This document shows, piece after piece, positions 1 through 64,000 of a DNA stretch of 64,000 nucleotides (its first letter is position 1; the number at the start of each line of letters is the position of its first letter). The position numbers and the translations under genes were made by a program. Below the pieces are notes generated by a model. The model had not been told where the DNA came from and did not search any database. It saw only the letters and a program-made list of their open reading frames with translations. Source of the stretch: Chitinophagaceae bacterium (GTDB lineage Bacteria > Bacteroidota > Bacteroidia > Chitinophagales > Chitinophagaceae); assembly GCA_009996675.1 (NCBI GenBank), contig JAACZQ010000002.1, positions 1-64,000 of the forward strand, given 5' to 3'.

Positions 1-5
1 GGATC

Positions 6-60
6 ATCGGAGGGGCATCGGACTTGTAACGGACTTGTATCGGACTTGCATCGGAGTGAT
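6..60. repeat. 11-bp tandem repeat, five units
   Basis: Five consecutive 11-nt units begin at 6, 17, 28, 39 and 50, with a core of ATCGGACTTGT; the first and last units are the most diverged. The array lies in the non-coding leader of the helicase island. The rest of 61-475 has no convincing gene, only the inverted repeat described separately. The 11-nt period is near one helical turn, so the array could be a protein-binding array or a simple intergenic repeat. Function unknown. Confidence 0.7.
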
Positions 61-379
61 AAGCCGTAACTCGCTTAAAATGAGCATTTTATGTTTATCG
101 ATTTTGCTTTGAAAGTATGGCGTTGCCATTGAAGACACTGATTAACAGAGCGATATACTGTGTGATCTGTGCTTTCTGTGGCAAAAATTACTGGAGTAGC
201 TTGCGATTGTCGGATAAATATTTAAATTTACTGATATGCGAAATATACTTTCGTCTATCCAACAATTTGGGTGGGATTGGCGAAAGGGGTCGTATATTAA
301 AGTGTTAGCGGTCACCCTATTGACGACCTTGCAAACATTAAACAGACAGACAAATGAAAGGACAACGAGCCAACGCTTC

Positions 380-447
380 GGCAAAATCAAAAGAGGTGCA
401 ACGCCACCCACAAGCCAACGCACAGTTGCACCACATTTGCTTTTGCC
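380..447. repeat. Bulged inverted repeat upstream of the helicase gene
   Basis: The inner arms GGTGCAAC (395-402) and GTTGCACC (425-432) pair perfectly. Outer arms GGCAAAA (380-386) and TTTTGCC (441-447) also pair, leaving two 8-nt internal bulges. A double stem with a symmetric bulge resembles folded attC recombination sites. A related structure follows the second gene of the island. It may be a cassette boundary or a structured leader of the helicase mRNA. Confidence 0.5.
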
Positions 448-475
448 CCAACCGCACAAAGACGACTATTGACAA

Positions 476-3400
476 ATGACACAGTTACAAGCGGGATACA
501 TACTTGATTGCGTAAAAGAAACATTAGAAACGAAATACAAGCCGACAGAAGTTCAGGGACTTTTGACGCAACTTTCCTATTTTGACATTGACGTAAACTC
601 AACTGCTGAGCTCAAAGACAATTCAAACTTTGAACAAATTCTTTCAGTTGCTCATAACATTATTTCACGAGGTTTACCGACAAGGCCAACGCTTTGGTTG
701 GAAAACAAAATATTACAAGTGTTTGACCTTACCCAACAAGACGAAAAACTGCTTGACATTGGAACGATACGACAGGTTTTAAAAATTGAAGAAACATTAA
801 TCCAAAAACTTTTTCGGGCATTACACATCATTGACCCGAATTTGAAAGACAACAATATTTCAAAACAGAAAATCAATACTTGGGAAAACTTAGGAAGTTC
901 TTTTGAAGAAACTTTTTTGTATGAACAGTTACCCAAATACGCTTCGCCTATTTGGGTTCAGCTACTTGAAACTCAAAGAGAGTTAGAGAACGTTTTGCGA
1001 TTTTCAACCACAACAGAAGATGAAGTTGAAAAATATATAAATGGAACTATTAAAATTTTCAACGAACAACGATTAGATTTTTCTATTGAATTTCCATACA
1101 AAATAAAAGAACAAAGAGGCATTGTTGTTGAAATTGACGGAAGTCAACACGAACAGCACCCACAAAACCTGATTGACACAGATAGAGATAACGCAACGGA
1201 AAAGGCAAAATGGGGAAAGGCAATAAGAATTAAAACAAGCGATTGGAAAAATATTGAAACCAAAATAAGCCCAATTAAGCAATTTGAAAACGAACAATTT
1301 TTCAATTTGCTAAAGCAAAATTTTGAAAATCCGCTTTATAACGAAAAAGAAGGTCTGACTGCATTGGAGTTATCTTTAATTCCGTTTGCCGTAGCACGAA
1401 TTGAAAAAACACTTATCCATTTACTTTTTGACGGCAAACTAAACATTAATGCAGAAGAATGGAACATTGCTATCATTGAACAAGATATTCCTTGCGGTAA
1501 TTTAGCAATAGAAGATTTTGAGGAATTGATAAGCCCACTTCTGAAATTAAAAGGCGACACAGAAAAACTGCCAAAAATCAATGTGTTTGTTGAAAGAAAC
1601 GAAAGATTTGCTAACGCAAATCTTCGTTCTACAAACAACATTGATAAAAACAAGAAATACGATTTATTGATTGATATTTCTATTCTTCAAAGAAGTGGTT
1701 TAACTAAAATAAATGACAGTGTTAATGCGACAACAAAAGTATTAATCCGTTCTGCACATTCGCCTAAAACCCACAGAAGTTTTAAAACAACTGGTTTAAT
1801 TTCGTACAAACCACTTGGAAAAAAGAATACTCAAAAAAACATTTTCGTTGAGGATAAGAAACAAGTTGAAGTATTAGAAAAATTTGTTCAAACGATTTTC
1901 AGAAAAACAGGTTTTAGAGCAGGACAAGTTGAAATCATTAACAGAGCAATTCAAGGTTTGAGTGTAATCGGCTTGTTGCCAACAGGTTCAGGTAAGTCTT
2001 TGACTTATCAACTTACATCTTTGTTGCAACCGGGAATGACGATAATCATTGACCCGATTAAATCGTTAATGAAAGACCAATTTGAAGGACTTTTGAAAAA
2101 CGGAATTGACGGAGCGGTTTACATCAATTCTTCCTTAAATCAAAAGCAACGAAAAATCGCATTAGAGAAAATCAAAAAAGCACAAACCATTTTCGCATTT
2201 GTTTCGCCTGAAAGATTGCAGGACAATACATTTAGAAAAGAACTTTTGGAAACAAGCAATCTGAATAATCATTATTTCAGTTATTGCGTAATTGATGAGG
2301 CACATTGCGTTTCGGAATGGGGACACGATTTTAGAACATCCTATTTGCGTTTGGGCGACAACGCAAGAAATTATTGCATTGCAAAAGACAGAGAACATTT
2401 GCCGTTTTTCGCCTTAACTGCTACGGCATCGTATGACGTTCTTTCTGACATTCAAAGAGAGTTGGGTATTCCCGAAGAAACAGCAATCGTAAGGCTTGAA
2501 AAATTAGACCGTCCAGAAATTCAATTTAAAATTATTGATATAACAGCCGACATCAAACCTGAAAACGGTTTAGGTTGGGGAAATAAACAAGCATTGGGCG
2601 AAGCAAAACAATATCAGCTAATCCAACAGCTAAACAAGATACCCGAATATTTCAACGAATTTTCCAATATCGAAACCATAATAGAAGAAGCTAAAAAGGT
2701 TTTTAATGGTAAAGACATTCGCTTACCAAACTACAATCCTGCAACATTTTATCAGCAACAAGGCAGAGAAAGCAATGCAGGGTTAGTTTTCTGTCCACAT
2801 AGAAATTGGTATTTCGGTGTGATGAATAACGCTTCAAACATTACCGACCATTTTGACAGTTTAAAAATTGGAACTTTTTTAGGAAGTGACGGAGTAAAAG
2901 AACGGGATAATGAAAACGACAAAAGCCAATCGGCTTTTGTAAATCACGATTTGGATTTGTTGGTAGCAACAAAAGCGTTTGGAATGGGAATAGACAAACC
3001 GAATATTCGCTATGTTGTGCATTTCAATTATCCGAGTTCCATTGAAAGCTACTATCAAGAAGCAGGTCGTGGTGGTCGTGATAGAAAATTGGCTTTAGGT
3101 TTGATTTTGTTTAACAAACAGGAAGTTACAACTTCTGAAAAAACAGAAGCCGTATCGGAAGACGGAGAAATAACAGAAGTAATTGAAGAAAGAACGGCAT
3201 CTATTGACAAAGACATTTTACAAAGTTTCCATAGAAACAACTTTAAAGGAATTACAAAGGAAAAACGCCTGTTAGCGGAACTTCTGACCGAAATAAAGTT
3301 TCCTTCTCACAGAATTACAAATTATATAGAAGAACTTGTTTTTGAAGAGTTTTCGGTTTCTGTCAGACTTAATGCCATAACAGGAAATACAGGCAGACAA

Positions 3401-4720
3401 GTTTTGTATATCAATCAAAATTTTGGAAGTATTTATTTAGACAGGGATAACCTGCCTTTCTATCCTGCACAAAATCCGCAACCAGAGGCAAGTAAAATCG
3501 CTAACTTTATTCAGAATATCATATTAACGGAAAAGCCAATCGGACTAACAGCATTTTCGTGGCTTACTCAATTCACAGAAGCCGCATCACAGCCTGGAAT
3601 TGAAAAATTATTAGCAGACACAAATTCAAGAGATGATTTTCAAGTAATCATTCCGTTTACAAACAATGTGATTGAACGAATTGCAAAATATCTTACAGAG
3701 AACGGAATTGCGTTTACCGAAAGAATGGTAAAAGAAGCACAGAATTTTTGCAATGATAAAGCTGAATTTATTACCAACTTGGAAAAGCAATTTGAAAAGG
3801 CAAATGACAGACAAGCCATTTCAATACCCGAAAACCTAAAACCGACCATTGAGAATTTATTTACTCAAATCAGAAACGAAGAAGATACGTATAAAGCCAT
3901 ATACAGACTTTCAATTATTGGAGTTGTGGACGATTATACGGTTGATTACAATTCCAAAACCATATCAGCACACATAACTAAAAAACCTAACGGACATTAT
4001 ACACAAAAGCTGAAAGAGTATTTGTTGCAATACAACAGCCCCGAAAAAACAGATGAAAAATTAGAACGACTGCCATTCTATAAAGGCAATACCGAAATTC
4101 AAAAATGTTTAGGATTTCTGATAAAGTTCGTTTATGAAGAAACAGCCATTCAAAGAAAAGCAGCCATTGACGCAATGGAAGAAGCCTGTATAATCGGACT
4201 TGAAGAAAATGGAAGTCAAAAATTCAAAGAATTTATTGACTTGTATATGAACTCAAAGTATGCAAGACCTCAATACTTGCCTTCTGACACCGACAGAGGT
4301 TTGAAAGCAGATTTTTCAATCGTAGAAAAATATATGGATTTGGTAAAAACAGACGTAGGCGAAATAAATAACTTCAAACATTTACGAGGTGCTACAACAA
4401 GGCTTTTAGTGCAACGTCCTGATAACTTTGTTTTCATTCTTCTTAAATCCTTTTCAGTAATCCTTATTGAAAAAGAAAATGAAGATTTTATCAAAGAAGC
4501 ACAAACAGACTTTGTCAACGGTTTTCTCAAAGCACAGGAAACCACAAAGGAAGATATTCATTTTGTAAAACAAAAGGTTGATACATTTAAACAAAAAATA
4601 AACGGATTTGATTTGGAAGCCGTAGAAAAAATTGAGGAAGTTGAAAGTGCTTTGTATCTCAATTTACATTCTAATTGGCTGAACAACTTTAATAATAAAT
4701 TTGCAGGAAATTATGCTTGA
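476..4720 (+). CDS. RecQ-like DEAH helicase with N-terminal DUF559/Vsr-like nuclease
   Basis: A 1414-residue protein. Residues about 200-260 carry a DUF559/Vsr-type PD-(D/E)XK nuclease signature: E219-I-D-G, H225, a D-x-x-R-D cluster near 234-238 and K253. The helicase core follows: Walker A TGSGKS (503-508), DEAH (607-610) and motif VI QEAGRGGRD (from 861), which is RecQ-like. About 500 further residues are unassigned. It overlaps the next gene by 8 nt (ATG at 4713, stop at 4718-4720), so the two are probably co-translated. AT-rich codon use differs from the housekeeping genes to the right, which suggests transfer. Role in anti-phage defence or DNA processing is inferred; I cannot name a known system. 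Confidence 0.85.
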   Translation: MTQLQAGYILDCVKETLETKYKPTEVQGLLTQLSYFDIDVNSTAELKDNSNFEQILSVAHNIISRGLPTRPTLWLENKILQVFDLTQQDEKLLDIGTIRQVLKIEETLIQKLFRALHIIDPNLKDNNISKQKINTWENLGSSFEETFLYEQLPKYASPIWVQLLETQRELENVLRFSTTTEDEVEKYINGTIKIFNEQRLDFSIEFPYKIKEQRGIVVEIDGSQHEQHPQNLIDTDRDNATEKAKWGKAIRIKTSDWKNIETKISPIKQFENEQFFNLLKQNFENPLYNEKEGLTALELSLIPFAVARIEKTLIHLLFDGKLNINAEEWNIAIIEQDIPCGNLAIEDFEELISPLLKLKGDTEKLPKINVFVERNERFANANLRSTNNIDKNKKYDLLIDISILQRSGLTKINDSVNATTKVLIRSAHSPKTHRSFKTTGLISYKPLGKKNTQKNIFVEDKKQVEVLEKFVQTIFRKTGFRAGQVEIINRAIQGLSVIGLLPTGSGKSLTYQLTSLLQPGMTIIIDPIKSLMKDQFEGLLKNGIDGAVYINSSLNQKQRKIALEKIKKAQTIFAFVSPERLQDNTFRKELLETSNLNNHYFSYCVIDEAHCVSEWGHDFRTSYLRLGDNARNYCIAKDREHLPFFALTATASYDVLSDIQRELGIPEETAIVRLEKLDRPEIQFKIIDITADIKPENGLGWGNKQALGEAKQYQLIQQLNKIPEYFNEFSNIETIIEEAKKVFNGKDIRLPNYNPATFYQQQGRESNAGLVFCPHRNWYFGVMNNASNITDHFDSLKIGTFLGSDGVKERDNENDKSQSAFVNHDLDLLVATKAFGMGIDKPNIRYVVHFNYPSSIESYYQEAGRGGRDRKLALGLILFNKQEVTTSEKTEAVSEDGEITEVIEERTASIDKDILQSFHRNNFKGITKEKRLLAELLTEIKFPSHRITNYIEELVFEEFSVSVRLNAITGNTGRQVLYINQNFGSIYLDRDNLPFYPAQNPQPEASKIANFIQNIILTEKPIGLTAFSWLTQFTEAASQPGIEKLLADTNSRDDFQVIIPFTNNVIERIAKYLTENGIAFTERMVKEAQNFCNDKAEFITNLEKQFEKANDRQAISIPENLKPTIENLFTQIRNEEDTYKAIYRLSIIGVVDDYTVDYNSKTISAHITKKPNGHYTQKLKEYLLQYNSPEKTDEKLERLPFYKGNTEIQKCLGFLIKFVYEETAIQRKAAIDAMEEACIIGLEENGSQKFKEFIDLYMNSKYARPQYLPSDTDRGLKADFSIVEKYMDLVKTDVGEINNFKHLRGATTRLLVQRPDNFVFILLKSFSVILIEKENEDFIKEAQTDFVNGFLKAQETTKEDIHFVKQKVDTFKQKINGFDLEAVEKIEEVESALYLNLHSNWLNNFNNKFAGNYA

Positions 4721-5309
4721 CCAACAGATTAACGAGCAATTAGGTTTGCTTCAAAAAGAGCTTTCACGGCTGAAAACAGTAACGGATTATATTGACGGTG
4801 CTAAAGAAAATTCAATCAGCATAATTGCTGAACTTGAAAAAGTTCAGCAAAACTATGCAGTATATACGGACAAGATTTTTAATCTCTATAAACAATACGT
4901 AGATGACTTAAAGAAAAACACGGAAATACAAATCAATGACGGAGTTTTAAAATTTGAAACTACGGGCAACAAGATAGACACAACAAACAAGGAAAAACTT
5001 GTTGAAACCAAACGGCTTTTAGAGCAATACAAAAAGATTGTTGAAGCAACCGACAATTTGGTTAAGACGTTGGAAGCTGTTGATTTCCCGACAAGACTTT
5101 CAAGTATTGACAAAAACATTCAGGCGGTTAATTCAGCTTTGAATGAAGCTAAACAGTGTATTGAAAATAAGCAAAGCGAAAATCAATCAGTTTTATTGCA
5201 AAGACTTGACCAGCAAGACAAGGAAATCAAATTATTGAAAACGGTTTTGTTTGTCATTTGTGGACTAATTGTAATTGGAACAGTTGCGACAATTTTAGTA
5301 TTGAAATAG
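4713..5309 (+). CDS. Coiled-coil protein with C-terminal membrane anchor, helicase partner
   Basis: A 198-residue protein. Most of it is charged and heptad-like, predicting a long coiled coil. The last about 20 residues (VLFVICGLIVIGTVATILVL) form one hydrophobic segment followed by a terminal Lys, so it is tail-anchored. The ATG at 4713 is preferred over a TTG at 4701 because the AGGA at 4705 lies just upstream of it. Translational overlap with the helicase-nuclease gene implies a functional pair; the anchored coiled coil could tether or sense for the helicase. Function is inferred only. Confidence 0.75.
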   Translation: MLDQQINEQLGLLQKELSRLKTVTDYIDGAKENSISIIAELEKVQQNYAVYTDKIFNLYKQYVDDLKKNTEIQINDGVLKFETTGNKIDTTNKEKLVETKRLLEQYKKIVEATDNLVKTLEAVDFPTRLSSIDKNIQAVNSALNEAKQCIENKQSENQSVLLQRLDQQDKEIKLLKTVLFVICGLIVIGTVATILVLK

Positions 5310-5313
5310 CCAA

Positions 5314-5390
5314 CGCTTTTGGTGGCACATTTGCAAACCGCACAAGCCGACACACAAACCAAAGTTTGCAAAAGAGCCACCAAGCCTACG
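5314..5390. repeat. Long imperfect inverted repeat after the helicase operon
   Basis: The arms 5314-5338 (starting CGCTTTTGGTGGCAC) and 5364-5390 (GTTTGCAAAAGAGCCACCAA...) pair over more than 20 positions with small bulges. It begins directly after the stop of the coiled-coil gene. It is too bulged and lacks a T-tract for a classical terminator, and is reminiscent of attC-type cassette ends. Confidence 0.55.
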
Positions 5391-5447
5391 CACAACGACA
5401 GACCAAATGAACGGACAAACAACATACAGACAAGAAGGGCGAACCGC

Positions 5448-5579
5448 TAACAGGCGTTTGGCTCAATGGCGGGTGAAGTGGTTAATTGAACATTCTACCT
5501 CGCATCAACTTTTGTGGTGTATTGACAGTTTTGTGCTCCGAAATCCGCCACTGCGCCAAGCGCCAAAACGTTGGCTGCC
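5448..5579. repeat. attC-like cassette recombination element (candidate)
   Basis: The left end reads GCTAACAGGCGTTTGGC followed by AATGGCGGG; the right end has CCGCCA, GCCAAGCGCC and finally GTTGGC at 5570-5575. The outer core-like hexamers (GCTAAC, GTTGGC) and two inner blocks pair across the centre, which matches the R''-L''...L'-R' layout of integron attC sites, although GTTGGCT is not a perfect GTTRRRY. No integron integrase is in the window, so mobility is an inference. Confidence 0.45.
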
Positions 5580-5596
5580 ATTATTCAAACCTCGCT

Positions 5597-6412
5597 ATGG
5601 AAGAAAACTACGAGTTAGATTTTGACCTTTTAATCAGAGCTGCAATTGATATTGGTAATCGTTTGGACGGACAGAAAAATCCGTCTGAACGTGAGATTTT
5701 AGTTTTTGCAGAAGGGCTTGGGCAAAAAATCATTTATCATACTTTGTCTGTAAGGCGTTTATTTGAAGGTTATCAACTTGCAACAGACAAGCACCTATTT
5801 GTTAAACAGATAGACTTCGCATCAATTGCAATCTTGACAAGAGCTGCATTAGAGACATATTTGACCTTGAATTACGTCTTCGTTTCACCAAAGAATGATG
5901 ACGAAAAGAAGTTCCGATTTAAATGTTGGCATTTGGCGGGATTTTTAGATAGAGCAGGGTTTGAACCAAAAGAGGAAGAACATGCAATTCTTAAAGAAAG
6001 TGAGAGACAGGCGATAGAAAAATTAACTCTTGAAATACAAGCTTTACCTTTCTTTAAAGCATTACCTAAAAGAAACCAAGACCAAGCCTTAAAAGGTTTT
6101 TGGAGGCTCGACAAGGCTTGGGTAAATCTTGCAACGCAAGCAGGCTTTAGTGAAGTTTTTTTTAGGCAGCAATACAAATTCTTATGCGGGTATGCCCATT
6201 CAAGCAGACTAAGCATCATTCAAATACAGCAGACAAAGAACCTTGAACAACAAAAAGAGATGGCAAAAGCTTCAATCAGTGTCTTGATGGTAGTAATTGC
6301 AAAATTTATGTATGACTACATACAAATTATTCCGGAGTTAAAAGCTGTTGAGGAAGAATTTGAAGCATTTCCAATGATTTCAATCTGGAAATTGGTAGGC
6401 GAAAACTTATAA
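5597..6412 (+). CDS. DUF5677-like all-alpha protein
   Basis: A 271-residue, probably soluble protein. The motif ARAALETYLTLNYVF, the segment FRFKCWHLAGFLDR, and a late YKFLCGYAHSS block match my recollection of the DUF5677 family, which is common in defence and cassette regions but of unknown function. The ATG at 5597 is preferred to the upstream ATG at 5486, because the intervening sequence is the repeat element. The gene sits between a GTTGGCTGCC at 5570 and its inverse GGCAGCCAAC at 6414, suggesting one insertable cassette. Confidence 0.6.
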   Translation: MEENYELDFDLLIRAAIDIGNRLDGQKNPSEREILVFAEGLGQKIIYHTLSVRRLFEGYQLATDKHLFVKQIDFASIAILTRAALETYLTLNYVFVSPKNDDEKKFRFKCWHLAGFLDRAGFEPKEEEHAILKESERQAIEKLTLEIQALPFFKALPKRNQDQALKGFWRLDKAWVNLATQAGFSEVFFRQQYKFLCGYAHSSRLSIIQIQQTKNLEQQKEMAKASISVLMVVIAKFMYDYIQIIPELKAVEEEFEAFPMISIWKLVGENL

Positions 6413-6431
6413 CGGCAGCCAACATTGCATC

Positions 6432-6473
6432 TCAACTTTTGGAAAGTTCCGAAACTTTCCAAAAGTTTGACGT
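6432..6473. repeat. Dispersed stem-loop, copy 1
   Basis: A perfect 15-bp stem (AACTTTTGGAAAGTT and its complement) with a 4-nt loop, followed by TTGACGTCGATAC. A second near-identical copy occurs at 8629-8671 and a decayed one near 9297. No T-tract follows, so it may be a REP-like repeat or a structured 3' end, not a simple terminator. Confidence 0.65.
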
Positions 6474-6530
6474 CGATACTTGTAGGTTAATGCGCTCTCT
6501 TGTATTCGTAACTAATATAAATATGCGCTT

Positions 6531-6944
6531 ATGCAAAATCAAATTTCAATACGCCTGATCAGTGCCCTTACACTGCTATTTTGTAGTTGTGGTGGTGGCG
6601 AGCTACGATCGATTCCGCCAAAGTTTTCGGATAATGGCAAAGTAATCGACAGCATCAAAAATGCCTATAGTGCAGAAGCTGTTGAATTTGAAAACTGGGG
6701 AGTTGATGATGCCACTGACAGTACGCTTACGGTATGCCTGATCAACAGCAAAAGACTGTCTGCTCAAGACAATGATTCAAGTGTTCAAGTATTTAAAGCA
6801 TTGGCTTCTGTTATTCGGAGATCTTTAACCGATAATACCCGGTATAAATCTTACTATATCATTTTTGTTAAAAGTACAAGGCAGTCCGGAATTGAATATC
6901 GCTCGCATTCTGATGGCATGAAGGTTCTGGTTGAGGATCTTTGA
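6531..6944 (+). CDS. Small putative lipoprotein
   Basis: A 137-residue protein. The N-terminus has a hydrophobic stretch ending in LLFCSC, with a lipobox-like cysteine at residue 20 followed by GGGE, typical of Bacteroidota lipoproteins. The remainder is a mixed alpha/beta domain with no motif I recognise. It stands alone between repeats. Export is inferred from the signal only. Confidence 0.6.
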   Translation: MQNQISIRLISALTLLFCSCGGGELRSIPPKFSDNGKVIDSIKNAYSAEAVEFENWGVDDATDSTLTVCLINSKRLSAQDNDSSVQVFKALASVIRRSLTDNTRYKSYYIIFVKSTRQSGIEYRSHSDGMKVLVEDL

Positions 6945-7153
6945 ACTGCATTCCAACATCAGCTTCCCTAAATGGTGATTAGAAAGGCCAATTTGCCCCA
7001 TTATCGGCAGACAGCTAATCGGCTTCCGTCCCTATGCCCAAAATGCAATTTACACTTGCAGTCTGTTCACCATTCATAATCAACGAGTTCGCTCCATTTG
7101 TAGCTTCCGCCTGACCAGACAGCGGGATAGGGAAGCGGGATAATTTCTTTTAA

Positions 7154-7197
7154 CTAATAAAAATTTATTGTTTATCAATAAATATTTATTAGTTTTG
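7154..7197 (+). promoter_or_regulatory. Promoter with overlapping 17-bp palindromic operator
   Basis: A near-perfect inverted repeat has arms at 7154-7170 and 7176-7192 (17 bp each, one mismatch, 5-nt centre). The right arm ends inside the -7 box TAGTTTTG (7190-7197), and the left arm ends in the -33 TTG (7168-7170), with a 19-nt spacer. Transcription should begin near 7204. The arrangement predicts autorepression by the XRE protein at 7762-7989. Confidence 0.75.
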
Positions 7198-7222
7198 CCT
7201 TATCATGCTAAAAACACAGACG

Positions 7223-7759
7223 ATGTCAAAAACAAACAACTTTGTATTTAAAGCCCTGCTTATCATAGCCTGGATCATTTTTGTTGGCTTGTGTATAGAA
7301 GCCGGTGGCTTAGTGGTCAATTTCTTTTTCAGCCTGTTTAAGCCGGAATTTGTCCCCAAGCTGTATCAGAAGCTGGATTTAACCCCCTTGTATGAAAAGA
7401 GTGCAGCTGCTTTCCTGGGTTCCTATGGCTTTATACTCGCCATTGCCCTGTTAAAAGCCGGTCTGTTTTACCTGGTTACCAGGCTCATGCACAAGCTTGA
7501 TTTATCAAAACCGTTTAGTCCTTTTGTTGCGAGGCAAATTTCATTGATCAGTTATTGCACCCTTTTAATCGGTTTGTTTAGTTATATCGCCAGACAGGTA
7601 ACGAAAGGGTTAACGCATTACGGGTATCGTATTGACAATCTGAACCAGTTTTGGGAAGACAGTCAGGCTTTTATCTTAATGGGGGCGGTGATTTATATCA
7701 TTGCGACTATTTTCAAAAAGGGTATTGAGATTCAAACCGAAAACGATTTTACTGTTTAA
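7223..7759 (+). CDS. DUF2975 family membrane protein
   Basis: A 178-residue protein with about four hydrophobic segments and the N-terminal pattern NFVFKALLIIAWI of DUF2975 proteins, which are usually encoded next to a small XRE regulator, as here (2-nt gap). An in-frame ATG at 7205 also exists, but it would be almost leaderless given the -7 box at 7190-7197, so 7223 is chosen. The function of the family is unknown; the pair resembles a self-contained regulatory module. Confidence 0.75.
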   Translation: MSKTNNFVFKALLIIAWIIFVGLCIEAGGLVVNFFFSLFKPEFVPKLYQKLDLTPLYEKSAAAFLGSYGFILAIALLKAGLFYLVTRLMHKLDLSKPFSPFVARQISLISYCTLLIGLFSYIARQVTKGLTHYGYRIDNLNQFWEDSQAFILMGAVIYIIATIFKKGIEIQTENDFTV

Positions 7760-7761
7760 CT

Positions 7762-7989
7762 ATGGCAATTATTGTAAATTTAGATGTGATGATGGCTAAA
7801 CGAAAGATATCGCTAAACGAGCTTTCTGAGAAAGTGGGGTTGACCTTATCAAACCTTTCCATACTTAAAACGGGTAAGGCAAAAGCAATCAGGTTTAGCA
7901 CGCTGGAGGCCATCTGTAAGGTATTGGCCTGTCAGCCCGGCGATATTTTGGAGTATGTGGATGACAATCAAAAAACAACGGCCGGTTAG
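7762..7989 (+). CDS. Small XRE/YozG-type transcriptional regulator
   Basis: A 75-residue protein that is almost entirely one Cro/C1 helix-turn-helix: KISLNELSEKVGLTLSNLSILKTGKA, followed by FSTLEAICKVLACQPGDILEY, the typical HTH_26 ending. It is cotranscribed with the DUF2975 gene and probably binds the 17-bp inverted repeat over their shared promoter. Its 3' end lies inside the first copy of a 74-bp direct repeat. Confidence 0.85.
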   Translation: MAIIVNLDVMMAKRKISLNELSEKVGLTLSNLSILKTGKAKAIRFSTLEAICKVLACQPGDILEYVDDNQKTTAG

Positions 7990-8040
7990 CAGGGGGGGCG
8001 TTGACAGGAGATCATCTGCCGGAGTATCCATGAATTCCCT
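7966..8040. repeat. Direct repeat, left copy
   Basis: About 74 nt beginning CAATCAAAAAACAACGGCCG and ending near CCCTGT. It recurs at 8672-8745 with roughly 90% identity. The two copies bracket the gene at 8072-8650, with the left one covering the last codons and stop of the XRE gene. This looks like a duplication created when the intervening gene was inserted, or a tandem duplication that partly decayed. Confidence 0.75.
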
Positions 8041-8071
8041 GTCATTGGAAAATAGTCAACAGTAATACAAC

Positions 8072-8650
8072 ATGGAACCCAATAGCTGCCTCCTATACAT
8101 TGAACAATCTGTACCAGGTGATACTGATTTTGCGGTGTCTGTTTTGAATATAGCCGGATTTGGTCAGCCTTTGTATGGGACCAGCAGTGATGCTGGCTGC
8201 GCTTCGCTCAATCTTATAGTCAATGCCCGGAATGAACCTGCGGAAATCAAAAAGCAACTGGAAGCGATACAGATTGTTCAACAGGTAACCCTTGTAGCAC
8301 TGAGTCATCCTTTGGACGGAGCAACCATAGCCGGTATCAGGGATGTTTTTTTAAAGATAGGCCTGAACACCCAAAAGATTTCTGATGAGGCCTTGTCAAT
8401 GTTTATTGCAGCAAAGCTTCAGGGCCGCAACACACATTATATCGATTTTACGCATGCACGGCATCGGCGTTTCCCTGTTATCATCAGCATTCAACCCATT
8501 CAGGATCATCCTGATTTCAAGCCTGAATGGATTCAAGCGGATGCTTCTGCTATGGAGGGCTTAACCGATAAAATATATACCCCCAAAGATGTTACAACCA
8601 TTACTATTGAATCTACGAGCTCTGTGCGTCCAACTTTTGGAAAGTTCTGA
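8072..8650 (+). CDS. Hypothetical protein between direct repeats
   Basis: A 192-residue protein with no signal peptide, membrane segment or motif I recognise. Its last codons (SVRPTFGKF) are encoded by the left arm of the dispersed stem-loop repeat at 8629-8671, so the original C-terminus may have been replaced when the repeat inserted. It lies between the two copies of a 74-bp direct repeat. Confidence 0.55.
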   Translation: MEPNSCLLYIEQSVPGDTDFAVSVLNIAGFGQPLYGTSSDAGCASLNLIVNARNEPAEIKKQLEAIQIVQQVTLVALSHPLDGATIAGIRDVFLKIGLNTQKISDEALSMFIAAKLQGRNTHYIDFTHARHRRFPVIISIQPIQDHPDFKPEWIQADASAMEGLTDKIYTPKDVTTITIESTSSVRPTFGKF

Positions 8651-8671
8651 AACTTTCCAAAAGTTTGGCGT
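8629..8671. repeat. Dispersed stem-loop, copy 2
   Basis: The same 15-bp perfect stem as at 6432-6473, with a 4-nt loop, followed by TTGGCGTC. It overlaps the 3' end and stop codon of the preceding gene. Confidence 0.65.
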
Positions 8672-8745
8672 CAATCAAAAAACAACGGCCGGTTAACAGG
8701 GGGCGTTGGCAGGAGATCATTTGCCGGAACATCCATGATTCCCTG
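8672..8745. repeat. Direct repeat, right copy
   Basis: Second copy of the 74-nt repeat seen at 7966-8040, with a few substitutions and small indels. It lies upstream of the lipocalin-like gene. Confidence 0.75.
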
Positions 8746-8790
8746 TTTTTGCTTTAACTTACACATGCTATAAAATAACTACCGGAATAT

Positions 8791-9204
8791 ATGAAAAAAG
8801 CATTCAGCGTTTTTATGCTAACGATGTTCTTTGTATTATCTGCTGATCGTCCTGGAATTACCCAAACAATAGCAGGTACTGAAGAAAATACAAAAAACCT
8901 CTTGTGTAATAAATGGAAGATGACAATAATGGAGGTTCAGGGAGTGACACAAAAAATGCCGGCTGATAACCCTATGTATTTCTCTTTTAAAAAAGACGGT
9001 ACCGTTTCATTGACCGCGGCAGGTGAAAGTCATAATGAGTATTGGTCCTATGATCATAATACGAAGACGATTTTTATACAAGAAACTAAAACTATTGAAC
9101 GCAAAGACGAGTTTAAAATCTTGAAAATAAACGACCAGGAGCTGGTATTAAAAATCAATAGTGATGGGTTGATATCAACCATGTATTTTGTATCAGCAAA
9201 GTAG
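8791..9204 (+). CDS. Secreted lipocalin-like protein
   Basis: A 137-residue protein. A signal peptide (MKKAFSVFMLTMFFVLSA) is followed by a small beta-rich domain with the layout of Bacteroidota lipocalin-like domains: LLCNKWKMTIMEVQG at the start, FSFKKDGTVSLTAAG, EYWSYDHNTKTI and a closing ELVLKI strand. Such proteins are periplasmic or surface-located and of unknown ligand. Confidence 0.65.
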   Translation: MKKAFSVFMLTMFFVLSADRPGITQTIAGTEENTKNLLCNKWKMTIMEVQGVTQKMPADNPMYFSFKKDGTVSLTAAGESHNEYWSYDHNTKTIFIQETKTIERKDEFKILKINDQELVLKINSDGLISTMYFVSAK

Positions 9205-9415
9205 CGTTCAAGCACAAAGTAATGGCACTGACAATGTAGGTCATATCCAGAAAAGTTCATCGGTTGATGTTGTTTTCATGAAAGCGGAAATAATGCGTCC
9301 CACTTTTGGAAACCTGTAGCATTTTCCAGGAGATTCATGCTCAGGATTGCATAAAACAAAGCTGCCTGCCTGTCTTTTGCATTGCTGGGCAGGAGGATGG
9401 AAGCTATTGGGGGGC

Positions 9416-9760
9416 TCAGCTAAAATGTTTCAGAATTCTTTCCCGGTCTTCAAGTTCCTGATCCTTCTTATGGTATAATTCAATGAATACGATACGGGGT
9501 TCGTTGGGGAAGTAGGCATATACCAGTCTCAATCCGGATTGCACACCGCGGCCTTTTAAGGCTTTGCAGGCTATCTTTTTTACTTTGATGATGCAGGTAT
9601 CCAGTCCCAGGTTTTCCACCCGAAAACTGAAGGGTGGTCTTTCATCGGGAGCGATGGCAAGTACTTTTTTCACCACGGCTAAATCCTCCTGAAGTGTTCT
9701 GTATTGCTTCAGCAGGTATTTCAGATCTTTTTGGAATTCAGCCAGCGCATCGAAATTCAT
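9416..9760 (-). CDS. RelE/HigB-like toxin of a Panacea-type TA pair (putative)
   Basis: A 114-residue protein. The pattern of an N-terminal FQKDLKYLLKQY helix, followed by KGRGVQSGLRLVYAYF and IVFIELYHKKD strands, is that of RelE-superfamily ribosome-dependent RNases. The start codon overlaps the antitoxin stop by 4 nt (ATGA), so translation is coupled. The antitoxin-first order fits a Panacea TA operon. Activity not shown. Confidence 0.7.
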   Translation of the reverse strand: MNFDALAEFQKDLKYLLKQYRTLQEDLAVVKKVLAIAPDERPPFSFRVENLGLDTCIIKVKKIACKALKGRGVQSGLRLVYAYFPNEPRIVFIELYHKKDQELEDRERILKHFS

Positions 9761-10560
9761 TGTTCCGCTGTTTCATTGCCATAGTTTCTTACCGAGAAGG
9801 GGGCATCCCGGTAAAAAGCCAGTTCATAATTGATTTCTTCACCCTCTTTGGTAGCCAACCAGGGCATGTCTTTGTGGGAATACTGACTGATGGCGTTGGC
9901 GGACCAGTCGCTCATTTGTTCTATCACCCTGTCAATAACATCTTTCTCGCTGGCTTTGAGTTGGGTGAGGTCTGCTTTTTCCAGGGGCAGGTAACGGGTT
10001 TGGGTAAAACCGTGGTAGTTGGTTTTTACTCTTTGCAGCTGGCCCTGTTCAATCATTTGACCGATGATGGCATCTAATTGCTGCGGAACCGGACCATAGG
10101 GCAGTTTCCGATACCGGGCGCCGGTTAAATGTTCTTCGTATAATTCGTAGTAATTAAAGTCGGAGAAATACAGCAGTTTATAAAGCACTGTTTCGCCCAC
10201 ATTGGGTTTGCCAGCGCAGCGTTCCAGTATATACAGCAGGGTGTTTTTACATTTATCCACTTGGAATGATGGTACGGAAATCCGCTCTACAGTTTTAGCT
10301 GCTTTGGATGGACGCTGATTTTTCAGGGGCTGATTCATGGAAAAATCGCCGGACATAAAATCATCGAGTGAGAAAGTCAGCAGTTGCGAGAGCTGTTGCA
10401 ATTCCAGGATATCAACAGCCCTGTTACCCAGCTCTATCTGGGCCAGTGAGGGGCGTGATATTTTCAGTGATCTGGCGAGGTCTTCCTGCGACAGTCCCTT
10501 ATGCTTGCGGAGTGCTGCTATCCGCTGGCCGATTTGTTTTTGAGACAGTTGCGTTGCCAT
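9757..10560 (-). CDS. XRE-Panacea (DUF4065/SocA-like) antitoxin
   Basis: A 267-residue protein. Residues about 8-62 are an XRE helix-turn-helix (QRIAALRKHKGLSQEDLARS). Residues about 105-235 form the Panacea/DUF4065 domain, with KLLYFSDFNYYELY, TGARYRKLPYGPVPQQLD and a late SYSHKDMPW-like segment (ISQYSHKDMPW). Panacea domains are known to neutralise unrelated toxins in diverse TA operons; the fused HTH implies autoregulation. A strong AGGAGGG Shine-Dalgarno sequence precedes the ATG. Confidence 0.85.
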   Translation of the reverse strand: MATQLSQKQIGQRIAALRKHKGLSQEDLARSLKISRPSLAQIELGNRAVDILELQQLSQLLTFSLDDFMSGDFSMNQPLKNQRPSKAAKTVERISVPSFQVDKCKNTLLYILERCAGKPNVGETVLYKLLYFSDFNYYELYEEHLTGARYRKLPYGPVPQQLDAIIGQMIEQGQLQRVKTNYHGFTQTRYLPLEKADLTQLKASEKDVIDRVIEQMSDWSANAISQYSHKDMPWLATKEGEEINYELAFYRDAPFSVRNYGNETAEQ

Positions 10561-10574
10561 ACCCTCCTGTATTT

Positions 10575-10619
10575 GTTGCTGAAATACACAAATATAGCAA
10601 CTGTTCCATTAGTAAACAA
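10575..10619 (-). promoter_or_regulatory. Promoter and candidate operator of the TA operon
   Basis: On the minus strand, TTG (10619-10617) and TATATTTG (10596-10589) are separated by 20 nt, a consensus Bacteroidota promoter. GTTGCT (10575-10580) and AGCAAC (10596-10601) form an inverted repeat flanking the -7 box, a likely site for the XRE antitoxin. Confidence 0.65.
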
Positions 10620-10772
10620 TTTTTTGTTTTAAATTAAAACATTTGACATGTAGCTCAATTCTTTCTTCAGTGCAGGTAGGTTTACCTGAGATTCATGCCT
10701 TTCAACACAGCGGTACAGAGCCATCAGCCTTACACAGCGTCTTCACTCACGAATGACTGCTCACTATCCTTA

Positions 10773-10803
10773 TTGCTCATCTGCTATTTTTTTTGTTATT
10801 TTG
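10773..10803 (+). promoter_or_regulatory. Promoter of the tRNA-Arg array
   Basis: TTG at 10773-10775 and TTATTTTG at 10796-10803 (7 of 8 matches to TAnnTTTG) with a 20-nt spacer. A start near 10810 would transcribe both tRNA-like units and the intact tRNA-Arg as one precursor. The upstream stretch 10621-10772 shows no gene. Confidence 0.6.
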
Positions 10804-10822
10804 CCCCCGCTTAACCGCGTAA

Positions 10823-10916
10823 GGACCGGTAGCTCAACTGGATAGAGCATCCCGACCTAAGTCGGGAAGGTCATTGTAAGTTAAGCAAAGGGTAAGTCCG
10901 ATACCCTAAAAATATT
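10823..10916 (+). pseudogene. tRNA-like tandem unit 1
   Basis: The first 26 or so nt (GGACCGGTAGCTC...GAGCA) match the 5' half of the tRNA-Arg at 11011 with one change. A different arm follows (TCCCGAC-CTAA-GTCGGGA), then the shared AGGTCATTG, then a T-arm-like AGGGT/ACCCT stem. No 3' acceptor strand pairs with GGACCGG, so this is not a normal tRNA. It is probably a degenerate duplication that is cotranscribed with the tRNA. Confidence 0.65.
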
Positions 10917-11010
10917 GGACCGGTAGCTCAGCTGGATAGAGCATCCCGACCTAAGTCGGGAAGGTCATTGTAAGTTAAGCAAAGGGTAAGTCCGATACCC
11001 TAAAAATATC
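10917..11010 (+). pseudogene. tRNA-like tandem unit 2
   Basis: A near-identical copy of unit 1, exactly 94 nt downstream, with two substitutions. Its D-arm is identical to that of the intact tRNA-Arg. Strong conservation between the copies indicates a recent duplication or selection on the unit. It again lacks a 3' acceptor strand. Confidence 0.65.
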
Positions 11011-11084
11011 GGACCGGTAGCTCAGCTGGATAGAGCAACTGCCTTCTAAGCAGTAGGTCATTGGTTCGAATCCAATCCGGTTCA
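11011..11084 (+). tRNA. tRNA-Arg (anticodon TCT)
   Basis: A complete cloverleaf: acceptor GGACCGG/CCGGTTC (one G-T pair), D-arm GCTC/GAGC, anticodon stem ACTGC/GCAGT with loop CTTCTAA (anticodon TCT), variable AGGTC, and T-arm ATTGG-TTCGAAT-CCAAT, with discriminator A. CCA is not encoded. It reads AGA codons. Confidence 0.95.
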
Positions 11085-11085
11085 C

Positions 11086-11111
11086 AAAGCCTCACAGAAA
11101 TGTGGGGCTTT
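11086..11111 (+). terminator. Terminator after tRNA-Arg
   Basis: An 11-bp stem (AAAGCCTCACA pairs with TGTGGGGCTTT, one T-G pair) with a GAAA loop, followed by GTCTTTTA. It starts two nt after the tRNA. Confidence 0.75.
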
Positions 11112-11199
11112 GTCTTTTATGACAGGTAATGAAAGGTGGGTGAATACGTGGTTTAGTTGATGAACTTCGGGCCACAAGCTTCCAGCTGCAAGAAAAATC

Positions 11200-11280
11200 A
11201 ACCCCCAACCCCCAACCTCCAACCCCCAACTTCCAACCCAAACTAAAAACCCCAAACTAAAAACCATAAACCCAAAACCA
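11200..11280. repeat. C-rich AACCCCC/AACTTCC-type microsatellite
   Basis: Irregular 7-nt units (CAACCCC, CAACCTC, CAACTTC) run to about 11236 and then become CCCAAACTAAAAA units. Such repeats are common between genes in Bacteroidota. The complementary strand is G-rich and could form G-quadruplexes. It lies just upstream of hutH. Confidence 0.7.
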
Positions 11281-11312
11281 AATTCCCTTTCTTTGCGTGA
11301 AACGATTGCCAG

Positions 11313-12827
11313 ATGAGTTATAATTATCTTCCTTTAGACCGTAAATGGTTGCATTTCAGTCAGGTGAAACATTTGCTGGATTTTGACCAGGATGTGTCGA
11401 TCACTTTCGATGCGCATGAGCGTATACTGGCCTGTAGGGCTTACCTGGATCAGAAAATGGCGGCGGGGGATAAGGCTTATTATGGCATCAATACCGGTTT
11501 TGGCTATTTACAGCATGTGAAAATCGATCACCATGACATTGAAGCGCTGCAGTATAACCTGCTGGTATCCCATGCCTGCGGTTTGGGGGATGAAGTGCCT
11601 GCCGATATTGTGAAGCTCATGCTGATGCTGAAGATCAAATCCCTGAGTTATGGGCATAGTGGGGTGCAGATTGATACGGTAAAGCGTTTGATGGATATGT
11701 ATAACCACCGGGTATTACCCGTGATTTATACCCAGGGTTCCCTGGGTGCATCCGGAGACCTGGCGCCTTTGAGTCACCTGAGTCTGCCTTTATTGGGACT
11801 GGGTGAAGTGTATTACCAGGGGGTGAAGCGTCCGGCTGCCGAAGTATTGGCGGAACTGGGCTGGCAGCCCATCCGTTTGCAGAGCAAGGAGGGGCTGGCA
11901 TTGATCAATGGCACCCAGTTTATGAGTGCTTATGGCATGTATTGTCTGAAAAAAGCCGAGCACCTGCTGGAGATGGCCGATCTGATCAGTGCGCTGTCCT
12001 TTGATGCTTTCGATGGCATTCCTGAGCCCTTTATGGCACCTATTCATGCCGTACGGGCACATCGGGGTCAGGTAGCTGTGGCGGCCCGTATGCGGGCTTA
12101 TTTGCAGGGCAGCGACATCAGTAGCCAGGCCAAGGAGCAGGTACAGGATCCGTATTCATTCCGTTGTATCCCCCAGGTACACGGGGCCAGCAGGGATGTG
12201 TTTGACCATGTGCTGGACGTATTCCTGCGGGAGATCAATTCCGTAACCGATAATCCCAATGTCTTTCCTGATGAGGACCTGATTGTGAGCGGGGGTAATT
12301 TCCATGGGCAGCCGCTGGCCCTGGCCCTGGATTACCTGGCCATTGCCATGAGTGAGATGGCCAATATTTCGGAAAGAAGGACCTATCAGCTCATCAGCGG
12401 ACAGCGCGGACTGCCTTTGTTCCTGGTTAAAAAACCGGGCCTGCATTCCGGCTTCATGATCCCGCAATACACGGCTGCGGGTATTGTGAGTGAGAACAAA
12501 CAGCTTTGTACACCGGCTTCGGTGGATAGTATTTCTTCTTCCAATAACCAGGAAGACCATGTAAGTATGGGTGCCAATGCCGCTACCAAATGCTGGCGTG
12601 TGATGCGTAATGTAGAGCGGGTACTGGCGATTGAATTGCTGAGTGCCGCTCAGGCCCTTGAATTCCGCCGCCCCAAACAAAGCTCGGCCTGCCTGGAAGC
12701 ACTGGTAACAGCCTTCCGCGAAGTGGTGAGTTTTAACGGGGAAGACCGCCTCTTACATACCGATATGGAAGCGGCGATTCGCTTTTTACAGTCCTATCAG
12801 CCCGGAGGTTTGCCCGCCAAGGCTTAA
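11313..12827 (+). CDS. hutH: Histidine ammonia-lyase
   Basis: A 504-residue enzyme of the MIO aromatic amino acid lyase family, deaminating L-histidine to urocanate. The autocatalytic MIO triad is A146-S147-G148 within GSLGASGDLAPLSH. The selectivity pair in NLLVSHACG is Ser-His, as in histidine lyases, in contrast to Phe-Leu or His-Leu in PAL and TAL. No other hut gene is adjacent. The length matches the family. The assignment as histidine-specific is from the selectivity residues. Confidence 0.88.
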   Translation: MSYNYLPLDRKWLHFSQVKHLLDFDQDVSITFDAHERILACRAYLDQKMAAGDKAYYGINTGFGYLQHVKIDHHDIEALQYNLLVSHACGLGDEVPADIVKLMLMLKIKSLSYGHSGVQIDTVKRLMDMYNHRVLPVIYTQGSLGASGDLAPLSHLSLPLLGLGEVYYQGVKRPAAEVLAELGWQPIRLQSKEGLALINGTQFMSAYGMYCLKKAEHLLEMADLISALSFDAFDGIPEPFMAPIHAVRAHRGQVAVAARMRAYLQGSDISSQAKEQVQDPYSFRCIPQVHGASRDVFDHVLDVFLREINSVTDNPNVFPDEDLIVSGGNFHGQPLALALDYLAIAMSEMANISERRTYQLISGQRGLPLFLVKKPGLHSGFMIPQYTAAGIVSENKQLCTPASVDSISSSNNQEDHVSMGANAATKCWRVMRNVERVLAIELLSAAQALEFRRPKQSSACLEALVTAFREVVSFNGEDRLLHTDMEAAIRFLQSYQPGGLPAKA

Positions 12828-12850
12828 CTTTGAGGTTCTAACCAAGCAAT

Positions 12851-14515
12851 ATGTCTGAAGAAAAGAGCCTGAATTTTATTGAAGAGATTGTAGAAGCCGA
12901 TCTGGCTGCCGGGAAACATAAAAGCATCACCACCCGTTTCCCGCCGGAGCCCAATGGATACCTGCATATTGGTCATGCCAAAAGCATCTGCCTCAATTTT
13001 GGCCTCGCTGCCAAATATGGCGGCAGTACCAACCTGCGTTTTGATGATACCAATCCTGTTACCGAAGACACCGAATATGTAGAAAGCATTAAAGATGATG
13101 TGCGCTGGCTGGGTTTTCAATGGGCACAGGAATTATATGCTTCCGATTATTTCGATCAACTCTATGCTTTTGCCCTCACCCTGGTTAAGAAGGGGCTGGC
13201 CTATGTAGACGACAGCAGTGCCGAAGAAATTGCCGCACAGAAGGGTACACCCACACAACCGGGGGTTAACAGTCCATACCGCAACCGCAGTATAGAAGAG
13301 AACCTGCAATTGTTTGAAGCCATGCGTGCCGGCGCTTACCGCGACGGGGAGAAAGTATTGCGTGCGAAAATTGATATGGCCAGTCCGAATATGCACATGC
13401 GTGACCCCATTATCTATCGCATCAAACATGCACACCACCACCGCACGGGCGATCAATGGTGTATTTATCCGATGTATGATTTTGCACACGGACAAAGTGA
13501 TGCCATTGAAAATATTACCCATTCCATCTGTACGCTGGAATTTATTCCGCACAGGCCCCTGTATGAGTGGTTTATTGAACAACTGGAGATCTATCCTTCC
13601 CGTCAGTATGAGTTTGCCCGTCTGAATATGACGTATACCGTTATGAGTAAGCGCAAGCTGTTGCAGCTGGTGAATGAAAAACATGTAACGGGCTGGGATG
13701 ATCCGCGCATGTCAACCATCAGTGGTATGCGCCGCCGGGGTTATCCTGCGGAAGCCATTCGTGAATTCTGCGAGCGGATTGGGGTGGCTAAACGTGATAA
13801 CCTGATTGATGTGGGTTTGCTGGAATTCTGTGTACGCGAGCAACTGAATAAAACTGCGATACGCCGTATGGTGGTTTTTGATCCGCTGAAAGTTATTCTC
13901 ACCAATTATACCGGAGAAGGGGAGTTACTCAGCAGTGAGAACAATCCCGAAGATCCCAATGGCGGTAACCGTGATATTCCTTTTGGCAAAGAGATTTATA
14001 TTGAACGGGAGGACTTCATGGAGAACCCGTCCAAGAAATATTTCAGGCTGGCACCCGGACAAATGGTGCGGTTGAAAAGTGCTTATATCATCCGCTGTGA
14101 TGAAGTGATTAAAAATGACGCGGGTGAGATAACGGCCCTACATTGTACTTATATCCCGGAAAGCAAGAGTGGTTCCGATACATCGGGTATTAACGTAAAA
14201 GGAACTTTGCATTGGGTGAGTGTGGCGCATGCGGTTCCGGCGGAAGTGCGTTTGTATGACCGTTTATTCAAGGTGGAAGATGTGGCCAATGCCGAAGGTG
14301 ATTTCAAGGATCATATCAATACCGACTCTTTACAGGTGATACCGCATGCGTATGCAGAACCGGCTTTATTGCAGGATGGGCAGGAAGACCGTTACCAGTT
14401 CCTGCGGAAAGGATATTTCTGTCTGGATAAAGACAGTACGGCCCAAAAACTGGTTTTCAACAGAACCGTAACACTCAAAGATACCTGGGCCAAGGAAGTG
14501 AAGAAGGGCGCTTAA
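12851..14515 (+). CDS. glnS: Glutaminyl-tRNA synthetase
   Basis: A 554-residue class Ic synthetase charging tRNA-Gln. The HIGH signature is H39-I-G-H42 in [15 protein letters not shown], and the KMSKS-like loop is M265-S-K-R-K. The C-terminal beta-barrel anticodon-binding region ([17 protein letters not shown]...) is complete. It is encoded 23 nt after hutH and 26 nt before tilS, in a likely operon with tilS. Confidence 0.96.
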
Positions 14516-14541
14516 TACATCATACCCAGACCCGTGCTATT

Positions 14542-15900
14542 ATGAATGGATTGTTGCAGGACTTTGCGGCGCAATGGAAGAAGCAATTCCCCCAATGGGT
14601 GCCGGATAACTGTGTGTTGCTGGCAGCGGTGAGTGGCGGGGTTGATAGTATGGTGCTTTTATACCTGCTGCATCAGCTGCAGTTCCGGGTGGAAGTAGCC
14701 CATGTGAATTTCGGGTTGCGGGGGGTAGCGAGTGATGCCGATGAAGCCCTGGTACGCAGTACGGCGGAAGCCCTGGGTTATGCTTTTCACCGGCAGCAGT
14801 TTGATACCGCAGGCTATGCTGCGGATCATAAAATCGCCATCCAGGAAGCGGCTCGTGTATTGCGGTACGACTGGTTCCGGTCATTACAGCAAGCGGCTAC
14901 TGACCCGCTGCCCCGGTTACTGGTTACGGCGCATCATGCCGATGATAATGTGGAAACGGTACTGATGAACCTGTTTCGGGGTACTGGTTTGCAGGGACTG
15001 ACAGGTATGGATGCATACCGTTCTGCAGAACAGCATATCCGCCCGCTTTTGCCTTTCTCCAAAAAAATACTGCAGGCATTTGCCGACACCCACCAGATAC
15101 CCTTCCGGGAAGATGCATCGAACGCTACGGACGATTATACCCGCAATTATTTCCGGAATACGCTATTGCCGATGGTGCAGGAAGTATATCCGAATGCGTC
15201 CAATAATGTATTGCATACGATGTATCGGCTTCGCGAGTCGGAACAATTATACCGGGAAGCCGTACAAAAACATATTTCCGGATTGCTGGAACAGCATGAG
15301 GCAGAATGGCGGATACCGGTACTCAAATGGAAAAAAGCCCGTCCGCTCGTTACATTGAGTTATGAACTGCTACATCCTTTTGGCTTCAGTCCGGGCCAGG
15401 TTTTTGAAGCCATTAAATTATTGGATGGCGATACGGGCAGTTATATTCAATCCGATTCGCACCGGCTGGTTAAAAACCGGAACTGGATGCTGATCTGTCC
15501 CCTGCAAAGCCAGGCCGGAAAACAGCATATACTGATTCCTTCGGCAGACAGTGAACAGGTATTTGAATCGGGTAAACTGTTGGTATCGCCCTTGCAGGAA
15601 CCCGGCACTATTACCGATGCACTGGATGAAGTATGGGTGGATGCAGATCATATCAGTTTCCCCCTGCTGCTGCGACCTTATGCTACCGGTGATTATTTTT
15701 ATCCCCTGGGACTGAATAAGAAAAAGAAACTGAGCCGTTTTTTGATTGATCTAAAACTTTCACGTCCCCAGAAAGAACAGGTATGGGTACTGACTACGGC
15801 GGATCACAAAATCATCTGGGTGCTGGGGCAACGCATCGACCATCGCTTCCGCATCAGACCGGGCACACAGACAGCGCTCCGTTTGCATTACCGGAAATAA
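14542..15900 (+). CDS. tilS: tRNA(Ile)-lysidine synthetase
   Basis: A 452-residue PP-loop ATPase that converts C34 of tRNA-Ile2 (CAU) to lysidine. The PP-loop is S31-G-G-V-D-S36. The substrate-binding segment AHHADDNVETVLMNLFRGTG and the C-terminal TilS domains are present. Its 3' end overlaps the convergent rhomboid gene by 13 nt. Confidence 0.94.
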   Translation: MNGLLQDFAAQWKKQFPQWVPDNCVLLAAVSGGVDSMVLLYLLHQLQFRVEVAHVNFGLRGVASDADEALVRSTAEALGYAFHRQQFDTAGYAADHKIAIQEAARVLRYDWFRSLQQAATDPLPRLLVTAHHADDNVETVLMNLFRGTGLQGLTGMDAYRSAEQHIRPLLPFSKKILQAFADTHQIPFREDASNATDDYTRNYFRNTLLPMVQEVYPNASNNVLHTMYRLRESEQLYREAVQKHISGLLEQHEAEWRIPVLKWKKARPLVTLSYELLHPFGFSPGQVFEAIKLLDGDTGSYIQSDSHRLVKNRNWMLICPLQSQAGKQHILIPSADSEQVFESGKLLVSPLQEPGTITDALDEVWVDADHISFPLLLRPYATGDYFYPLGLNKKKKLSRFLIDLKLSRPQKEQVWVLTTADHKIIWVLGQRIDHRFRIRPGTQTALRLHYRK

Positions 15901-16526
15901 CCCGATACCGCATCTATAAAATTACCCAGTGCATCGAAGCCCGACAGGAATTTACTGGCGATGATCACGAATACCACCCCCCATACCGCACCCCAGAAGT
16001 GGGCAGAGTGGTTGATATTGTCGCCCCCGCGTTTGGACATGTAGGCAGATAAAGCCAGGTACAGCGGACCGAATACAAAACCCGGTATTACGGGCGGAAC
16101 AAATAGTAATCCGATTTTAATGGTAGGTTCTAAAAAGATACCGGCAAATACTACGGCCGATACAGCGCCGGATGCACCGAGGCTGCGGTATTGGTAATTG
16201 TTGCGGTTTTTGAAATAAGTGGGTAAGAGACAGATGAGCAGGGCACTCAGGTACATCAGTAGGTACATGATTTTGCCTTGTCCGCTGAACATAAACACAA
16301 AGTATTTCTCTACAAACTCTCCGAACATATACAGGGAGAACATATTAAAAGCCAGGTGTCCCAGATCGGCATGGATAAACCCGTTGGTGATGAACCGATA
16401 CCACTGGTTGCGGTTGGTGATGGCGGGCGGATAGAATATGAGGTCATCAATGATCCGCTGGTTGGAAAATGCGGTAAAAGAGATGATACAGGTGAGTAGG
16501 AGTATGATCAGTGTGATGGATTGCAT
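15888..16526 (-). CDS. Rhomboid-family intramembrane serine protease
   Basis: A 212-residue protein with six hydrophobic segments. The nucleophile is S119 in GASGAV, and the general base is H176 in HSAHFWG; the L1-loop-like segment FITNGFIHADLGHLAFNM is conserved. It cleaves transmembrane substrates in the inner membrane; the substrate is unknown. It is convergent with tilS. Confidence 0.92.
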   Translation of the reverse strand: MQSITLIILLLTCIISFTAFSNQRIIDDLIFYPPAITNRNQWYRFITNGFIHADLGHLAFNMFSLYMFGEFVEKYFVFMFSGQGKIMYLLMYLSALLICLLPTYFKNRNNYQYRSLGASGAVSAVVFAGIFLEPTIKIGLLFVPPVIPGFVFGPLYLALSAYMSKRGGDNINHSAHFWGAVWGVVFVIIASKFLSGFDALGNFIDAVSGYFR

Positions 16527-16550
16527 ACGGCAATTTAAGTTTTTCCGCGA

Positions 16551-17024
16551 CTAACTGTGGTGGTATTTTTCATTGCGCAGGATGCTGCAGGCCCGGTATA
16601 CCTGTTCGGCCAGGATCAGCCGTACCAGCATATGGGGGAATACCAGCTTCGACAGGCTCCAGGTATAATCGGCCCGTTGCATTACCGTGGCATCTACACC
16701 ATAAGCCCCGCCGATGAGGAATACCAGCTTTCGGGTGCTTTCATTGGCCCTTTGCTGCAGCAGGGCAGCTAAGCCGGGGGAGTCCAGCATTTTGCCTCTT
16801 TCATCCAGCAGTACCAGGTAATCTTCTTTCTGCAGGTTGTTCAGTACCAGGCTTGCTTCTGCTTTTTTGAGATCGGCTTCACCCAGCTGGGCTGCCTGTT
16901 TGGGTGGGGGGATGACCTGCCACTGCACCGGGAAGTAATTACCGATGCGTTTGGTGAATTCTTCAATACCCGGCGCCGCATAGGGTTCATGTGCTTTGCC
17001 GATGGACCAGAACTGGATCTTCAT
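16551..17024 (-). CDS. rlmH: 23S rRNA (pseudouridine1915-N3)-methyltransferase
   Basis: A 157-residue SPOUT methyltransferase that modifies pseudouridine 1915 in helix 69. The hallmarks LLDERGK, FLIGGAYG and the C-terminal SLSKLVFPHMLVRLILAEQ and YHHS are present. Length and C-terminus match the family. Confidence 0.96.
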   Translation of the reverse strand: MKIQFWSIGKAHEPYAAPGIEEFTKRIGNYFPVQWQVIPPPKQAAQLGEADLKKAEASLVLNNLQKEDYLVLLDERGKMLDSPGLAALLQQRANESTRKLVFLIGGAYGVDATVMQRADYTWSLSKLVFPHMLVRLILAEQVYRACSILRNEKYHHS

Positions 17025-17103
17025 ACTTCAAAATTAGGCAGAAAAAAACCAGGAGAAGAATCCCCCGGTTTGTTTTCTATAAACCTAAATGAAACCTAAA
17101 ACA

Positions 17104-18738
17104 TTAATGCGGTTTTTTATCCTCTTTGGAATCACTATCGATCATTTTCCCCAGTAATTCTTTGTACCGTACGGCATCATTATTGGCCGGATCCAGTTCC
17201 AGTATCTTGTCGTAGCATTCCAGTGCCTCATCGTATTCCTTCTCTTTATTCACTTTGTAGGCGGCTATATATCCGTAAGCCTGTATCAGCCATTTTTTAT
17301 TGTTCACATTGGCCGTGTCTTTGCTGGCAACAGCAATCAGGTTTTCGTAATGGGGTATGGCGATGCCTGTTTCCATGGCTGTATCGATGGCTGCATTGCT
17401 GCGGGCCCGCCAGTAATAACCAAAACTCTGGTCGGGGTACTTGCTGGCATAGATACCGAATACACTGTCGGCTTTTTCATACTGTGCCGCATTGTACCAG
17501 GCCACGCCCCAGTTGAACAGGTCTACATTGGTGAGATTGGCATGCAGGTCGTAGAGTTTACCCATCCATTCGGCCTGGTGGGTATAGTCTTTCTGCCCTT
17601 TGTAGAAAGCTGTGATCTTTTTTACGTATTCAATCTTCTGGGTGCTGTCTTTTTCCAGCTCATAGGCTTTTTCGTACCAGGCAGCGGCTTCCTGTTGCTG
17701 GTTATTGCCAACAGCAATACGTGCCATCAGGTCAAAATCCTTGGATACATAATTGCTGTCGTTCTCTTTTTCGAAATATTTTTTTAAATAGGTCTCTGCA
17801 TGGGTATAATCTTTTAACCCATCGTAACTGTAGGCGAGTAATTTGTAGATGCGTGGTTTTACCGATTCGCCTTCCTGTGCAATGAGTTTATTGGCTTCTG
17901 CAATGGCAGCGGGATATTGCTGCGATACATAGTAGAGATCGGTGAGCATGTACTGGTTATTGATATCCGGATCGGTATGGGCAATATATTGGTTGAGGTA
18001 TTCCCTGGCTTTGTTTACATCCCGGTAATAATAGTAGTAGTACAAGGGATAATACACCGGACCAAAACTGGAATCGATGGCAATGGCTTTATTGAAGTAT
18101 TCGGAGAACACTTCCACATTGTTCTGTGTCTGGTAGATCTTCCCGATCTTATAATAGGCCTGTACATTGTTCTTGTCTTCCGCTATGGCTTGTTCATAAG
18201 CCCTTACCGCACCGGAGCCGTTGTATAGCTTGCGATAAGCATCGCCCATGGCGGTATAAATAGCGGCATTGTGTTTATCGCGGTCTGCGGCCTGTTCCAG
18301 TAAGGCAATAGCTGCGAGGGGGTTTCCATGGGGTGCCTGGATCATTACTTCGGCCACAGCCAGCTGTATCAACGGATCTTTTTTGCGTTTGGTGCCGATG
18401 GCTGTTTCAAACAGGGTAGTGGCAGTGGTAGAGTCGCCCTGGTATAAGGCTACAGCACCCCTGGCTACCTGCATCAATGGTGTGTTCTGCAGGTCGGCCG
18501 GGATACGGTTCAGGGTGCCGGCAGCATCTGCTGCTTTGTTCAACGCCAGTTGGGAACGGATTAACCAATACCAGGCGTCCGCATCGGTGGGGACGTCCGA
18601 TACAGCTTTTTGCATAGCGGTTTCTGCGCTCTGGTAACGTTCGTAGGTGAATAATTGTCTGCCTGTTTGCGGTTGGGCCATTACCGTGCCTGTACCAGCC
18701 AGTCCGGCCAGCACCAGCATGAAGAATATCCGTTTCAT
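17104..18738 (-). CDS. Periplasmic tetratricopeptide repeat protein
   Basis: A 544-residue protein. The signal peptide ends near VMAQP (residues 20-23). Many TPR units follow (for example YTAMGDAYRKLYNGSGAVRAY and YKIGKIYQTQNNVEVFSEY). TPR solenoids mediate protein interactions; no catalytic domain is visible. It probably acts in the periplasm. The partner is unknown. Confidence 0.85.
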   Translation of the reverse strand: MKRIFFMLVLAGLAGTGTVMAQPQTGRQLFTYERYQSAETAMQKAVSDVPTDADAWYWLIRSQLALNKAADAAGTLNRIPADLQNTPLMQVARGAVALYQGDSTTATTLFETAIGTKRKKDPLIQLAVAEVMIQAPHGNPLAAIALLEQAADRDKHNAAIYTAMGDAYRKLYNGSGAVRAYEQAIAEDKNNVQAYYKIGKIYQTQNNVEVFSEYFNKAIAIDSSFGPVYYPLYYYYYYRDVNKAREYLNQYIAHTDPDINNQYMLTDLYYVSQQYPAAIAEANKLIAQEGESVKPRIYKLLAYSYDGLKDYTHAETYLKKYFEKENDSNYVSKDFDLMARIAVGNNQQQEAAAWYEKAYELEKDSTQKIEYVKKITAFYKGQKDYTHQAEWMGKLYDLHANLTNVDLFNWGVAWYNAAQYEKADSVFGIYASKYPDQSFGYYWRARSNAAIDTAMETGIAIPHYENLIAVASKDTANVNNKKWLIQAYGYIAAYKVNKEKEYDEALECYDKILELDPANNDAVRYKELLGKMIDSDSKEDKKPH

Positions 18739-18747
18739 ACTCGCGTG

Positions 18748-19623
18748 TTAAGAGGTTTTTTTCATGTATGATTTAAGCGTCAGAATGTGTAAACCGGATA
18801 AAGGATTCACCGGGTGCGATCGTTCGGTTGACATGCGCAAAGGCCAAACCGATTTCTTTTCCGGGTTTAACAGGATCAGGTCTACTTTGATCTGATCCGC
18901 ATAACGCATCAGTGTGTCATGACTATCTTCTCCCTGTAATATTTTGTACTGGGGAGAATGGCCGCACTCGGCCAGGATTTTATAGGTGAGGTAGAATGCA
19001 TCTACCTTGATTTTGGATTCGGTATTATTGGAATCTATGACGGTTACCAGGTGTATATGCGCATGAAACTTCCGTGCGAAGGATAAGGCCATTTCTATTT
19101 TCCTTTCCGGTACAAAAGAGTGTACCGGCAACAAAATGGATTTGATGCTGTGTTTCAGGCAGCCGGGTGTGACGGATAATACCGGAACATTGCCCTTATC
19201 GGTGATATCGTCATTAGGGTGACCACCCAGCCAGTCCAGCCAGCGCTTCCGGCTCCGCTGCCTGCCTACAATGGCCAGGTCGATCTGGTGCCGCCGTATA
19301 AAGCTGGTGATATGATCCGTGAGCGGACTGTACAGGATTACCGTTGTGGTTACCACAGCATCGGGTACCTGGGTTAATAAACGGCCACGCAGGGTTTCCA
19401 GTCTGCGTTCGGCCTGTTTGCGCCGCTTCCGGAATCGCAGGTTATCGGGGGTAATCAGTTCATTGTTGAACAATCGCTCCCATACCGACTCGTTGCGCAG
19501 TACGGCAACGAGGTGCAGGGTGGTTTCGGCTGTATCACAGAGCTCCAGCGCTTTGTCCAGCGCCAGCTGTGTCTGCGGAACCGATTCCACGGGGATCAAT
19601 ATGTTTTTGAACAATGTCATCAT
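18748..19623 (-). CDS. Two-domain universal stress protein
   Basis: A 291-residue protein with two tandem Usp folds: NILIPVESVPQTQLALDKAL at the start and SILLPVHSFVPERKIEMAL for the second. The G-2x-G-9x-G-(S/T) ATP-binding motif is not clearly complete. Its promoter (-7 box TAGGTTTG at 19635-19642, on the minus strand) is preceded by four 11-bp ATTAG repeats, so control by the neighbouring response regulator is predicted. Confidence 0.82.
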   Translation of the reverse strand: MMTLFKNILIPVESVPQTQLALDKALELCDTAETTLHLVAVLRNESVWERLFNNELITPDNLRFRKRRKQAERRLETLRGRLLTQVPDAVVTTTVILYSPLTDHITSFIRRHQIDLAIVGRQRSRKRWLDWLGGHPNDDITDKGNVPVLSVTPGCLKHSIKSILLPVHSFVPERKIEMALSFARKFHAHIHLVTVIDSNNTESKIKVDAFYLTYKILAECGHSPQYKILQGEDSHDTLMRYADQIKVDLILLNPEKKSVWPLRMSTERSHPVNPLSGLHILTLKSYMKKTS

Positions 19624-19634
19624 GTATGCTCTGT

Positions 19635-19642
19635 CAAACCTA
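19635..19642 (-). promoter_or_regulatory. -7 box of the stress-protein gene
   Basis: On the minus strand this reads TAGGTTTG, a full match to TAnnTTTG. No TTG lies 19-21 nt upstream; that region holds the 11-bp repeats, separated by a 10-nt gap, which fits an activator-dependent promoter. Confidence 0.6.
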
Positions 19643-19652
19643 TACCAGCCTT

Positions 19653-19696
19653 ATTAGGTGCTAATTAGACCTGTATTAGAATCGCATTAGAATCAG
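19653..19696 (-). promoter_or_regulatory. 11-bp direct-repeat array A (response-regulator site)
   Basis: Four ATTAG units start at 19653, 19664, 19675 and 19686, exactly 11 nt apart; the best two read ATTAGAATCGC and ATTAGAATCAG. Eleven-bp direct repeats are the binding mode of OmpR/PhoB dimers. The array precedes the stress-protein gene and runs into the 3' end of the GT2-HAD gene. Confidence 0.75.
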
Positions 19697-21075
19697 GATG
19701 TGTATTCGAGAATACCGGCAAAAGCGTCTTCCTGGATATGGATATCCGCGCAATCCCGCAGAAAATCGTCCTTGGTTCTGAAAGCCACACCCAGTCCGGA
19801 TTTCCGCACCATACAGATATCGTTTTCGCTGTCGCCAATGGCCATGCAATTGTGTACACTGATGCCGTATTGTTTCAGCACATGATCCAGTGCATTGGAT
19901 TTGCAGATGGTATGCCTGCAGGAACTTTGTTCGTGGCGAAAGAAAAAAGATGGAATCTTCACTTCGCCGGTGGCAATGCTGTTGGAGAATTCCAGTTCAT
20001 TGGCCAGGCAGAAATCGGCCCCTGTTTTGGTTCGGATATGGTTGGCTACAAAATCATAGCTGTCGGTAATGATTCCCACCACATATCCCTGTTCGTGCAG
20101 GGCGTTGATAACGGCTGTGATATCGGCCACCAATGGTATACTGTCAATGGTTTCGATGAGTTCGCCAAAATTGCGGCCTTTGAATAAACGGGCAATGGCT
20201 TTGGTTAAGACGGTTCTTTCGGTATGGTTTTGCCGCAATGCCGCCAGTTCTTCGGTTAACCCATTGCGTTTGACATAGGTATCCACGAAACGGCCTTTGA
20301 GTATGGTATCGTCCATGTCAAATACCACCATTTTTTTTGCACCACGGAGCTGTTCTCTCAAAGCCAGTTCCATCTGGTCGCGTATCACATTCATTTCCTG
20401 GTAGTCTTCAAAGGATACCATTTTCTGGTGTCTTAATGCCCGGCTGATAATGGTGCTGGCCACTTCCTTACTCATGCGCCCCAATGCATGCAGGGGTTTG
20501 CTGTCGTTTTCAATATACCCGATATAGACTTCTTCAATGCGGGCCTGCTGTTCGTGCATGTCGATAAGGATGCCGATATCAACACCGTAATCGTTCACGA
20601 ATTCCAGTTGTTCAAACAGGCTTTTGCGTCCGGCAATCATACCGCTGAGGGGTTGTTTGTAAACGCTGAGTTCGGGGAAGAACATGCTCAGCAGGGGTTT
20701 GGCTACCAGTTCGGTTACCCGGCCGCTGTTACGGGCAAATGCGGCTTTGATAAAGTCTTTGCTATTATTGAGCAAGGGGGCAGTCATCTGTTCCAGCATT
20801 TGATCCGGATAAGGATCTATATCGCCATCAATGAATACAATGAGCTCGTTTTTGGCACATAGCAATCCGTCTTTCATGGATGCCCCTTTGCCCAGCCGCG
20901 TACTGGTAATAACCCGTGCGCCGGCTTCTGTGGCTTCTTTTACGGTATCGTCGAAAGATTTATCATCTACAACAATCACTTCTGTTACCTGTTCTTTCGA
21001 AAAGCAATACCGAACCACATTGCCAATGGTTCTGCCTTCGTTGAGTGCGGGAATTATTACACTGATCATAATCAA
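19693..21075 (-). CDS. Bifunctional family-2 glycosyltransferase / HAD-IB phosphatase fusion
   Basis: A 460-residue protein. Residues 1 to about 220 are a GT-A family 2 glycosyltransferase: VIIPALNEGRTIG, VVDDKSFDDT, then the metal-binding FIDGDIDPYP. Residues about 250-460 are a HAD-IB (SerB-like) phosphatase with nucleophile motif VVFDMDDTIL, motif II IITDS and motif III/IV GDSENDICM. Consecutive glycosyl transfer to a phosphorylated acceptor and dephosphorylation are plausible, as in glucosyl- or mannosyl-3-phosphoglycerate routes, but the substrate is inferred. Array B lies upstream. Confidence 0.85.
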   Translation of the reverse strand: MIMISVIIPALNEGRTIGNVVRYCFSKEQVTEVIVVDDKSFDDTVKEATEAGARVITSTRLGKGASMKDGLLCAKNELIVFIDGDIDPYPDQMLEQMTAPLLNNSKDFIKAAFARNSGRVTELVAKPLLSMFFPELSVYKQPLSGMIAGRKSLFEQLEFVNDYGVDIGILIDMHEQQARIEEVYIGYIENDSKPLHALGRMSKEVASTIISRALRHQKMVSFEDYQEMNVIRDQMELALREQLRGAKKMVVFDMDDTILKGRFVDTYVKRNGLTEELAALRQNHTERTVLTKAIARLFKGRNFGELIETIDSIPLVADITAVINALHEQGYVVGIITDSYDFVANHIRTKTGADFCLANELEFSNSIATGEVKIPSFFFRHEQSSCRHTICKSNALDHVLKQYGISVHNCMAIGDSENDICMVRKSGLGVAFRTKDDFLRDCADIHIQEDAFAGILEYTS

Positions 21076-21091
21076 TTGGTTTGGATCGGTG

Positions 21092-21153
21092 TAAAACTGA
21101 CTGCCGGGCGTTAAGGGGGCATTAGCCTCATATTAGAATCTAATTATAATTCA
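21092..21153 (-). promoter_or_regulatory. Promoter and 11-bp repeat array B
   Basis: Units start at 21110 (weak, GTTAA), 21121, 21132 and 21143, 11 nt apart, with the best being ATTAGAATCTA. Ten nt downstream (minus-strand sense) is a weak -7 candidate at 21092-21099, the same 10-nt gap as at array A. It controls the GT2-HAD gene. Confidence 0.7.
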
Positions 21154-21162
21154 GGAGCGGAT

Positions 21163-21236
21163 AAAAAAAAAGCCACTCTTAGAAAAGAGCGGCTTTAAAC
21201 TAAACCCTGAGCAAATAATAACAGTCTTGCAATATT
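21163..21236 (-). ncRNA. Candidate small RNA under the two-component system
   Basis: Array C lies just downstream of the kinase stop codon. About 65 nt further along the minus strand is a strong intrinsic terminator. A transcript starting near 21236 would be roughly 74 nt, with no ORF, and end in a T-tract. An alternative is that the segment is only the kinase mRNA 3' UTR; array C would then have no target. Confidence 0.4.
21169..21196 (-). terminator. Intrinsic terminator of the candidate small RNA or kinase operon
   Basis: A 12-bp stem (AAAGCCGCTCTT pairs with AAGAGTGGCTTT on the minus strand, one mismatch) with a TTCT loop, followed by a run of seven or more T on the minus strand. Confidence 0.85.
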
Positions 21237-21260
21237 TTGAATGCAATATGGGCTGCCGCT

Positions 21261-21304
21261 ATTAAGCGCTCATTAGGACGAGATTAGAAAATGATTAGAA
21301 AATG
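21261..21304 (-). promoter_or_regulatory. 11-bp direct-repeat array C
   Basis: Four units start at 21261, 21272, 21283 and 21294; the last two are identical (ATTAGAAAATG). The array sits between the kinase stop and the terminator at 21169-21196. Applying the 10-nt gap seen at A and B puts a -7 region at 21243-21250 (CATATTGC, weak). Confidence 0.7.
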
Positions 21305-21306
21305 GA

Positions 21307-22698
21307 TCAGAGCTGGTGGAAATTCCGGGCAATGGGTAAAATCACCGAAATACGGGTGCCCGCCGGTTCGGCATTGCTGATGCCTAATTCCCCCTTATGC
21401 AGTTTGATGATCCGGTAAGCCAGTGACAGCCCCAGTCCGAATCCCTGCGAATCGCTTGTTTTTTCGCTCCGGTAAAAGGGTTGCAGCACCATGGTGCGTT
21501 CGGCTTCGGATATACCCGGACCATTATCCGCCACGGTTACCGTGAGGCGGTCGGTTGCAAAATGCAGGCTTACGCTGGCGGTATGGTTGTCGGCATACTT
21601 ACAGGCATTCACCACAATATTGCGGATGGCGCTGTGCAGGAGCTCCGTATTACCAAAAACCAGCAGTTTATCCTCATCTTCCGGAAAACTATCGAAATGC
21701 AGTTCTACTTTATAGTCAGGAGATGTTTTATGCATTTCCGCCGGGAGTTTTAATAAAAGCTCATCAATGCGTACCAGGGTTAATTCCATACCATCACTGG
21801 TGCCGCTGGCTTTGGCCAGTTCCAGCAGGCTGCGGGTTAAACGGGTGAGGTTTTTAACATCTTCATATACCGAGAAGAGGATCGACTGGTATTCCGCTGC
21901 GGAGCGCTGGTTCTGTAAGGTTATTTCGAGCTGACTGGATATGGATGTAAGGGGCGTGGATAATTCATGCGAGGCATTGGCTATGAAACGCCGCTGTATT
22001 TCGAAAGATTCCTGCAAACGGGTGAGTAGGTCGTTGAAGGTGGAAGAGAGTTCATTCAGCTCATCCCTTGGCGACTGGATGGCAATGCGGCGAGAGAGGT
22101 TCTGGGACGAAATTTCCTTCACTTCATTGGTGATCTTCTGTATGGGTACCACCAACCGGTTGGAGAAGATCAGTCCGGTGAGAAATGTGAGCAGGGTACC
22201 GGTAAAGAAACTGAAGAGGAGGATTAGTTTTAACTGCGACATTTTCTCCAGCCCGTCTTTATCGTAAGCGGCGGCGGCTACCAGGTATTGTTTATCGCCT
22301 TTGATAAAAGGGATGACAATTACATCCCGTTCCCCGCTTTTATAGCTGTATTCCCCGTCGTTGCGGGCTTTGTTGAGCAGGCTGAAGGGTACGTGTTCTA
22401 CGGAAGCATCATTATCCTTATACTGGTATATTTCGCGGTTGTACTGATCGTATACCACCACACTTTTCCCCATCAGGGAAATTTTCATGTTCTCATCAAT
22501 CTGCCGCAGTAGCTGTATATCCATGCCTTCTACTTTCAACAGCAGGCTTACGGTAGACAAACCACGGTTACGGAGTCGCCTTTGCAGGTCTTTTTCCCGG
22601 TTCCAGTTGGAGAAATAATAAATAGACAGACACATCACCAGCAGGATCATGGTAACCAATAGTGTGAACAGCAGGGTGATGCGGTATTTGATCTTCAT
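21307..22698 (-). CDS. Sensor histidine kinase
   Basis: A 463-residue inner-membrane kinase. A first membrane helix (residues about 8-30), a periplasmic sensor domain of about 120 residues, a second helix near 160-180, then HAMP, HisKA with the phospho-acceptor H244 in NASHELSTPLT, and HATPase_c with NVVVNACKYADN-like N box (IVVNACKYADN), DNGPGIS and GFGLGLS. Its start overlaps the regulator stop (TGATG), so the two are co-translated. The signal is unknown. Confidence 0.94.
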   Translation of the reverse strand: MKIKYRITLLFTLLVTMILLVMCLSIYYFSNWNREKDLQRRLRNRGLSTVSLLLKVEGMDIQLLRQIDENMKISLMGKSVVVYDQYNREIYQYKDNDASVEHVPFSLLNKARNDGEYSYKSGERDVIVIPFIKGDKQYLVAAAAYDKDGLEKMSQLKLILLFSFFTGTLLTFLTGLIFSNRLVVPIQKITNEVKEISSQNLSRRIAIQSPRDELNELSSTFNDLLTRLQESFEIQRRFIANASHELSTPLTSISSQLEITLQNQRSAAEYQSILFSVYEDVKNLTRLTRSLLELAKASGTSDGMELTLVRIDELLLKLPAEMHKTSPDYKVELHFDSFPEDEDKLLVFGNTELLHSAIRNIVVNACKYADNHTASVSLHFATDRLTVTVADNGPGISEAERTMVLQPFYRSEKTSDSQGFGLGLSLAYRIIKLHKGELGISNAEPAGTRISVILPIARNFHQL

Positions 22699-23393
22699 CA
22701 GGAGGGGTCTTTTAGGATATAACCCATGCCCACCTGTGTGTGGATGAGTTTGGTGCCGAAGCGTTTGTCGATTTTATTGCGGAGGTAATTCACGTATACG
22801 TCAATCACATTGGTTTGTGTATCGAAGTCGATTTCCCAGACCCTTTCGGCAATATCGGCCCGCGACAATACCCGGTTGCGGTTGCGCATGAAGTATTCGA
22901 GTAACTGGAATTCTTTGGCCGTGAGTTGAATGAGTTCTCCGGAGCGGCGTACTTCTTTGGTATCGAGGTTCATTTCCAGGTCGTCCACTTTGAGCAGGTT
23001 ACCTGTGGGTAATTGCTGGTTCATGGTTCTTTTTAGTAAAGCCCGGATGCGCACCAGCAGTTCCTTGAATTCAAAAGGTTTGATCATGTAATCATCCGTT
23101 CCGGTATCAAAGCCTTCTATCTTATCCTCGGTGGTATTCATGGCCGTGAGCATGATTACCGGGATATGCTGGTTGTGGCTGCGGATCTCGCGGCAGAGAT
23201 CGTATCCGTTCATGCCCGGGAGGTTGATATCGAGTATGATGAGGTCGTAGGGGTTGGACAGAAACAGCCGTTTACCGATCGTTCCGTCGAAAGCCAGGTC
23301 TACATGATACCCGTTCTCTGTCAATCCCTTTTTGAGGGTGGTAGCAATCTTTTTCTCGTCTTCTACAATCAATAATTTGCGTTCATCTGTCAT
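22698..23393 (-). CDS. OmpR/PhoB-family response regulator
   Basis: A 231-residue protein. The receiver domain has D11-D12 acidic residues (VEDE), phospho-acceptor D55 in ILDINLPG, T in LTAMN and K in MIKPFE. The C-terminal winged helix (TAKEFQLLEYFMRNRNRVLSR, TNVIDVYVNYLRNKID) is OmpR-type. Such domains bind 11-bp direct repeats, and four such arrays surround this locus, so it is the best candidate for their ligand. Confidence 0.95.
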   Translation of the reverse strand: MTDERKLLIVEDEKKIATTLKKGLTENGYHVDLAFDGTIGKRLFLSNPYDLIILDINLPGMNGYDLCREIRSHNQHIPVIMLTAMNTTEDKIEGFDTGTDDYMIKPFEFKELLVRIRALLKRTMNQQLPTGNLLKVDDLEMNLDTKEVRRSGELIQLTAKEFQLLEYFMRNRNRVLSRADIAERVWEIDFDTQTNVIDVYVNYLRNKIDKRFGTKLIHTQVGMGYILKDPS

Positions 23394-23447
23394 ACAGGTT
23401 CACTTCTGGATGAGGGCAATTTACAGAATAGTCGGGGCAGCGGCCCA

Positions 23448-23465
23448 TTCTAATGTTTTTCTAAT
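23448..23465. promoter_or_regulatory. 11-bp direct-repeat pair D
   Basis: Two TTCTAAT units (ATTAGAA on the minus strand) end at 23454 and 23465, 11 nt apart, in the divergent region between the response-regulator gene (minus) and the Dabb gene (plus). Relative to transcription, the orientation matches arrays A and B for the Dabb gene; relative to the regulator gene it is inverted. Autoregulation or activation of the Dabb gene are both possible. Confidence 0.55.
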
Positions 23466-23534
23466 ATCCGCTCCGGGGCGATTGCCGGGTCGGCAGATTG
23501 ATTAAATTTACTGTATAACATTTAATTTTTACTG

Positions 23535-23948
23535 ATGACAGCGAAATCGAGACGGCAATTTATCCAACAAACAGCCCTGGCCGGGGCCGCTTCACTGGCT
23601 GCCGGAGCAGCAACCGGTAGCGCCCCCCAGCCCAAAGCACTGATTCACCATGTTTTTTTCTGGTTGAAAGAACCCGGATCGGTTGCCAACCGCAAGAAGC
23701 TGGCGGAGGGATTGGCAACACTCAGGGCTATTCCCACCATTCAGCAACTGCATATCGGTTATCCGGCCAGTACGGAAAAAAGGGATGTGGTAGATAATAG
23801 CTGGGATGTATCTGAAGTGATGTTTTTTGCAGATACTGCTGGTCAGAAAGTGTACCAGGATCATCCGGTTCACCAGGCATTCGTACAAAACTATGGTCAC
23901 TTGTGGGCAAAAGTCATAGTTTACGATGCGATGAATATTGATGGATAA
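23535..23948 (+). CDS. Tat-exported Dabb (stress-responsive A/B barrel) protein
   Basis: A 137-residue protein. The N-terminal SRRQFIQQTALAGAASLAAG is a twin-arginine signal. The mature part is a dimeric alpha/beta-barrel Dabb domain: IHHVFFWLKEP, then the TYQDHP-like VYQDHPVHQAFV signature. The biochemical role is unknown. Repeat pair D lies 70 nt upstream. Confidence 0.85.
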   Translation: MTAKSRRQFIQQTALAGAASLAAGAATGSAPQPKALIHHVFFWLKEPGSVANRKKLAEGLATLRAIPTIQQLHIGYPASTEKRDVVDNSWDVSEVMFFADTAGQKVYQDHPVHQAFVQNYGHLWAKVIVYDAMNIDG

Positions 23949-23999
23949 TCATTGTTGCGAATTCCCTGATTGTTTCATGCTTTTTAGATTGAATAGTTT

Positions 24000-25712
24000 A
24001 TGCGTTCATTGATCTTGTTATTGCTGGTGGGTTGTAGTGGCGGGCTTATGGCCCAGTCTGATCCGACCCTGAAAAAATATTATGAACAGGTGCGGGCTGC
24101 TTTCCAGGAAAAGAAAGCGTTTGAAACCGTTGCCTATGTGGAAAAGCGCTGGCGGCTGCCGGGGAATACCGGATTTAATGAAAGTATTTACTACGTAGAA
24201 AATATCTTGAAGCAGGCCGGTTATGTGCAGGAGCAAGTGGCTAAAGCGGGTGACCGGCTTACTTACCGGCTTGAGAAAAGACCCATGCGCCGCAAGACCT
24301 GGGAGCCGGTTGATGCGGTGGTAACCATTGTGGGGGAAACCGAGCCCCTGTTGTCTTTTCAGACCAACCGCAATATGCTGGCCATTAATTCAGCATCCAC
24401 ACCTGCAGCGGGTATAGAAGCACCGGTGGTTTACTTGACCAAAACCAGCGGGGATGCGGTTACCAAACTGGATTTGAAAGGTAAAATTGTTTTTGCGGAG
24501 CAACCGGTTGGTCAGGTTGACCGCCTGGTAGCCGGTCGCGGTGCTGTGGGCGTTATGGGTTATTCGGTTCCTGCTTATACGCAACCGGAGAAACATCCCC
24601 ATTCCATTCAGTTCAGTTCTATTGCACAGGTGGATAGTTCGCAGCAACAGGGCTTTGGTATTCTGCTGTCAACCCAGGCACGGAGCCGGTTGAAAAAGGC
24701 ATTGGAAAAAGGCCCTGTTTCCTTACATGTTACAATTGTAGCCCGTACTTACCAGGCCGAAGAGCTTACGCTGGTGGCAGATATCCGTGGCAGTGAGCAG
24801 GCAGATAAACGTTTTGTTTTTTCTGCGCATGTGCAGGAGCCGGGTGCCAATGACAATGCATCGGGTGTGGGTACACTGGCAGAAATGGCCAGGGTTGCTG
24901 CAGCACTCTATCAAAACAAATCGGTTGTTCCGCAACGCAGCATTAGTTTTTTATGGGGTGATGAAATCAATTCTACCCGTCGGTATATCATGGAAGATTC
25001 CATTCGCGCCAAAGGCATTCAATGGGGTATGAGTCTGGATATGGTAGGAGAGGATACGGAAAAAACCGGCGGTACTTTCCTGATTGAGAAAATGCCCGAT
25101 CCTTCTGCCGTATGGACCCGTGGCGATGAAAAACATACGGAATGGGGTGGCACAGCTTTACCGGAATCGGCTATTGTTCCGCATTATTTCAATGATTTCA
25201 TGCTGAGCCGTTGCCTGGATCAGGCAGCTACCAACGGCTGGGTGGTTAAAACCAATCCCTTCGAAGGTGGTTCGGATCATACGCCTTTCCTACAGGCTAA
25301 AATACCGGGTTTATTGCTCTGGCATTTTACCGATGTGTTTTATCATACCGATGCCGATCGTATTGATAAGGTATCGGCCTGGGAAATGAAAAATGTGGGT
25401 GTATCGGCACTGGTTGCAGCGTATTCTTTAACTGCCAATAATGAGCAGTTGGTACAATACCTGATTGATGAGTATCGGCAGTCGGCATTCAAGCGCCTGG
25501 ATGTGGAGGCTGCATTGAGCAGGGCTGCGATTGCCAGTGGTGGCAACCGCGATACGGAGAGACATATCCTGGAAGTATGGGGTAAATTTTATGTAGATGC
25601 ACTGGCATCCATGCATGATATTTCCGTGAAGGGTTCTGTACCGGAACAGTCTATTGCAAAAGCGCAGGCAGCAGTGAAGGAGCAATTGTCAAAGTTGTGG
25701 GCAGGGCTATGA
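24000..25712 (+). CDS. M28-family secreted aminopeptidase-like metallopeptidase
   Basis: A 570-residue protein with a signal peptide (LILLLLVGCSGGLMAQ; the cysteine could be a lipobox). A PA-like insert spans roughly 130-240, then the di-zinc M28 core: FSAHVQEPGANDNASGVG, WGDEINSTR, LDMVGED and SDHTPF hold the expected ligands. The segment reading HVQEPGAND replaces the usual HxDS, so the first zinc ligand should be the H. Probable dipeptide or peptide hydrolysis outside the cytoplasm. Confidence 0.82.
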   Translation: MRSLILLLLVGCSGGLMAQSDPTLKKYYEQVRAAFQEKKAFETVAYVEKRWRLPGNTGFNESIYYVENILKQAGYVQEQVAKAGDRLTYRLEKRPMRRKTWEPVDAVVTIVGETEPLLSFQTNRNMLAINSASTPAAGIEAPVVYLTKTSGDAVTKLDLKGKIVFAEQPVGQVDRLVAGRGAVGVMGYSVPAYTQPEKHPHSIQFSSIAQVDSSQQQGFGILLSTQARSRLKKALEKGPVSLHVTIVARTYQAEELTLVADIRGSEQADKRFVFSAHVQEPGANDNASGVGTLAEMARVAAALYQNKSVVPQRSISFLWGDEINSTRRYIMEDSIRAKGIQWGMSLDMVGEDTEKTGGTFLIEKMPDPSAVWTRGDEKHTEWGGTALPESAIVPHYFNDFMLSRCLDQAATNGWVVKTNPFEGGSDHTPFLQAKIPGLLLWHFTDVFYHTDADRIDKVSAWEMKNVGVSALVAAYSLTANNEQLVQYLIDEYRQSAFKRLDVEAALSRAAIASGGNRDTERHILEVWGKFYVDALASMHDISVKGSVPEQSIAKAQAAVKEQLSKLWAGL

Positions 25713-25732
25713 GAAAACTCTGATACTTTATA

Positions 25733-25762
25733 CACAAACAGCCGGTATGCCGGCTGTTTGTG
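25733..25762. terminator. Bidirectional terminator
   Basis: A perfect 13-bp stem (CACAAACAGCCGG and its complement) with a TATG loop, between the convergent peptidase and MFS genes. Confidence 0.85.
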
Positions 25763-25786
25763 TTAGTGTTTAATGATCAGTTTCTG

Positions 25787-27184
25787 TTATTTTTTTTCTC
25801 GGATTGAAAATAAGGCAATCAGTAAACCAACCAGGGCAACGATAGCAGCGCCTAAAAAAGCAGCGTTGAAGCCACTATTCAGCGCTTGAGATGCATCCAT
25901 GCCAAGCTCAATATTGTTTTGTGTTGTATGAGTTGCAAAAACTGAAATCAGGGCAAGACCGATAGCTGAACCAATTTGGTAACTTGTGTTTACAATTCCA
26001 GAGGCTAATCCGGTTTCTTCGGGTCTTGCTCCAGACATGGCTGCCATGGTGCCGGGGATATAAGCCAATGACATACCTATGGCTCCCAATAAAGAAGCCG
26101 GCAGTACTTGTACCAGATATTGTCCTTTTGCAGGTGCCATACTGAACAAGAATAGGGAAATACTTAAGGAAAGAAGTCCTGTTATCAGGTTTGCTTTGAA
26201 TCCAAATCTGGCAACTAGTTTTCCGGTAATCCCTACCATTACGATCATAATCGTGATGGTCATTGGTAGTAATGCCAAACCACTGTAAAAGGCATTTAGT
26301 TTAAGAATTTGTTGCAGATACAGGTTGAGGAAAAACCAGAGTGGTATCCATGCTGCTGCCATTAAAGCCATTACCATATTGCCTGCAGATAGGTTAGGAG
26401 CTTTGAAAATGCTGAGCGGTAGCAACGGATATTTCTTTTTCTTTTGACTGATGAGAAATAGTGCAAAAATAAGGATAGCGGTACCCACCAAACCTATTGT
26501 TTGTGTTGAAGCCCATCCGGCTGTTTCAGCTGATACGATGGCAAAGACCAGTAGTACCAATGCTGCGGTACCCATAATAGCGCCGCTCCAATCTACCACG
26601 CCGTCCGTTTTGCTGCCTCTTTGCAGATATTTTTTGCTCAATACTATTACCACAAAACCAATGGGGATATTGATGTAAAAGACCCACGACCAGTTCAGCC
26701 ATTCGGTTATAATACCGCCGAGAAATACACCAGCAGAACCACCTGCAGCAGCGGAAGCTCCCCAAAATCCAAAGGCTTTCCCCAGTTCTTTGGGATCTGA
26801 AAATGTCGTCATCAGCAAAGTCATTGATGCCGGGGCAATGAGTGCTGATCCCATGCCTTGTAAGGCACGGCCCGTGTTTAATACAGTTGGGGACCAGGCA
26901 AGACCAGCCAGCAGTGAGGCGACAGTAAGAATACCGAAGCCGGCGGTAAATATTTTCCGAGCACCGAACAGGTCTGACAAACGACCACCCAATAATAAGA
27001 GGCCTCCAAAAAATATAACGTAAGCATTAAATATCCATTGTAAGCCATTTTGGGTATATCCAAGATCTGATTTAATGGCAGGAAGTGCCACGCCAATGAT
27101 GGATGTATCCATGATTACCATGAATTGAGCGGTACAAAGTAAAGCCAATGCCGCCCATCTATTTTGATATGTGTTACTTTTCAT
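25787..27184 (-). CDS. MFS drug transporter, DHA2 (EmrB/QacA) family
   Basis: A 465-residue protein with about 14 membrane segments. DHA2 motifs include MVIMDTSIIGVALPAIKSDL and GGRLSDLFGARK (motif A). It probably exports organic compounds in exchange for protons. Last gene of the efflux operon, 38 nt after the TolC-like gene, so it likely widens the substrate range. Confidence 0.9.
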   Translation of the reverse strand: MKSNTYQNRWAALALLCTAQFMVIMDTSIIGVALPAIKSDLGYTQNGLQWIFNAYVIFFGGLLLLGGRLSDLFGARKIFTAGFGILTVASLLAGLAWSPTVLNTGRALQGMGSALIAPASMTLLMTTFSDPKELGKAFGFWGASAAAGGSAGVFLGGIITEWLNWSWVFYINIPIGFVVIVLSKKYLQRGSKTDGVVDWSGAIMGTAALVLLVFAIVSAETAGWASTQTIGLVGTAILIFALFLISQKKKKYPLLPLSIFKAPNLSAGNMVMALMAAAWIPLWFFLNLYLQQILKLNAFYSGLALLPMTITIMIVMVGITGKLVARFGFKANLITGLLSLSISLFLFSMAPAKGQYLVQVLPASLLGAIGMSLAYIPGTMAAMSGARPEETGLASGIVNTSYQIGSAIGLALISVFATHTTQNNIELGMDASQALNSGFNAAFLGAAIVALVGLLIALFSIREKK

Positions 27185-27222
27185 TGCAGTATTTATTTTA
27201 TTGTTTTGAATAGGATGATGAA

Positions 27223-28560
27223 TTAATCATTGGAGAATACCAATTGCCCCATGGCTTTTAATAATTCGAGATTGGTGAGCTGGTAGCTGTATGTGGCCAG
27301 TATCAGATCCATCTTTGCTCTGGTGAGTGCCAGTTCAGCATCCGAAAGTTCCAGCCGGCTACTCAAGCCTTGTCTATATCTGTCTTGCGTGATATTATAA
27401 CTGGTTTGTGCAACGGTTACATTTTCTTGTTGTATCATTTCTTTTTGGTGATCAAGCAGTAACTGTTTTTTTAGCATGCTAATTTCACGTGCTACGGTCT
27501 GATTGAGTTCCAGCATGGTTATTTGTTGTTGTTCCAGCTCCGTCTGGGCCTGTTTTAATTTGATACGTTTTTGATTCCCGTTGTAGATTGGTATGCTGAG
27601 GGTAATGCCGGCATATGAAGTCCTTGGAAAGCGGAACTGCTCCAGTCGGAAATCATCTGATTGCTGCTGTACCTGTAAGCTGGCAATTGCCCATATTTGC
27701 GGCTTATTATAGTTTTTCACTTTTGCTATATGCTCCTTAGCCAGTTCCATTTTCATACCTTGCTGCCGGATATCAAAACGTGTTGATAAGAGATCGTTCT
27801 TGTTACCGCTGGTATCAGGAAGGATCATGTCTGGTATTATACTGTCTGTTAATATCAGGGTGGTTGTGGTATTGAATCCCAGTAATTGTACAAGCTGTGC
27901 TGTCAAATCCTGTATTGTATTTTGCATACCCGCCAATGAAAGTTTCAGATTCTGGACAGACAGGTAGGTATGTAGCGTATCTGTTTTTAAACTCCTGCCT
28001 TGCACGAACAACAACCGGGCATCGGACATGGCCTGCTGATTTCGTACTAGACTTTGATCCAGCACTTTCTGTTGTGCCTGATACATTAGAATAGTGATAT
28101 ATATCTTAGCAATTTCTATCGCAACTCTTTCTTCCGTTTTTTTCCATTCCAGGCTTTGGATTTTTCCTTCAATGGTAGCCAGTCTGATATTACTCTTTGC
28201 GTCTGGGGCATTAATAGGATATTGTGCCTGGATAGTTGAGGTAAAGGCAAAACGACCACCATAAGTCATATCCGATACTTTCGGATTAGCACTTTGATCG
28301 CGCATATACAGTACCGGTCTTTCTCCGAATACTGTATACCCGGATTGAAGATTCACCTGAGGTAGCAACGCTGTTTTTGCTGATGCAATAATCGATTCAG
28401 TTTTATGCCACTCTAATAACTGTATTTGGTTTTGCCGGTTATTTTTGGCTGCTTCCTGTAAGGCTTCGGCCAGGCTCAATTTTTTTATCTGAGCTGATAC
28501 CGCGGTGGTCAGTAACGCAAGAGCTGAAAACAGGAATATGTATTTTAATTTGTATTTCAT
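27223..28560 (-). CDS. TolC-family outer-membrane efflux protein
   Basis: A 445-residue protein with signal peptide (FSALALLTTAVSAQ) and the two-fold repeat of TolC-type channels: KLSLAEALQEAAKNNRQNQ near the N-terminus and a second long helical segment with RQQGMKMELAKEHIAKV. It forms the outer-membrane exit duct for the RND pump encoded immediately upstream. Confidence 0.92.
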   Translation of the reverse strand: MKYKLKYIFLFSALALLTTAVSAQIKKLSLAEALQEAAKNNRQNQIQLLEWHKTESIIASAKTALLPQVNLQSGYTVFGERPVLYMRDQSANPKVSDMTYGGRFAFTSTIQAQYPINAPDAKSNIRLATIEGKIQSLEWKKTEERVAIEIAKIYITILMYQAQQKVLDQSLVRNQQAMSDARLLFVQGRSLKTDTLHTYLSVQNLKLSLAGMQNTIQDLTAQLVQLLGFNTTTTLILTDSIIPDMILPDTSGNKNDLLSTRFDIRQQGMKMELAKEHIAKVKNYNKPQIWAIASLQVQQQSDDFRLEQFRFPRTSYAGITLSIPIYNGNQKRIKLKQAQTELEQQQITMLELNQTVAREISMLKKQLLLDHQKEMIQQENVTVAQTSYNITQDRYRQGLSSRLELSDAELALTRAKMDLILATYSYQLTNLELLKAMGQLVFSND

Positions 28561-28590
28561 AAATTCTGATTGAAATAGATAAAAGCAGGA

Positions 28591-31500
28591 TTAGAAGTTG
28601 GAGCTTATTTCCGTTACAGGTTCTTTATGCTTGCTGGAAGACAGGTAGGAGTAAACTGCAGGTATAATGAAAAGTGTAAGGATACCAGCGAATACCAGCC
28701 CTCCTGCTATAACAATCCCAAGCGATTGTCTGCTGTTATTAGTCAATGCTATGGGGATAGCACCGAATATCATGGCAAGGGATGTCATGAGAATGGGACG
28801 AAAGCGTTGGACAGCTGCTTGTGATGCTGCTTCAAAAGTTGACAATCCGCTTGCTTTGAGGTGGTTGGCAAATTCAACGATCAGAATTCCGTTTTTGGTA
28901 ATTAAACCTACAAGCGTAATAATGCCAATCTGACTGAATACATTTAGGCTTTGTCCCAGCCAGTGCAGACTGAGAATGGCACCAGTTACCGCCATCGGAA
29001 CTGTGAGCATGATGATGAGTGGGTCCCGCAGACTCTCGAATTGTGCTGCCAGGATCATATAAATCAGCAGTAGTGCCAGTATAAGCGTGAAATTAATATT
29101 ACCCTGACTTTCTGTAAAATCACGGGATTGTCCGGCTGTGGTTGATTTAAAGTTCTCACCTAAAACTTGCTTTTTAATCTGTTCCATTTCCTGGATGCCT
29201 TCTGCCAAACTTATACCGGGTGCCAGTCCAGCTGATACAGTTGCAGATGTGTATTGGTCGTATCGGTAAATCGCCGCCGGACTAATACCTTCTTGGACAC
29301 TCACAAGGTTATCGAGGGAAATCATGGCGCCAGATGCTGCACGAACATAAATTGACTTTAAATCACTGATATCATTCCTGTTGAACCGTTCAACCTGTCC
29401 GATTACTTCATACTGGCGGTCGTTTTGCAGGTAATATCCATAGCGCTGTCCTGAATAGGAGAGTTGTAGCGCTCTGGCTACTTCTTGGATTGAAACACCC
29501 ATGAGTGCTGCTTTATCCCTATTAATATTGATTTTTAATTCCGGTTTATTGATTTTCAGATCTGCATCGACAAATAACAATTTCCTGCTTTGTCTGGCTG
29601 CAGCTAAAAATTTTGGTAATACGTTTGATAGGCTGTCCAGGTCCGGTGTTTGTAATACATACTGAACAGGCATTCCGCCACCGTATCGGGTTCCAATGGT
29701 TGGTGGCAGGTAAGGGAATAATAATATATTCCTGAATTTACCTGAAGCCATTCCATATTGATTGTACAATTGCTGAATACTGGTTTTCCGGTGGTTAGGG
29801 TCCTTGAGATAAATAGATTGTATAGCGAAACTGGTAGGTGCAGGAGCGGGGATAAAGGAGACTGCCACCATTGAATAGGTTTGGTATAGCCCATCGGTAG
29901 AATCATTAACATAATTCCCTACAGCTTCCATGTTTTCCTTCATTTTATCAAATGAAATGCCTTCAGGTGCAATTGCAATCAGGCTCATATTGCTTCTGTC
30001 CTCGATCGGAGCCAGTTCTGCCGGTAATTTTTTGCCTATATAATAGATGGATGATAACGATAATGCCAGGAAAACCCATGCGAGCCATCTTTTTTTCATA
30101 AAAGCCTTCAGCCATTTGGCATATCCTTTGTTTAATTGAACAAAAAAAGGTTCTGTTATTTTGTATAACCAGTTCTTATTTTCCTTTTTCCTTAGCAAAT
30201 AAGCACTTAACATTGGGGAAAGTGTTAGTGCTACAAAGGCTGATACCAGCACGGATCCGGAAACTACAATTGCAAATTCGCTGAACAGTTGACCACTAAT
30301 ACCACCCATAAATATAATTGGCATGAATACTGCCGCCAATGTGATGGTTGTTGAAATCACTGCGAAATAAATTTCCTTACTACCCGCAAATGCTGCCTGG
30401 ATTGGCGGCATTCCTTCTTCTACTTTTTTATAAATATTTTCCAATACTACAATTGCATCATCTACCACAAGTCCAATAGCCAATACTAGGCCCAAAAGGG
30501 TAAGTACATTAATAGAGAATCCAGCTATATACATAATAAAGAAAGCCGACATGATGGATACAGGGATTGCTATTACGGGGATAATAGTTGATCTCCAGTC
30601 GCGTAAAAAAAGAAATATAATAACGACTACTAACCCAAATGCTATAAAGATTGTTTCTTCAACTTCCTTTATGGATTCTCTTACGGGTTTTGTAAAATCG
30701 AAACCTACAATAAGCTGGTAATCAGACGGGATTTCTTTTTTGAGCTGATTTAGTCTTTTGTAAAATTCATCAACAACCTCAATAGCGTTGGCATTTCGTT
30801 GTATCTGTATGGCTACCCCAACACCGATCACATTTTTTTTACCGGTTCCATTGATAATAGCTGTTCGTTCATTTACTTCACCCAGGGCTGCATAGCCAAT
30901 ATCTTTTAAACGTATGATTGATGTTCCCTGTTGCTTAATAATCATTTCATTAAAAGAACTTTCTGTAGAGAGTCTGCCAATTGTGCGAACGGTTAATTCA
31001 TTGCTTTTTCCTTCTATCCGGCCTGAAGGCAGATCTACATTCTCCCGATTGAGAGCCAGTCGTATGTCTTCCGGTGTTAGTTGGTAAGCAGCCAGTTTTA
31101 TGGGATCAAAACGTAACCGCATGGCATATTTATGCTCGCCTACAATGGCTACCCGCTGAACGCCTGGTATTGACTGCATCCTGTCTTTAATGATGGTTGA
31201 AGCTAAGTGGCTTACTTCTTTTATATCCTTTGTGTTACTTTCAACTTCCAGAAATGCCACCAAATTATCCGGGGAACTTGCTTTTTCAACAATTGGCGGG
31301 TCTACATCTGCGGGTAAATGACTTTTAGCTTTTGTTACTTTGTCACGTACATCATTCAATGCATCTTCCAGATTGATGTTTCGGTTGAATTCTACGGAGA
31401 TGATACTTACCTGTTCCCTGGATTCCGATGAAATTGTTCTGATTGCAGTTGCTTCTGCAATGGATTCTTCCAATGGCTTTGTTATTTTGGAAGCAATTAC

Positions 31501-31671
31501 ATCGGGACTGGCGCCTGGGTAAAAAGTAACTACTGAAATTACTGGAGGCTCTGTGAGCGGAAATTCTCGTACGCCAAGGTATCGCCATCCGACAATACCA
31601 GCAATAACAATTAGCGCTGAAAAGACAGCTGCTAATACCGGTTTTTTTATACTTATAGAGGGTAAACTCAT
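28591..31671 (-). CDS. RND efflux permease, HAE1/AcrB type
   Basis: A 1026-residue pump with the RND layout: TM1, a large periplasmic loop, TM2-6, a second loop, TM8-12. The TM4 proton-relay aspartates are in LAIGLVVDDAIVVLENIYKK. The first loop has porter features such as FYPGASPDVI. It drives export from periplasm and membrane using the proton motive force. Located 22 nt after the adaptor gene, as is usual. Confidence 0.95.
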   Translation of the reverse strand: MSLPSISIKKPVLAAVFSALIVIAGIVGWRYLGVREFPLTEPPVISVVTFYPGASPDVIASKITKPLEESIAEATAIRTISSESREQVSIISVEFNRNINLEDALNDVRDKVTKAKSHLPADVDPPIVEKASSPDNLVAFLEVESNTKDIKEVSHLASTIIKDRMQSIPGVQRVAIVGEHKYAMRLRFDPIKLAAYQLTPEDIRLALNRENVDLPSGRIEGKSNELTVRTIGRLSTESSFNEMIIKQQGTSIIRLKDIGYAALGEVNERTAIINGTGKKNVIGVGVAIQIQRNANAIEVVDEFYKRLNQLKKEIPSDYQLIVGFDFTKPVRESIKEVEETIFIAFGLVVVIIFLFLRDWRSTIIPVIAIPVSIMSAFFIMYIAGFSINVLTLLGLVLAIGLVVDDAIVVLENIYKKVEEGMPPIQAAFAGSKEIYFAVISTTITLAAVFMPIIFMGGISGQLFSEFAIVVSGSVLVSAFVALTLSPMLSAYLLRKKENKNWLYKITEPFFVQLNKGYAKWLKAFMKKRWLAWVFLALSLSSIYYIGKKLPAELAPIEDRSNMSLIAIAPEGISFDKMKENMEAVGNYVNDSTDGLYQTYSMVAVSFIPAPAPTSFAIQSIYLKDPNHRKTSIQQLYNQYGMASGKFRNILLFPYLPPTIGTRYGGGMPVQYVLQTPDLDSLSNVLPKFLAAARQSRKLLFVDADLKINKPELKININRDKAALMGVSIQEVARALQLSYSGQRYGYYLQNDRQYEVIGQVERFNRNDISDLKSIYVRAASGAMISLDNLVSVQEGISPAAIYRYDQYTSATVSAGLAPGISLAEGIQEMEQIKKQVLGENFKSTTAGQSRDFTESQGNINFTLILALLLIYMILAAQFESLRDPLIIMLTVPMAVTGAILSLHWLGQSLNVFSQIGIITLVGLITKNGILIVEFANHLKASGLSTFEAASQAAVQRFRPILMTSLAMIFGAIPIALTNNSRQSLGIVIAGGLVFAGILTLFIIPAVYSYLSSSKHKEPVTEISSNF

Positions 31672-31692
31672 AGATTAGATTTGAATCATGGA

Positions 31693-32748
31693 TTAAGGCT
31701 TGATTACTTGTACGGGGGTTCCGTCAGTTGCTCGTAGCAGGTTTGAAATCATCACTGTGTCACCCTGCTTAATGCCATTCGTGATAAATGCTTCTTTATC
31801 AGTTCGAGTTAAGATGGTAACTGGTGTTAATCTGGCCGTATTCTTTTTGACTAAGAAAACCTGGTAGCTTCCATTGCCCGGGATAAGTGCTTCTGTTGGG
31901 ATTAAAATTCCTTTGGAATTGTTATTAGCCGGGTGGAAATATACTTTTACAGACATGCCAGGTTTCAATAGACCGGACTTGTTATTATAAACTGCCTGGA
32001 CAGTAAGGTTTCGGTTGCTGGCTTCTATTGAGGGCTCAATAGTAGCAACTGCAGCTGTATACATTACATTGTTCAATTCGGTTGTAAACTTTATCTGATC
32101 TCCATTTTTTAATGTTTGTGACAGTTTTTCGGGTAGAGTAAACTGTATTTTTAATAAGGACTGATTCTGTAAACTGGTCATTATCATGCCTGGTGATACA
32201 TATGAACCGGCAAAAACTTTTGTAATGCCAATGTGTCCTGTAAATGGAGCGCGGATAGCGGTTTTGGATAATTCGATTTTTAATAAATCATAACCGGCCT
32301 GAAGGGACTGTAATTTTGATGATGCAATATCGTATTCTTCCTGACGGACTGATTCGGCTTGTAAGAGTTGCTTAAGCCGTGCTTCAATCAGTGATGCCAG
32401 ATTTAATTCGGATTGTAATTGTCTGATCCTGGCTAGTATATCCGCATCGTCCAGTTTATATAATATCTGACCTTTGCCTACCAGACTGCCTTCCTTAAAT
32501 AATACAGCATTGATTTTTTTAGATACCTCACTGACAATATCTACTGCTGAAAACGGAAGGAGAGATCCGGTAACCGTTTCTGTTTGCAGCTGTGATGTTT
32601 CCTGTGCAAGGATGATGTCCACTGGTAAAGCGGGTTGGGTAGTAGCAGCGGCAGGTGATTCATCAGCTGATTTTTTTGAGGTGCAGCTGTCCATAACCAG
32701 TAAGACTATTAGTGCTGTCAGGCCAGCAGATACATTGGATAATCGCAT
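31693..32748 (-). CDS. RND periplasmic adaptor (membrane fusion) lipoprotein
   Basis: A 351-residue protein. The lipobox is LLVMDSC (cysteine at about 22). The lipoyl/barrel-sandwich half-motifs and the alpha-hairpin follow, then the beta-barrel domain (IRAPFTGHIGITKVFAGSYV is the signature segment). First gene of the efflux operon. A -7 box TAGTTTTG lies at 32787-32780 with no -33 TTG, hinting at activation by the adjacent AraC-type protein. Confidence 0.93.
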   Translation of the reverse strand: MRLSNVSAGLTALIVLLVMDSCTSKKSADESPAAATTQPALPVDIILAQETSQLQTETVTGSLLPFSAVDIVSEVSKKINAVLFKEGSLVGKGQILYKLDDADILARIRQLQSELNLASLIEARLKQLLQAESVRQEEYDIASSKLQSLQAGYDLLKIELSKTAIRAPFTGHIGITKVFAGSYVSPGMIMTSLQNQSLLKIQFTLPEKLSQTLKNGDQIKFTTELNNVMYTAAVATIEPSIEASNRNLTVQAVYNNKSGLLKPGMSVKVYFHPANNNSKGILIPTEALIPGNGSYQVFLVKKNTARLTPVTILTRTDKEAFITNGIKQGDTVMISNLLRATDGTPVQVIKP

Positions 32749-32779
32749 AAGGTTTTCTTTTATTCTTGATATGAATAGG

Positions 32780-32799
32780 CAAAACTACCTTCAGCTGAA
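32780..32799 (-). promoter_or_regulatory. Efflux-operon promoter region
   Basis: TAGTTTTG on the minus strand (32787-32780) is a full TAnnTTTG match. Adjacent to it is the 10-bp palindrome TTCAGCTGAA (32790-32799), a possible regulator site. There is no TTG at the proper distance. Confidence 0.45.
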
Positions 32800-32930
32800 A
32801 ACCTGCTGTTTGCACTTATGGGCTTTTGATTTATATAGTTTTCATGACGAAAAGCTACATAAACGATGAAAGAAGGGTAAACTACTTTAGAATAGTAGGC
32901 GCACGAGATTTATAAACAGCGCTATAATTA

Positions 32931-33485
32931 TTATCTCTGGGTAACCTTTATTTGTTGCTTGAATATGGATGGGGAAATACCTACTAGCTGCTTGAATTGT
33001 TTTGATAAATGGGCAACACTGCTATATCCGAAACGGACAGATAGTTCCAATAGTGTAAGATCTGTTTCCCGCAGGAAGTATTTGACTTGGGAAGTTTTAT
33101 ACTGTATGATATATTGTTCTAAAGAAATTGCTTCTTCTTGTGCAAACAGAGCGCTAAGGCTTCTGTAATCTTTTCTGAGTTTTTGGGCTGCATAAGTAGA
33201 AAACCGGAATCCAGTTGGGAAGTCGAAATTCCCATCAAATACTTTATATATCAGTGCTTTCAGATCCTGGATTAATGTTTTATTTTTTTGTTGTAAAACA
33301 CGAAAACCCAATGGGACTAAAATCTGATCTAAAAAGATTAGGTCTGGTGTTTGGGCGGAAAATACCAGTTCTCCAAGCGATACGGTATCGTACGGTATTC
33401 CGGTAAGGTCTAGTTGCATACTGACTACCCTGATGCAACGTTGGCAAACCATCCCTTTTACATACACCTTATGTTCTTGCCCCAT
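32931..33485 (-). CDS. AraC-family regulator with N-terminal HMA-like domain
   Basis: A 184-residue protein. Residues 1 to about 65 resemble a heavy-metal-associated fold with YVKGMVCQRCIRVV (M-x-C-x-x-C). Residues about 100-180 are an AraC helix-turn-helix pair: LTLLELSVRFGYSSVAHLSKQF. It lies 182 nt upstream of the efflux operon on the same strand and is the likely regulator of it. Metal sensing is inferred from the CxxC and known of this fold family; the true inducer is unknown. Confidence 0.85.
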   Translation of the reverse strand: MGQEHKVYVKGMVCQRCIRVVSMQLDLTGIPYDTVSLGELVFSAQTPDLIFLDQILVPLGFRVLQQKNKTLIQDLKALIYKVFDGNFDFPTGFRFSTYAAQKLRKDYRSLSALFAQEEAISLEQYIIQYKTSQVKYFLRETDLTLLELSVRFGYSSVAHLSKQFKQLVGISPSIFKQQIKVTQR

Positions 33486-33641
33486 AAGTCTATCGTTGAT
33501 TGGACAAAACTGGGTTTATTTGTCTGGAAAGCTGTTATATAATCTAAAGGCTACTTTATAAAATTTGCAGTTGGGGGGATTCCGGTGTTGTGTGAACGGG
33601 AAAGGGGGAACCGAATTGACTTTTGGCAATAATTTATAATA

Positions 33642-33671
33642 AAAAAACTCCATCTTTTGATGGAGTTTTTT
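33642..33671. terminator. Terminator of the displaced tRNA-Arg
   Basis: A perfect 13-bp stem (AAAAAACTCCATC and its complement) with a TTTT loop, right next to the tRNA 3' fragment. It is the native chromosomal terminator for the minus-strand tRNA. Confidence 0.85.
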
Positions 33672-33672
33672 G

Positions 33673-33719
33673 TGACCGCGTCAGGATTCAAACCTGAAAC
33701 CTTCTGATCCGTAGTCAGA
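33673..33719 (-). other. Prophage attachment site: 3' half of tRNA-Arg (ACG)
   Basis: On the minus strand this is a tRNA 3' half: anticodon stem TCTGA, loop CTACGGA (anticodon ACG), stem TCAGA, T-arm TCAGG-TTTGAAT-CCTGA and acceptor CGCGGTC with discriminator A. Upstream of TCTGA the sequence no longer resembles a D-arm. Prophage genes begin just beyond, so this is attL with the displaced bacterial tRNA end. The full tRNA should be restored at the other end of the prophage, outside the window. Confidence 0.8.
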
Positions 33720-33820
33720 ATCGATTTTTTACGATTTTCACACCCCTCTCATATTGAACTGCGTTATGTATATAATATAATTTTTATTTAAGTTAATTTG
33801 TTAGTGGCATTGTTAGCGAT

Positions 33821-34213
33821 TCATTTAGCTTGATTAGCTGTGAGTTGCTGCATTTCAGCTAATAAGTCCATCACCTTTTTTGACATCGATTCCTGATATT
33901 TTCTATTGTTTTCCAGAATATCTTGTATTGCCGATCTAAGCCTATTCAGTTCCTTATCTCTATCTGGTAGATTGGTGATCTTACCTGATTTATCTGTTTT
34001 CAATTTAACGCTGATCAGCGTTTCAGGAGTAACGCCGGCAATTTTCGCCAATTCTAACAATATACCTGGCTTGGGTCTGAATTGCCCCGATTCATAGGTT
34101 ACAATATTCTGTTGGCTAGCACCTACACGTTTTCCAAATTCTCCCTGGGTTTCTTTGCTCAGATTGCGAAGTAATTTGACATTATGAGCTATGATAACAT
34201 TTTCTGGTTTCAT
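33821..34213 (-). CDS. Prophage XRE regulator
   Basis: A 130-residue protein with a Cro/C1 helix-turn-helix at residues about 10-65 (SKETQGEFGKRVGASQQNIVTYESG) and a C-terminal helical tail. It is the last gene of the leftward immunity cluster and overlaps the SHOCT gene by 4 nt. Confidence 0.8.
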   Translation of the reverse strand: MKPENVIIAHNVKLLRNLSKETQGEFGKRVGASQQNIVTYESGQFRPKPGILLELAKIAGVTPETLISVKLKTDKSGKITNLPDRDKELNRLRSAIQDILENNRKYQESMSKKVMDLLAEMQQLTANQAK

Positions 34214-34785
34214 TGGCCAATTAGTTTCTTTTTTTGAGCTTCATATTCTTCTTTGGTGATAGCTCCGGCATCCAGAAGATCCTTCCATTTTTTAAGTTCA
34301 TCAGCTATTGAAGCAGCCGGGCCACTTGTTTTTTTGTAAAAAGATGAATACATAGCTGGGGGAGTAAGTTCACCTGAGCCTATTGCATTATCGATTTCTA
34401 TCCAATAGTTCGAAATATCACCTACGCCAACTTTTGCTATAATGGTAAAACCACTTCTTTTTGTTCCGTAGGTGATAAACTCTTTGACAATTGCATTCCG
34501 CGCTGCATTACTGGCCAGGTAATTCTTACCGCTATTATCGGCGGAGGCTGTCGCGAAGAAATTTAAAGGACTTTGGTATATGTATGCATATCGTTTGTCG
34601 GGCATGGTCCCGGGTCCCAGACGCAATGTGTCCCCTTCTTTAATTGTCCAGCCAGAAGAAAGGGTGTATCCGTCATTCAACATCTTCTTGATATCAGATG
34701 CAGACATGCCTGGTTTTACCTCATCAGGTGTTTGAGAAAACCCCAAAATGGGTGTGCAAATAATGATTGCAATTAGTTTTTTCAT
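34210..34785 (-). CDS. Exported SHOCT-domain protein
   Basis: A 191-residue protein with a signal peptide (MKKLIAIIICTPILGFSQ) and a C-terminal SHOCT motif: LKKWKDLLDAGAITKEEYEAQ. SHOCT domains are short oligomerisation modules. Presence in a lysogeny cluster suggests a lysogenic-conversion role, such as an envelope effect or exclusion, but this is speculation. Confidence 0.7.
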   Translation of the reverse strand: MKKLIAIIICTPILGFSQTPDEVKPGMSASDIKKMLNDGYTLSSGWTIKEGDTLRLGPGTMPDKRYAYIYQSPLNFFATASADNSGKNYLASNAARNAIVKEFITYGTKRSGFTIIAKVGVGDISNYWIEIDNAIGSGELTPPAMYSSFYKKTSGPAASIADELKKWKDLLDAGAITKEEYEAQKKKLIGQ

Positions 34786-34786
34786 A

Positions 34787-35449
34787 CTATGTTCTTTTAT
34801 TCATCCATCCATGAATCAACCAGATGGATTTAATTTTAGATTTCGGCAATAGAAAGTCATCAAATGCTTGATTTTCACTTTTTAGTAGGAAATGTGTGTC
34901 TTCCTTTCCATTAGCCTTTCTGATGAACTTTAAATATCTACGCTTATCAATGCAAATTATCCCGTAAATCTGCCCATATTCTAGGTGGCTTTCCCAATCG
35001 TTTACTCTAGTGCCGAATAATATATCGCCGCTTTTAATCAATTTCTCCATACTCTCTCCGTAGGTCCGAAATGCTGTACAACCGGAAAATTCTGGAATAT
35101 CCATTGTGTAAGCTGCTTGGATAGTCGAATTGCCGTTGTAGAATTCGATATCACCAGCTGCAAAATCTATGTCATAAAACGGAATTGCCTTCCCCTGCTC
35201 TATTTTTTTGGGAAACCTTCCAATTGGAGCAATTGCTATCCCTTTTCCGATTCCAGAACCAGGTATAAAATGTGATAAGGGCACTTGGTATAGGTCTGCT
35301 ATTTTTTGTAACAATTCAATATCGACGTCTACCCGGCCCGTTTCATAAGTAGCATACGTGCTCCGCTTTATTCCGAGGGCGGAAGCAACATATTCTTGAG
35401 TCTTTCCCGTAGACACCCTGAGTTCCTTAATCTGCTCATTTATAGCCAT
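34787..35449 (-). CDS. Prophage CI-like repressor, XRE plus S24 peptidase
   Basis: A 220-residue protein. Helix-turn-helix at residues about 5-60 (EQIKELRVSTGKTQEYVASA), then a LexA/CI-like S24 domain with the catalytic Ser in TYGESMEKLIKSGD and a Lys in RRYLKFIRK. This predicts SOS-induced autocleavage and prophage induction. The ATG at 35449 is preferred; an upstream in-frame extension to 35545 would run through the operator region. Confidence 0.88.
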   Translation of the reverse strand: MAINEQIKELRVSTGKTQEYVASALGIKRSTYATYETGRVDVDIELLQKIADLYQVPLSHFIPGSGIGKGIAIAPIGRFPKKIEQGKAIPFYDIDFAAGDIEFYNGNSTIQAAYTMDIPEFSGCTAFRTYGESMEKLIKSGDILFGTRVNDWESHLEYGQIYGIICIDKRRYLKFIRKANGKEDTHFLLKSENQAFDDFLLPKSKIKSIWLIHGWMNKRT

Positions 35450-35474
35450 GTTGATAAGTATGTTGATAACTTTA

Positions 35475-35527
35475 GTAACAATAATTGTTACATAATTTGG
35501 AATTGTTACAAAATGTAACTTTCTTTG
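35475..35527. promoter_or_regulatory. Lysogeny switch region with GTAAC operators
   Basis: A perfect 17-bp palindrome GTAACAATAATTGTTAC lies at 35475-35491, and GTTAC-N5-GTAAC at 35505-35519. A rightward promoter has TTG at 35497-35499 and TTTCTTTG at 35520-35527 (20-nt spacer), so the second palindrome lies in its spacer. These are the likely repressor and Cro operators between the divergent lysogenic and lytic transcripts. Confidence 0.7.
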
Positions 35528-35551
35528 TTTCAACAAAAGTAACAACTAAAA

Positions 35552-35770
35552 ATGCAATTGACCAAGAAGATACTTGAAGAACTGCGAGAAAACACAGCCT
35601 TGCGCCTAAAAGTTGCCCTTGCGATGGGTGTTGGAGAGGAGGCTGTAAAAGCTGCTATGAGATTGCGGAGAAAGTCGCTCACTCAAATCGCAGTAATTAA
35701 AGTTCTGATGGAAGAAACCGGATTACCCGAGTCAGAGATTGTAGAAACCCAGACCGAGATCGTAAAGTGA
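35552..35770 (+). CDS. Prophage Cro-like small regulator (putative)
   Basis: A 72-residue protein, first gene of the rightward operon, opposite the repressor. The segment LRLKVALAMGVGEEAVKAAM could be a helix-turn-helix, but family membership is not certain. Position argues for a Cro-like or early regulatory role. Confidence 0.6.
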   Translation: MQLTKKILEELRENTALRLKVALAMGVGEEAVKAAMRLRRKSLTQIAVIKVLMEETGLPESEIVETQTEIVK

Positions 35771-35976
35771 ATAACAGTAGAAACATACAGAAAAGAATTG
35801 CATCGCTCAAGGAACTGGCTTCGGTGATGCTTGAAGAAGCTATCAATATGGAAAAAGAGTTGGGCCTTATTCAAGGTCCAACTCCCCAAAGGGGTCTTTC
35901 CAAAAAGGATTTAGTGAAAGTGAGAATCAAGCGTGAATCAAGAATTTCTAAAACCATCCAACCAATCAAAAACTGA
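35767..35976 (+). CDS. Hypothetical early phage protein
   Basis: A 69-residue basic, helical protein starting with GTG and overlapping the previous gene by 4 nt. The N-terminal half is coiled-coil-like (IQKRIASLKELASVMLEEAI). No family recognised. Confidence 0.6.
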   Translation: MNNSRNIQKRIASLKELASVMLEEAINMEKELGLIQGPTPQRGLSKKDLVKVRIKRESRISKTIQPIKN

Positions 35977-35978
35977 AT

Positions 35979-36140
35979 ATGATGCGTAAAGTAAAGTGGA
36001 TACCGATGCCAGCGGGGCAGATAATGAATTTGGTTCACCAGTTGACCATGTCAAATCCTTATATGAGAAGACCGGTTACCCTGGAGGATTTGTTGAGAGC
36101 AAAGGATCGATATATCAGCATAGCATCACTTTTAAATTAA
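35979..36140 (+). CDS. Small hypothetical phage protein (53 aa)
   Basis: The frame opens with two ATG codons (MMRKVKWIPM...) and ends ...YISIASLLN, 3 nt after the previous gene. It is preferred to the longer frame 35996-36280, whose N-terminal part looks like noise. Basic and helical; function unknown. Confidence 0.5.
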   Translation: MMRKVKWIPMPAGQIMNLVHQLTMSNPYMRRPVTLEDLLRAKDRYISIASLLN

Positions 36141-36145
36141 TCTGT

Positions 36146-36280
36146 ATGGTAACGTTATTGACACCGATTCGCGGCTATAAAACGGGCATGTTGACAGGTA
36201 ACAGGGACCGGGAGCGCCATGAGGTAATTCTTGAGTCTGGGACGCGTGTATGGTTATACGAGGATGAATTCATCATTTAA
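36146..36280 (+). CDS. Small hypothetical phage protein (44 aa)
   Basis: Begins MVTLLTPIRGYKTG, 5 nt after the preceding gene, and ends SGTRVWLYEDEFII. The beta-rich layout suggests an SH3-like fold, but this is a guess. Confidence 0.45.
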   Translation: MVTLLTPIRGYKTGMLTGNRDRERHEVILESGTRVWLYEDEFII

Positions 36281-36291
36281 AACAAAATCTT

Positions 36292-36384
36292 ATGTCACCA
36301 CTTACTTACCAGGCATTTGTTACTGTAATCATAGTTGCTATTGCAGCTTGGAAAGTAAGCCTGGACAAAGATGGGCTGGAATAA
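36292..36384 (+). CDS. Small single-pass membrane peptide (30 aa)
   Basis: Starts MSPLTYQAFVTVIIVAIAAW, one hydrophobic segment followed by KVSLDKDG. Good spacing to flanking genes. Function unknown. Confidence 0.4.
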   Translation: MSPLTYQAFVTVIIVAIAAWKVSLDKDGLE

Positions 36385-36408
36385 CTTTTAACTCAAAACA
36401 AACTCAAA

Positions 36409-36822
36409 ATGAACATTGAAAACCTCTCTCATGCATGTGAGATAATGAATCTCGATTCTGCTGCGCTGTTCGCCCCAATCCAAGGTATTGATGAAAGATA
36501 CAGAGATGCAGTATCAGCCTTCCTGGAAACATTGGTATTGACGGATGCTGCCAATATTGATCCTGAAACGAAGGAAAGGTGGGTTCCTGATTATAACAAT
36601 TCGAAGGAAAGAAAGTGGACTAACTGGTTTGATTTGGAAGTTCATCCTAAGAACAACCCCTCGGGCTTTCGCTTCTACGATTCGGTTTGCGTTAACGCGT
36701 ATGCGATTGCGGTCGGCGCCGGACTTTGCTTCAAAGATAGTTCCACGGCAAGATTCATGGGAGAGAAGCATCAAAATGTATACAAACGCTGGTTATCATT
36801 CGTGAAGCCGGTAGGAAAATAG
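36409..36822 (+). CDS. DGR variable protein 1 (remote target)
   Basis: A 137-residue protein. The variable region spans residues about 84-107 (encoded by VR1, 36659-36730) and is followed by a conserved GLCFKD and a helical tail. The layout (W-x-PDY-N..., a conserved SGFRF entry into the variable loop, then GLCFKD) matches variable protein 2 at 41042. I recall small Bacteroidota phage and mobile-element proteins with a similar ending. It is about 4.8 kb upstream of the reverse transcriptase. Probably displays a hypervariable loop; its binding partner is unknown. Confidence 0.85.
   Translation: MNIENLSHACEIMNLDSAALFAPIQGIDERYRDAVSAFLETLVLTDAANIDPETKERWVPDYNNSKERKWTNWFDLEVHPKNNPSGFRFYDSVCVNAYAIAVGAGLCFKDSSTARFMGEKHQNVYKRWLSFVKPVGK
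36659..36730 (+). repeat. DGR variable repeat VR1
   Basis: Aligns with the template repeat 41469-41540 over 72 nt with no gap. All 14 mismatches are at template adenines; no other base differs. It is followed by a hairpin CTTTG-CTT-CAAAG (36724-36736) that is absent from the template, as expected for the cis-acting target side. Confidence 0.92.
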
Positions 36823-36856
36823 GTATCAAATACTCACTCATCAAAATCCATTCTAC

Positions 36857-36970
36857 ATGGCAAAGAAAATCACAGTTGAGGTATCTGACGCTCAACACAA
36901 GAAAATCAAAGCCAAAGCCAAAAAACTCGGCACTTCAGTAGCCGCATTGGTCAGAGGGCTGGCAAAGTAA
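36857..36970 (+). CDS. Small ribbon-helix-helix-like protein (37 aa)
   Basis: Begins MAKKITVEVSDAQHKKIKAK and ends GTSVAALVRGLAK. A short strand followed by two helices is the ribbon-helix-helix layout of small DNA-binding proteins. Function not known; possibly a phage regulator. Confidence 0.5.
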   Translation: MAKKITVEVSDAQHKKIKAKAKKLGTSVAALVRGLAK

Positions 36971-37022
36971 CACAAACGTAAGTCCAGTTCACCATGCTTT
37001 TCATCAAGGTGGCTGGCAATAT

Positions 37023-37094
<72 letters not shown>

Positions 37095-37124
37095 CTCTCT
37101 TCCCCCCGATATACCGGATCGAGT

Positions 37125-37166
37125 AGAAATCCCCCGCAAGGATAAGGGTATCTCTCCGGGATTTTA
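37125..37166 (+). terminator. Hairpin after the tRNA (candidate terminator)
   Basis: AAATCCC and GGGATTT pair around a loop containing smaller pairings, followed by a short T-run. It may end the tRNA transcript. Confidence 0.4.
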
Positions 37167-37177
37167 AAATCATAGTT

Positions 37178-37402
37178 ATGGACGCAATCGAAGAAGCAAT
37201 ACGCTATTGCCTTAATCGGCCAGTCAATAAAACCCGCCGGCACGGTATACCCGGTAAAAAAATGAGAAAAATCAAATTCCCCGATGAGCTGAAACGCTAC
37301 GATGGCGGTGATGCTCCCGTTGTAAACGGACAGGAGGAGTCTTCTGATCAAACCGCTACAGGAGGCACAACAGACACAGAAGCCGGGGCTGCTGAAGAGT
37401 AG
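37178..37402 (+). CDS. Hypothetical phage protein with acidic tail
   Basis: A 74-residue protein. Basic N-terminal half (NKTRRHGIPGKKMRKIK) and an acidic, low-complexity C-terminal half rich in E, T and G. No family recognised. Confidence 0.5.
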   Translation: MDAIEEAIRYCLNRPVNKTRRHGIPGKKMRKIKFPDELKRYDGGDAPVVNGQEESSDQTATGGTTDTEAGAAEE

Positions 37403-37423
37403 CTGGACCTGGGTGGTAAATGA

Positions 37424-37452
37424 GAAAGGCCGGATTGCAGCCCCGGCCTTTC
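37424..37452 (+). terminator. Intrinsic terminator
   Basis: Stem GAAAGGCCGG with CCGGCCTTTC (perfect 10 bp) and a 9-nt loop, downstream of the acidic-tail gene. Confidence 0.7.
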
Positions 37453-37484
37453 ATTAAAATCAAATAGTAAAACACGACAAAGAT

Positions 37485-37733
37485 ATGCAACTATTTAAAA
37501 GGATTGTAAGCGATGATCAACGTCAGGAGCTTGTAATATCAACTGAAGCAAATAGTCGCGAAGAAGCAATTGGTCTGGCATACGATGATTTTAGTGTGCA
37601 GCTGTTCCTAGACGGCATTTTCACTGCTGATATAAGTAGTGTCTTCCGAAATATCTCTGTGTTTACTGATTTGATTGACGGTATTAACTGGGATGAGCTG
37701 TATTGCGAATCCACAGTATTAGAAAACCAATAA
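37485..37733 (+). CDS. Hypothetical phage protein
   Basis: An 82-residue, acidic, alpha/beta protein (VISTEANSREEAIGLAYDDF...). It precedes the ERF gene by 14 nt, probably in the same operon. No family recognised. Confidence 0.55.
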   Translation: MQLFKRIVSDDQRQELVISTEANSREEAIGLAYDDFSVQLFLDGIFTADISSVFRNISVFTDLIDGINWDELYCESTVLENQ

Positions 37734-37747
37734 ATAATTAGTAAACT

Positions 37748-38512
37748 ATGGCTAATTCAATAAGGAAATCTACTGATCAGGAACTGACACCTTCTCCGGC
37801 AATGCTATTGCAAAAAGCCGTTGAACAAAACTTCGATATTGATAAGCTTAAACAGCTAATGGATCTCCAGGAAAGATGGGAGGCAAATCAAGCAAAAAAA
37901 GCTTTTTTAGCAGCGCTATCTAAGTTCCAGACATTGGTCCCTGTTCTAAGTAAAACCAAAACTGCAAAAATTACCTCACAAAACGGCGGTTCATATAGTT
38001 ATCGATACTCAGATCTGGGTACAATCACAGCGCAAATTAAAGAGGCTATGAATGTATGCGGGTTATCCTACCGCTGGGAATTTGATCAAGCCGGCGACAA
38101 AATGAAAGTGACCTGCATCATTAGCCATGTCGACGGGCATGCTGCCACATCCTCAATGGAAGCGAATGCTGATGCTTCCGGAGGAAAGAATGCCATTCAG
38201 CAGAAAGGGAGCACACATACTTATTTGCAGCGATATACTTTGATTGGAGCCCTGGGCTTATCCACTGCTGATGATGATAATGATGGTAAGACCTCATCAA
38301 AATTTCCAAAACAGGATGATGCTGACGAGGATGATATTTTGGAAACCTGGAAACAGGCCATTGTACAAAAAGCAACTCAGCAAGAGCTGACCGCCTTTTA
38401 TCTCCAGAATAAAAAAGCAGTAGATAAGAATGAAAAGGTTAAGTCTTTGTTCAAAGAACACGAAGCGCATCTGAAATCAAAAACACATCCACAACCCGTA
38501 GTACTGCCATGA
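37748..38512 (+). CDS. erf: ERF-family single-strand annealing protein
   Basis: A 254-residue protein. The ERF core spans about residues 45-185: AFLAALSKFQTLVPVL, then GSYSYRYSDLGTITAQI and the QQKGSTHTYLQRYTLIGALG segment. ERF proteins form rings and anneal single-stranded DNA in phage recombination and circularisation. It overlaps the nuclease-translocase gene by 4 nt, so both are probably co-translated. Confidence 0.92.
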   Translation: MANSIRKSTDQELTPSPAMLLQKAVEQNFDIDKLKQLMDLQERWEANQAKKAFLAALSKFQTLVPVLSKTKTAKITSQNGGSYSYRYSDLGTITAQIKEAMNVCGLSYRWEFDQAGDKMKVTCIISHVDGHAATSSMEANADASGGKNAIQQKGSTHTYLQRYTLIGALGLSTADDDNDGKTSSKFPKQDDADEDDILETWKQAIVQKATQQELTAFYLQNKKAVDKNEKVKSLFKEHEAHLKSKTHPQPVVLP

Positions 38513-40656
38513 GTAACATCTATAAGTCATACGACATTGATCAGGTCCAAAACCTCCTGAGTCAGTTTCTGATCAGCAACTGGTCATATTCAAAAGTATC
38601 TGCGTTCACACGAAATCAGAAAGCATTCGAGATGACCTATATTTTCGGCATTTACCCCCGAAAATCAGCTACATCGGTAGCTGGACAAGCCTACCACCAC
38701 GCTCTGGAGTATTTTTTCACCACCCTTAAAAATACCGGAAATGTTCTTGATCTGGTTGAGCTCGAGCAATCTGCATTTACTTATATCGATGAAATACCTG
38801 CAAATTATTGGAAGTTGTCTGTAACCATGCCGACAGTAGATGATTGCATTGTCAAAGCAACAAAAACAGTTTCTGCACTACTGCGAAATTTCCTCGGTGA
38901 GTTGGATGAATACCTAGCTGATATCCAAGAAATTCTTGAAGTAGAATATCAGGTGTCAGCCTGGCTCACTATTAATGGGGTTGATATTCCAATGCCCTGT
39001 AATATGAAAATTGACTTGGTTGTAAGAACCAAGTCTGGAAAAATTGCGATCGTCGATCATAAAAGCAAGAGTTCATTCACAGATGATAAAGTGATAGCAT
39101 TAGGCATAGGCCCTCAAGCAATTACGTACGCGCTGGGTTATGAGGAACAAACCGGCCAAAAAGTGGATGAGGTTTGGTTCATAGAGAATAAATACAGCCA
39201 GAATAAGAACAATTCCAAACAGGTCGTTAAAAGCCCTATTGAACTCGACTCTAATACCAGGGCTATTTATGAGTCGTTGCTTTATGAGTCATTGAAAACA
39301 ATGATTGAAGCGGTTAACAATCCTGATCATATCTACACCATAAACCAGATGGACAACTTAACAGATATGGCTGAACTCTATGACTTCTGGGCCCGGACAA
39401 TGATCTGTGAGGTGGATGAGTTCAATGTAGAAGAAAGCAAAAGGGACCTGATCGCAAAGCGACTGAAGAAAGTCCGTGATGCATCCATCGAAACAATTCC
39501 ACCTACAGTTATCAGGGCATTTAAAGAAAATGCCGCCTCATTTATTCAATACGATTTAAGTAATAAGAATATGACAAACTCACAAAAAATTGAGCACGTT
39601 CTGCGCAGCTTTGGTACTATTGTTAATGTCGCGCACGAACTTTCCGGGTATTCCAGCAATACATTCCTGTTGGAATTCTCTGCCGGTGTAAAAATTGCAT
39701 CCATATATTCAAAACGTTTGGATATAGCCAACGCCCTCAATGTAGCCAATGTCAGGATTTCTAATGAACTCATTCCGTATCAAGGAAAATCATACTTAGG
39801 CGTTGAGTATGCGAAGAATCGTGAAGAGGACCTGTTATTTGATCCTGCAGAATTGAATGGATTCAAAATACCTCTCGGTAAAGATAATTTCAGAAACACG
39901 GTACACTGGAACCTGGAGAACCATTCAACACCACACATGCTTGTGTGCGGTGCCACTGGATCAGGTAAATCAGTATTCATTACATCAATTATCGAGTATG
40001 CCAAGTTGGCCCAGATCGATCAGATTGTGATTTTTGACCCCAAGTATGAATTCACAAAGTATCATGACCAGGTTACAATTTTCGTTTATAACGAAATCGA
40101 AGAGATCGAGGAGCAAATGTGCAATTTGGTCCTTGAGATGGAGAGCCTAGTACGTAACAGGCAGCATAAAAAGTCCCTAATTATTTTCGATGAGTATGCA
40201 GATGCAGTAGATAACTCCAGAAAGGGGAACGACCTGAATGTGTATGACAACGTGGTGATTGGTGAATACAAGGATGGTCGACCAAAGACCAAACGCGAAG
40301 TAGTGAAGGAACTTAAATCGCTGGAAGAAAACCTCAAGCTATTAGCACAGAAAGGTCGGTCAAGCGGATTCAGGATCGTAATTGCTATGCAGAGGGCATC
40401 CGTAAAAGTCATTACTGGAGACATCAAAGTGAATTTTCCCATCCAGGTATGTTTCAAAGTTCCAAAAGAAGTGGATTCAAAAGTGGTTATCGATGAGGGT
40501 GGAGCAGAGTCACTGGCTGGCTATGGAGACGGGCTTATAAAATCTCCTGAGTACGGCAACAAGATCATCCGCTTCCAGGCATTCTACAAACCTGACGGAA
40601 CGGCAACAAAGAGAGTAGCAACCAATCAAGACATGTACCTCGAAATAGAAGAATAA
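38509..40656 (+). CDS. PD-(D/E)XK nuclease fused to FtsK/HerA-like ATPase
   Basis: A 715-residue protein. Residues about 20-290 form a RecB-like nuclease with D169 and D183-H-K185 (D...DxK). Residues about 450-710 are an FtsK/HerA-type RecA-fold motor: Walker A GATGSGKS (481-488), Walker B IIFDEYAD, and an arginine-rich GRSSGFRIVIAMQR. Phage annealases usually pair with a stand-alone exonuclease; here the nuclease seems coupled to its own DNA motor. Function by inference: end resection or translocation in recombination. Confidence 0.82.
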   Translation: MSNIYKSYDIDQVQNLLSQFLISNWSYSKVSAFTRNQKAFEMTYIFGIYPRKSATSVAGQAYHHALEYFFTTLKNTGNVLDLVELEQSAFTYIDEIPANYWKLSVTMPTVDDCIVKATKTVSALLRNFLGELDEYLADIQEILEVEYQVSAWLTINGVDIPMPCNMKIDLVVRTKSGKIAIVDHKSKSSFTDDKVIALGIGPQAITYALGYEEQTGQKVDEVWFIENKYSQNKNNSKQVVKSPIELDSNTRAIYESLLYESLKTMIEAVNNPDHIYTINQMDNLTDMAELYDFWARTMICEVDEFNVEESKRDLIAKRLKKVRDASIETIPPTVIRAFKENAASFIQYDLSNKNMTNSQKIEHVLRSFGTIVNVAHELSGYSSNTFLLEFSAGVKIASIYSKRLDIANALNVANVRISNELIPYQGKSYLGVEYAKNREEDLLFDPAELNGFKIPLGKDNFRNTVHWNLENHSTPHMLVCGATGSGKSVFITSIIEYAKLAQIDQIVIFDPKYEFTKYHDQVTIFVYNEIEEIEEQMCNLVLEMESLVRNRQHKKSLIIFDEYADAVDNSRKGNDLNVYDNVVIGEYKDGRPKTKREVVKELKSLEENLKLLAQKGRSSGFRIVIAMQRASVKVITGDIKVNFPIQVCFKVPKEVDSKVVIDEGGAESLAGYGDGLIKSPEYGNKIIRFQAFYKPDGTATKRVATNQDMYLEIEE

Positions 40657-41045
40657 TGGCAAACTGTCAATTCCCAGCCTGCAGAAGAGAGGCTACAAAG
40701 GGTATTTACTGCTACGACCATAACCGGTTGATGGGTAATACTAAGCCCGTTGAACAACCTAAGTCAATTAACAAGGAGGGCGAAAAAATGAAGGATATAA
40801 AGGCTGAGCTGAAAAAGAAATACCCGCTCTTTCTCAAAAAGAATCCTTTCTGCAATATCGAATCTCCAGTGTGCACCAAAGTAGCAACCTGTGTAAACCA
40901 TACCCGGGGTAGAGGTAGGGACGAGATTCTGAACGAGGATACCTGGGAATCAAGCTGTGTGCCATGTAACCAGTTTATCGAAAGCCATCCCGATTGGAAT
41001 GGCGGCCAACATAAAATATCTCCTCATACAAAACAAACAAAATGA
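40656..41045 (+). CDS. Zinc-binding HNH-like phage protein
   Basis: A 129-residue protein. An N-terminal Cys/His cluster (CQFPACRR...YCYDH) and a second zinc-type region (PFCNIESPVC...CVNHTRGR, then SCVPCNQFIESHP) resemble NinG/HNH-type recombination nucleases. The stop overlaps the DGR target start by 4 nt. Confidence 0.7.
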   Translation: MANCQFPACRREATKGIYCYDHNRLMGNTKPVEQPKSINKEGEKMKDIKAELKKKYPLFLKKNPFCNIESPVCTKVATCVNHTRGRGRDEILNEDTWESSCVPCNQFIESHPDWNGGQHKISPHTKQTK

Positions 41046-41437
41046 AAACAAACTTCGAACACTCATGTGCACTCCAGGGCTATGACGCTAAGGCAATTAC
41101 TGAAGCGTTGTCCACACTTCCTGAAGCAATACGGGGTCCGATTACAGCCGTTACAAAATTGGTTGTAATGAATCCTGTTGCAAATATGGAATCTGAAACA
41201 GATGAAAAGTGGGCTCCGGATTATGACAACCTTAATCAGGAAAAATGGTGCTCTGTTTTTGATCTTAATAAGGATGATAACAACCCCTCGGGCTTTCGCT
41301 TCGTCGGTTCGGGTTACGATCGCACGGGTGCGGGTGCGGACGGCGCCGGACTTTGCTTCAAAGATGATGAGACCAGAGAGGAGTTCGTGAAAGATCACGA
41401 GGAACTGTATCGTCAGTGGCTCAAAATGGGCAAATAA
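41042..41437 (+). CDS. DGR variable protein 2 (adjacent target)
   Basis: A 131-residue protein related to variable protein 1: same W-x-PDYDN, NNPSGFRF and GAGLCFKD frame. The variable loop (residues about 82-106) reads GSGYDRTGAGADG here, against DSVCVNAYAIAVG in the other. Encoded directly upstream of the template repeat and reverse transcriptase, the standard DGR order. Probably a soluble display scaffold. Confidence 0.87.
   Translation: MKTNFEHSCALQGYDAKAITEALSTLPEAIRGPITAVTKLVVMNPVANMESETDEKWAPDYDNLNQEKWCSVFDLNKDDNNPSGFRFVGSGYDRTGAGADGAGLCFKDDETREEFVKDHEELYRQWLKMGK
41286..41357 (+). repeat. DGR variable repeat VR2
   Basis: Gapless 72-nt alignment with the template repeat; all 16 mismatches are at template adenines. 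It differs from VR1 at many of these sites. It ends in the same GGCGCCGGACTTTGCT block and hairpin (41351-41363) as VR1. Confidence 0.93.
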
Positions 41438-41468
41438 AACTAACAGGCTGTGTGCTATGCAGGTGTGT

Positions 41469-41540
41469 CCTCAGGCTTTCGCTTCAACGATTCGAATTAC
41501 GATAACACGAATGCGAATGCGGACAGCGCCAGACAATGCT
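41469..41540 (+). repeat. DGR template repeat (TR)
   Basis: A 72-nt non-coding copy with 21 adenines, rich in AAC and AAT codons in the frame of the targets, which maximises the diversity produced by adenine mutagenesis. Identity with VR1 and VR2 stops at CCTCAGG on the left and AATGCT on the right. It lies 31 nt after the VR2 gene and 108 nt before the reverse transcriptase start. Confidence 0.93.
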
Positions 41541-41648
41541 GATCTCTTTTGATAGCACAGGCCTTGCCAACATGGCAAAAAATTACACGACAGATAGGGG
41601 CTGTAGTATCCCGTTTTGGTAGAGAGGCAGACCCTTGAAACAGCAAAC

Positions 41649-42728
41649 ATGAAACGACACAATAACATATTTGAGCGCATTTGCTCCCTGGAGAATCTCC
41701 GGGAGGCTGACCGCAAGGCTAGAAAGGATAAAGCGCATAAATATGGTGTGAAACTTCATGATCAAAACAGGGAACAGAATATCCTTGAATTGCAAAATAT
41801 GCTGTTAAGTCAAACTTACCGGACCTCAGAATACAATGTTTTTACTGTTTATGAACCCAAAGAGCGGATGGTGTACCAACTTCCTTATTACCCGGATAGG
41901 ATCACCCACCATGCAATACTGAATCAACTGGAGCCTTATTTCGTCCGATCATTTACTGCAGATACATACAGCTGTATAAAGGGCAGGGGTATTCATTTGG
42001 GAGCTAAAAAGATCATTCGTGCGCTAAAGAACGTGGATGCTACCAGGTACTGCCTGCAGATCGATATTCGGAAATTCTACCCAAGTATTGATCATGATAT
42101 TTTAAAAAACCTGCTTTCAAGAAAGTTTAAAGACAGGAAGTTGTTGTGGTTGTTGGATGAGATAATTGATAGTGCTGACGGTGTGCCCATCGGTAATTAT
42201 CTGAGTCAATTTTTCTCGAACTATTATCTGACTCCTTTTGATCACTGGTTAAAAGAAGTGGTAAAGGTCGGATCGTACTTCAGATACATGGACGACATGG
42301 CCATATTCGCTTCCAATAAGCCTGAACTGCATGGAATTCTTGCATTGATAAGAGAATACCTGAGCACCCGCCTTAATCTGGATTTAAAAAGTAACTACCA
42401 GATTTTTCCAGTGGCTTCAAGGGGTGTGGACATGTTAGGGTATGTATTCTATCACGAACATGTTCTGCTCAGGCCCGGGATCAAGAAAAATTTTGCCAGA
42501 AAGATGGCTAAAGGGATCAGTCAGGAATCATTCGCTGGCTTTATGGGTTGGGCAAAGCATTGTAATAGTAGACATCTGATAAAAAAACTTACGAATGAAA
42601 GATTTCAGCCAATTGAACGTATCACAACAACAGAACGGATTTATAGGAACCAGGATAGATATGCCGGACGTTTTCAACCAGCCTATAATAGTCCATGCAT
42701 TCAAGGTAGCTCCGTCGAAGTTCCCTAA
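41649..42728 (+). CDS. DGR reverse transcriptase
   Basis: A 359-residue enzyme. Motif A has D139 in IDIRKFYPSID, motif D/YMDD is Y213-M-D-D216, and motif 4 reads I181-G-N-Y-L-S-Q187, the IGxxxSQ form typical of DGR reverse transcriptases in place of the QG of group II intron and retron enzymes. No maturase or endonuclease domain. ATG 41649 (MKRHNNIFERI) is chosen over a TTG at 41616. The last about 45 residues overlap the next gene by 134 nt and look non-conserved. Function: error-prone cDNA of the TR, with mutagenic homing into VR1 and VR2. Confidence 0.93.
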   Translation: MKRHNNIFERICSLENLREADRKARKDKAHKYGVKLHDQNREQNILELQNMLLSQTYRTSEYNVFTVYEPKERMVYQLPYYPDRITHHAILNQLEPYFVRSFTADTYSCIKGRGIHLGAKKIIRALKNVDATRYCLQIDIRKFYPSIDHDILKNLLSRKFKDRKLLWLLDEIIDSADGVPIGNYLSQFFSNYYLTPFDHWLKEVVKVGSYFRYMDDMAIFASNKPELHGILALIREYLSTRLNLDLKSNYQIFPVASRGVDMLGYVFYHEHVLLRPGIKKNFARKMAKGISQESFAGFMGWAKHCNSRHLIKKLTNERFQPIERITTTERIYRNQDRYAGRFQPAYNSPCIQGSSVEVP

Positions 42729-42909
42729 GCCTGGGCGAGAGGAATGCCTCCATATGCAGATTGAAGTTGAAGGCAAGAAGCGGGTTTTGTTTTGCACATC
42801 GAGAGTTATGATTAATACCCTTCAGAATATAGACCCGGAAGATTTTCCTTTTAAGACTGTAATAAAAAAGAACGATAAACGATTTGAATTCACCGGATGC
42901 CCTATTTGA
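42595..42909 (+). CDS. Hypothetical phage protein, possible ssDNA-binding fold
   Basis: A 104-residue beta-rich protein (IIVHAFKVAPSKFPKPG, LHMQIEVEGKKRVLFCTSRV). It looks truly coding, even where it overlaps the reverse transcriptase. The RV-x-F-C-T-S core and size would suit an OB-like fold, but I cannot place it. Confidence 0.6.
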   Translation: MKDFSQLNVSQQQNGFIGTRIDMPDVFNQPIIVHAFKVAPSKFPKPGREECLHMQIEVEGKKRVLFCTSRVMINTLQNIDPEDFPFKTVIKKNDKRFEFTGCPI

Positions 42910-43118
42910 ATGACCATATCAGAAAACCATGGGTGTCTGCAAATGCTGGAGATGAGGTTTGGATAGTAGGGGATCATGGTAATGTGTTGATCGTAAAAGA
43001 TAGATACAATGTCCGTTTTTCAGTAGCTCAGGATAAGCTATCTGATTCGTTCCCAGACCACATACCCGCACTGCCAGAAACCAAAGTGAGTACAAAAACT
43101 AAAAAAAGGAGAGCATGA
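42897..43118 (+). CDS. Hypothetical phage protein
   Basis: A 73-residue protein overlapping the previous gene by 13 nt. GDEVWIVGDHGNVLIV suggests an SH3- or KOW-like strand pattern; C-terminal basic tail. Unknown function. Confidence 0.55.
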   Translation: MPYLNDHIRKPWVSANAGDEVWIVGDHGNVLIVKDRYNVRFSVAQDKLSDSFPDHIPALPETKVSTKTKKRRA

Positions 43119-43384
43119 ATAAAAACGAGATATGGCATGCAATTGAGCTGGAGTTAAGGAAGGCAAAAAAGAAACATCCAAGCTGGCCAGACCATCCAGC
43201 AGCTCAGGCGGGAATTGTAGTTGAGGAAGCAGGTGAACTTATGCAGTCTTGCCTACAATGGAAATATGAAAGAGCACCGGAAGAGATAGATCAGGAGGTT
43301 CAAAAAGAACGGATGAAACAAGAAGCGATACAAACCGCTGTAACGGCAATAAGATTTTTGGAAAATTTAAATCACAACCTATGA
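43115..43384 (+). CDS. MazG-like protein (putative NTP pyrophosphohydrolase)
   Basis: An 89-residue all-alpha protein. GIVVEEAGELMQSCLQ resembles the EExxE helix of the MazG superfamily, with a second helix EAIQTAVTAIRFLE. The full set of metal ligands is not certain, so the activity is inferred. Confidence 0.55.
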   Translation: MNKNEIWHAIELELRKAKKKHPSWPDHPAAQAGIVVEEAGELMQSCLQWKYERAPEEIDQEVQKERMKQEAIQTAVTAIRFLENLNHNL

Positions 43385-43800
43385 GGGGAACAGAAATTTT
43401 TAAAAATGTTATACAAGAACATCTATCTGGATTAGCCGCTGCAGATCCATTGTTTTCTGAAACATTGAAAAAGCAAAATAAGAATATTGATGATTGCATC
43501 ACCTACATCCTGAATACAGTACAGGAAAGCGGCAGCAATGGCTTCGCTGATGAAGAAATCTACCAGATGGCTGTTCATTACTACGATGAGGATAATATTC
43601 AACCTGGCAAGGCAATAGAATGCTCTGTAGTGGTAAACCATAAGGTAGAGCTGACTGAAGATGAAATCCAAGAGGCCAAGCAAAAAGCAATCAAAAAGAT
43701 TATCGACGAGCAGGCGGAAAAACTCAAAAAGAAGAAAGTATCTAAACAAAAGGAGCAATCCGCAGAAGTTAAAATAATTGAGCCATCACTCTTTGATTAG
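43381..43800 (+). CDS. PcfK-like protein
   Basis: A 139-residue protein with the PcfK pattern KNIDDCITYILNTV, GFADEEIYQMAVHYYDEDNI and a long charged C-terminal helix. PcfK is encoded next to PcfJ on pCF10 and in many phages. The function is not established. Overlaps the MazG-like gene by 4 nt. Confidence 0.85.
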   Translation: MRGTEIFKNVIQEHLSGLAAADPLFSETLKKQNKNIDDCITYILNTVQESGSNGFADEEIYQMAVHYYDEDNIQPGKAIECSVVVNHKVELTEDEIQEAKQKAIKKIIDEQAEKLKKKKVSKQKEQSAEVKIIEPSLFD

Positions 43801-43802
43801 TC

Positions 43803-45089
43803 ATGAAAGCGCGAACAAAATTACATATCAGAGTAAAAAAACTGAGTGAAGCGATGCCCAGGATTAAAAAAATCCAAGAGAAATGGGCGCATCAGAACTG
43901 TCTTCCTCACCTTGCTTACGCAAATAAATCATCCGCATTCTGCTTGGATTGTGGTAAGTCATTTTCTTTAGATATAATCAGTCGCAAGACAGCCACCTGT
44001 CCTCATTGCAAACAATATTTGAAAGTCGAGCTTACTAGGAAAACGACACACAAGGCTGTAACATATTTTGCCATAGCTCATGTTATAGAAGACTTCCAAG
44101 TCGCTGAATATTTTGAATTACGGGCCTATTACAAAAAGGGAGAGAAAGTCCACTATTTTCTTCAGGCTATAATGGAAGATTGGATTTTACCAAATGGCAA
44201 AATCACTAAAATCGGGCTTCTTCACACCTTAAACTACTATTGTGATTCGTTTTCTGGCTCTTGGGAAATAAGAGATTGGCGCCATGCAGGATATTATACA
44301 AGGTCAAAATATGAGATCTATCCTCGAATGTATCATCCCGACTCAGTATTCAAGCCAGAATTTAAAAAAATTGGCATCAATAAGAATCTAGCTGGATTAA
44401 CACTACCGGAAGCAATCAGCATTATTCCTTATAACCCCAAAGCAGAAACGCTCTTAAAAGCCAAAAGGTTTGAATTGTTAGAACATGTGACAAGTGGAAG
44501 TGAGATAAACAGATTCTGGCCATCGATCAAAATTGCCCTTCGGAATAAGTATAAAATCAAAGACGTTAAAATCTGGTTTGATTATCTGGACCTGCTCATC
44601 TACTTCCAAAAGGATCTGCACAACGCTGTTTATGTATGCCCTAAAAATTTAAAGAAGGAGCATGATCGTCTTGTAAACAAAAAAAGGGACAGACAACGAA
44701 GGGAAGAAATTGAGCGACGGAGAAGAGAAATCGAACAAGCAGATATTTTATTCAGATCTAAAATTGAAAAGTTTACTGGTCTGCAGTTCAAATCAGGAGA
44801 GATCGTTGTTAAGGTTCTGGAAAGTGTCAAGGAGTTTGAACAGGAGGGAGAAATCCTAAACCATTGCGTATTTACGAACGAATATTATGCGAAGGAAGAG
44901 TCATTGATATTATCTGCCAGGATTGATAATGTTCCAGTTGAAACCATTGAGATTAATCTTGGGAATATGAAAATTGTGCAATCGAGAGGATTAGGTAATA
45001 ATCCTAGTGCCTATAATAAAAAAATTGTAGCACTTGTAAAAAAGAATATACCTGAAATCAGAAGAATTTTTAATCATAAAATAGCATAG
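43803..45089 (+). CDS. PcfJ-like protein
   Basis: A 428-residue protein. An early zinc ribbon (FCLDCGKSF... CPHCKQYL) is followed by a helical body and the PcfJ C-terminal domain with LNHCVFTNEYYAKEESLILSAR. The PcfK-PcfJ pair is widespread in mobile elements but of unknown role. It starts 2 nt after pcfK. Confidence 0.85.
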   Translation: MKARTKLHIRVKKLSEAMPRIKKIQEKWAHQNCLPHLAYANKSSAFCLDCGKSFSLDIISRKTATCPHCKQYLKVELTRKTTHKAVTYFAIAHVIEDFQVAEYFELRAYYKKGEKVHYFLQAIMEDWILPNGKITKIGLLHTLNYYCDSFSGSWEIRDWRHAGYYTRSKYEIYPRMYHPDSVFKPEFKKIGINKNLAGLTLPEAISIIPYNPKAETLLKAKRFELLEHVTSGSEINRFWPSIKIALRNKYKIKDVKIWFDYLDLLIYFQKDLHNAVYVCPKNLKKEHDRLVNKKRDRQRREEIERRRREIEQADILFRSKIEKFTGLQFKSGEIVVKVLESVKEFEQEGEILNHCVFTNEYYAKEESLILSARIDNVPVETIEINLGNMKIVQSRGLGNNPSAYNKKIVALVKKNIPEIRRIFNHKIA

Positions 45090-45155
45090 CGGAAAAGGAT
45101 ATCTTATGAATGAAATAAAGTTTTGCTCACTTTAAAGAAATGTAATTCCAATAAA

Positions 45156-45428
45156 ATGAAAGATCTATTCGGCAATGATTCATCGCCCCCAACTCCAGCT
45201 GGTAATGGCCGCCTGGGAGAGAGACTACATAAGCAGATGATTGCATTACATGGGAAGTTTGAAAACAAATGTGGCAACTGCAAACATTTATGGGTTAAGT
45301 CTGGCTCAGGTAGATGGTTTAAATGCAGCAAGGCGACAACTGATGGGGGATTGTCAACTGACTGGAGATGTAAATGGACCGCTTGCGGTTTATTCGAAGA
45401 AATTAGCAAACAGATTAATGGCACTTAG
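45156..45428 (+). CDS. Small zinc-binding phage protein
   Basis: A 90-residue protein. Cysteines at KCGNCKHLW, KCSKA, WRCKWTACG suggest a zinc ribbon. The ATG at 45156 (MKDLFGND) is preferred to the 45123 start. Overlaps the next gene by 11 nt. Confidence 0.6.
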   Translation: MKDLFGNDSSPPTPAGNGRLGERLHKQMIALHGKFENKCGNCKHLWVKSGSGRWFKCSKATTDGGLSTDWRCKWTACGLFEEISKQINGT

Positions 45429-46236
45429 AGATCAACCATATCTACCCCTTTATATTCAGGATTTCATGACCGATGAAAAACTCGCTGAGTGTTCGGCTGA
45501 GAGCACCGGTGTATATATCAGACTAATGTGCATCATGCATAAATCTGAGCAATATGGGACGATTTTGCTAAAGCAAAAGCATAAGCAAAGCAAGGATGTT
45601 GTTTCCAATTTTGCGGCGATGATAGCTAAACAGATGCCTTACGATTTCCATACCGTGAAGAAATCACTTGCGGAGCTGATAGGGGAAAATGTCCTGTCGG
45701 TGGAGGGTGATATGCTAATCCAAAAGCGAATGGTTAAGGATAATGCAGTTAGCGAAAAGCGATCAAAGGCTGGGAAAACAGGTGGTGAAAAAACCCAGGA
45801 AAAGAACAAAAATTTTGCTAAAGCAAAAACTGAAGCAAATGATCAAGCAAATACTGAATATGAAAATGATATTGAAAATGACTTAAAGAGGAAAGAGGGT
45901 GAAGGGAGAAAACCAGATTGCTATCCCGGACCAGATCAGATACCTGAATTGCTGTTGACTGACACCCAGATTGGCTCAATTTGTCAGCTTTTTAAGATTA
46001 CGAAGCAACAAAAGGTTGACAATGATGAGGTTAATGCTCTGTTCGAAGTTTTTAAGATTCAAAACCTGACAGGGAAGAAGTTCTATGCTGATCAGAACGA
46101 CATTTTCTCGCATTTTCTCAATTGGTGTAAAACGCAAAACGTGACTAAAAATGAAAAAGGAAATCCAAAAAATGGTAGCAGACCTACTACCGGTGCAGAG
46201 CAGCTCGCCGAAAAGATTAGGGCAACTGTCCAATAG
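45418..46236 (+). CDS. Phage replication-initiation-like protein
   Basis: A 272-residue protein. The N-terminus MALRDQPYLPLYIQDFMTD and the winged-helix-like body match phage replication proteins of the DUF1376/DnaD-like style found next to helicase loaders. A lysine-rich linker (about 125-165) joins to a C-terminal helical domain. ATG 45418 is chosen because upstream sequence overlaps the zinc protein. Confidence 0.65.
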   Translation: MALRDQPYLPLYIQDFMTDEKLAECSAESTGVYIRLMCIMHKSEQYGTILLKQKHKQSKDVVSNFAAMIAKQMPYDFHTVKKSLAELIGENVLSVEGDMLIQKRMVKDNAVSEKRSKAGKTGGEKTQEKNKNFAKAKTEANDQANTEYENDIENDLKRKEGEGRKPDCYPGPDQIPELLLTDTQIGSICQLFKITKQQKVDNDEVNALFEVFKIQNLTGKKFYADQNDIFSHFLNWCKTQNVTKNEKGNPKNGSRPTTGAEQLAEKIRATVQ

Positions 46237-46999
46237 TGAGCAGCAAATAATCCAATTGCATCATTCTCAGCCGGCTTTACAGCATATGAATGAATCTGAT
46301 CGAAAGAATATAGCTGATATTCTATTGGTTTCAATATCGGTATCCACCGGTTGGAAGTTGCCCAATGAGCCGCTACTTAGCGTCCTTCAGTCGGAATTCC
46401 TTACCAAGCTCGAGGAGGATTTCTTGAGCCTCACACCGGCTGAAATCAAGTATGCGTTTAGGAATGCATCTCATATCAAGAATTGGGGCGCAGATTTTAA
46501 CCTGAATCTTCTGGACCAGGTGCTTGGAGCATTCCTGGAGAAGAGAGCTGAGGTTCGGAAAACTTATGCAAGCCTACCCATGGCACCGGATGATGAGACG
46601 GAGCTTACTGAAGATCAGAAGAGGGAATATGACCAAAAGTGCTATGAGTTCTGGAAGTTGGAGTGTACGAACGGAGTGAATATGCGTTATATCCCATCGA
46701 CACTGTTTGACCTCATTCTCCGGGTAGATGGAGTGACCCCTAAGGAAAAAAAGGCTTACTCCTGCCTCATGAAGGCATGTCATTCATTGATTTATGAAAC
46801 TGATCAGGAGTTGAAAGCAACAGATGGAGAAGCTAAGCCGGGTGAATATAATAGGCTCCGAAAATTGTTGACAGCACTTAAAAGCGAGGATATAGATGAG
46901 TGGCAGTATTTGCCAGAGGTTCAAAGGCTTGCCAAAGCAATGTGGTGTATAGACTATTTCAACTGGAAAATGTTGGAGGATTTAAAAAAGGGGAAATAA
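46151..46999 (+). CDS. Hypothetical phage replication-region protein
   Basis: A 282-residue protein, mostly helical, with no Walker motif. It overlaps the previous gene by 86 nt; a later ATG (MNESDRKNI, at about 46286) would remove the overlap. Position suggests a replication accessory function. No family recognised. Confidence 0.6.
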   Translation: MKKEIQKMVADLLPVQSSSPKRLGQLSNSEQQIIQLHHSQPALQHMNESDRKNIADILLVSISVSTGWKLPNEPLLSVLQSEFLTKLEEDFLSLTPAEIKYAFRNASHIKNWGADFNLNLLDQVLGAFLEKRAEVRKTYASLPMAPDDETELTEDQKREYDQKCYEFWKLECTNGVNMRYIPSTLFDLILRVDGVTPKEKKAYSCLMKACHSLIYETDQELKATDGEAKPGEYNRLRKLLTALKSEDIDEWQYLPEVQRLAKAMWCIDYFNWKMLEDLKKGK

Positions 47000-47181
47000 T
47001 GGCGAAAAGTAAACACAAAACCAGACAGCAGGTAATGAGCCCGGAAATAAGATCTCGGTTCTCAAAATTATTGGCGCCAACACCAAAGAAGGACCTGAAA
47101 CAAACCTTTCTTGGATTTCCACTCAGGAATACCAATCAGCTTTGGCGATGGGATACACTGGAGGATGTAAAACTTAATTAA
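46999..47181 (+). CDS. Small basic phage protein (60 aa)
   Basis: Starts MAKSKHKTRQQVMSPEIRSR; its ATG overlaps the previous stop (TAATG). Strongly basic N-terminus. Unknown function. Confidence 0.55.
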   Translation: MAKSKHKTRQQVMSPEIRSRFSKLLAPTPKKDLKQTFLGFPLRNTNQLWRWDTLEDVKLN

Positions 47182-47197
47182 CCACAAACCAAATATT

Positions 47198-47476
47198 ATG
47201 GGAGAGATAACTCTTGCACCAATAGCACTCAGAAACGCCGGTCGTAAAAGCTCATTAACGGAAGAACAAAAGGCTTTCATTATAGAAAATGCACCTGGAA
47301 AAAATATACCCGCGATGGCTTCAGATTTGGGTGTTCCGTATCACCTGATTGATTCATTTGTGAAGGCAAAAAAGATTGAAGTCTGCAAAAAGCGAAAACC
47401 ACAAACGAAACGGGAGTATGACTACGAGGCCGACGGTTTTTTCTGTATTGATCATTACAATCCAGTTACAATATAG
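47198..47476 (+). CDS. Putative HTH phage protein
   Basis: A 92-residue protein. LTEEQKAFIIENAPGKNIPA followed by MASDLGVPYHLIDSF resembles a helix-turn-helix of the kind used by phage sigma-like regulators. C-terminal acidic tail. Family not certain. Confidence 0.5.
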   Translation: MGEITLAPIALRNAGRKSSLTEEQKAFIIENAPGKNIPAMASDLGVPYHLIDSFVKAKKIEVCKKRKPQTKREYDYEADGFFCIDHYNPVTI

Positions 47477-47486
47477 GAGCTATCGA

Positions 47487-47606
47487 ATGATACAGAAAAG
47501 TACAACCGCAAGAGATATATGGATATCGTGTATTCGGGTATACGGCTCTGAAATACAAGAAATTTTTAAAAGACTTGAAATTAATACTGAGTTTATTAAG
47601 CTGTAA
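47487..47606 (+). CDS. Small hypothetical protein (39 aa)
   Basis: Reads MIQKSTTARDIWISCIRVYG; an AGGAG sits about 11 nt upstream. A longer frame from 47376 is in the shadow of the previous gene. Unknown function. Confidence 0.4.
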   Translation: MIQKSTTARDIWISCIRVYGSEIQEIFKRLEINTEFIKL

Positions 47607-47613
47607 ATCATGA

Positions 47614-48051
47614 CTAATCATTCGGGTTGTCAGAATGTTTTGAGTTTATTATAGCCCTGTCACGATCAATGATCGCTATCATTCTAAAGACAAGCCAAAT
47701 AGAAAGAAGAATGAAAATGATAGTTTTCATATTCATGTCAATGAAAAAGCAAAGTATCGAGACAAAAGAAATTTGAAAACTGGTGAATGTTCCGGTGTGG
47801 GCCTTTAAAGCTAATATTAAGTTTAGATCTTTCTTACCTTCTTTCGGTACCGCAAAGTTTTCAAGAGTGATAAAATTGAGAACGTATAACGGTATTGAAA
47901 AACCAATGCAAAGGATAATTAACTTAAATATATCCATAGTCAGGAATAATTGCGGATTCTTAATATAAAAAAGCACACCCATTGAAAACACAGGGCTAAT
48001 ACCAAAAACTATTGCTTCAACTGAATTTGTTTTTAATCTAGAAAAATCCAT
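47614..48051 (-). CDS. Four-helix membrane protein, opposite strand
   Basis: A 145-residue protein with four hydrophobic segments (for example FKLIILCIGFSIPLYVLNFI and MKTIIFILLSIWLVFRMIAI). It is the only minus-strand gene in the early and replication region and looks like a moron. It may be expressed in the lysogen. Function unknown. Confidence 0.6.
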   Translation of the reverse strand: MDFSRLKTNSVEAIVFGISPVFSMGVLFYIKNPQLFLTMDIFKLIILCIGFSIPLYVLNFITLENFAVPKEGKKDLNLILALKAHTGTFTSFQISFVSILCFFIDMNMKTIIFILLSIWLVFRMIAIIDRDRAIINSKHSDNPND

Positions 48052-48078
48052 TGTATAAATTATTAATAAATCTAAGAA

Positions 48079-48525
48079 ATGAATTTGAAAAACTATACTT
48101 CCTCTGTACCGGCAGCAACTTCGATTTTAAGAATCTGCAAGGCTTTGGTAGAAGCCGGCGCCACAGATATCAGTCAGAAATACGACCCGGAAACTAAAAC
48201 CTGCATAGCCATATCCTTTCGTTTGGTGATTACTGGCCAGGTACCTATGTTCTTCCAGTTACCGGCGAAGGTGGATCCATGCTTCAATGTTTTGTGGAAT
48301 GAGGTAAAGCGGCCGCGGGCAGATTCCAGGAAGAAAATCATGGAGCAAGCTGAGCGGACGGCCTGGAAGATCGTAGCCGATTGGGTGGAAATCCAGCTAT
48401 CTATGATACTCCTGGAGCAGGCTGAGCCCCTGCAGGTATTCTTGCCATATGTCTATGACCCAGTAAAGCAAAGGACTTTCTATCAGAGCCTTAAAGATGT
48501 GAATTTCAGAGGGTTACTGACGTAG
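48079..48525 (+). CDS. Hypothetical phage protein
   Basis: A 148-residue alpha/beta protein with repeated hydrophobic strands (CIAISFRLVITGQVPMFFQL). It resembles conserved phage proteins of unknown function. It ends directly at the GTTTGTCCGC repeat. Confidence 0.6.
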   Translation: MNLKNYTSSVPAATSILRICKALVEAGATDISQKYDPETKTCIAISFRLVITGQVPMFFQLPAKVDPCFNVLWNEVKRPRADSRKKIMEQAERTAWKIVADWVEIQLSMILLEQAEPLQVFLPYVYDPVKQRTFYQSLKDVNFRGLLT

Positions 48526-48557
48526 TTTGTCCGCAATCTGTCCGCAGTTTGTCCGCG
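48525..48557. repeat. 11-bp tandem repeat GTTTGTCCGCA, three units
   Basis: Units at 48525, 48536 and 48547, starting at the last base of the upstream stop codon. Adjacent to the early-late boundary of the prophage; could be an operator or origin iteron. Nothing else is seen in 48558-48683, except a hairpin (GAAAGCC at 48635, GGCTTTC at 48665). Confidence 0.65.
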
Positions 48558-48683
48558 ACTGATAGTAAAGAATATGCAAAATTTATGGCGCCAAACCTTT
48601 CATATATGACCGAACTCCCTATTTTTACAAAGAGGAAAGCCCCTCAAGACCGAGAATCTCAAGAGGCTTTCTGGTTGACTAGC

Positions 48684-48839
48684 CTACCTTAATGGGTAGA
48701 TTTTATGCCAACCACACTCACATAGAATCAACATCACAATGAATTGAGCCGACTCGCCGAGTTGGCTTTTTTCTTTTGTGGTAACATTGACCAGCGTTTT
48801 TTGTGTTGGTCTACCACATTTTTGACAAATGTCGCACAT
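48684..48839 (-). CDS. Small zinc-ribbon-like protein (tentative)
   Basis: A 51-residue frame starting MCDICQKCGRPTQK and ending CECGWHKIYPLR: two CxxC/CxC clusters separated by about 35 residues fit a zinc ribbon. It lies on the opposite strand from its neighbours and has no clear ribosome-binding site, so it may be a chance frame. Confidence 0.35.
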   Translation of the reverse strand: MCDICQKCGRPTQKTLVNVTTKEKSQLGESAQFIVMLILCECGWHKIYPLR

Positions 48840-49004
48840 AACGTTTCTTTTTGTGCTTCCCGGTTTAACCAGGGCGGTTTTTGTTTGTTTTCCATCAGCA
48901 TAGGCATTAACATTAAGGTTAAAAAATACTCCTACTCTTGGTAGGGTGACAAATATGAGGTAGAATTTTGACTTTTTTATGCGTAATTCCCGCAATTTCT
49001 TTAC

Positions 49005-49337
49005 GTGGACGCACTAAAATCTCATCTATCCCGTTTTAAAATAAAGGGGGAAGTGCAGCAATTCACTTTGATCCCCCCGGGAGCCTGGCTCGTCAAAACC
49101 GATTTCCCTTGCAATGAGTTAAAAACCTCATCACTTTCCTTGACAGTCGCAGAGCGGTATAACCAGCGCACGTCCATGCGCTACTACCTTCTCACCAGTT
49201 TCAGGGTGGATGTACCACTTCCTGAAGATGATCTGGCAGCTGTTGCCGCATCTTCTGCATGTACCCATTACCATTTGTATATAGGATTATGCTGGATTGC
49301 CATTTTGATATGGGTATGGCATCCGTTTGACCCATAA
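49005..49337 (+). CDS. Hypothetical protein with C-terminal hydrophobic segment
   Basis: A 110-residue frame with a GTG start. The sequence reads as plausible coding material (LIPPGAWLVKTDFPCNELKT), and the end (YIGLCWIAILIWVW) is hydrophobic. No family recognised; the start is uncertain. Confidence 0.4.
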   Translation: MDALKSHLSRFKIKGEVQQFTLIPPGAWLVKTDFPCNELKTSSLSLTVAERYNQRTSMRYYLLTSFRVDVPLPEDDLAAVAASSACTHYHLYIGLCWIAILIWVWHPFDP

Positions 49338-50070
49338 ATGGAATTGTACCATTTACTATTATAAATATCAAAAAAATTGAATTTAAAGTACCGGCACTGG
49401 GACTGTGACAAAAAAAAATCCCAGTTGTTGACGCAACTGAGATTCCGAAAGATAAATCCCCCCCGCACTTAGCTTTCGCTTTCGTGTTTAAGGCATAAAT
49501 TTTCTATATACGATGGTAAGGAAGTACAAACATATGTACTGACAAGAGTATAAACAAGACCCACTACCCCTAAAAATTTGCGAAAAACGCAAAAAGTGAA
49601 GAATTTTCTGGAAATCTCAGTATTGAACAATCATTTTTCCACATTAGCACATAGGCAGTGGATTGTATTAAGGTGATTATTATTTTCACGCTACCAATAA
49701 ACCATTGCCAAGAATTAATCAGCTTCAGGTCTCGACCCCTGGAGCTGATTGCTTTTGCGAACTCAAAGAACTCGGTTGACGAATATATCTTTCCCATCCC
49801 AGAAACCAGAGGTGGAAATATGCACAGGTTGTGGAAAAGGAATGTGGATTAGCGTACACCTCAATCCACCACTGAATTTGCTGGGCTTTCCCCACCCTGT
49901 TAGCAATGTTGTATTTGGGTTGAAATTATCGACCGGCAAGCTTTCCCTGGTTGTGAAATCTAGTAGGATTTATCTCACGTTTTGGGCTTTTATAAATTAT
50001 TACTTCAAATCTTTGCAGTTTTCATATAGAAACCTATTAGTTTGTACCTTTATACAAATAAAAATGTATT
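49338..50070. other. Gene-poor AT-rich stretch between early and late regions
   Basis: No convincing ORF. It holds an inverted repeat AATCAGCT...AGCTGATT (49716-49750, with a partly paired centre) that could be a terminator or structured RNA, and, at its right end, the first copy of the phage motif TTTGTA...TACAAA. A frame from 49749 to 50159 exists but is judged non-coding. Confidence 0.5.
50041..50060 (+). promoter_or_regulatory. Phage motif copy 1
   Basis: Reads TTTGTACCTTTATACAAATA, with arms TTTGTA/TACAAA. It precedes the ParB-methyltransferase gene and resembles the motif copies at 53557 and 56720. Confidence 0.6.
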
Positions 50071-51519
50071 TTGGTGCAAAAGAGTATCATTTCCAAGGTT
50101 ATCGAAACGCGCCCAATATTCTGGCGGAGTTTACAATTTATACAGCATTCTGGGTTTAAAGAGCTTACTGAACTGGCCAGACACAGACTGAAATCATCTC
50201 TACTGGAGAATCACTTTATCCAGCCTTTCTATGTCTGTGAGATATCTGGCGAGTTGTATTGTTTGGATGGATTCCACCGTAATGACCTTCTGGAGCAACT
50301 GATTACCGAAGGTGTGGATGTGCCGGTTGAGTTACCGGCTACTTTTATTCAGGTGCAGGATAAAAAAGAGGCTGCTAAATTGGTATTGGTGTTCAGTTCA
50401 GCCTATGCAAAGGTGTTAGCACAGGGATTGAATGAGTTTATCACCTTGAATGATCTCGATTGGTCCGGCATTAAAGACCTTATCGACCTTCCCGATTTTA
50501 GCGAGGAGCGCTTTGAGCAGAAATTCAACGTATTTGAGACAGAAACAGCCGAAGAACCGGAAGTCCCTGTTGAAGATGCCACAGTTGTAAAGCCTGGTGA
50601 CATGTTCTCGATAAACGGCCATAAGATCATATGCGGCAGCTTTAAGGATGAGGATACAATAACGGCTCTGATGGAAGGTAATAAGGCCCGAATTGTCAAT
50701 TGCGACCCGCCATACAACCTGCCGGCTAATTTCTTCACCAATAAGGACGAGAAGCGGCATAAGGATTTCGCCATGGCTCATGGTGAGATGTCAGATGATG
50801 AGTTTGTGCAGTTTTTGGCCTTGATCATGCAGCGGTCTGTTGATAATACCGTTCCCGGGGCTATTCACTACATTTTTATGGATTTTCGTCACATGTGGCA
50901 CATGACCGAGGCTGCAAGGCGTGTATATGGCAATCCAGAGCCAAAGCAGATGTGTGTGTGGGTAAAAGATATGATGGCCAATGGATCGTTTTACCGGGCT
51001 CAACAAGAGCTTTGTTTTGTATTCAACAACGAACAGGCAAAAGCCCTCTGGAATAACGATATCGTGGATTATGGCGGCTTCTACAAGAACGAGCAGGAAC
51101 TGGTGTACATTTTCAAAAACGGCGGGGATAATGTCAAGCACCTTTCTCACCTTTCCCTGGAGAAACGTATCCGCTCAAATGTGTGGCGTTATCCGTCTGC
51201 AACGTCTGTTGCCAACCCTGACCGGTACGAACTCAAGAACCACCCAACGCCGAAGCCGGTGGTAATGATAGCTGACGCCATCCTGGATACTACCAACGAG
51301 GGTGATATCGTAATAGACTGGTTTCTGGGGTCAGGAACCTGCCTGATAGCTTGTGAGCAAACTGGCCGCAAATGTCACGGCACAGAGATCAGCCCATTCT
51401 ACATTCAATCTATTATCAAACGATACTTGAATTTCTGCCAAAAAAGAGGCATACCCGTTAATTTTACCCACCTCAATGGTGAGCTAACAATTAACGACTT
51501 CAAAGATGGCAGCAAGTGA
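50071..51519 (+). CDS. ParB-like domain fused to DNA adenine/cytosine methyltransferase
   Basis: A 482-residue protein. The N-terminal about 125 residues are ParB/Srx-like (FYVCEISGELYCLDGFHRNDLL). The C-terminal part is a beta-class amino-methyltransferase: D212-P-P-Y215 (motif IV) precedes F418-L-G-S-G-T423 (motif I). No in-frame ATG suits, so TTG 50071 or GTG 50074 is the start. It opens the late region, next to the small terminase. It may protect phage DNA from host restriction. Confidence 0.88.
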   Translation: MVQKSIISKVIETRPIFWRSLQFIQHSGFKELTELARHRLKSSLLENHFIQPFYVCEISGELYCLDGFHRNDLLEQLITEGVDVPVELPATFIQVQDKKEAAKLVLVFSSAYAKVLAQGLNEFITLNDLDWSGIKDLIDLPDFSEERFEQKFNVFETETAEEPEVPVEDATVVKPGDMFSINGHKIICGSFKDEDTITALMEGNKARIVNCDPPYNLPANFFTNKDEKRHKDFAMAHGEMSDDEFVQFLALIMQRSVDNTVPGAIHYIFMDFRHMWHMTEAARRVYGNPEPKQMCVWVKDMMANGSFYRAQQELCFVFNNEQAKALWNNDIVDYGGFYKNEQELVYIFKNGGDNVKHLSHLSLEKRIRSNVWRYPSATSVANPDRYELKNHPTPKPVVMIADAILDTTNEGDIVIDWFLGSGTCLIACEQTGRKCHGTEISPFYIQSIIKRYLNFCQKRGIPVNFTHLNGELTINDFKDGSK

Positions 51520-51754
51520 AACACTTCAGTTTATGGCAAAAGTAAAAAGCGGGTTGATCGATTATTTTACCGAAAGGCTCGACATTGAAAACTCGGCACT
51601 GGAAACTTACAATAAACTCGGTCCTATTCAGGGTTCAGAACTACCTGACGATGTAAAAAGGATGCGGGAAATACAGGCTATACTACTACGGGACCGTGTA
51701 AACGAGCTGAACAAGCATATTGCCGTCATTAAACGTATTTTCCCAGATGCCTAG
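51506..51754 (+). CDS. Hypothetical phage protein
   Basis: An 82-residue helical, acidic protein overlapping the methyltransferase gene by 14 nt. Unknown function; position fits a terminase-adjacent accessory. Confidence 0.55.
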   Translation: MAASETLQFMAKVKSGLIDYFTERLDIENSALETYNKLGPIQGSELPDDVKRMREIQAILLRDRVNELNKHIAVIKRIFPDA

Positions 51755-52166
51755 TCGTGGAAATAAAGGTAAATCAAGCGATGACCTTGTAATGGAGGAA
51801 CGCACCCGCACAGTAATACAGTGGGTGCTGAAAGGCTATTTCACAAAAGACATCATCTACCAGGCCAAACTCAGTTGGCAAGTGGAGGAACGACAGGCTT
51901 ATAACTACTTAAAGCGTGCAAAGGGTGAAATAAAGAAGATCCGGTCAAAGGACCTGAAGGACCTGATTGCCTGGCATCAAGGTGTCAGAATGCAGCTATA
52001 CAATCAACTGGAGAACAAAAAATCTCCATCAGGCACATGCGCTGCTATGGAGGTATTGAAAGATATGGCTAAGATTGACGGCGTTTACCCAGCAGATAAA
52101 CACGAGGTTAAGCTGGATGCCGAAACTGTTGTAGTGGTAGGTAGTAAACAACTAAGTAAAGAATAA
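51747..52166 (+). CDS. terS: Small terminase-like subunit
   Basis: A 139-residue protein beginning MPSRGNKGKSS. A helix-turn-helix-like segment (TKDIIYQAKLSWQVEERQAY) and a helical body precede the large terminase, the standard order. The 51720 start would overlap more. TerS recognises packaging sites. Confidence 0.65.
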   Translation: MPSRGNKGKSSDDLVMEERTRTVIQWVLKGYFTKDIIYQAKLSWQVEERQAYNYLKRAKGEIKKIRSKDLKDLIAWHQGVRMQLYNQLENKKSPSGTCAAMEVLKDMAKIDGVYPADKHEVKLDAETVVVVGSKQLSKE

Positions 52167-52167
52167 T

Positions 52168-53553
52168 GTGGCCAGAAAACTTACATTCAAATTCCCTGAA
52201 GAATTATTCGGCAGTTCTTTTCTGCCGTACCTGGAGTGTCTGACACGAATTCAGTTGTTCACGGGTAACCGCGGCTCGGGCAAGACTACATTTCTTCAGC
52301 AAAAAGCAATCATATTCGCCCTAACAAAGAAGTATTTTCGACTCATCTACACGCGAAAAGTTTCCGAGAACATCCGGGATAGCTTGTTTCAGGGATTCAA
52401 GGATATTATCCATGATTGGAGTTTAGAGAAGTATTTCAAGATCAAGGAGTCAGAGATGGATATCATCTGTATTCCTACGGGCAACATGCTCCTTTCATTT
52501 GGATTGGATAAGCCGGAGAAATTAAAGGGTATAAAGGATCCCACACATATCCTCTGCGATGAGATGACGGAGATAACCTTCCAGGATTATTCTGCTTTGA
52601 TAGCACTTCTCAGAACAAGTAAAACGGCGATAACACAGTTTTGGGGTACTTTCAATCCGGAATACGGATTCTGGGGCCGCGACTATTTCTTTGCTGATAG
52701 TGAAAGCGATGAAATACCGCTCGGTGTGGTCCCTTCAAAGGGCGATGATGTCATTATCATTAAAGGGTCATTTAAGCACAATCAATTCATCGATGCAGTG
52801 GCTTATGAGAAGCTGCTGCTTGAATTGGCAAGGGGAGATGAGAATAAGCTTACTGTCTGGATTGAGGGTAATTGGGGTCAATCTATTACTGGAAACGAGT
52901 ATTTCACCGAATATAAAAAGTCGGTTCATGCAATGCAGGTGCCTTTCTTGGCTGATAAGGCAGTTCATGTAACATTCGATTTTAACACGGTACCATACAT
53001 GACTCTTCTCGGCATGCAAGTTAATATCACCGCAGAGGCATTCGAGATTCGTGTATTTCGTGAATATTGCCTCAAATCTCCATTAAACAGTACAACAGCG
53101 GTTTGTAAGAAGTTCCTGGAAGACTATACCCCGGCAGATTTGCTTTATTATGGGGATGCATCTGGAGAAAATAACATCGCCGGAAAAGGCAATGTTACAG
53201 CATTTGACGATGTCCGCATTGCTTTCTTTCACCTGATCACAGATGCAAGCAACCGAGTTTTGAAGCGAAACCCTCCGATCTTAAAGCGCAGAGACTTTAT
53301 GAACGATATTCTGGGCGGCCGGTTGAAATATGAAGGATTGCCGATTCTACTTATGATCGATGAGAGTTGTAAGGAACTGCTCAAGGATATGCTGAAACTG
53401 AAAATGGGAGCAGATGGCAAAAAGTTGAAGGTGAAAGTGAAAGACAAGGCGAGTGGAATTTCTTACGAGGAGCTGGGACATACTTCAGATGCACTTGAAT
53501 ATATGATCGTTCAACTCTTATGGGACGAATTTTCCAAAAAGCAAAACAAATAA
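52168..53553 (+). CDS. terL: Terminase large subunit
   Basis: A 461-residue packaging motor. Walker A G33-N-R-G-S-G-K39-T40, Walker B ILCDE with D131-E132, and a C-terminal nuclease domain starting HVTFDFNTVPYMTLLG. The GTG start at 52168 follows the preceding stop by one nt. Cleaves and translocates DNA into the prohead. Confidence 0.9.
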   Translation: MARKLTFKFPEELFGSSFLPYLECLTRIQLFTGNRGSGKTTFLQQKAIIFALTKKYFRLIYTRKVSENIRDSLFQGFKDIIHDWSLEKYFKIKESEMDIICIPTGNMLLSFGLDKPEKLKGIKDPTHILCDEMTEITFQDYSALIALLRTSKTAITQFWGTFNPEYGFWGRDYFFADSESDEIPLGVVPSKGDDVIIIKGSFKHNQFIDAVAYEKLLLELARGDENKLTVWIEGNWGQSITGNEYFTEYKKSVHAMQVPFLADKAVHVTFDFNTVPYMTLLGMQVNITAEAFEIRVFREYCLKSPLNSTTAVCKKFLEDYTPADLLYYGDASGENNIAGKGNVTAFDDVRIAFFHLITDASNRVLKRNPPILKRRDFMNDILGGRLKYEGLPILLMIDESCKELLKDMLKLKMGADGKKLKVKVKDKASGISYEELGHTSDALEYMIVQLLWDEFSKKQNK

Positions 53554-53556
53554 GTG

Positions 53557-53577
53557 TGTAATTTTATACAAACTAAG
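53557..53577 (+). promoter_or_regulatory. Phage motif copy 2
   Basis: Reads TGTAATTTTATACAAACTAAG just before the portal gene ATG; same pattern as copies 1 and 3. Confidence 0.55.
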
Positions 53578-53581
53578 TAGT

Positions 53582-55486
53582 ATGACACGGGAAGAGGCCT
53601 ATAAGGTGCTTATTGACACCGTTACGAATAATATCAAGCACGTTGATTATAAACGTGTAACCGATCTGGCTGATGATTACAGCATATACATTACCGGTGC
53701 CGGAATCGACAAAAAGCTGAAACGGTTCAATCCACGAGAGGATGAGGAAATGTTTAAGCAACGTAAAAACCTTACAATTGCCATAACTCCCGCAATTGCG
53801 TCTTCAATCAAAAGGCCGTTTAATAAAGTCCCCAGAACCCCACCAGTTACAAAAAAAGTCTCTGCCAAGGATAGAAATAATGAGCAGGCAGTGGCTGAAA
53901 TTCAGGAGCGTATCAATTCATTCTATGGTGGCGATGCGAATGTTGGAGGCCTGGATTATTGGATTCAAAACCGGTTTGTAGACCTTTCCTTTATAGATCC
54001 GAATAGCTGGATTGTTATTGAATTTGATCCATTCGATAGCAATATTGAGAAGGCATATCCACGGCCATTTGAGGTTACATCTAAACAGGCTGTCAACTTT
54101 TCAATCCTTAACAACAAGGTCCAGTGGCTGGTTGTAGAGACTGAAATCACCTATCCAACCAAAAAAGATGGGCTGATCGATGTTGCAAATGGTATTGTGC
54201 CGAATACCCAATCGTTAAAGCAGAATAAAGGTAAAAAGTTCACGATATATGCTGACAATGACGCAGTAACGCTAACTCAAACCAGCAAGGATGATAACGA
54301 CAGGATTCTTGCCATACCAGGTGAGCAATTGATCAATATTGAGGGCAAGGGCACATTCATCGTCAACTTTTATGAAACTAAAACAGAATCATGCCCGGCT
54401 TTCCGGGTGGGCTATATCCCGGATGTGCAGACACAAGGGCGCACATATGTCAACCCGTTTCATGATGCCCTATGCCATATCGAAAAATCGGTAAAAACTG
54501 TCAGTGAGTTTGACCTGGCCACTTGCCTGCATACCTTCCCGCAGAAGGTAGTTCGCATTACAAAATCATGTCAGGGAAATGGTACGCAGAAATGTAAGGG
54601 GGGCAAGCTCACAGACGGAACAACATGCCCGACCTGTAAAGGGACAGGCAAGCCAATTCACACTTCCGGGCAGGATGTGGTTGAGGTGGCGATGCCTGAG
54701 ACAAAAGAGGATTATGTTCCGCTGTCTGATTTTATTCATTACGTTGACACACCGGTGGAGCTGCTTAAGTTCCAGAAGGAGCTTACTGACGCAGTAGAAA
54801 TCAAGTGTCACCAAACGGTATTCAATTCAACAGCGCTCCTTAGAAAGCCGAATGGTGGACAGCAGATAGATCCAACGGCTACTGAGGTAAACAACGACAT
54901 GGAAAGCGTTTACGATACACTTTCTCCGTTTGGCGAGAAAGTTTCAAGCGTATGGACCATTGTTGTGCAGTTTATTGCCATTCTAACAGACAATAAGGAC
55001 AAGGTGAGTATTCTGCACCGCTTCCCATCAAACTTTAAACTGAAAACCCGTACCGATCTGTATGTAGAAAGGAAAACACTAAAGGATGCGGGGTCTCCAC
55101 CATTCGTAATGGATGCTGTCGATGACGAGCTGGCGCAGGATATCTATGCGGATGATGCAGATAGTCTGCTGCAATACCGCGTAAAGAAGGAGCATTTCCC
55201 TTTCCCGGGTAAATCGCCAGAGGATATTCAGTTCCTGCTGTCAGCAAGTACTACGCTGAAAAAGACGAAAATTCTGTATACATATTTCGATCAGATATTC
55301 ACCGAGCTGCAACGCGAGAGTCTGGCCGCTAACAACGATTTCTATCTGCTGAAGCCGGCTGAGAGGCAAACGAAGATTGATGAGAAAGTTAAAGGCATTT
55401 TGGACGAGCTCAGCAATGAAACTCAAACAGCCTTTCCTTTACATGCTATCCCTTTAAACTCGCCTGATAAAACTGAGGTAGCCTAA
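53582..55486 (+). CDS. Portal protein with a CxxC insertion
   Basis: A 634-residue protein between terminase and the MuF-like gene, matching a portal by position, size and overall helical/beta layout. An insertion near residues 325-360 has CQGNGTQKCKGG and CPTCKGTGK, a DnaJ-type zinc-binding pattern unusual in portals. Forms the dodecameric vertex through which DNA enters. Confidence 0.75.
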   Translation: MTREEAYKVLIDTVTNNIKHVDYKRVTDLADDYSIYITGAGIDKKLKRFNPREDEEMFKQRKNLTIAITPAIASSIKRPFNKVPRTPPVTKKVSAKDRNNEQAVAEIQERINSFYGGDANVGGLDYWIQNRFVDLSFIDPNSWIVIEFDPFDSNIEKAYPRPFEVTSKQAVNFSILNNKVQWLVVETEITYPTKKDGLIDVANGIVPNTQSLKQNKGKKFTIYADNDAVTLTQTSKDDNDRILAIPGEQLINIEGKGTFIVNFYETKTESCPAFRVGYIPDVQTQGRTYVNPFHDALCHIEKSVKTVSEFDLATCLHTFPQKVVRITKSCQGNGTQKCKGGKLTDGTTCPTCKGTGKPIHTSGQDVVEVAMPETKEDYVPLSDFIHYVDTPVELLKFQKELTDAVEIKCHQTVFNSTALLRKPNGGQQIDPTATEVNNDMESVYDTLSPFGEKVSSVWTIVVQFIAILTDNKDKVSILHRFPSNFKLKTRTDLYVERKTLKDAGSPPFVMDAVDDELAQDIYADDADSLLQYRVKKEHFPFPGKSPEDIQFLLSASTTLKKTKILYTYFDQIFTELQRESLAANNDFYLLKPAERQTKIDEKVKGILDELSNETQTAFPLHAIPLNSPDKTEVA

Positions 55487-56445
55487 TGCCTGGACAAGAG
55501 GAAATATTCGATAATAAGGATAAGTTGATCAACAAAGCATCAGATTCGCTGGATCGTCTGATTCAAAACCTTGGTAGTGCTCTGTACAATAAGCTGTGGG
55601 ATGAATTGGGCAAAAGGTTATCAGTTACAAACGGCAAAATTGACACCACTGTTGGGAACTTTGCGGCTGTTCGTGCAATTGATAGTACTTACAGTGATTT
55701 TATAAGGGAAGTAGGGCCCAAGGTTGCCTCTGAAATACATACAAATGTGAACCGTATCAGTAAACTTAATGTGGATTATTTCGCAAAGTTCGAAATTGAT
55801 AAAAGGTCCTATCAAGGTACAACCGATGCAATCCGGAAGATCATTAATGAGCGCCTGGGCCTTGATACGGTCGGTGAAAAGACATTGAGGCTGAAAAAAG
55901 GCGGTTTCATGGATGGGTTACTTTCCGACAATACTGTTCGCAACCAGATTAAGGATGCCTCGTTGCGTGGAGTTACGACTGGCGCAGGTTTCAATGGGTT
56001 TCGCGATGAGTTGCGGGACATGATTGCCGGTAACGAAGAGAAGATGGGTGGGTTTCACCAATACTACCGGAATTACACCTATGATCTGTATGTGCACGTG
56101 GATAGGCTGGAGAGTAACTTGATAGCTGCAGATATTGGTCTTGATAGCTTCATTTTTTCCGGAACAATCATTGATACTTCCCGCCAGTTCTGTATTGATC
56201 ACGTTAATAAGGTATTTACTATAGAAGAAGCAAAAAAATGGAAAGACCTGATTGGTAAGTACAAGGTTGTCGAAGGGGCCAGAGCTGGGACCACAAGGAA
56301 GGTTCCCATTGGTCCTTTAGTAGATAATCCTGATACTTACGATCCAATCACCCAAATGGGTGGCTTCGGTTGCCGGCATATTCCAAGATTTATCAGCAAG
56401 GTGGTAGCTGATCCGCTCAAGAAAAAGCAAGGAAAGGTCGATTAA
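55486..56445 (+). CDS. MuF-like minor head protein
   Basis: A 319-residue protein. The C-terminal block with SRQFCIDHVNKVFT and TQMGGFGCRHIPRFI is typical of the phage Mu F / head morphogenesis family. Overlaps the portal stop by one nt. Located inside the head and ejected in some phages. Confidence 0.8.
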   Translation: MPGQEEIFDNKDKLINKASDSLDRLIQNLGSALYNKLWDELGKRLSVTNGKIDTTVGNFAAVRAIDSTYSDFIREVGPKVASEIHTNVNRISKLNVDYFAKFEIDKRSYQGTTDAIRKIINERLGLDTVGEKTLRLKKGGFMDGLLSDNTVRNQIKDASLRGVTTGAGFNGFRDELRDMIAGNEEKMGGFHQYYRNYTYDLYVHVDRLESNLIAADIGLDSFIFSGTIIDTSRQFCIDHVNKVFTIEEAKKWKDLIGKYKVVEGARAGTTRKVPIGPLVDNPDTYDPITQMGGFGCRHIPRFISKVVADPLKKKQGKVD

Positions 56446-56454
56446 AATATTACA

Positions 56455-56462
56455 CTATATTT
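56455..56462 (+). promoter_or_regulatory. -7 box TATATTTG
   Basis: A full TAnnTTTG match 8 nt upstream of the 56471 ATG; the -33 element is not obvious. Confidence 0.4.
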
Positions 56463-56470
56463 GAGTAGCG

Positions 56471-56689
56471 ATGACTTTAGCCGATTTTAGGTCAGAATGC
56501 TACCAGATTCTCGAAAAGAGAGGACATAGAGAGATAAACGGTGAATTATTTTATCCTGAAAGTTCTATTATGGACCTAATGGAGTTTATCAAAGAACATC
56601 CTCAGCACTTTGAAGAATCTAATCTGCAAGAGGCCAAAGACAAATTGATGGGCACTATTTCTCAGGTGCTTCAAGGGTTCAAAAAATAG
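56471..56689 (+). CDS. Hypothetical phage protein
   Basis: A 72-residue acidic, helical protein (EFIKEHPQHFEESN). Unknown function. Confidence 0.5.
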   Translation: MTLADFRSECYQILEKRGHREINGELFYPESSIMDLMEFIKEHPQHFEESNLQEAKDKLMGTISQVLQGFKK

Positions 56690-56719
56690 CTAATAAATTT
56701 TTTTGGTTTGTATTACAAG

Positions 56720-56745
56720 TTTGTTTGTAATTTTATACAAATAAA
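56720..56745 (+). promoter_or_regulatory. Phage motif copy 3
   Basis: Reads TTTGTTTGTAATTTTATACA and continues AATAAAA; the arms TTTGTA/TACAAA span 56724-56741. A related TTTGTATTACAAG lies at 56706. It precedes the Pro/Ala-rich gene. Confidence 0.6.
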
Positions 56746-56753
56746 ACGGTAAT

Positions 56754-57062
56754 ATGGCCAAATCAACAACTCCGGTGAAGCCTGCTGAAACGGCTACAGC
56801 TCCGGCAGCAACAGAAACACCCGCAGTTCCACAGGCGGGATCAATCGCTCCTGTACCTGAATCAACAACTCCGGTGAAGCCTGCTGAAACGGCTACAGCT
56901 CCGGCAGTGAATGGCTATTCAAGTGATAAGGTACATCTGGTGAAGTTGGATGAAAAAGGAGAGGTGATCGACAATATGGTACTCCCGATCAGCACCTGGA
57001 ATAACCTGTCTCCAAACCACAAGAAGGATTGGAAGGTTAAAAAACCAGATTCGATCAATTAA
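56754..57062 (+). CDS. Pro/Ala/Thr-rich repeat phage protein
   Basis: A 102-residue protein. The first half is low-complexity, with two copies of TTPVKPAETATAPA encoded by a 48-nt exact direct repeat. The second half is a small globular domain (VHLVKLDEKGEV...). Between portal and scaffold, so perhaps a structural accessory. Confidence 0.6.
   Translation: MAKSTTPVKPAETATAPAATETPAVPQAGSIAPVPESTTPVKPAETATAPAVNGYSSDKVHLVKLDEKGEVIDNMVLPISTWNNLSPNHKKDWKVKKPDSIN
56761..56907. repeat. 48-nt in-frame direct repeat pair
   Basis: 56761-56808 and 56860-56907 are identical, offset 99 nt (33 codons), within the Pro/Ala-rich gene. Confidence 0.85.
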
Positions 57063-57073
57063 ATCATTTGATA

Positions 57074-57301
57074 ATGCTCATTACAAATAAACGTACTGGC
57101 CGGCAGGTTGAAGTAACTGAGGCGGAAGCTAAAAAGATCGCCGGCAATCCTCATATCTCAGGGCTGTATAACATTCCGAAGATTGAGGAAAAAAAGAAGT
57201 CTGGTAAACCATTGACTGAAAAACCGGTGAAAGTAGAAGCTCCGGCCCCAGTTGAAGTACCTGCGCCAGAAGTTAAGATGGATGAGCCAACAGCATCGTA
57301 A
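57074..57301 (+). CDS. Hypothetical phage protein
   Basis: A 75-residue protein (MLITNKRTGRQVEV) with a proline- and glutamate-rich tail. The N-terminal domain may be SH3-like. Unknown function. Confidence 0.5.
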   Translation: MLITNKRTGRQVEVTEAEAKKIAGNPHISGLYNIPKIEEKKKSGKPLTEKPVKVEAPAPVEVPAPEVKMDEPTAS

Positions 57302-57310
57302 ACAAGTTCT

Positions 57311-58255
57311 ATGAACAAATTAATACTGGCAGTTCTGGGTACACTGTACAAAATGCCCGAATCGGAAGTTGCTGAACTTCTCAAAAAATCAGATGGCACG
57401 GATGGTTTCGATGAAGACAAGGCCCTGAAACTGATCCTCGACAAAGACAAAGAACGTGTGGCATCATTGAAAGCAGAAGGTAACACTAAGTGGGACGATG
57501 CTATCAAAAAAGCTACAAAGGAAGTCTGGGGGAAAGTGGAAAAGGACTTGAAAGCAAAATTCGACATCGAAAGCGACCTGCAAGGCGAAGAGCTCTTAAC
57601 CCATGTAGCTGAAACTCTGCCCGAAAAGTACAAAGGCAAAGGCAAAAAAGCTGAGGAACTCACTGAGGATGATATCAAAAAGCATCCGGTGTACATCAAA
57701 GCTGAAAAAGCCTTTAAGCAGCAGCTCGCTGATAAAGACACCGAGCACCAAAATGCTATTAAGGCAAAGGAAACTGAGTACAGTCATAAAGAAGTTTTCG
57801 GGAAGGTGTCAGAGAAGGCGCTGACCAGCTTCAAGAAGATTGGCGAAGCCATCCTGCCTGCCGATGCAGAAAAGGCACAGAAGATGATACAAAGGTTGCT
57901 GATTGATGAGTTGGGTAACTACTCCTACCAGGTAGATGAAAAAGGAAATTTCATCGTCCTGAACAAAGATGGCAAACGTGCCGAGGATGATCACGGACAT
58001 GCTGTTGAACTTGATTCTCTTATCGAGAAGATTGCGAAAAGCAATTTCGAGTTCAAAGCAGCACAGAACCGACAATCTCCTGCAAACGGCGGCGGCCAGC
58101 AACAACAGCAACCAGGCGGCGGACAAGCTGCCAAGAAATATACGGGTAAGGCTCCAAGCAGTCAGCAAGAATACCTCGGATTGCTCACGGGCTCTGATTT
58201 GTCAACAGAAGAGAAATTGGATGTCAAAGCGCAATACGGGGAACAGTTCAGTTAA
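57311..58255 (+). CDS. Scaffolding-like capsid assembly protein
   Basis: A 314-residue charged, coiled-coil protein directly upstream of the major capsid gene, with a glycine/glutamine-rich linker near 265-280. This size, composition and position fit a phage scaffold. The fold is not confirmed. Confidence 0.65.
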   Translation: MNKLILAVLGTLYKMPESEVAELLKKSDGTDGFDEDKALKLILDKDKERVASLKAEGNTKWDDAIKKATKEVWGKVEKDLKAKFDIESDLQGEELLTHVAETLPEKYKGKGKKAEELTEDDIKKHPVYIKAEKAFKQQLADKDTEHQNAIKAKETEYSHKEVFGKVSEKALTSFKKIGEAILPADAEKAQKMIQRLLIDELGNYSYQVDEKGNFIVLNKDGKRAEDDHGHAVELDSLIEKIAKSNFEFKAAQNRQSPANGGGQQQQQPGGGQAAKKYTGKAPSSQQEYLGLLTGSDLSTEEKLDVKAQYGEQFS

Positions 58256-58278
58256 TTAACCCGTAAAAATAGAAACCC

Positions 58279-59379
58279 ATGGGACTCACCACGTTTAATA
58301 ATGTAAAAGCGGCAGAAGTACAGATTCTGCTGGACCAGCTTTGGGCTGAACCATCAACCTCCAAATCCTACGGTGTAAAAGCACACGCCCTCAAAGCAGT
58401 TCTGGAAAACCAGACAGCAGTGCTTACCGAATTGGAAAACCCTGATCAGAAAAGGGATGTATCAGTTAAATGGGTTGACTTCTGCGGAGATACCTCTGCT
58501 GATGGTCAATACGCAGATAACTGTACGCCTGCAGCCGGCGACGAAGGAACTGCGAAAAAGCAGGATTATGCCCTCGATGTGTTCATTACCGACAGCTATT
58601 CTGTAGCTCAGGAAGAATTGGAAAGTGCAGTTGTAAGCTACGATCAGATTGTAGCTACTGGCCTGGCCGCCAAAATCAAAAACATCATCGAGCGTTTCAA
58701 CGCTAAGGTTGTTGCGGCAATCGCTGCCAATAAAGGAACAAACCCCTTCCCGGGTGCCTATTCTTACGATAACGTAACGAAGGACACCACGGTAGTAGGC
58801 GCTGATTATGGGGTGAAAAAACTCTATCCATATTTCATGCAGGTTTCTGAAATGAACCGCAGTCAAAGCGTTTATCTGCTGGATGGTGGTAATCTTTTTC
58901 AGGATTACTATATAGCCAAGAAAACCGTTGCAAATGATAACGGTAAAGCTGAGGCAAGCATGTATGACGATATCCCATTCCGTCATGATATGGCCGGATT
59001 TGCCGCAAATGCGCTTTCTGCGAATAGCTTCCTGATCGACAAAGGATCCCTGGCTGTTGCCAACCGCGCCAAATTCCCTTCTCTGCAAAAACTTGCAGGA
59101 ATGAAAGATGGCGGATGGATTCATACGTCCAACGGCAACATCATGAGGTATTCCATTCCTGTGAATATCCCTGATTTGATGCCGATGATGTTCATCAGCC
59201 AGAATGCATTGAAGAAACAGCAGCTTCTCATCGATGTACAGCACTCTGTTGTATGTACCGAAGGAGGACTGTTGCTTCCAACATGGCAGCTTAAACTACG
59301 TGCGGGAGTATTCGCTAACCCGATCCGTTGCAATGCTGGCAACACCGGTATTTTGTCATTCGTAAAAGCAGCAGAATAA
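58279..59379 (+). CDS. Major capsid protein
   Basis: A 366-residue protein that follows the scaffold and is followed by its own terminator, as for highly expressed capsid genes. It shows mixed alpha/beta layout with a long N-terminal helix and a conserved central segment (SYSVAQEELESAVVSYDQIV). Fold not identified by motif, so the call is positional. Confidence 0.7.
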   Translation: MGLTTFNNVKAAEVQILLDQLWAEPSTSKSYGVKAHALKAVLENQTAVLTELENPDQKRDVSVKWVDFCGDTSADGQYADNCTPAAGDEGTAKKQDYALDVFITDSYSVAQEELESAVVSYDQIVATGLAAKIKNIIERFNAKVVAAIAANKGTNPFPGAYSYDNVTKDTTVVGADYGVKKLYPYFMQVSEMNRSQSVYLLDGGNLFQDYYIAKKTVANDNGKAEASMYDDIPFRHDMAGFAANALSANSFLIDKGSLAVANRAKFPSLQKLAGMKDGGWIHTSNGNIMRYSIPVNIPDLMPMMFISQNALKKQQLLIDVQHSVVCTEGGLLLPTWQLKLRAGVFANPIRCNAGNTGILSFVKAAE

Positions 59380-59390
59380 GCTGCTTTTAC
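59362..59390 (+). terminator. Hairpin overlapping the capsid stop codon
   Basis: Perfect 11-bp arms GTAAAAGCAGC and GCTGCTTTTAC around AGAATAA; the loop contains the TAA stop. It may end or attenuate transcription after the capsid gene. Confidence 0.7.
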
Positions 59391-59420
59391 CTTATTACTC
59401 ATCATTCAATTCATCGATCA

Positions 59421-59837
59421 ATGAAAAAGATATTCAGCATTTTGGCTTTTGTGCTGGCATTTACCGTGGGGGCTTCGGCTCAAACAGCGGTGCCGCTTTC
59501 GCCCGTTCTCGATAGCATCGTGACCTCATCAAGTCTCGATACATCTTACAGTTTCAAAAAAGTAGAAGGTTGGTGGGATGCAGTTTCCATTCAAGTCGTA
59601 ATTCCAAAGGTAAGCGGCACCGTTACCGGTTATGCTTTACTGCAAGGCAGCCTGGATGGGGTTAACTACGCCAATATCACGACAGATACACTTACACTGG
59701 CAAATGTCGCTACCAACTCGAAAGTATGGGCATTCAGCAGCGTTCCTTACGCATATTATCGTGTAGCTGTTTATGCCCCTTCAAGTACATACAAAGCGTA
59801 TGTCCGGGGCTATATTTTATTAAGGCGAAAGCAGTAG
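59421..59837 (+). CDS. Exported small protein in the structural cluster
   Basis: A 138-residue protein with a signal peptide (FSILAFVLAFTVGASAQ) and a beta-rich mature domain. An exported protein inside a phage head operon is unusual. It may be a host-modifying or cell-surface factor, or a decoration protein that lost its usual export-free form. Start 59421 is preferred to the 59328 extension. Confidence 0.6.
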   Translation: MKKIFSILAFVLAFTVGASAQTAVPLSPVLDSIVTSSSLDTSYSFKKVEGWWDAVSIQVVIPKVSGTVTGYALLQGSLDGVNYANITTDTLTLANVATNSKVWAFSSVPYAYYRVAVYAPSSTYKAYVRGYILLRRKQ

Positions 59838-59867
59838 GGTTTTCATACAGTTGTTTTTTAGGACAAG

Positions 59868-59892
59868 GGTGGGCTCACTGCCCACCTTTTTT
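59868..59892 (+). terminator. Strong intrinsic terminator
   Basis: Stem GGTGGGC/GCCCACC with loop TCACT, followed by six T, after the exported-protein gene. Confidence 0.9.
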
Positions 59893-59902
59893 ATTACTCC
59901 AT

Positions 59903-60217
59903 ATGACACATATTCCGGCAGATATCATGGTTAAGATAAAGATGACAGCCAAAGGGCTGCCTGTGATCATGACACAAACCCACGAGAAACACATCATTAC
60001 CCAAGATGAATATAAGGAGCAGTTTGAGCATTTGGCGCCGCAGGAAGCGATTATTCCAAAAGGCCCACACAAAGGGAAAGTGATGATCACGCAGCCAGTT
60101 CAGGTTTATTGGAATCATGTGCGGCGACTGAGGAGTGCGTGGCTTAAAAGCGGATACGATGGCGTAGTGCAGTATGTGCTGGCCGTCCATCAGATCACCC
60201 AACAAAAGTCAAACTAA
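59903..60217 (+). CDS. Hypothetical head-tail region protein
   Basis: A 104-residue protein. Basic, alpha/beta; the 59726 upstream start overlaps the previous gene and terminator, so ATG 59903 is chosen. Overlaps the next gene by one nt. Unknown function. Confidence 0.55.
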   Translation: MTHIPADIMVKIKMTAKGLPVIMTQTHEKHIITQDEYKEQFEHLAPQEAIIPKGPHKGKVMITQPVQVYWNHVRRLRSAWLKSGYDGVVQYVLAVHQITQQKSN

Positions 60218-61302
60218 TGGACTACAAAGCCTGTCTGAATAATATTATTGGCATTACCCGTAGTGATTGCCCATGCATAACTGATAAGCTCAGCAATGAT
60301 TCGTTGCCGGAAAAATGGTACACGATCTCCACTTCTGACCTTTACCTGGATGAGCTGGAAGGGATTATTCCCCTTTTCGGCGTGGATGCAGCGAAGGAAT
60401 GTGATAATGATGAGTTGGCCGACTTCTTTGTGAAGGCCAGAAACAACGCAATATCACTATTGTTAAAAGATTATCTGATTGGGCTAAATCAGAAATTCAA
60501 AGAAGGTTATCGGCCGTATATGGGATGGATTGCATCCAAAACATTCGGTGCTACTCAGTTACTGAATGGAGGTTTTGCCGGTATAAAACTTTCCACGGTT
60601 GCGATGAAAGGCGGTTTGATCACCATCAATAAGGTTTTTACCATGATGGATGCAGGGGCAACATTTGATCTGTATATCTACAAAGTAGAACGCAATGCAC
60701 AAATGTATGAGCTGGTGCATACTATCACGGGACTTCAATCACTTCCCGGCGCAATCCAAGAAAATACATTAAATACACCGGTAGAGCTTGAATTGAGCGA
60801 GTTCGGGGCAGACTTCTATCTATTGTATCAGCCTGCAGGCTTCAATCCAAAGCAAAATAGTGTATCGTGTAACTGTGGTAATAAAGAGATCCTGTTGAGG
60901 CAATACATGAGCGTTCAAGGTGTGTACGGCGCTGAAATACCGATGATGCCTTATTTCTGGGGCTCAAGCAACGCTATGGGCCTGTCGCTGGATGTATCTA
61001 TTGGATGTAATGCATCATCCATCCTGTGCGCCACGTATGAGACGTATTCACCGGCAAGGGAGGCTATTGCATTGGCAGTTCGCTACAAAGCCGGGGAACT
61101 CGTGCATGAATATGTCCTCCGGAGCAACAATATCAACTTGTACACCATGAGCAGCCGGGAGGCACTGTATGGGAAGCGGAATCACTTCAAGGCAGAATAT
61201 ATCGCAATCATTAATTGGCTAGTGGATAATGCAGATATTGATCTGATCGACTGTTATGTGTGCAATGACAAAAGAGTAACCAAAGGAGGGATAATGGCGT
61301 AA
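60217..61302 (+). CDS. Hypothetical head-tail connector region protein
   Basis: A 361-residue protein. Cysteine-bearing segment SCNCGNKEILLRQYM at about 225. It could be a head-tail or baseplate component, but no family is recognised. Confidence 0.55.
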   Translation: MDYKACLNNIIGITRSDCPCITDKLSNDSLPEKWYTISTSDLYLDELEGIIPLFGVDAAKECDNDELADFFVKARNNAISLLLKDYLIGLNQKFKEGYRPYMGWIASKTFGATQLLNGGFAGIKLSTVAMKGGLITINKVFTMMDAGATFDLYIYKVERNAQMYELVHTITGLQSLPGAIQENTLNTPVELELSEFGADFYLLYQPAGFNPKQNSVSCNCGNKEILLRQYMSVQGVYGAEIPMMPYFWGSSNAMGLSLDVSIGCNASSILCATYETYSPAREAIALAVRYKAGELVHEYVLRSNNINLYTMSSREALYGKRNHFKAEYIAIINWLVDNADIDLIDCYVCNDKRVTKGGIMA

Positions 61303-61305
61303 GAA

Positions 61306-61938
61306 ATGACGGAGAAGACAATATATGACCTGATCAATGATATCAATACGGCAGAGCGTCGTATCGCTGAGGAATTGCCGAAAATCACCGCTGAGTATGC
61401 AGAAACCACTACCAACCTGATCATATTGCGGGTTCAAAAAGGAGGGATTCCAGGGAAAAGATATTCGACTGAGCCTATTTATGCTTCACCATCAATGTTC
61501 AATCGCAAAGGATCCTTTAAGCCGATCGGAAAAGGCGAAGAAAAAGCAAAAACTACCACGGTCTACAACACCAAGACACAAAAAGGTAAAAAGGTTGCCA
61601 TCAAAGAAGATCATACCGAGCGCAAAACCATGTATCTGGGTGAGGGATACAAAGAACTACGAGAGGTCAATGGGTTGCAGACAGCCGTGGTTGACGTTAC
61701 CTTTTCAGGCCGCATGCTGCAGAATATTCACACGCAATCTATTAACCAGGTAGATGAGTTCCACTCTCAAGCGATTGTTGGGGCATCGAACCAAGAAAAC
61801 AGAGACAAACTCGGCGGCCAGCATAAGCGCTACGGGGATTTTCTTGCACCCACTGACGAAGAAACAGACCTCACCAAAGAAATACCCGCCGCCAAAATAT
61901 TGAGCATCCTCGAAGAAACAATCAACATAAAATTATGA
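61306..61938 (+). CDS. Hypothetical phage protein, possible tail completion
   Basis: A 210-residue basic, alpha/beta protein (GKRYSTEPIYASPSMF) placed where HK97-gp10-type connector proteins occur. Family not confirmed. Confidence 0.5.
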   Translation: MTEKTIYDLINDINTAERRIAEELPKITAEYAETTTNLIILRVQKGGIPGKRYSTEPIYASPSMFNRKGSFKPIGKGEEKAKTTTVYNTKTQKGKKVAIKEDHTERKTMYLGEGYKELREVNGLQTAVVDVTFSGRMLQNIHTQSINQVDEFHSQAIVGASNQENRDKLGGQHKRYGDFLAPTDEETDLTKEIPAAKILSILEETINIKL

Positions 61939-62528
61939 ACAGAGCATTAGCGGACATACTGAGTACAAAACTGGATAGCGCATACATTGATCGCAAGGCC
62001 GGGATTGTATTTACGTTTGAAAAAGTTACGGTACCGGAATCTGGTCCCAAAGTGATCAAGCGAATACCGGTTGCTTACTTGAACGGCGAAAAGGTTGACA
62101 TGATTCCTGACAGTCGGTGTAAGTGCATGATATATTTCGAGGATCAGGGCATTTCAGCGCCTTCCAAAGTTGGCCCGGGTTGGCAGTATATCAGCCGGCT
62201 GCGCTTAGTCTGCTGGCTAAACTCTCGACTGATCAGCGGCCAGTCAGATAGCACATTGAAAGCAAAGATCATGACTGATGTAATTGACAAGTTGGCCGGA
62301 GGTGCGTATTTCTCACAATCGCCATATACGAGGGTTCTGCCTAAGGTGGTAAATATACCGACTCAAGACAAAAATATTTTTGCAAAATACGATTACAGCG
62401 AACAGGACCAGCAATACCTGATGCAGCCCTACGACTATTTCGCCGTTGACTTTCAGATACCATTCACAATACCTACTGCCTGCCTTAATTCTATCACTGT
62501 AACAAATCCAGAAGCATGCACACAGTAA
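61935..62528 (+). CDS. Hypothetical phage structural protein
   Basis: A 197-residue beta-rich protein overlapping its upstream neighbour by 4 nt and the next gene by 13 nt. Unknown function; likely tail or connector. Confidence 0.5.
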   Translation: MNRALADILSTKLDSAYIDRKAGIVFTFEKVTVPESGPKVIKRIPVAYLNGEKVDMIPDSRCKCMIYFEDQGISAPSKVGPGWQYISRLRLVCWLNSRLISGQSDSTLKAKIMTDVIDKLAGGAYFSQSPYTRVLPKVVNIPTQDKNIFAKYDYSEQDQQYLMQPYDYFAVDFQIPFTIPTACLNSITVTNPEACTQ

Positions 62529-62920
62529 TACTAGATTTCATAGCAACCTTTCTTTTCACGATTCCAATTGTGGTCATTGGATTTGTGTATTCGTATATCC
62601 TTACAATGCCAGACATGATACTAAACCGATGGTATCGGTTCCTTGCAGAGAAAGCGCCTACATGGTTATTCTACCCACTTATTCACTGTGAGAAGTGCGT
62701 TTGCGGACAGATGGCACTATGGTTATACCCGTTAGTGATCACAGATCTGTCGGGGTGCAATTACAATGCATTCTGGCATTTGTATTTTATCGCACAGTCA
62801 ATTCTGAATGTGATTGTATTGAAGGCTGTTTATGAAGCTCTGATTGAGAAGCAGCTTCCAATACCTCCGCCGCCGATAAACGGATTTCAACAACCGTTAA
62901 CCCCCAAAAACAATGGCTAA
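62516..62920 (+). CDS. Membrane protein with CxxC motif
   Basis: A 134-residue protein with an N-terminal membrane helix (FLFTIPIVVIGFVYSYI) and a second hydrophobic region near 70-110. The HCEKCVCGQ motif could bind metal. Could be involved in lysis, but this is a guess. Confidence 0.5.
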   Translation: MHTVILDFIATFLFTIPIVVIGFVYSYILTMPDMILNRWYRFLAEKAPTWLFYPLIHCEKCVCGQMALWLYPLVITDLSGCNYNAFWHLYFIAQSILNVIVLKAVYEALIEKQLPIPPPPINGFQQPLTPKNNG

Positions 62921-63203
62921 AGCGAAAGTATTCGAAACCTCAGATGGAGGTAAATCTGTTTGGATAGAATGTCCAGGATGCGGGATAGTTCATGCGTTCA
63001 AAGTTGGAGGATCTGCCCAGCCGAAATGGGACTGGAATGGATCTGTTGATAAGCCCACATTCAATCCGTCCATGTTGGTAAATAAAGACGATCCTAAAAG
63101 CCGGTGCCATTCATTCATACGGCACGGTATTATACAATTTTTGCCTGATTGTCACCATGAACTAAAAAATAGTACGGTTGAATTACCGGACATTGACTTA
63201 TGA
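62913..63203 (+). CDS. DUF6527-like protein
   Basis: A 96-residue protein with IECPGCGIVHAFKV, KPTFNPSMLV and RCHSFIRHG...FLPDCHH, which match the small DUF6527 family common in phages. Function unknown; the Cys/His set suggests metal binding. Confidence 0.7.
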   Translation: MAKAKVFETSDGGKSVWIECPGCGIVHAFKVGGSAQPKWDWNGSVDKPTFNPSMLVNKDDPKSRCHSFIRHGIIQFLPDCHHELKNSTVELPDIDL

Positions 63204-63721
63204 GAGAACTGAAACAAATTGATTTCTCGCAGAAATCTTTTATCGCCAACGGCGTTGAATATTTCATTGAGAAGGAGATCAGCATACAGCGATCTGTATT
63301 TGCTGAAGCCGCTAAAATGGAGCTTGAAGCTGGCATTAGGGTGGGCAAATGGGAAGAAGATTGGGCAAAGGTATATGACCTGGCCAATCAGCAGAAGTTT
63401 GCTGATATCGTGGTCCTGGCATATAACAATCGCCGGGGATTCAGAAATTTCTTTGAAGATGCTTCGCCGGTTCTGAAACTCTGTGCATGTTTTATCAATG
63501 CAGCGGATGAAGACCGCAGATTTATCAATGATGACCTGGTAGCGAAGAAAGTTAAAGATTGGACCGAGGAAGGTATTACTCAGGCCAGTTTTTTCGCATT
63601 TGCGGTCGCTTTTCTCAAAACAGAAGCCGAAAGCTCCAAGAGTGCCATGCAAAGCATTTCGGATCTTCAAAACGAGCTAAGGGAAAAGATGACCGCACTG
63701 AGTACACCCATATCCGAATAA
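63200..63721 (+). CDS. Tail assembly chaperone, N-terminal frame (putative)
   Basis: A 173-residue protein directly upstream of the tape measure gene, with an overlapping downstream -1 frame, the usual arrangement of lambda G-type chaperones. Coding in the -1 frame continues to 63894. Confidence 0.6.
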   Translation: MRELKQIDFSQKSFIANGVEYFIEKEISIQRSVFAEAAKMELEAGIRVGKWEEDWAKVYDLANQQKFADIVVLAYNNRRGFRNFFEDASPVLKLCACFINAADEDRRFINDDLVAKKVKDWTEEGITQASFFAFAVAFLKTEAESSKSAMQSISDLQNELREKMTALSTPISE

Positions 63722-63894
63722 TCAAGCTCTGGAAAGATTGGGATGAGATATGGTATTCAATGGCTGATGGGAACATATCACAGATGGAAACACTGAAAGG
63801 AACCGAGGAGAATGCATTTTATAACCTATTCGACCTGCATAAAAGGAGAATTGACCGCTTAAAAGCAAAGCATCATGGCAATAAGCAAAGGTGA
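63722..63894 (+). CDS. Possible -1 frame extension of the tail chaperone
   Basis: The -1 frame reads IIKLWKDWDEIWYSMADG straight after the upstream stop, coding-like before any start codon; the first ATG is 63760. This resembles the lambda T extension. No in-phase slippery heptamer was found, so an ordinary start at 63760 is also possible. Confidence 0.45.
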
Positions 63895-64000
63895 ATATAC
63901 GCTTCCGTTAGGTTTGGATGCTAACCCGGTCATCCAGGGGCTGAGGCAGACTAAATCGGGATTGGTTGAGGTGGCAGAGGCTGCCCAACAGAGTAATGCC
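63875..64000 (+). CDS. Tape measure protein, 5' end (partial)
   Basis: Starts MAISKGEYTLPLGLDANPVI and runs off the window. It overlaps the chaperone extension by 20 nt, as tape measure genes do. The predicted protein should be long and helical; this cannot be checked here. Confidence 0.6.
   Translation, partial: MAISKGEYTLPLGLDANPVIQGLRQTKSGLVEVAEAAQQSNA

Follow-up and report, generated by a model that had tools for sequence, protein, structure and literature searches.

The locus described here raises two questions: whether a reverse transcriptase (RT) and neighbouring repeats in a bacterial prophage form a diversity-generating retroelement (DGR) and, if so, which kind of protein is being diversified. 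The window, that is, the whole stretch of DNA that was analysed, comprises 64,000 nt (positions 1 to 64,000 of contig JAACZQ010000002.1, from a Chitinophagaceae bacterium). A C-terminal variable repeat (VR) in the target, an Avd accessory protein, a C-type lectin fold in the variable protein, and a hairpin after the VR are usual, but not required, in DGRs. In the available text of PMC8144416, the DGR targets of phages are described as mostly tail proteins, with VRs that are typically C-terminal and with annotated VR regions that are C-lectin folds.

Template and Variable Repeats

The template repeat (TR; 41469-41540, + strand) was delimited by ungapped alignments to two VRs and by a pattern scan in which the TR adenines were left free. 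VR2 (41286-41357, + strand) is internal to target gene 2, and the original prediction, that it aligns with TR over 72 nt without gaps and that all 16 mismatches fall at TR adenines, was reproduced upon realignment. The 51/51 non-A TR positions matched, and, with 21 adenines in TR, the probability that all 16 mismatches would hit adenines, were mismatches placed anywhere, is P = 4.9e-12. The scan with free adenines identified VR1 (36659-36730, + strand), 4.8 kb upstream of TR and internal to target gene 1, a paralogue of the VR2 gene; here too 51/51 non-A TR positions matched, and 14/14 changes were at adenines. The DGR had originally been placed at 41042..42728; these coordinates are correct, but they omit VR1 and the open reading frame (ORF) at 42595-42909. 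A 57-base pattern, with N at the TR adenines, occurred three times in the 64-kb window and in none of 100 shuffles, and TR, VR1, and VR2 were the only matching places in the whole genome. VR1 and VR2 differ from one another at 14 sites, each of them a template adenine, and zero non-adenine drift was seen in the 102 non-A positions of the two VRs.

Six changes (6/16 of those in VR2) are identical in VR1 and VR2, four of them in a 3′ segment that is nearly fixed in the family, so that approximately 10 of the 16 VR2 changes inform on random mutagenesis. Among 106 anchored VRs (out of 110 VR-TR pairs from 54 loci), three 3′ adenine sites were nearly invariant, with G in 78/81, G in 78/80, and T in 86/106. 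Given these nearly fixed sites, the 3′ segment, whose TR and VR versions differ, is read as a putative homing-start region; encoding GAGLCFKD here and GSRLCFKS in most relatives, it would place the homing-start site inside coding DNA. Near copies (L066, L071, L074, L075, L076, L081, L082, L086, L088, L089, and L097) were left out of the VR-TR pair counts, as were L105-L108 (no RT or TR seen), L129, and L142. Pooled across loci, 35/6,387 non-A sites differed between VR and TR, a count that was set aside as proof, since the pair finder itself requires mostly adenine mismatches. A BPP-1-like hairpin 3′ of the VR was considered and rejected: hairpins of at least 7 bp just 3′ of the VR were found in 0/110 VRs (shuffled mean 1.15), and the best stem in the window was 5 bp.

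Reverse Transcriptase and Spacer RNA

DGR-type RTs are recognised by an SQ motif together with YxDD. The RT gene that follows TR (41649..42728, + strand; 359 aa from the ATG) matched PF00078 (5.6e-16) and phrog_1423 (4.8e-120), its reading frame is open, and both of the motifs that had been reported were found, IGNYLSQ at residue 181 and YMDD at residue 213; the SQ motif of DGR RTs is named in the available text of PMC3521204. The cassette, with its TR, two adenine-only VRs, and an RT that matches phage reverse transcriptases, is a DGR, in agreement with the earlier claim that it bears the defining pattern of adenine mutagenesis. ATG 41649 is the most likely RT start, with TTG 41616 as an alternative, since the family profile begins at 41649. 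At the 3′ end, the RT frame overlaps the next ORF by 134 nt (42595-42728); the family RT profile ends at ~42608, the next ORF begins within 25 nt of the profile end in most relatives, and the final ~40 codons of the RT frame resemble an extension that is out of frame. The YMDD of the window RT is replaced by YADD in 84/88 RTs of target-bearing loci (duplicates included).

An RT-based scan revealed an adenine-biased repeat pair in 39/52 viral loci at the first scan. Among related genomes, 6/60 contained an RT match (own genome included), the best other match (G047) being 35% identical. A tree was built from 106 RT segments, whose tips were drawn from the scans and do not amount to a census. The window RT is placed there with other loci that bear a TR/VR pair, and 63 tips that have small targets and the linked ORF described below fell into one clade (support 0.855), which also takes in L153, from a cut contig, and L143, from a crAss-like phage. 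L005 and L144, which carry target-like ORFs, lie outside this clade.

TR and RT are separated by a spacer of 108 nt in the window and of 93-121 nt in 49 loci; a role for the corresponding spacer in the DGR of Bordetella phage BPP-1 is described in the available text of PMC12875486. Across 36 spacer sequences, 12 base pairs were paired in 95.6% of cells, compared to 31-43% in slid controls, and the covariation score was 0.686, compared to 0.219 for shuffled sequences; relatedness inflates such covariation counts, but the slid control retains relatedness. The predicted elements are an RNA hairpin at 41564..41578 (+ strand; helix 1, 98.6% of cells paired, 3/4 pairs with double changes) and a second stem at 41597..41634 (+ strand), just 5′ of the RT gene, in which 41597-41603 would pair with 41628-41634 (helix 2, 94.4% of cells paired, 6/6 pairs with double changes). 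Folded alone, the window spacer gave a z-score of 0.00, and the argument for structure is therefore one of covariation only.

An ORF Linked to the Reverse Transcriptase

The ORF that overlaps the 3′ end of the RT gene (42595..42909, + strand) encodes 104 aa and was recognised as a candidate accessory gene by family alignment and by its co-occurrence with the RT. It was present in 43/43 RT-bearing loci of the target-based scan (see below) and in 25/25 loci of its own scan, and it adjoined the RT in 5/5 non-own matches of two genome surveys. The structural model (pLDDT 88) consists mostly of strands and gave weak OB-fold-type matches; the protein is a candidate for nucleic-acid binding. No match of the ORF to the Avd-like family PF05635 was found in a Pfam scan, and the five PF05635 matches in the genome all lie on contigs other than that of the window. 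The linked ORF is proposed to act as the nucleic-acid-binding partner of the RT, in the place of Avd.

Target Genes

Target gene 1 (36409..36822, + strand; 137 aa), identified as an ORF and by family alignment, holds VR1, and target gene 2 (41042..41437, + strand; 131 aa) holds VR2; the two proteins are 38% identical. VR1 ends ~30 codons and VR2 ~26 codons before the stop. Among 73 family targets (from the target scan plus the window, much the same loci having been dropped as in the other counts), this distance was 21-36 codons, so that the VRs do not occupy the usual C-terminal position. Neither target protein had an over-cut-off match in Pfam or NCBIfam, a single weak match (phrog_11581, for target 1) was obtained in PHROGs, profile searches linked the targets to no tail or lectin family, and a membrane-like stretch was seen in 0/73 targets. 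A C-lectin fold was looked for in the targets: confidence in the predicted structure was low in the VR region, the target model had no structural match in the PDB, and BFVD gave a single match at E <= 0.001, to a phage protein that is itself uncharacterised.

As a query, the VR1 protein recovered itself alone, and the family was reached via L004; the target of this relative gave 225 matches at E <= 0.001, of which 120 were listed. A target-based scan of viral contigs yielded 47 loci, 43 of which carry an RT (43/47, identical contigs counted). Among these 43 loci, 38 have two VRs, 4 have three, and 1 has one, and in 42/43 the two or three VRs are adenine-only or adenine-biased. In loci on genome contigs that contain a target, the RT lies inside the locus in 17/34.

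Prophage, Host, and Gene Neighbourhood

The element had been assigned to a Bacteroidota prophage, an assignment that is supported by bounding repeats, phage genes, and the matches of a flanking gene to Chitinophagales. The left attachment repeat of the prophage (33672..33719) is 48 bp long and forms a perfect direct repeat with a partner at contig position 80528; a tyrosine integrase is encoded at contig positions 79220-80422, a terminase at 52168, and a portal protein at 53582. The named matches of a flanking efflux gene, among those listed, are of the Chitinophagales type (at most 58% identity), which makes a Bacteroidota host very likely; judged from these matches, the host probably belongs to the Chitinophagales. 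A tRNA search of the window revealed a tRNA-Met gene at 37023-37095, between the target genes. This gene raised the possibility that VR1 resides in a host gene outside the prophage, which was ruled out by the position of the repeat at 33672, since it places both targets, as well as the tRNA gene, inside the prophage. The tRNA region had no 10-base word in common with the right flank to which it was compared.

In addition to the tRNA-Met gene, the interval between targets 1 and 2 encodes an ERF-type annealing protein, a PDDEXK/FtsK protein, and an HNH-like protein. Immediately 3′ of the cassette are genes for a weakly MazG-like protein (43115-43384) and a PcfJ-like protein (43803-45089). Across 51 loci, Mu-type early genes were found beside the targets in 20 and primase in 15, both in none (35/51 in total). 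Eight of the other 16 loci were sampled: a helicase, an SbcC-like protein, a weakly Sak4-like protein, an FtsK/exonuclease, and DnaB were found in one each, methyltransferases in two, and nothing informative in one. The 51-locus count leaves out L066, L071, L074-L076, L078, L081, L082, L086, L088, L089, L097, L105-L108, L111, L135, L142, and genome loci without a repeat pair. From this gene content, rather than from expression, the targets are putatively classed as early genes.

Templates Shared with a Distant Target

In five genomes (L136, L137, L138, L141, and L142), a lone small target is found on the same contig as an RT and TR that lie 35-55 kb away, and a long ORF (415-444 codons) adjoining the RT is matched by the TR as well, its VR ending 2-7 codons before the stop. 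The mismatches at adenines numbered 14/14, 15/15, 12/12, 11/11, and 22/22 for the far VR in the small target and 16/16, 16/16, 15/16, 15/15, and 20/21 for the long-target VR, as returned by a finder that favours adenine mismatches. For the pair L141/L138, the TRs differ at 1/116 sites, the far VRs at 11/19 adenine sites and 0/56 others, and the long-target VRs at 16/28 adenine sites and 1/88 others. A profile comparison of small with long targets gave a probability of 10% over 21 columns. Distance alone is not new, since distant second targets are known in the Bacuni phages (available text of PMC8143477). A long target of the same TR, with its VR at the C-terminal end, is compatible with surface recognition too, which counts against an intracellular role for the targets.

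Natural Variation among Related Elements

Four prophages of an Elizabethkingia group (L069, L079, L119, and L133) have identical TRs; Elizabethkingia is named in the records of L119 and L133, and L069 and L079 were placed in the group without that name. Five of the six pairs show differences at 18-23 of the 36 adenine sites in the VRs, compared to 0/116 other VR sites, 0/76 TR sites, and 91-196 of 2,473-2,610 other sites. L079 and L133, which make up the remaining pair, show no difference over the stretch compared, and both were kept. L081 and L095 differ at 20/40 adenine sites, 5/122 other VR sites, and 1/81 TR sites. In L085-L089, by comparison, the VRs are identical despite flanks that differ at up to 441/7,353 sites, which counts against ongoing mutagenesis. 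Differences among L076, L077, and L078 were set aside, since their target copy number differs.

Proposed Mechanism and Alternatives

It is very probable that the prophage carries a DGR in which a single TR, matching two small paralogous genes, is copied by the RT with adenine errors and likely homes to both. The RT would copy the TR with errors at adenines, and the mutated copies would likely be pasted into both target genes, a step that we infer for the copy in the window. The targets would be soluble, early-made proteins. Phage DGRs are mostly understood as changers of receptor binding, whereas here mutation would hit small proteins encoded beside recombination, transposition, or primase genes. 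We tentatively suggest that the diversified patch recognises changing intracellular partners, namely host defence factors or rival phages, and not receptors on the cell surface.

An origin of the repeats in ordinary paralogy or in chance is vanishingly improbable. The target genes are indeed paralogues, but similarity to TR breaks off abruptly at the repeat, with all mismatches at TR adenines, which rules out both explanations. A DGR that is real but now inactive in this prophage, with VRs that are old copies, is a rather unlikely explanation. It would account for the lack of a second allele of the window's element in viral contigs or in 147 family genomes (own genome included), for the static VRs of L085-L089, and for the RT frame that, at variance with the relatives, extends over the first 134 nt of the following ORF; relatives that retain TR and VRs but have no RT in the locus also exist (L112 and L114), and these, like the lack of a second allele, count against the preferred reading as well. 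The open RT frame with both motifs, the 14 VR1/VR2 differences confined to template adenines, and the driftless non-A VR positions argue for activity. It is also doubtful that the ORF at 42595-42909 is an unrelated phage gene that travels with the RT. The ORF is missing from 47/52 RT-scan loci, L129 carries it with no detected RT, and its structural matches are weak, all of which count against a partner role; however, it begins within 25 nt of the RT profile end in 82/88 loci, it stays beside the RT despite different targets (3/5 survey matches), and PF05635 is absent from 16/16 family loci (contig numbers being taken to follow record numbers).

The remaining alternative concerns the targets: in an otherwise ordinary DGR, they may be virion- or tail-associated adhesins encoded outside the tail region, which we consider unlikely, though by no means far-fetched. 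The prevalence of tail proteins among phage DGR targets (PMC8144416, available text), the long ORF with a C-terminal VR that the TR fits next to the RT in five genomes, and a neck-type gene downstream in 12/51 loci (in the scanned example, it lies on the other strand) are in line with adhesins, whereas the recombination, transposition, or primase genes beside the targets in most loci, the internal VRs, and the lack of a matching tail or lectin family are not. Returning to the reading with intracellular targets, the element could possibly represent a separate lineage of Bacteroidota-phage DGRs, in which an OB-fold partner stands in for Avd and paired small early binders act inside the cell against host defences or rival phages, sometimes sharing their template with a long target of canonical layout; this proposal is equally provisional. 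The small internal-VR targets among DNA-handling genes and the linked ORF in the lack of Avd are unusual, and both recur across the phage family. The layout is shared by phages of different make-up; the putative homing site falls within coding sequence, and a different RT-linked protein is encoded where Avd would be expected. Two questions become testable, namely which factors other than Avd, HRDC, and MSL assist DGR RTs and whether phage proteins with intracellular roles are subject to diversification. The five genomes whose single template fits both a long target and, 35-55 kb away, a small protein of the early region offer a natural test of distant homing.

Relation to Known Systems

The combination of an RT, a TR, an adenine-only VR, and a structured TR-RT spacer is shared with the DGR of Bordetella phage BPP-1 (mtd, avd, TR, brt), which, in the available text of PMC3240598, has a single large tail protein as its target, the VR being C-terminal, together with Avd and a hairpin 3′ of the VR. 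Unlike BPP-1, the window element has two small targets, internal VRs, another RT-linked ORF, and no post-VR hairpin. The Bacuni phages of Bacteroides uniformis, also Bacteroidota phages, likewise have one TR and two targets, one of them far from the RT, but, unlike the window contig, they possess Avd (available text of PMC8143477). Several paralogous target ORFs per TR are also found in the multi-VR DGRs of surveys (PMC3521204 and PMC6642488, available text), and the table of PMC3521204, as available, lists no organism identified as a Bacteroidota phage with such a layout. No description of the small internal-VR targets or of the RT-linked ORF was found in open-licence papers, and the target clusters in survey supplements may hold the family. 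In a 13-kb region of the crAss-like phage cr55_1 (MT774376.1), which, unlike the window, yielded no small target, linked ORF, or TR/VR pair, the RT is ~53% identical to that of the window and groups with the small-target RT clade.

Atypical Loci

Near-identical phage contigs (L076, L077, and L078) contain two or three tandem target genes, a difference that suggests recombination between target copies. L109 and L114 have two to four target genes and no RT in the locus or in the searched genome, with TR kept in L114; the genome of the RT-less locus L134 likewise gave no RT match, and that of L131 only weak ones. In Aquimarina algiphila (L112, 6643-7078), TR and an extra truncated TR-like copy are found with no adjoining RT, and the RT match of this genome, on another contig (G061:C18:13541-14569), has three in-frame stops. 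An unannotated ORF in Bacteroides phage BT-TP2 (L144; PQ571279.1, 44874-45155) resembles the small targets, and the TR of this phage fits another, larger gene. In a Mucilaginibacter locus (L129, 5831-5935), the copy within the target gene resembles an unmutated template, as if it were yet undiversified.
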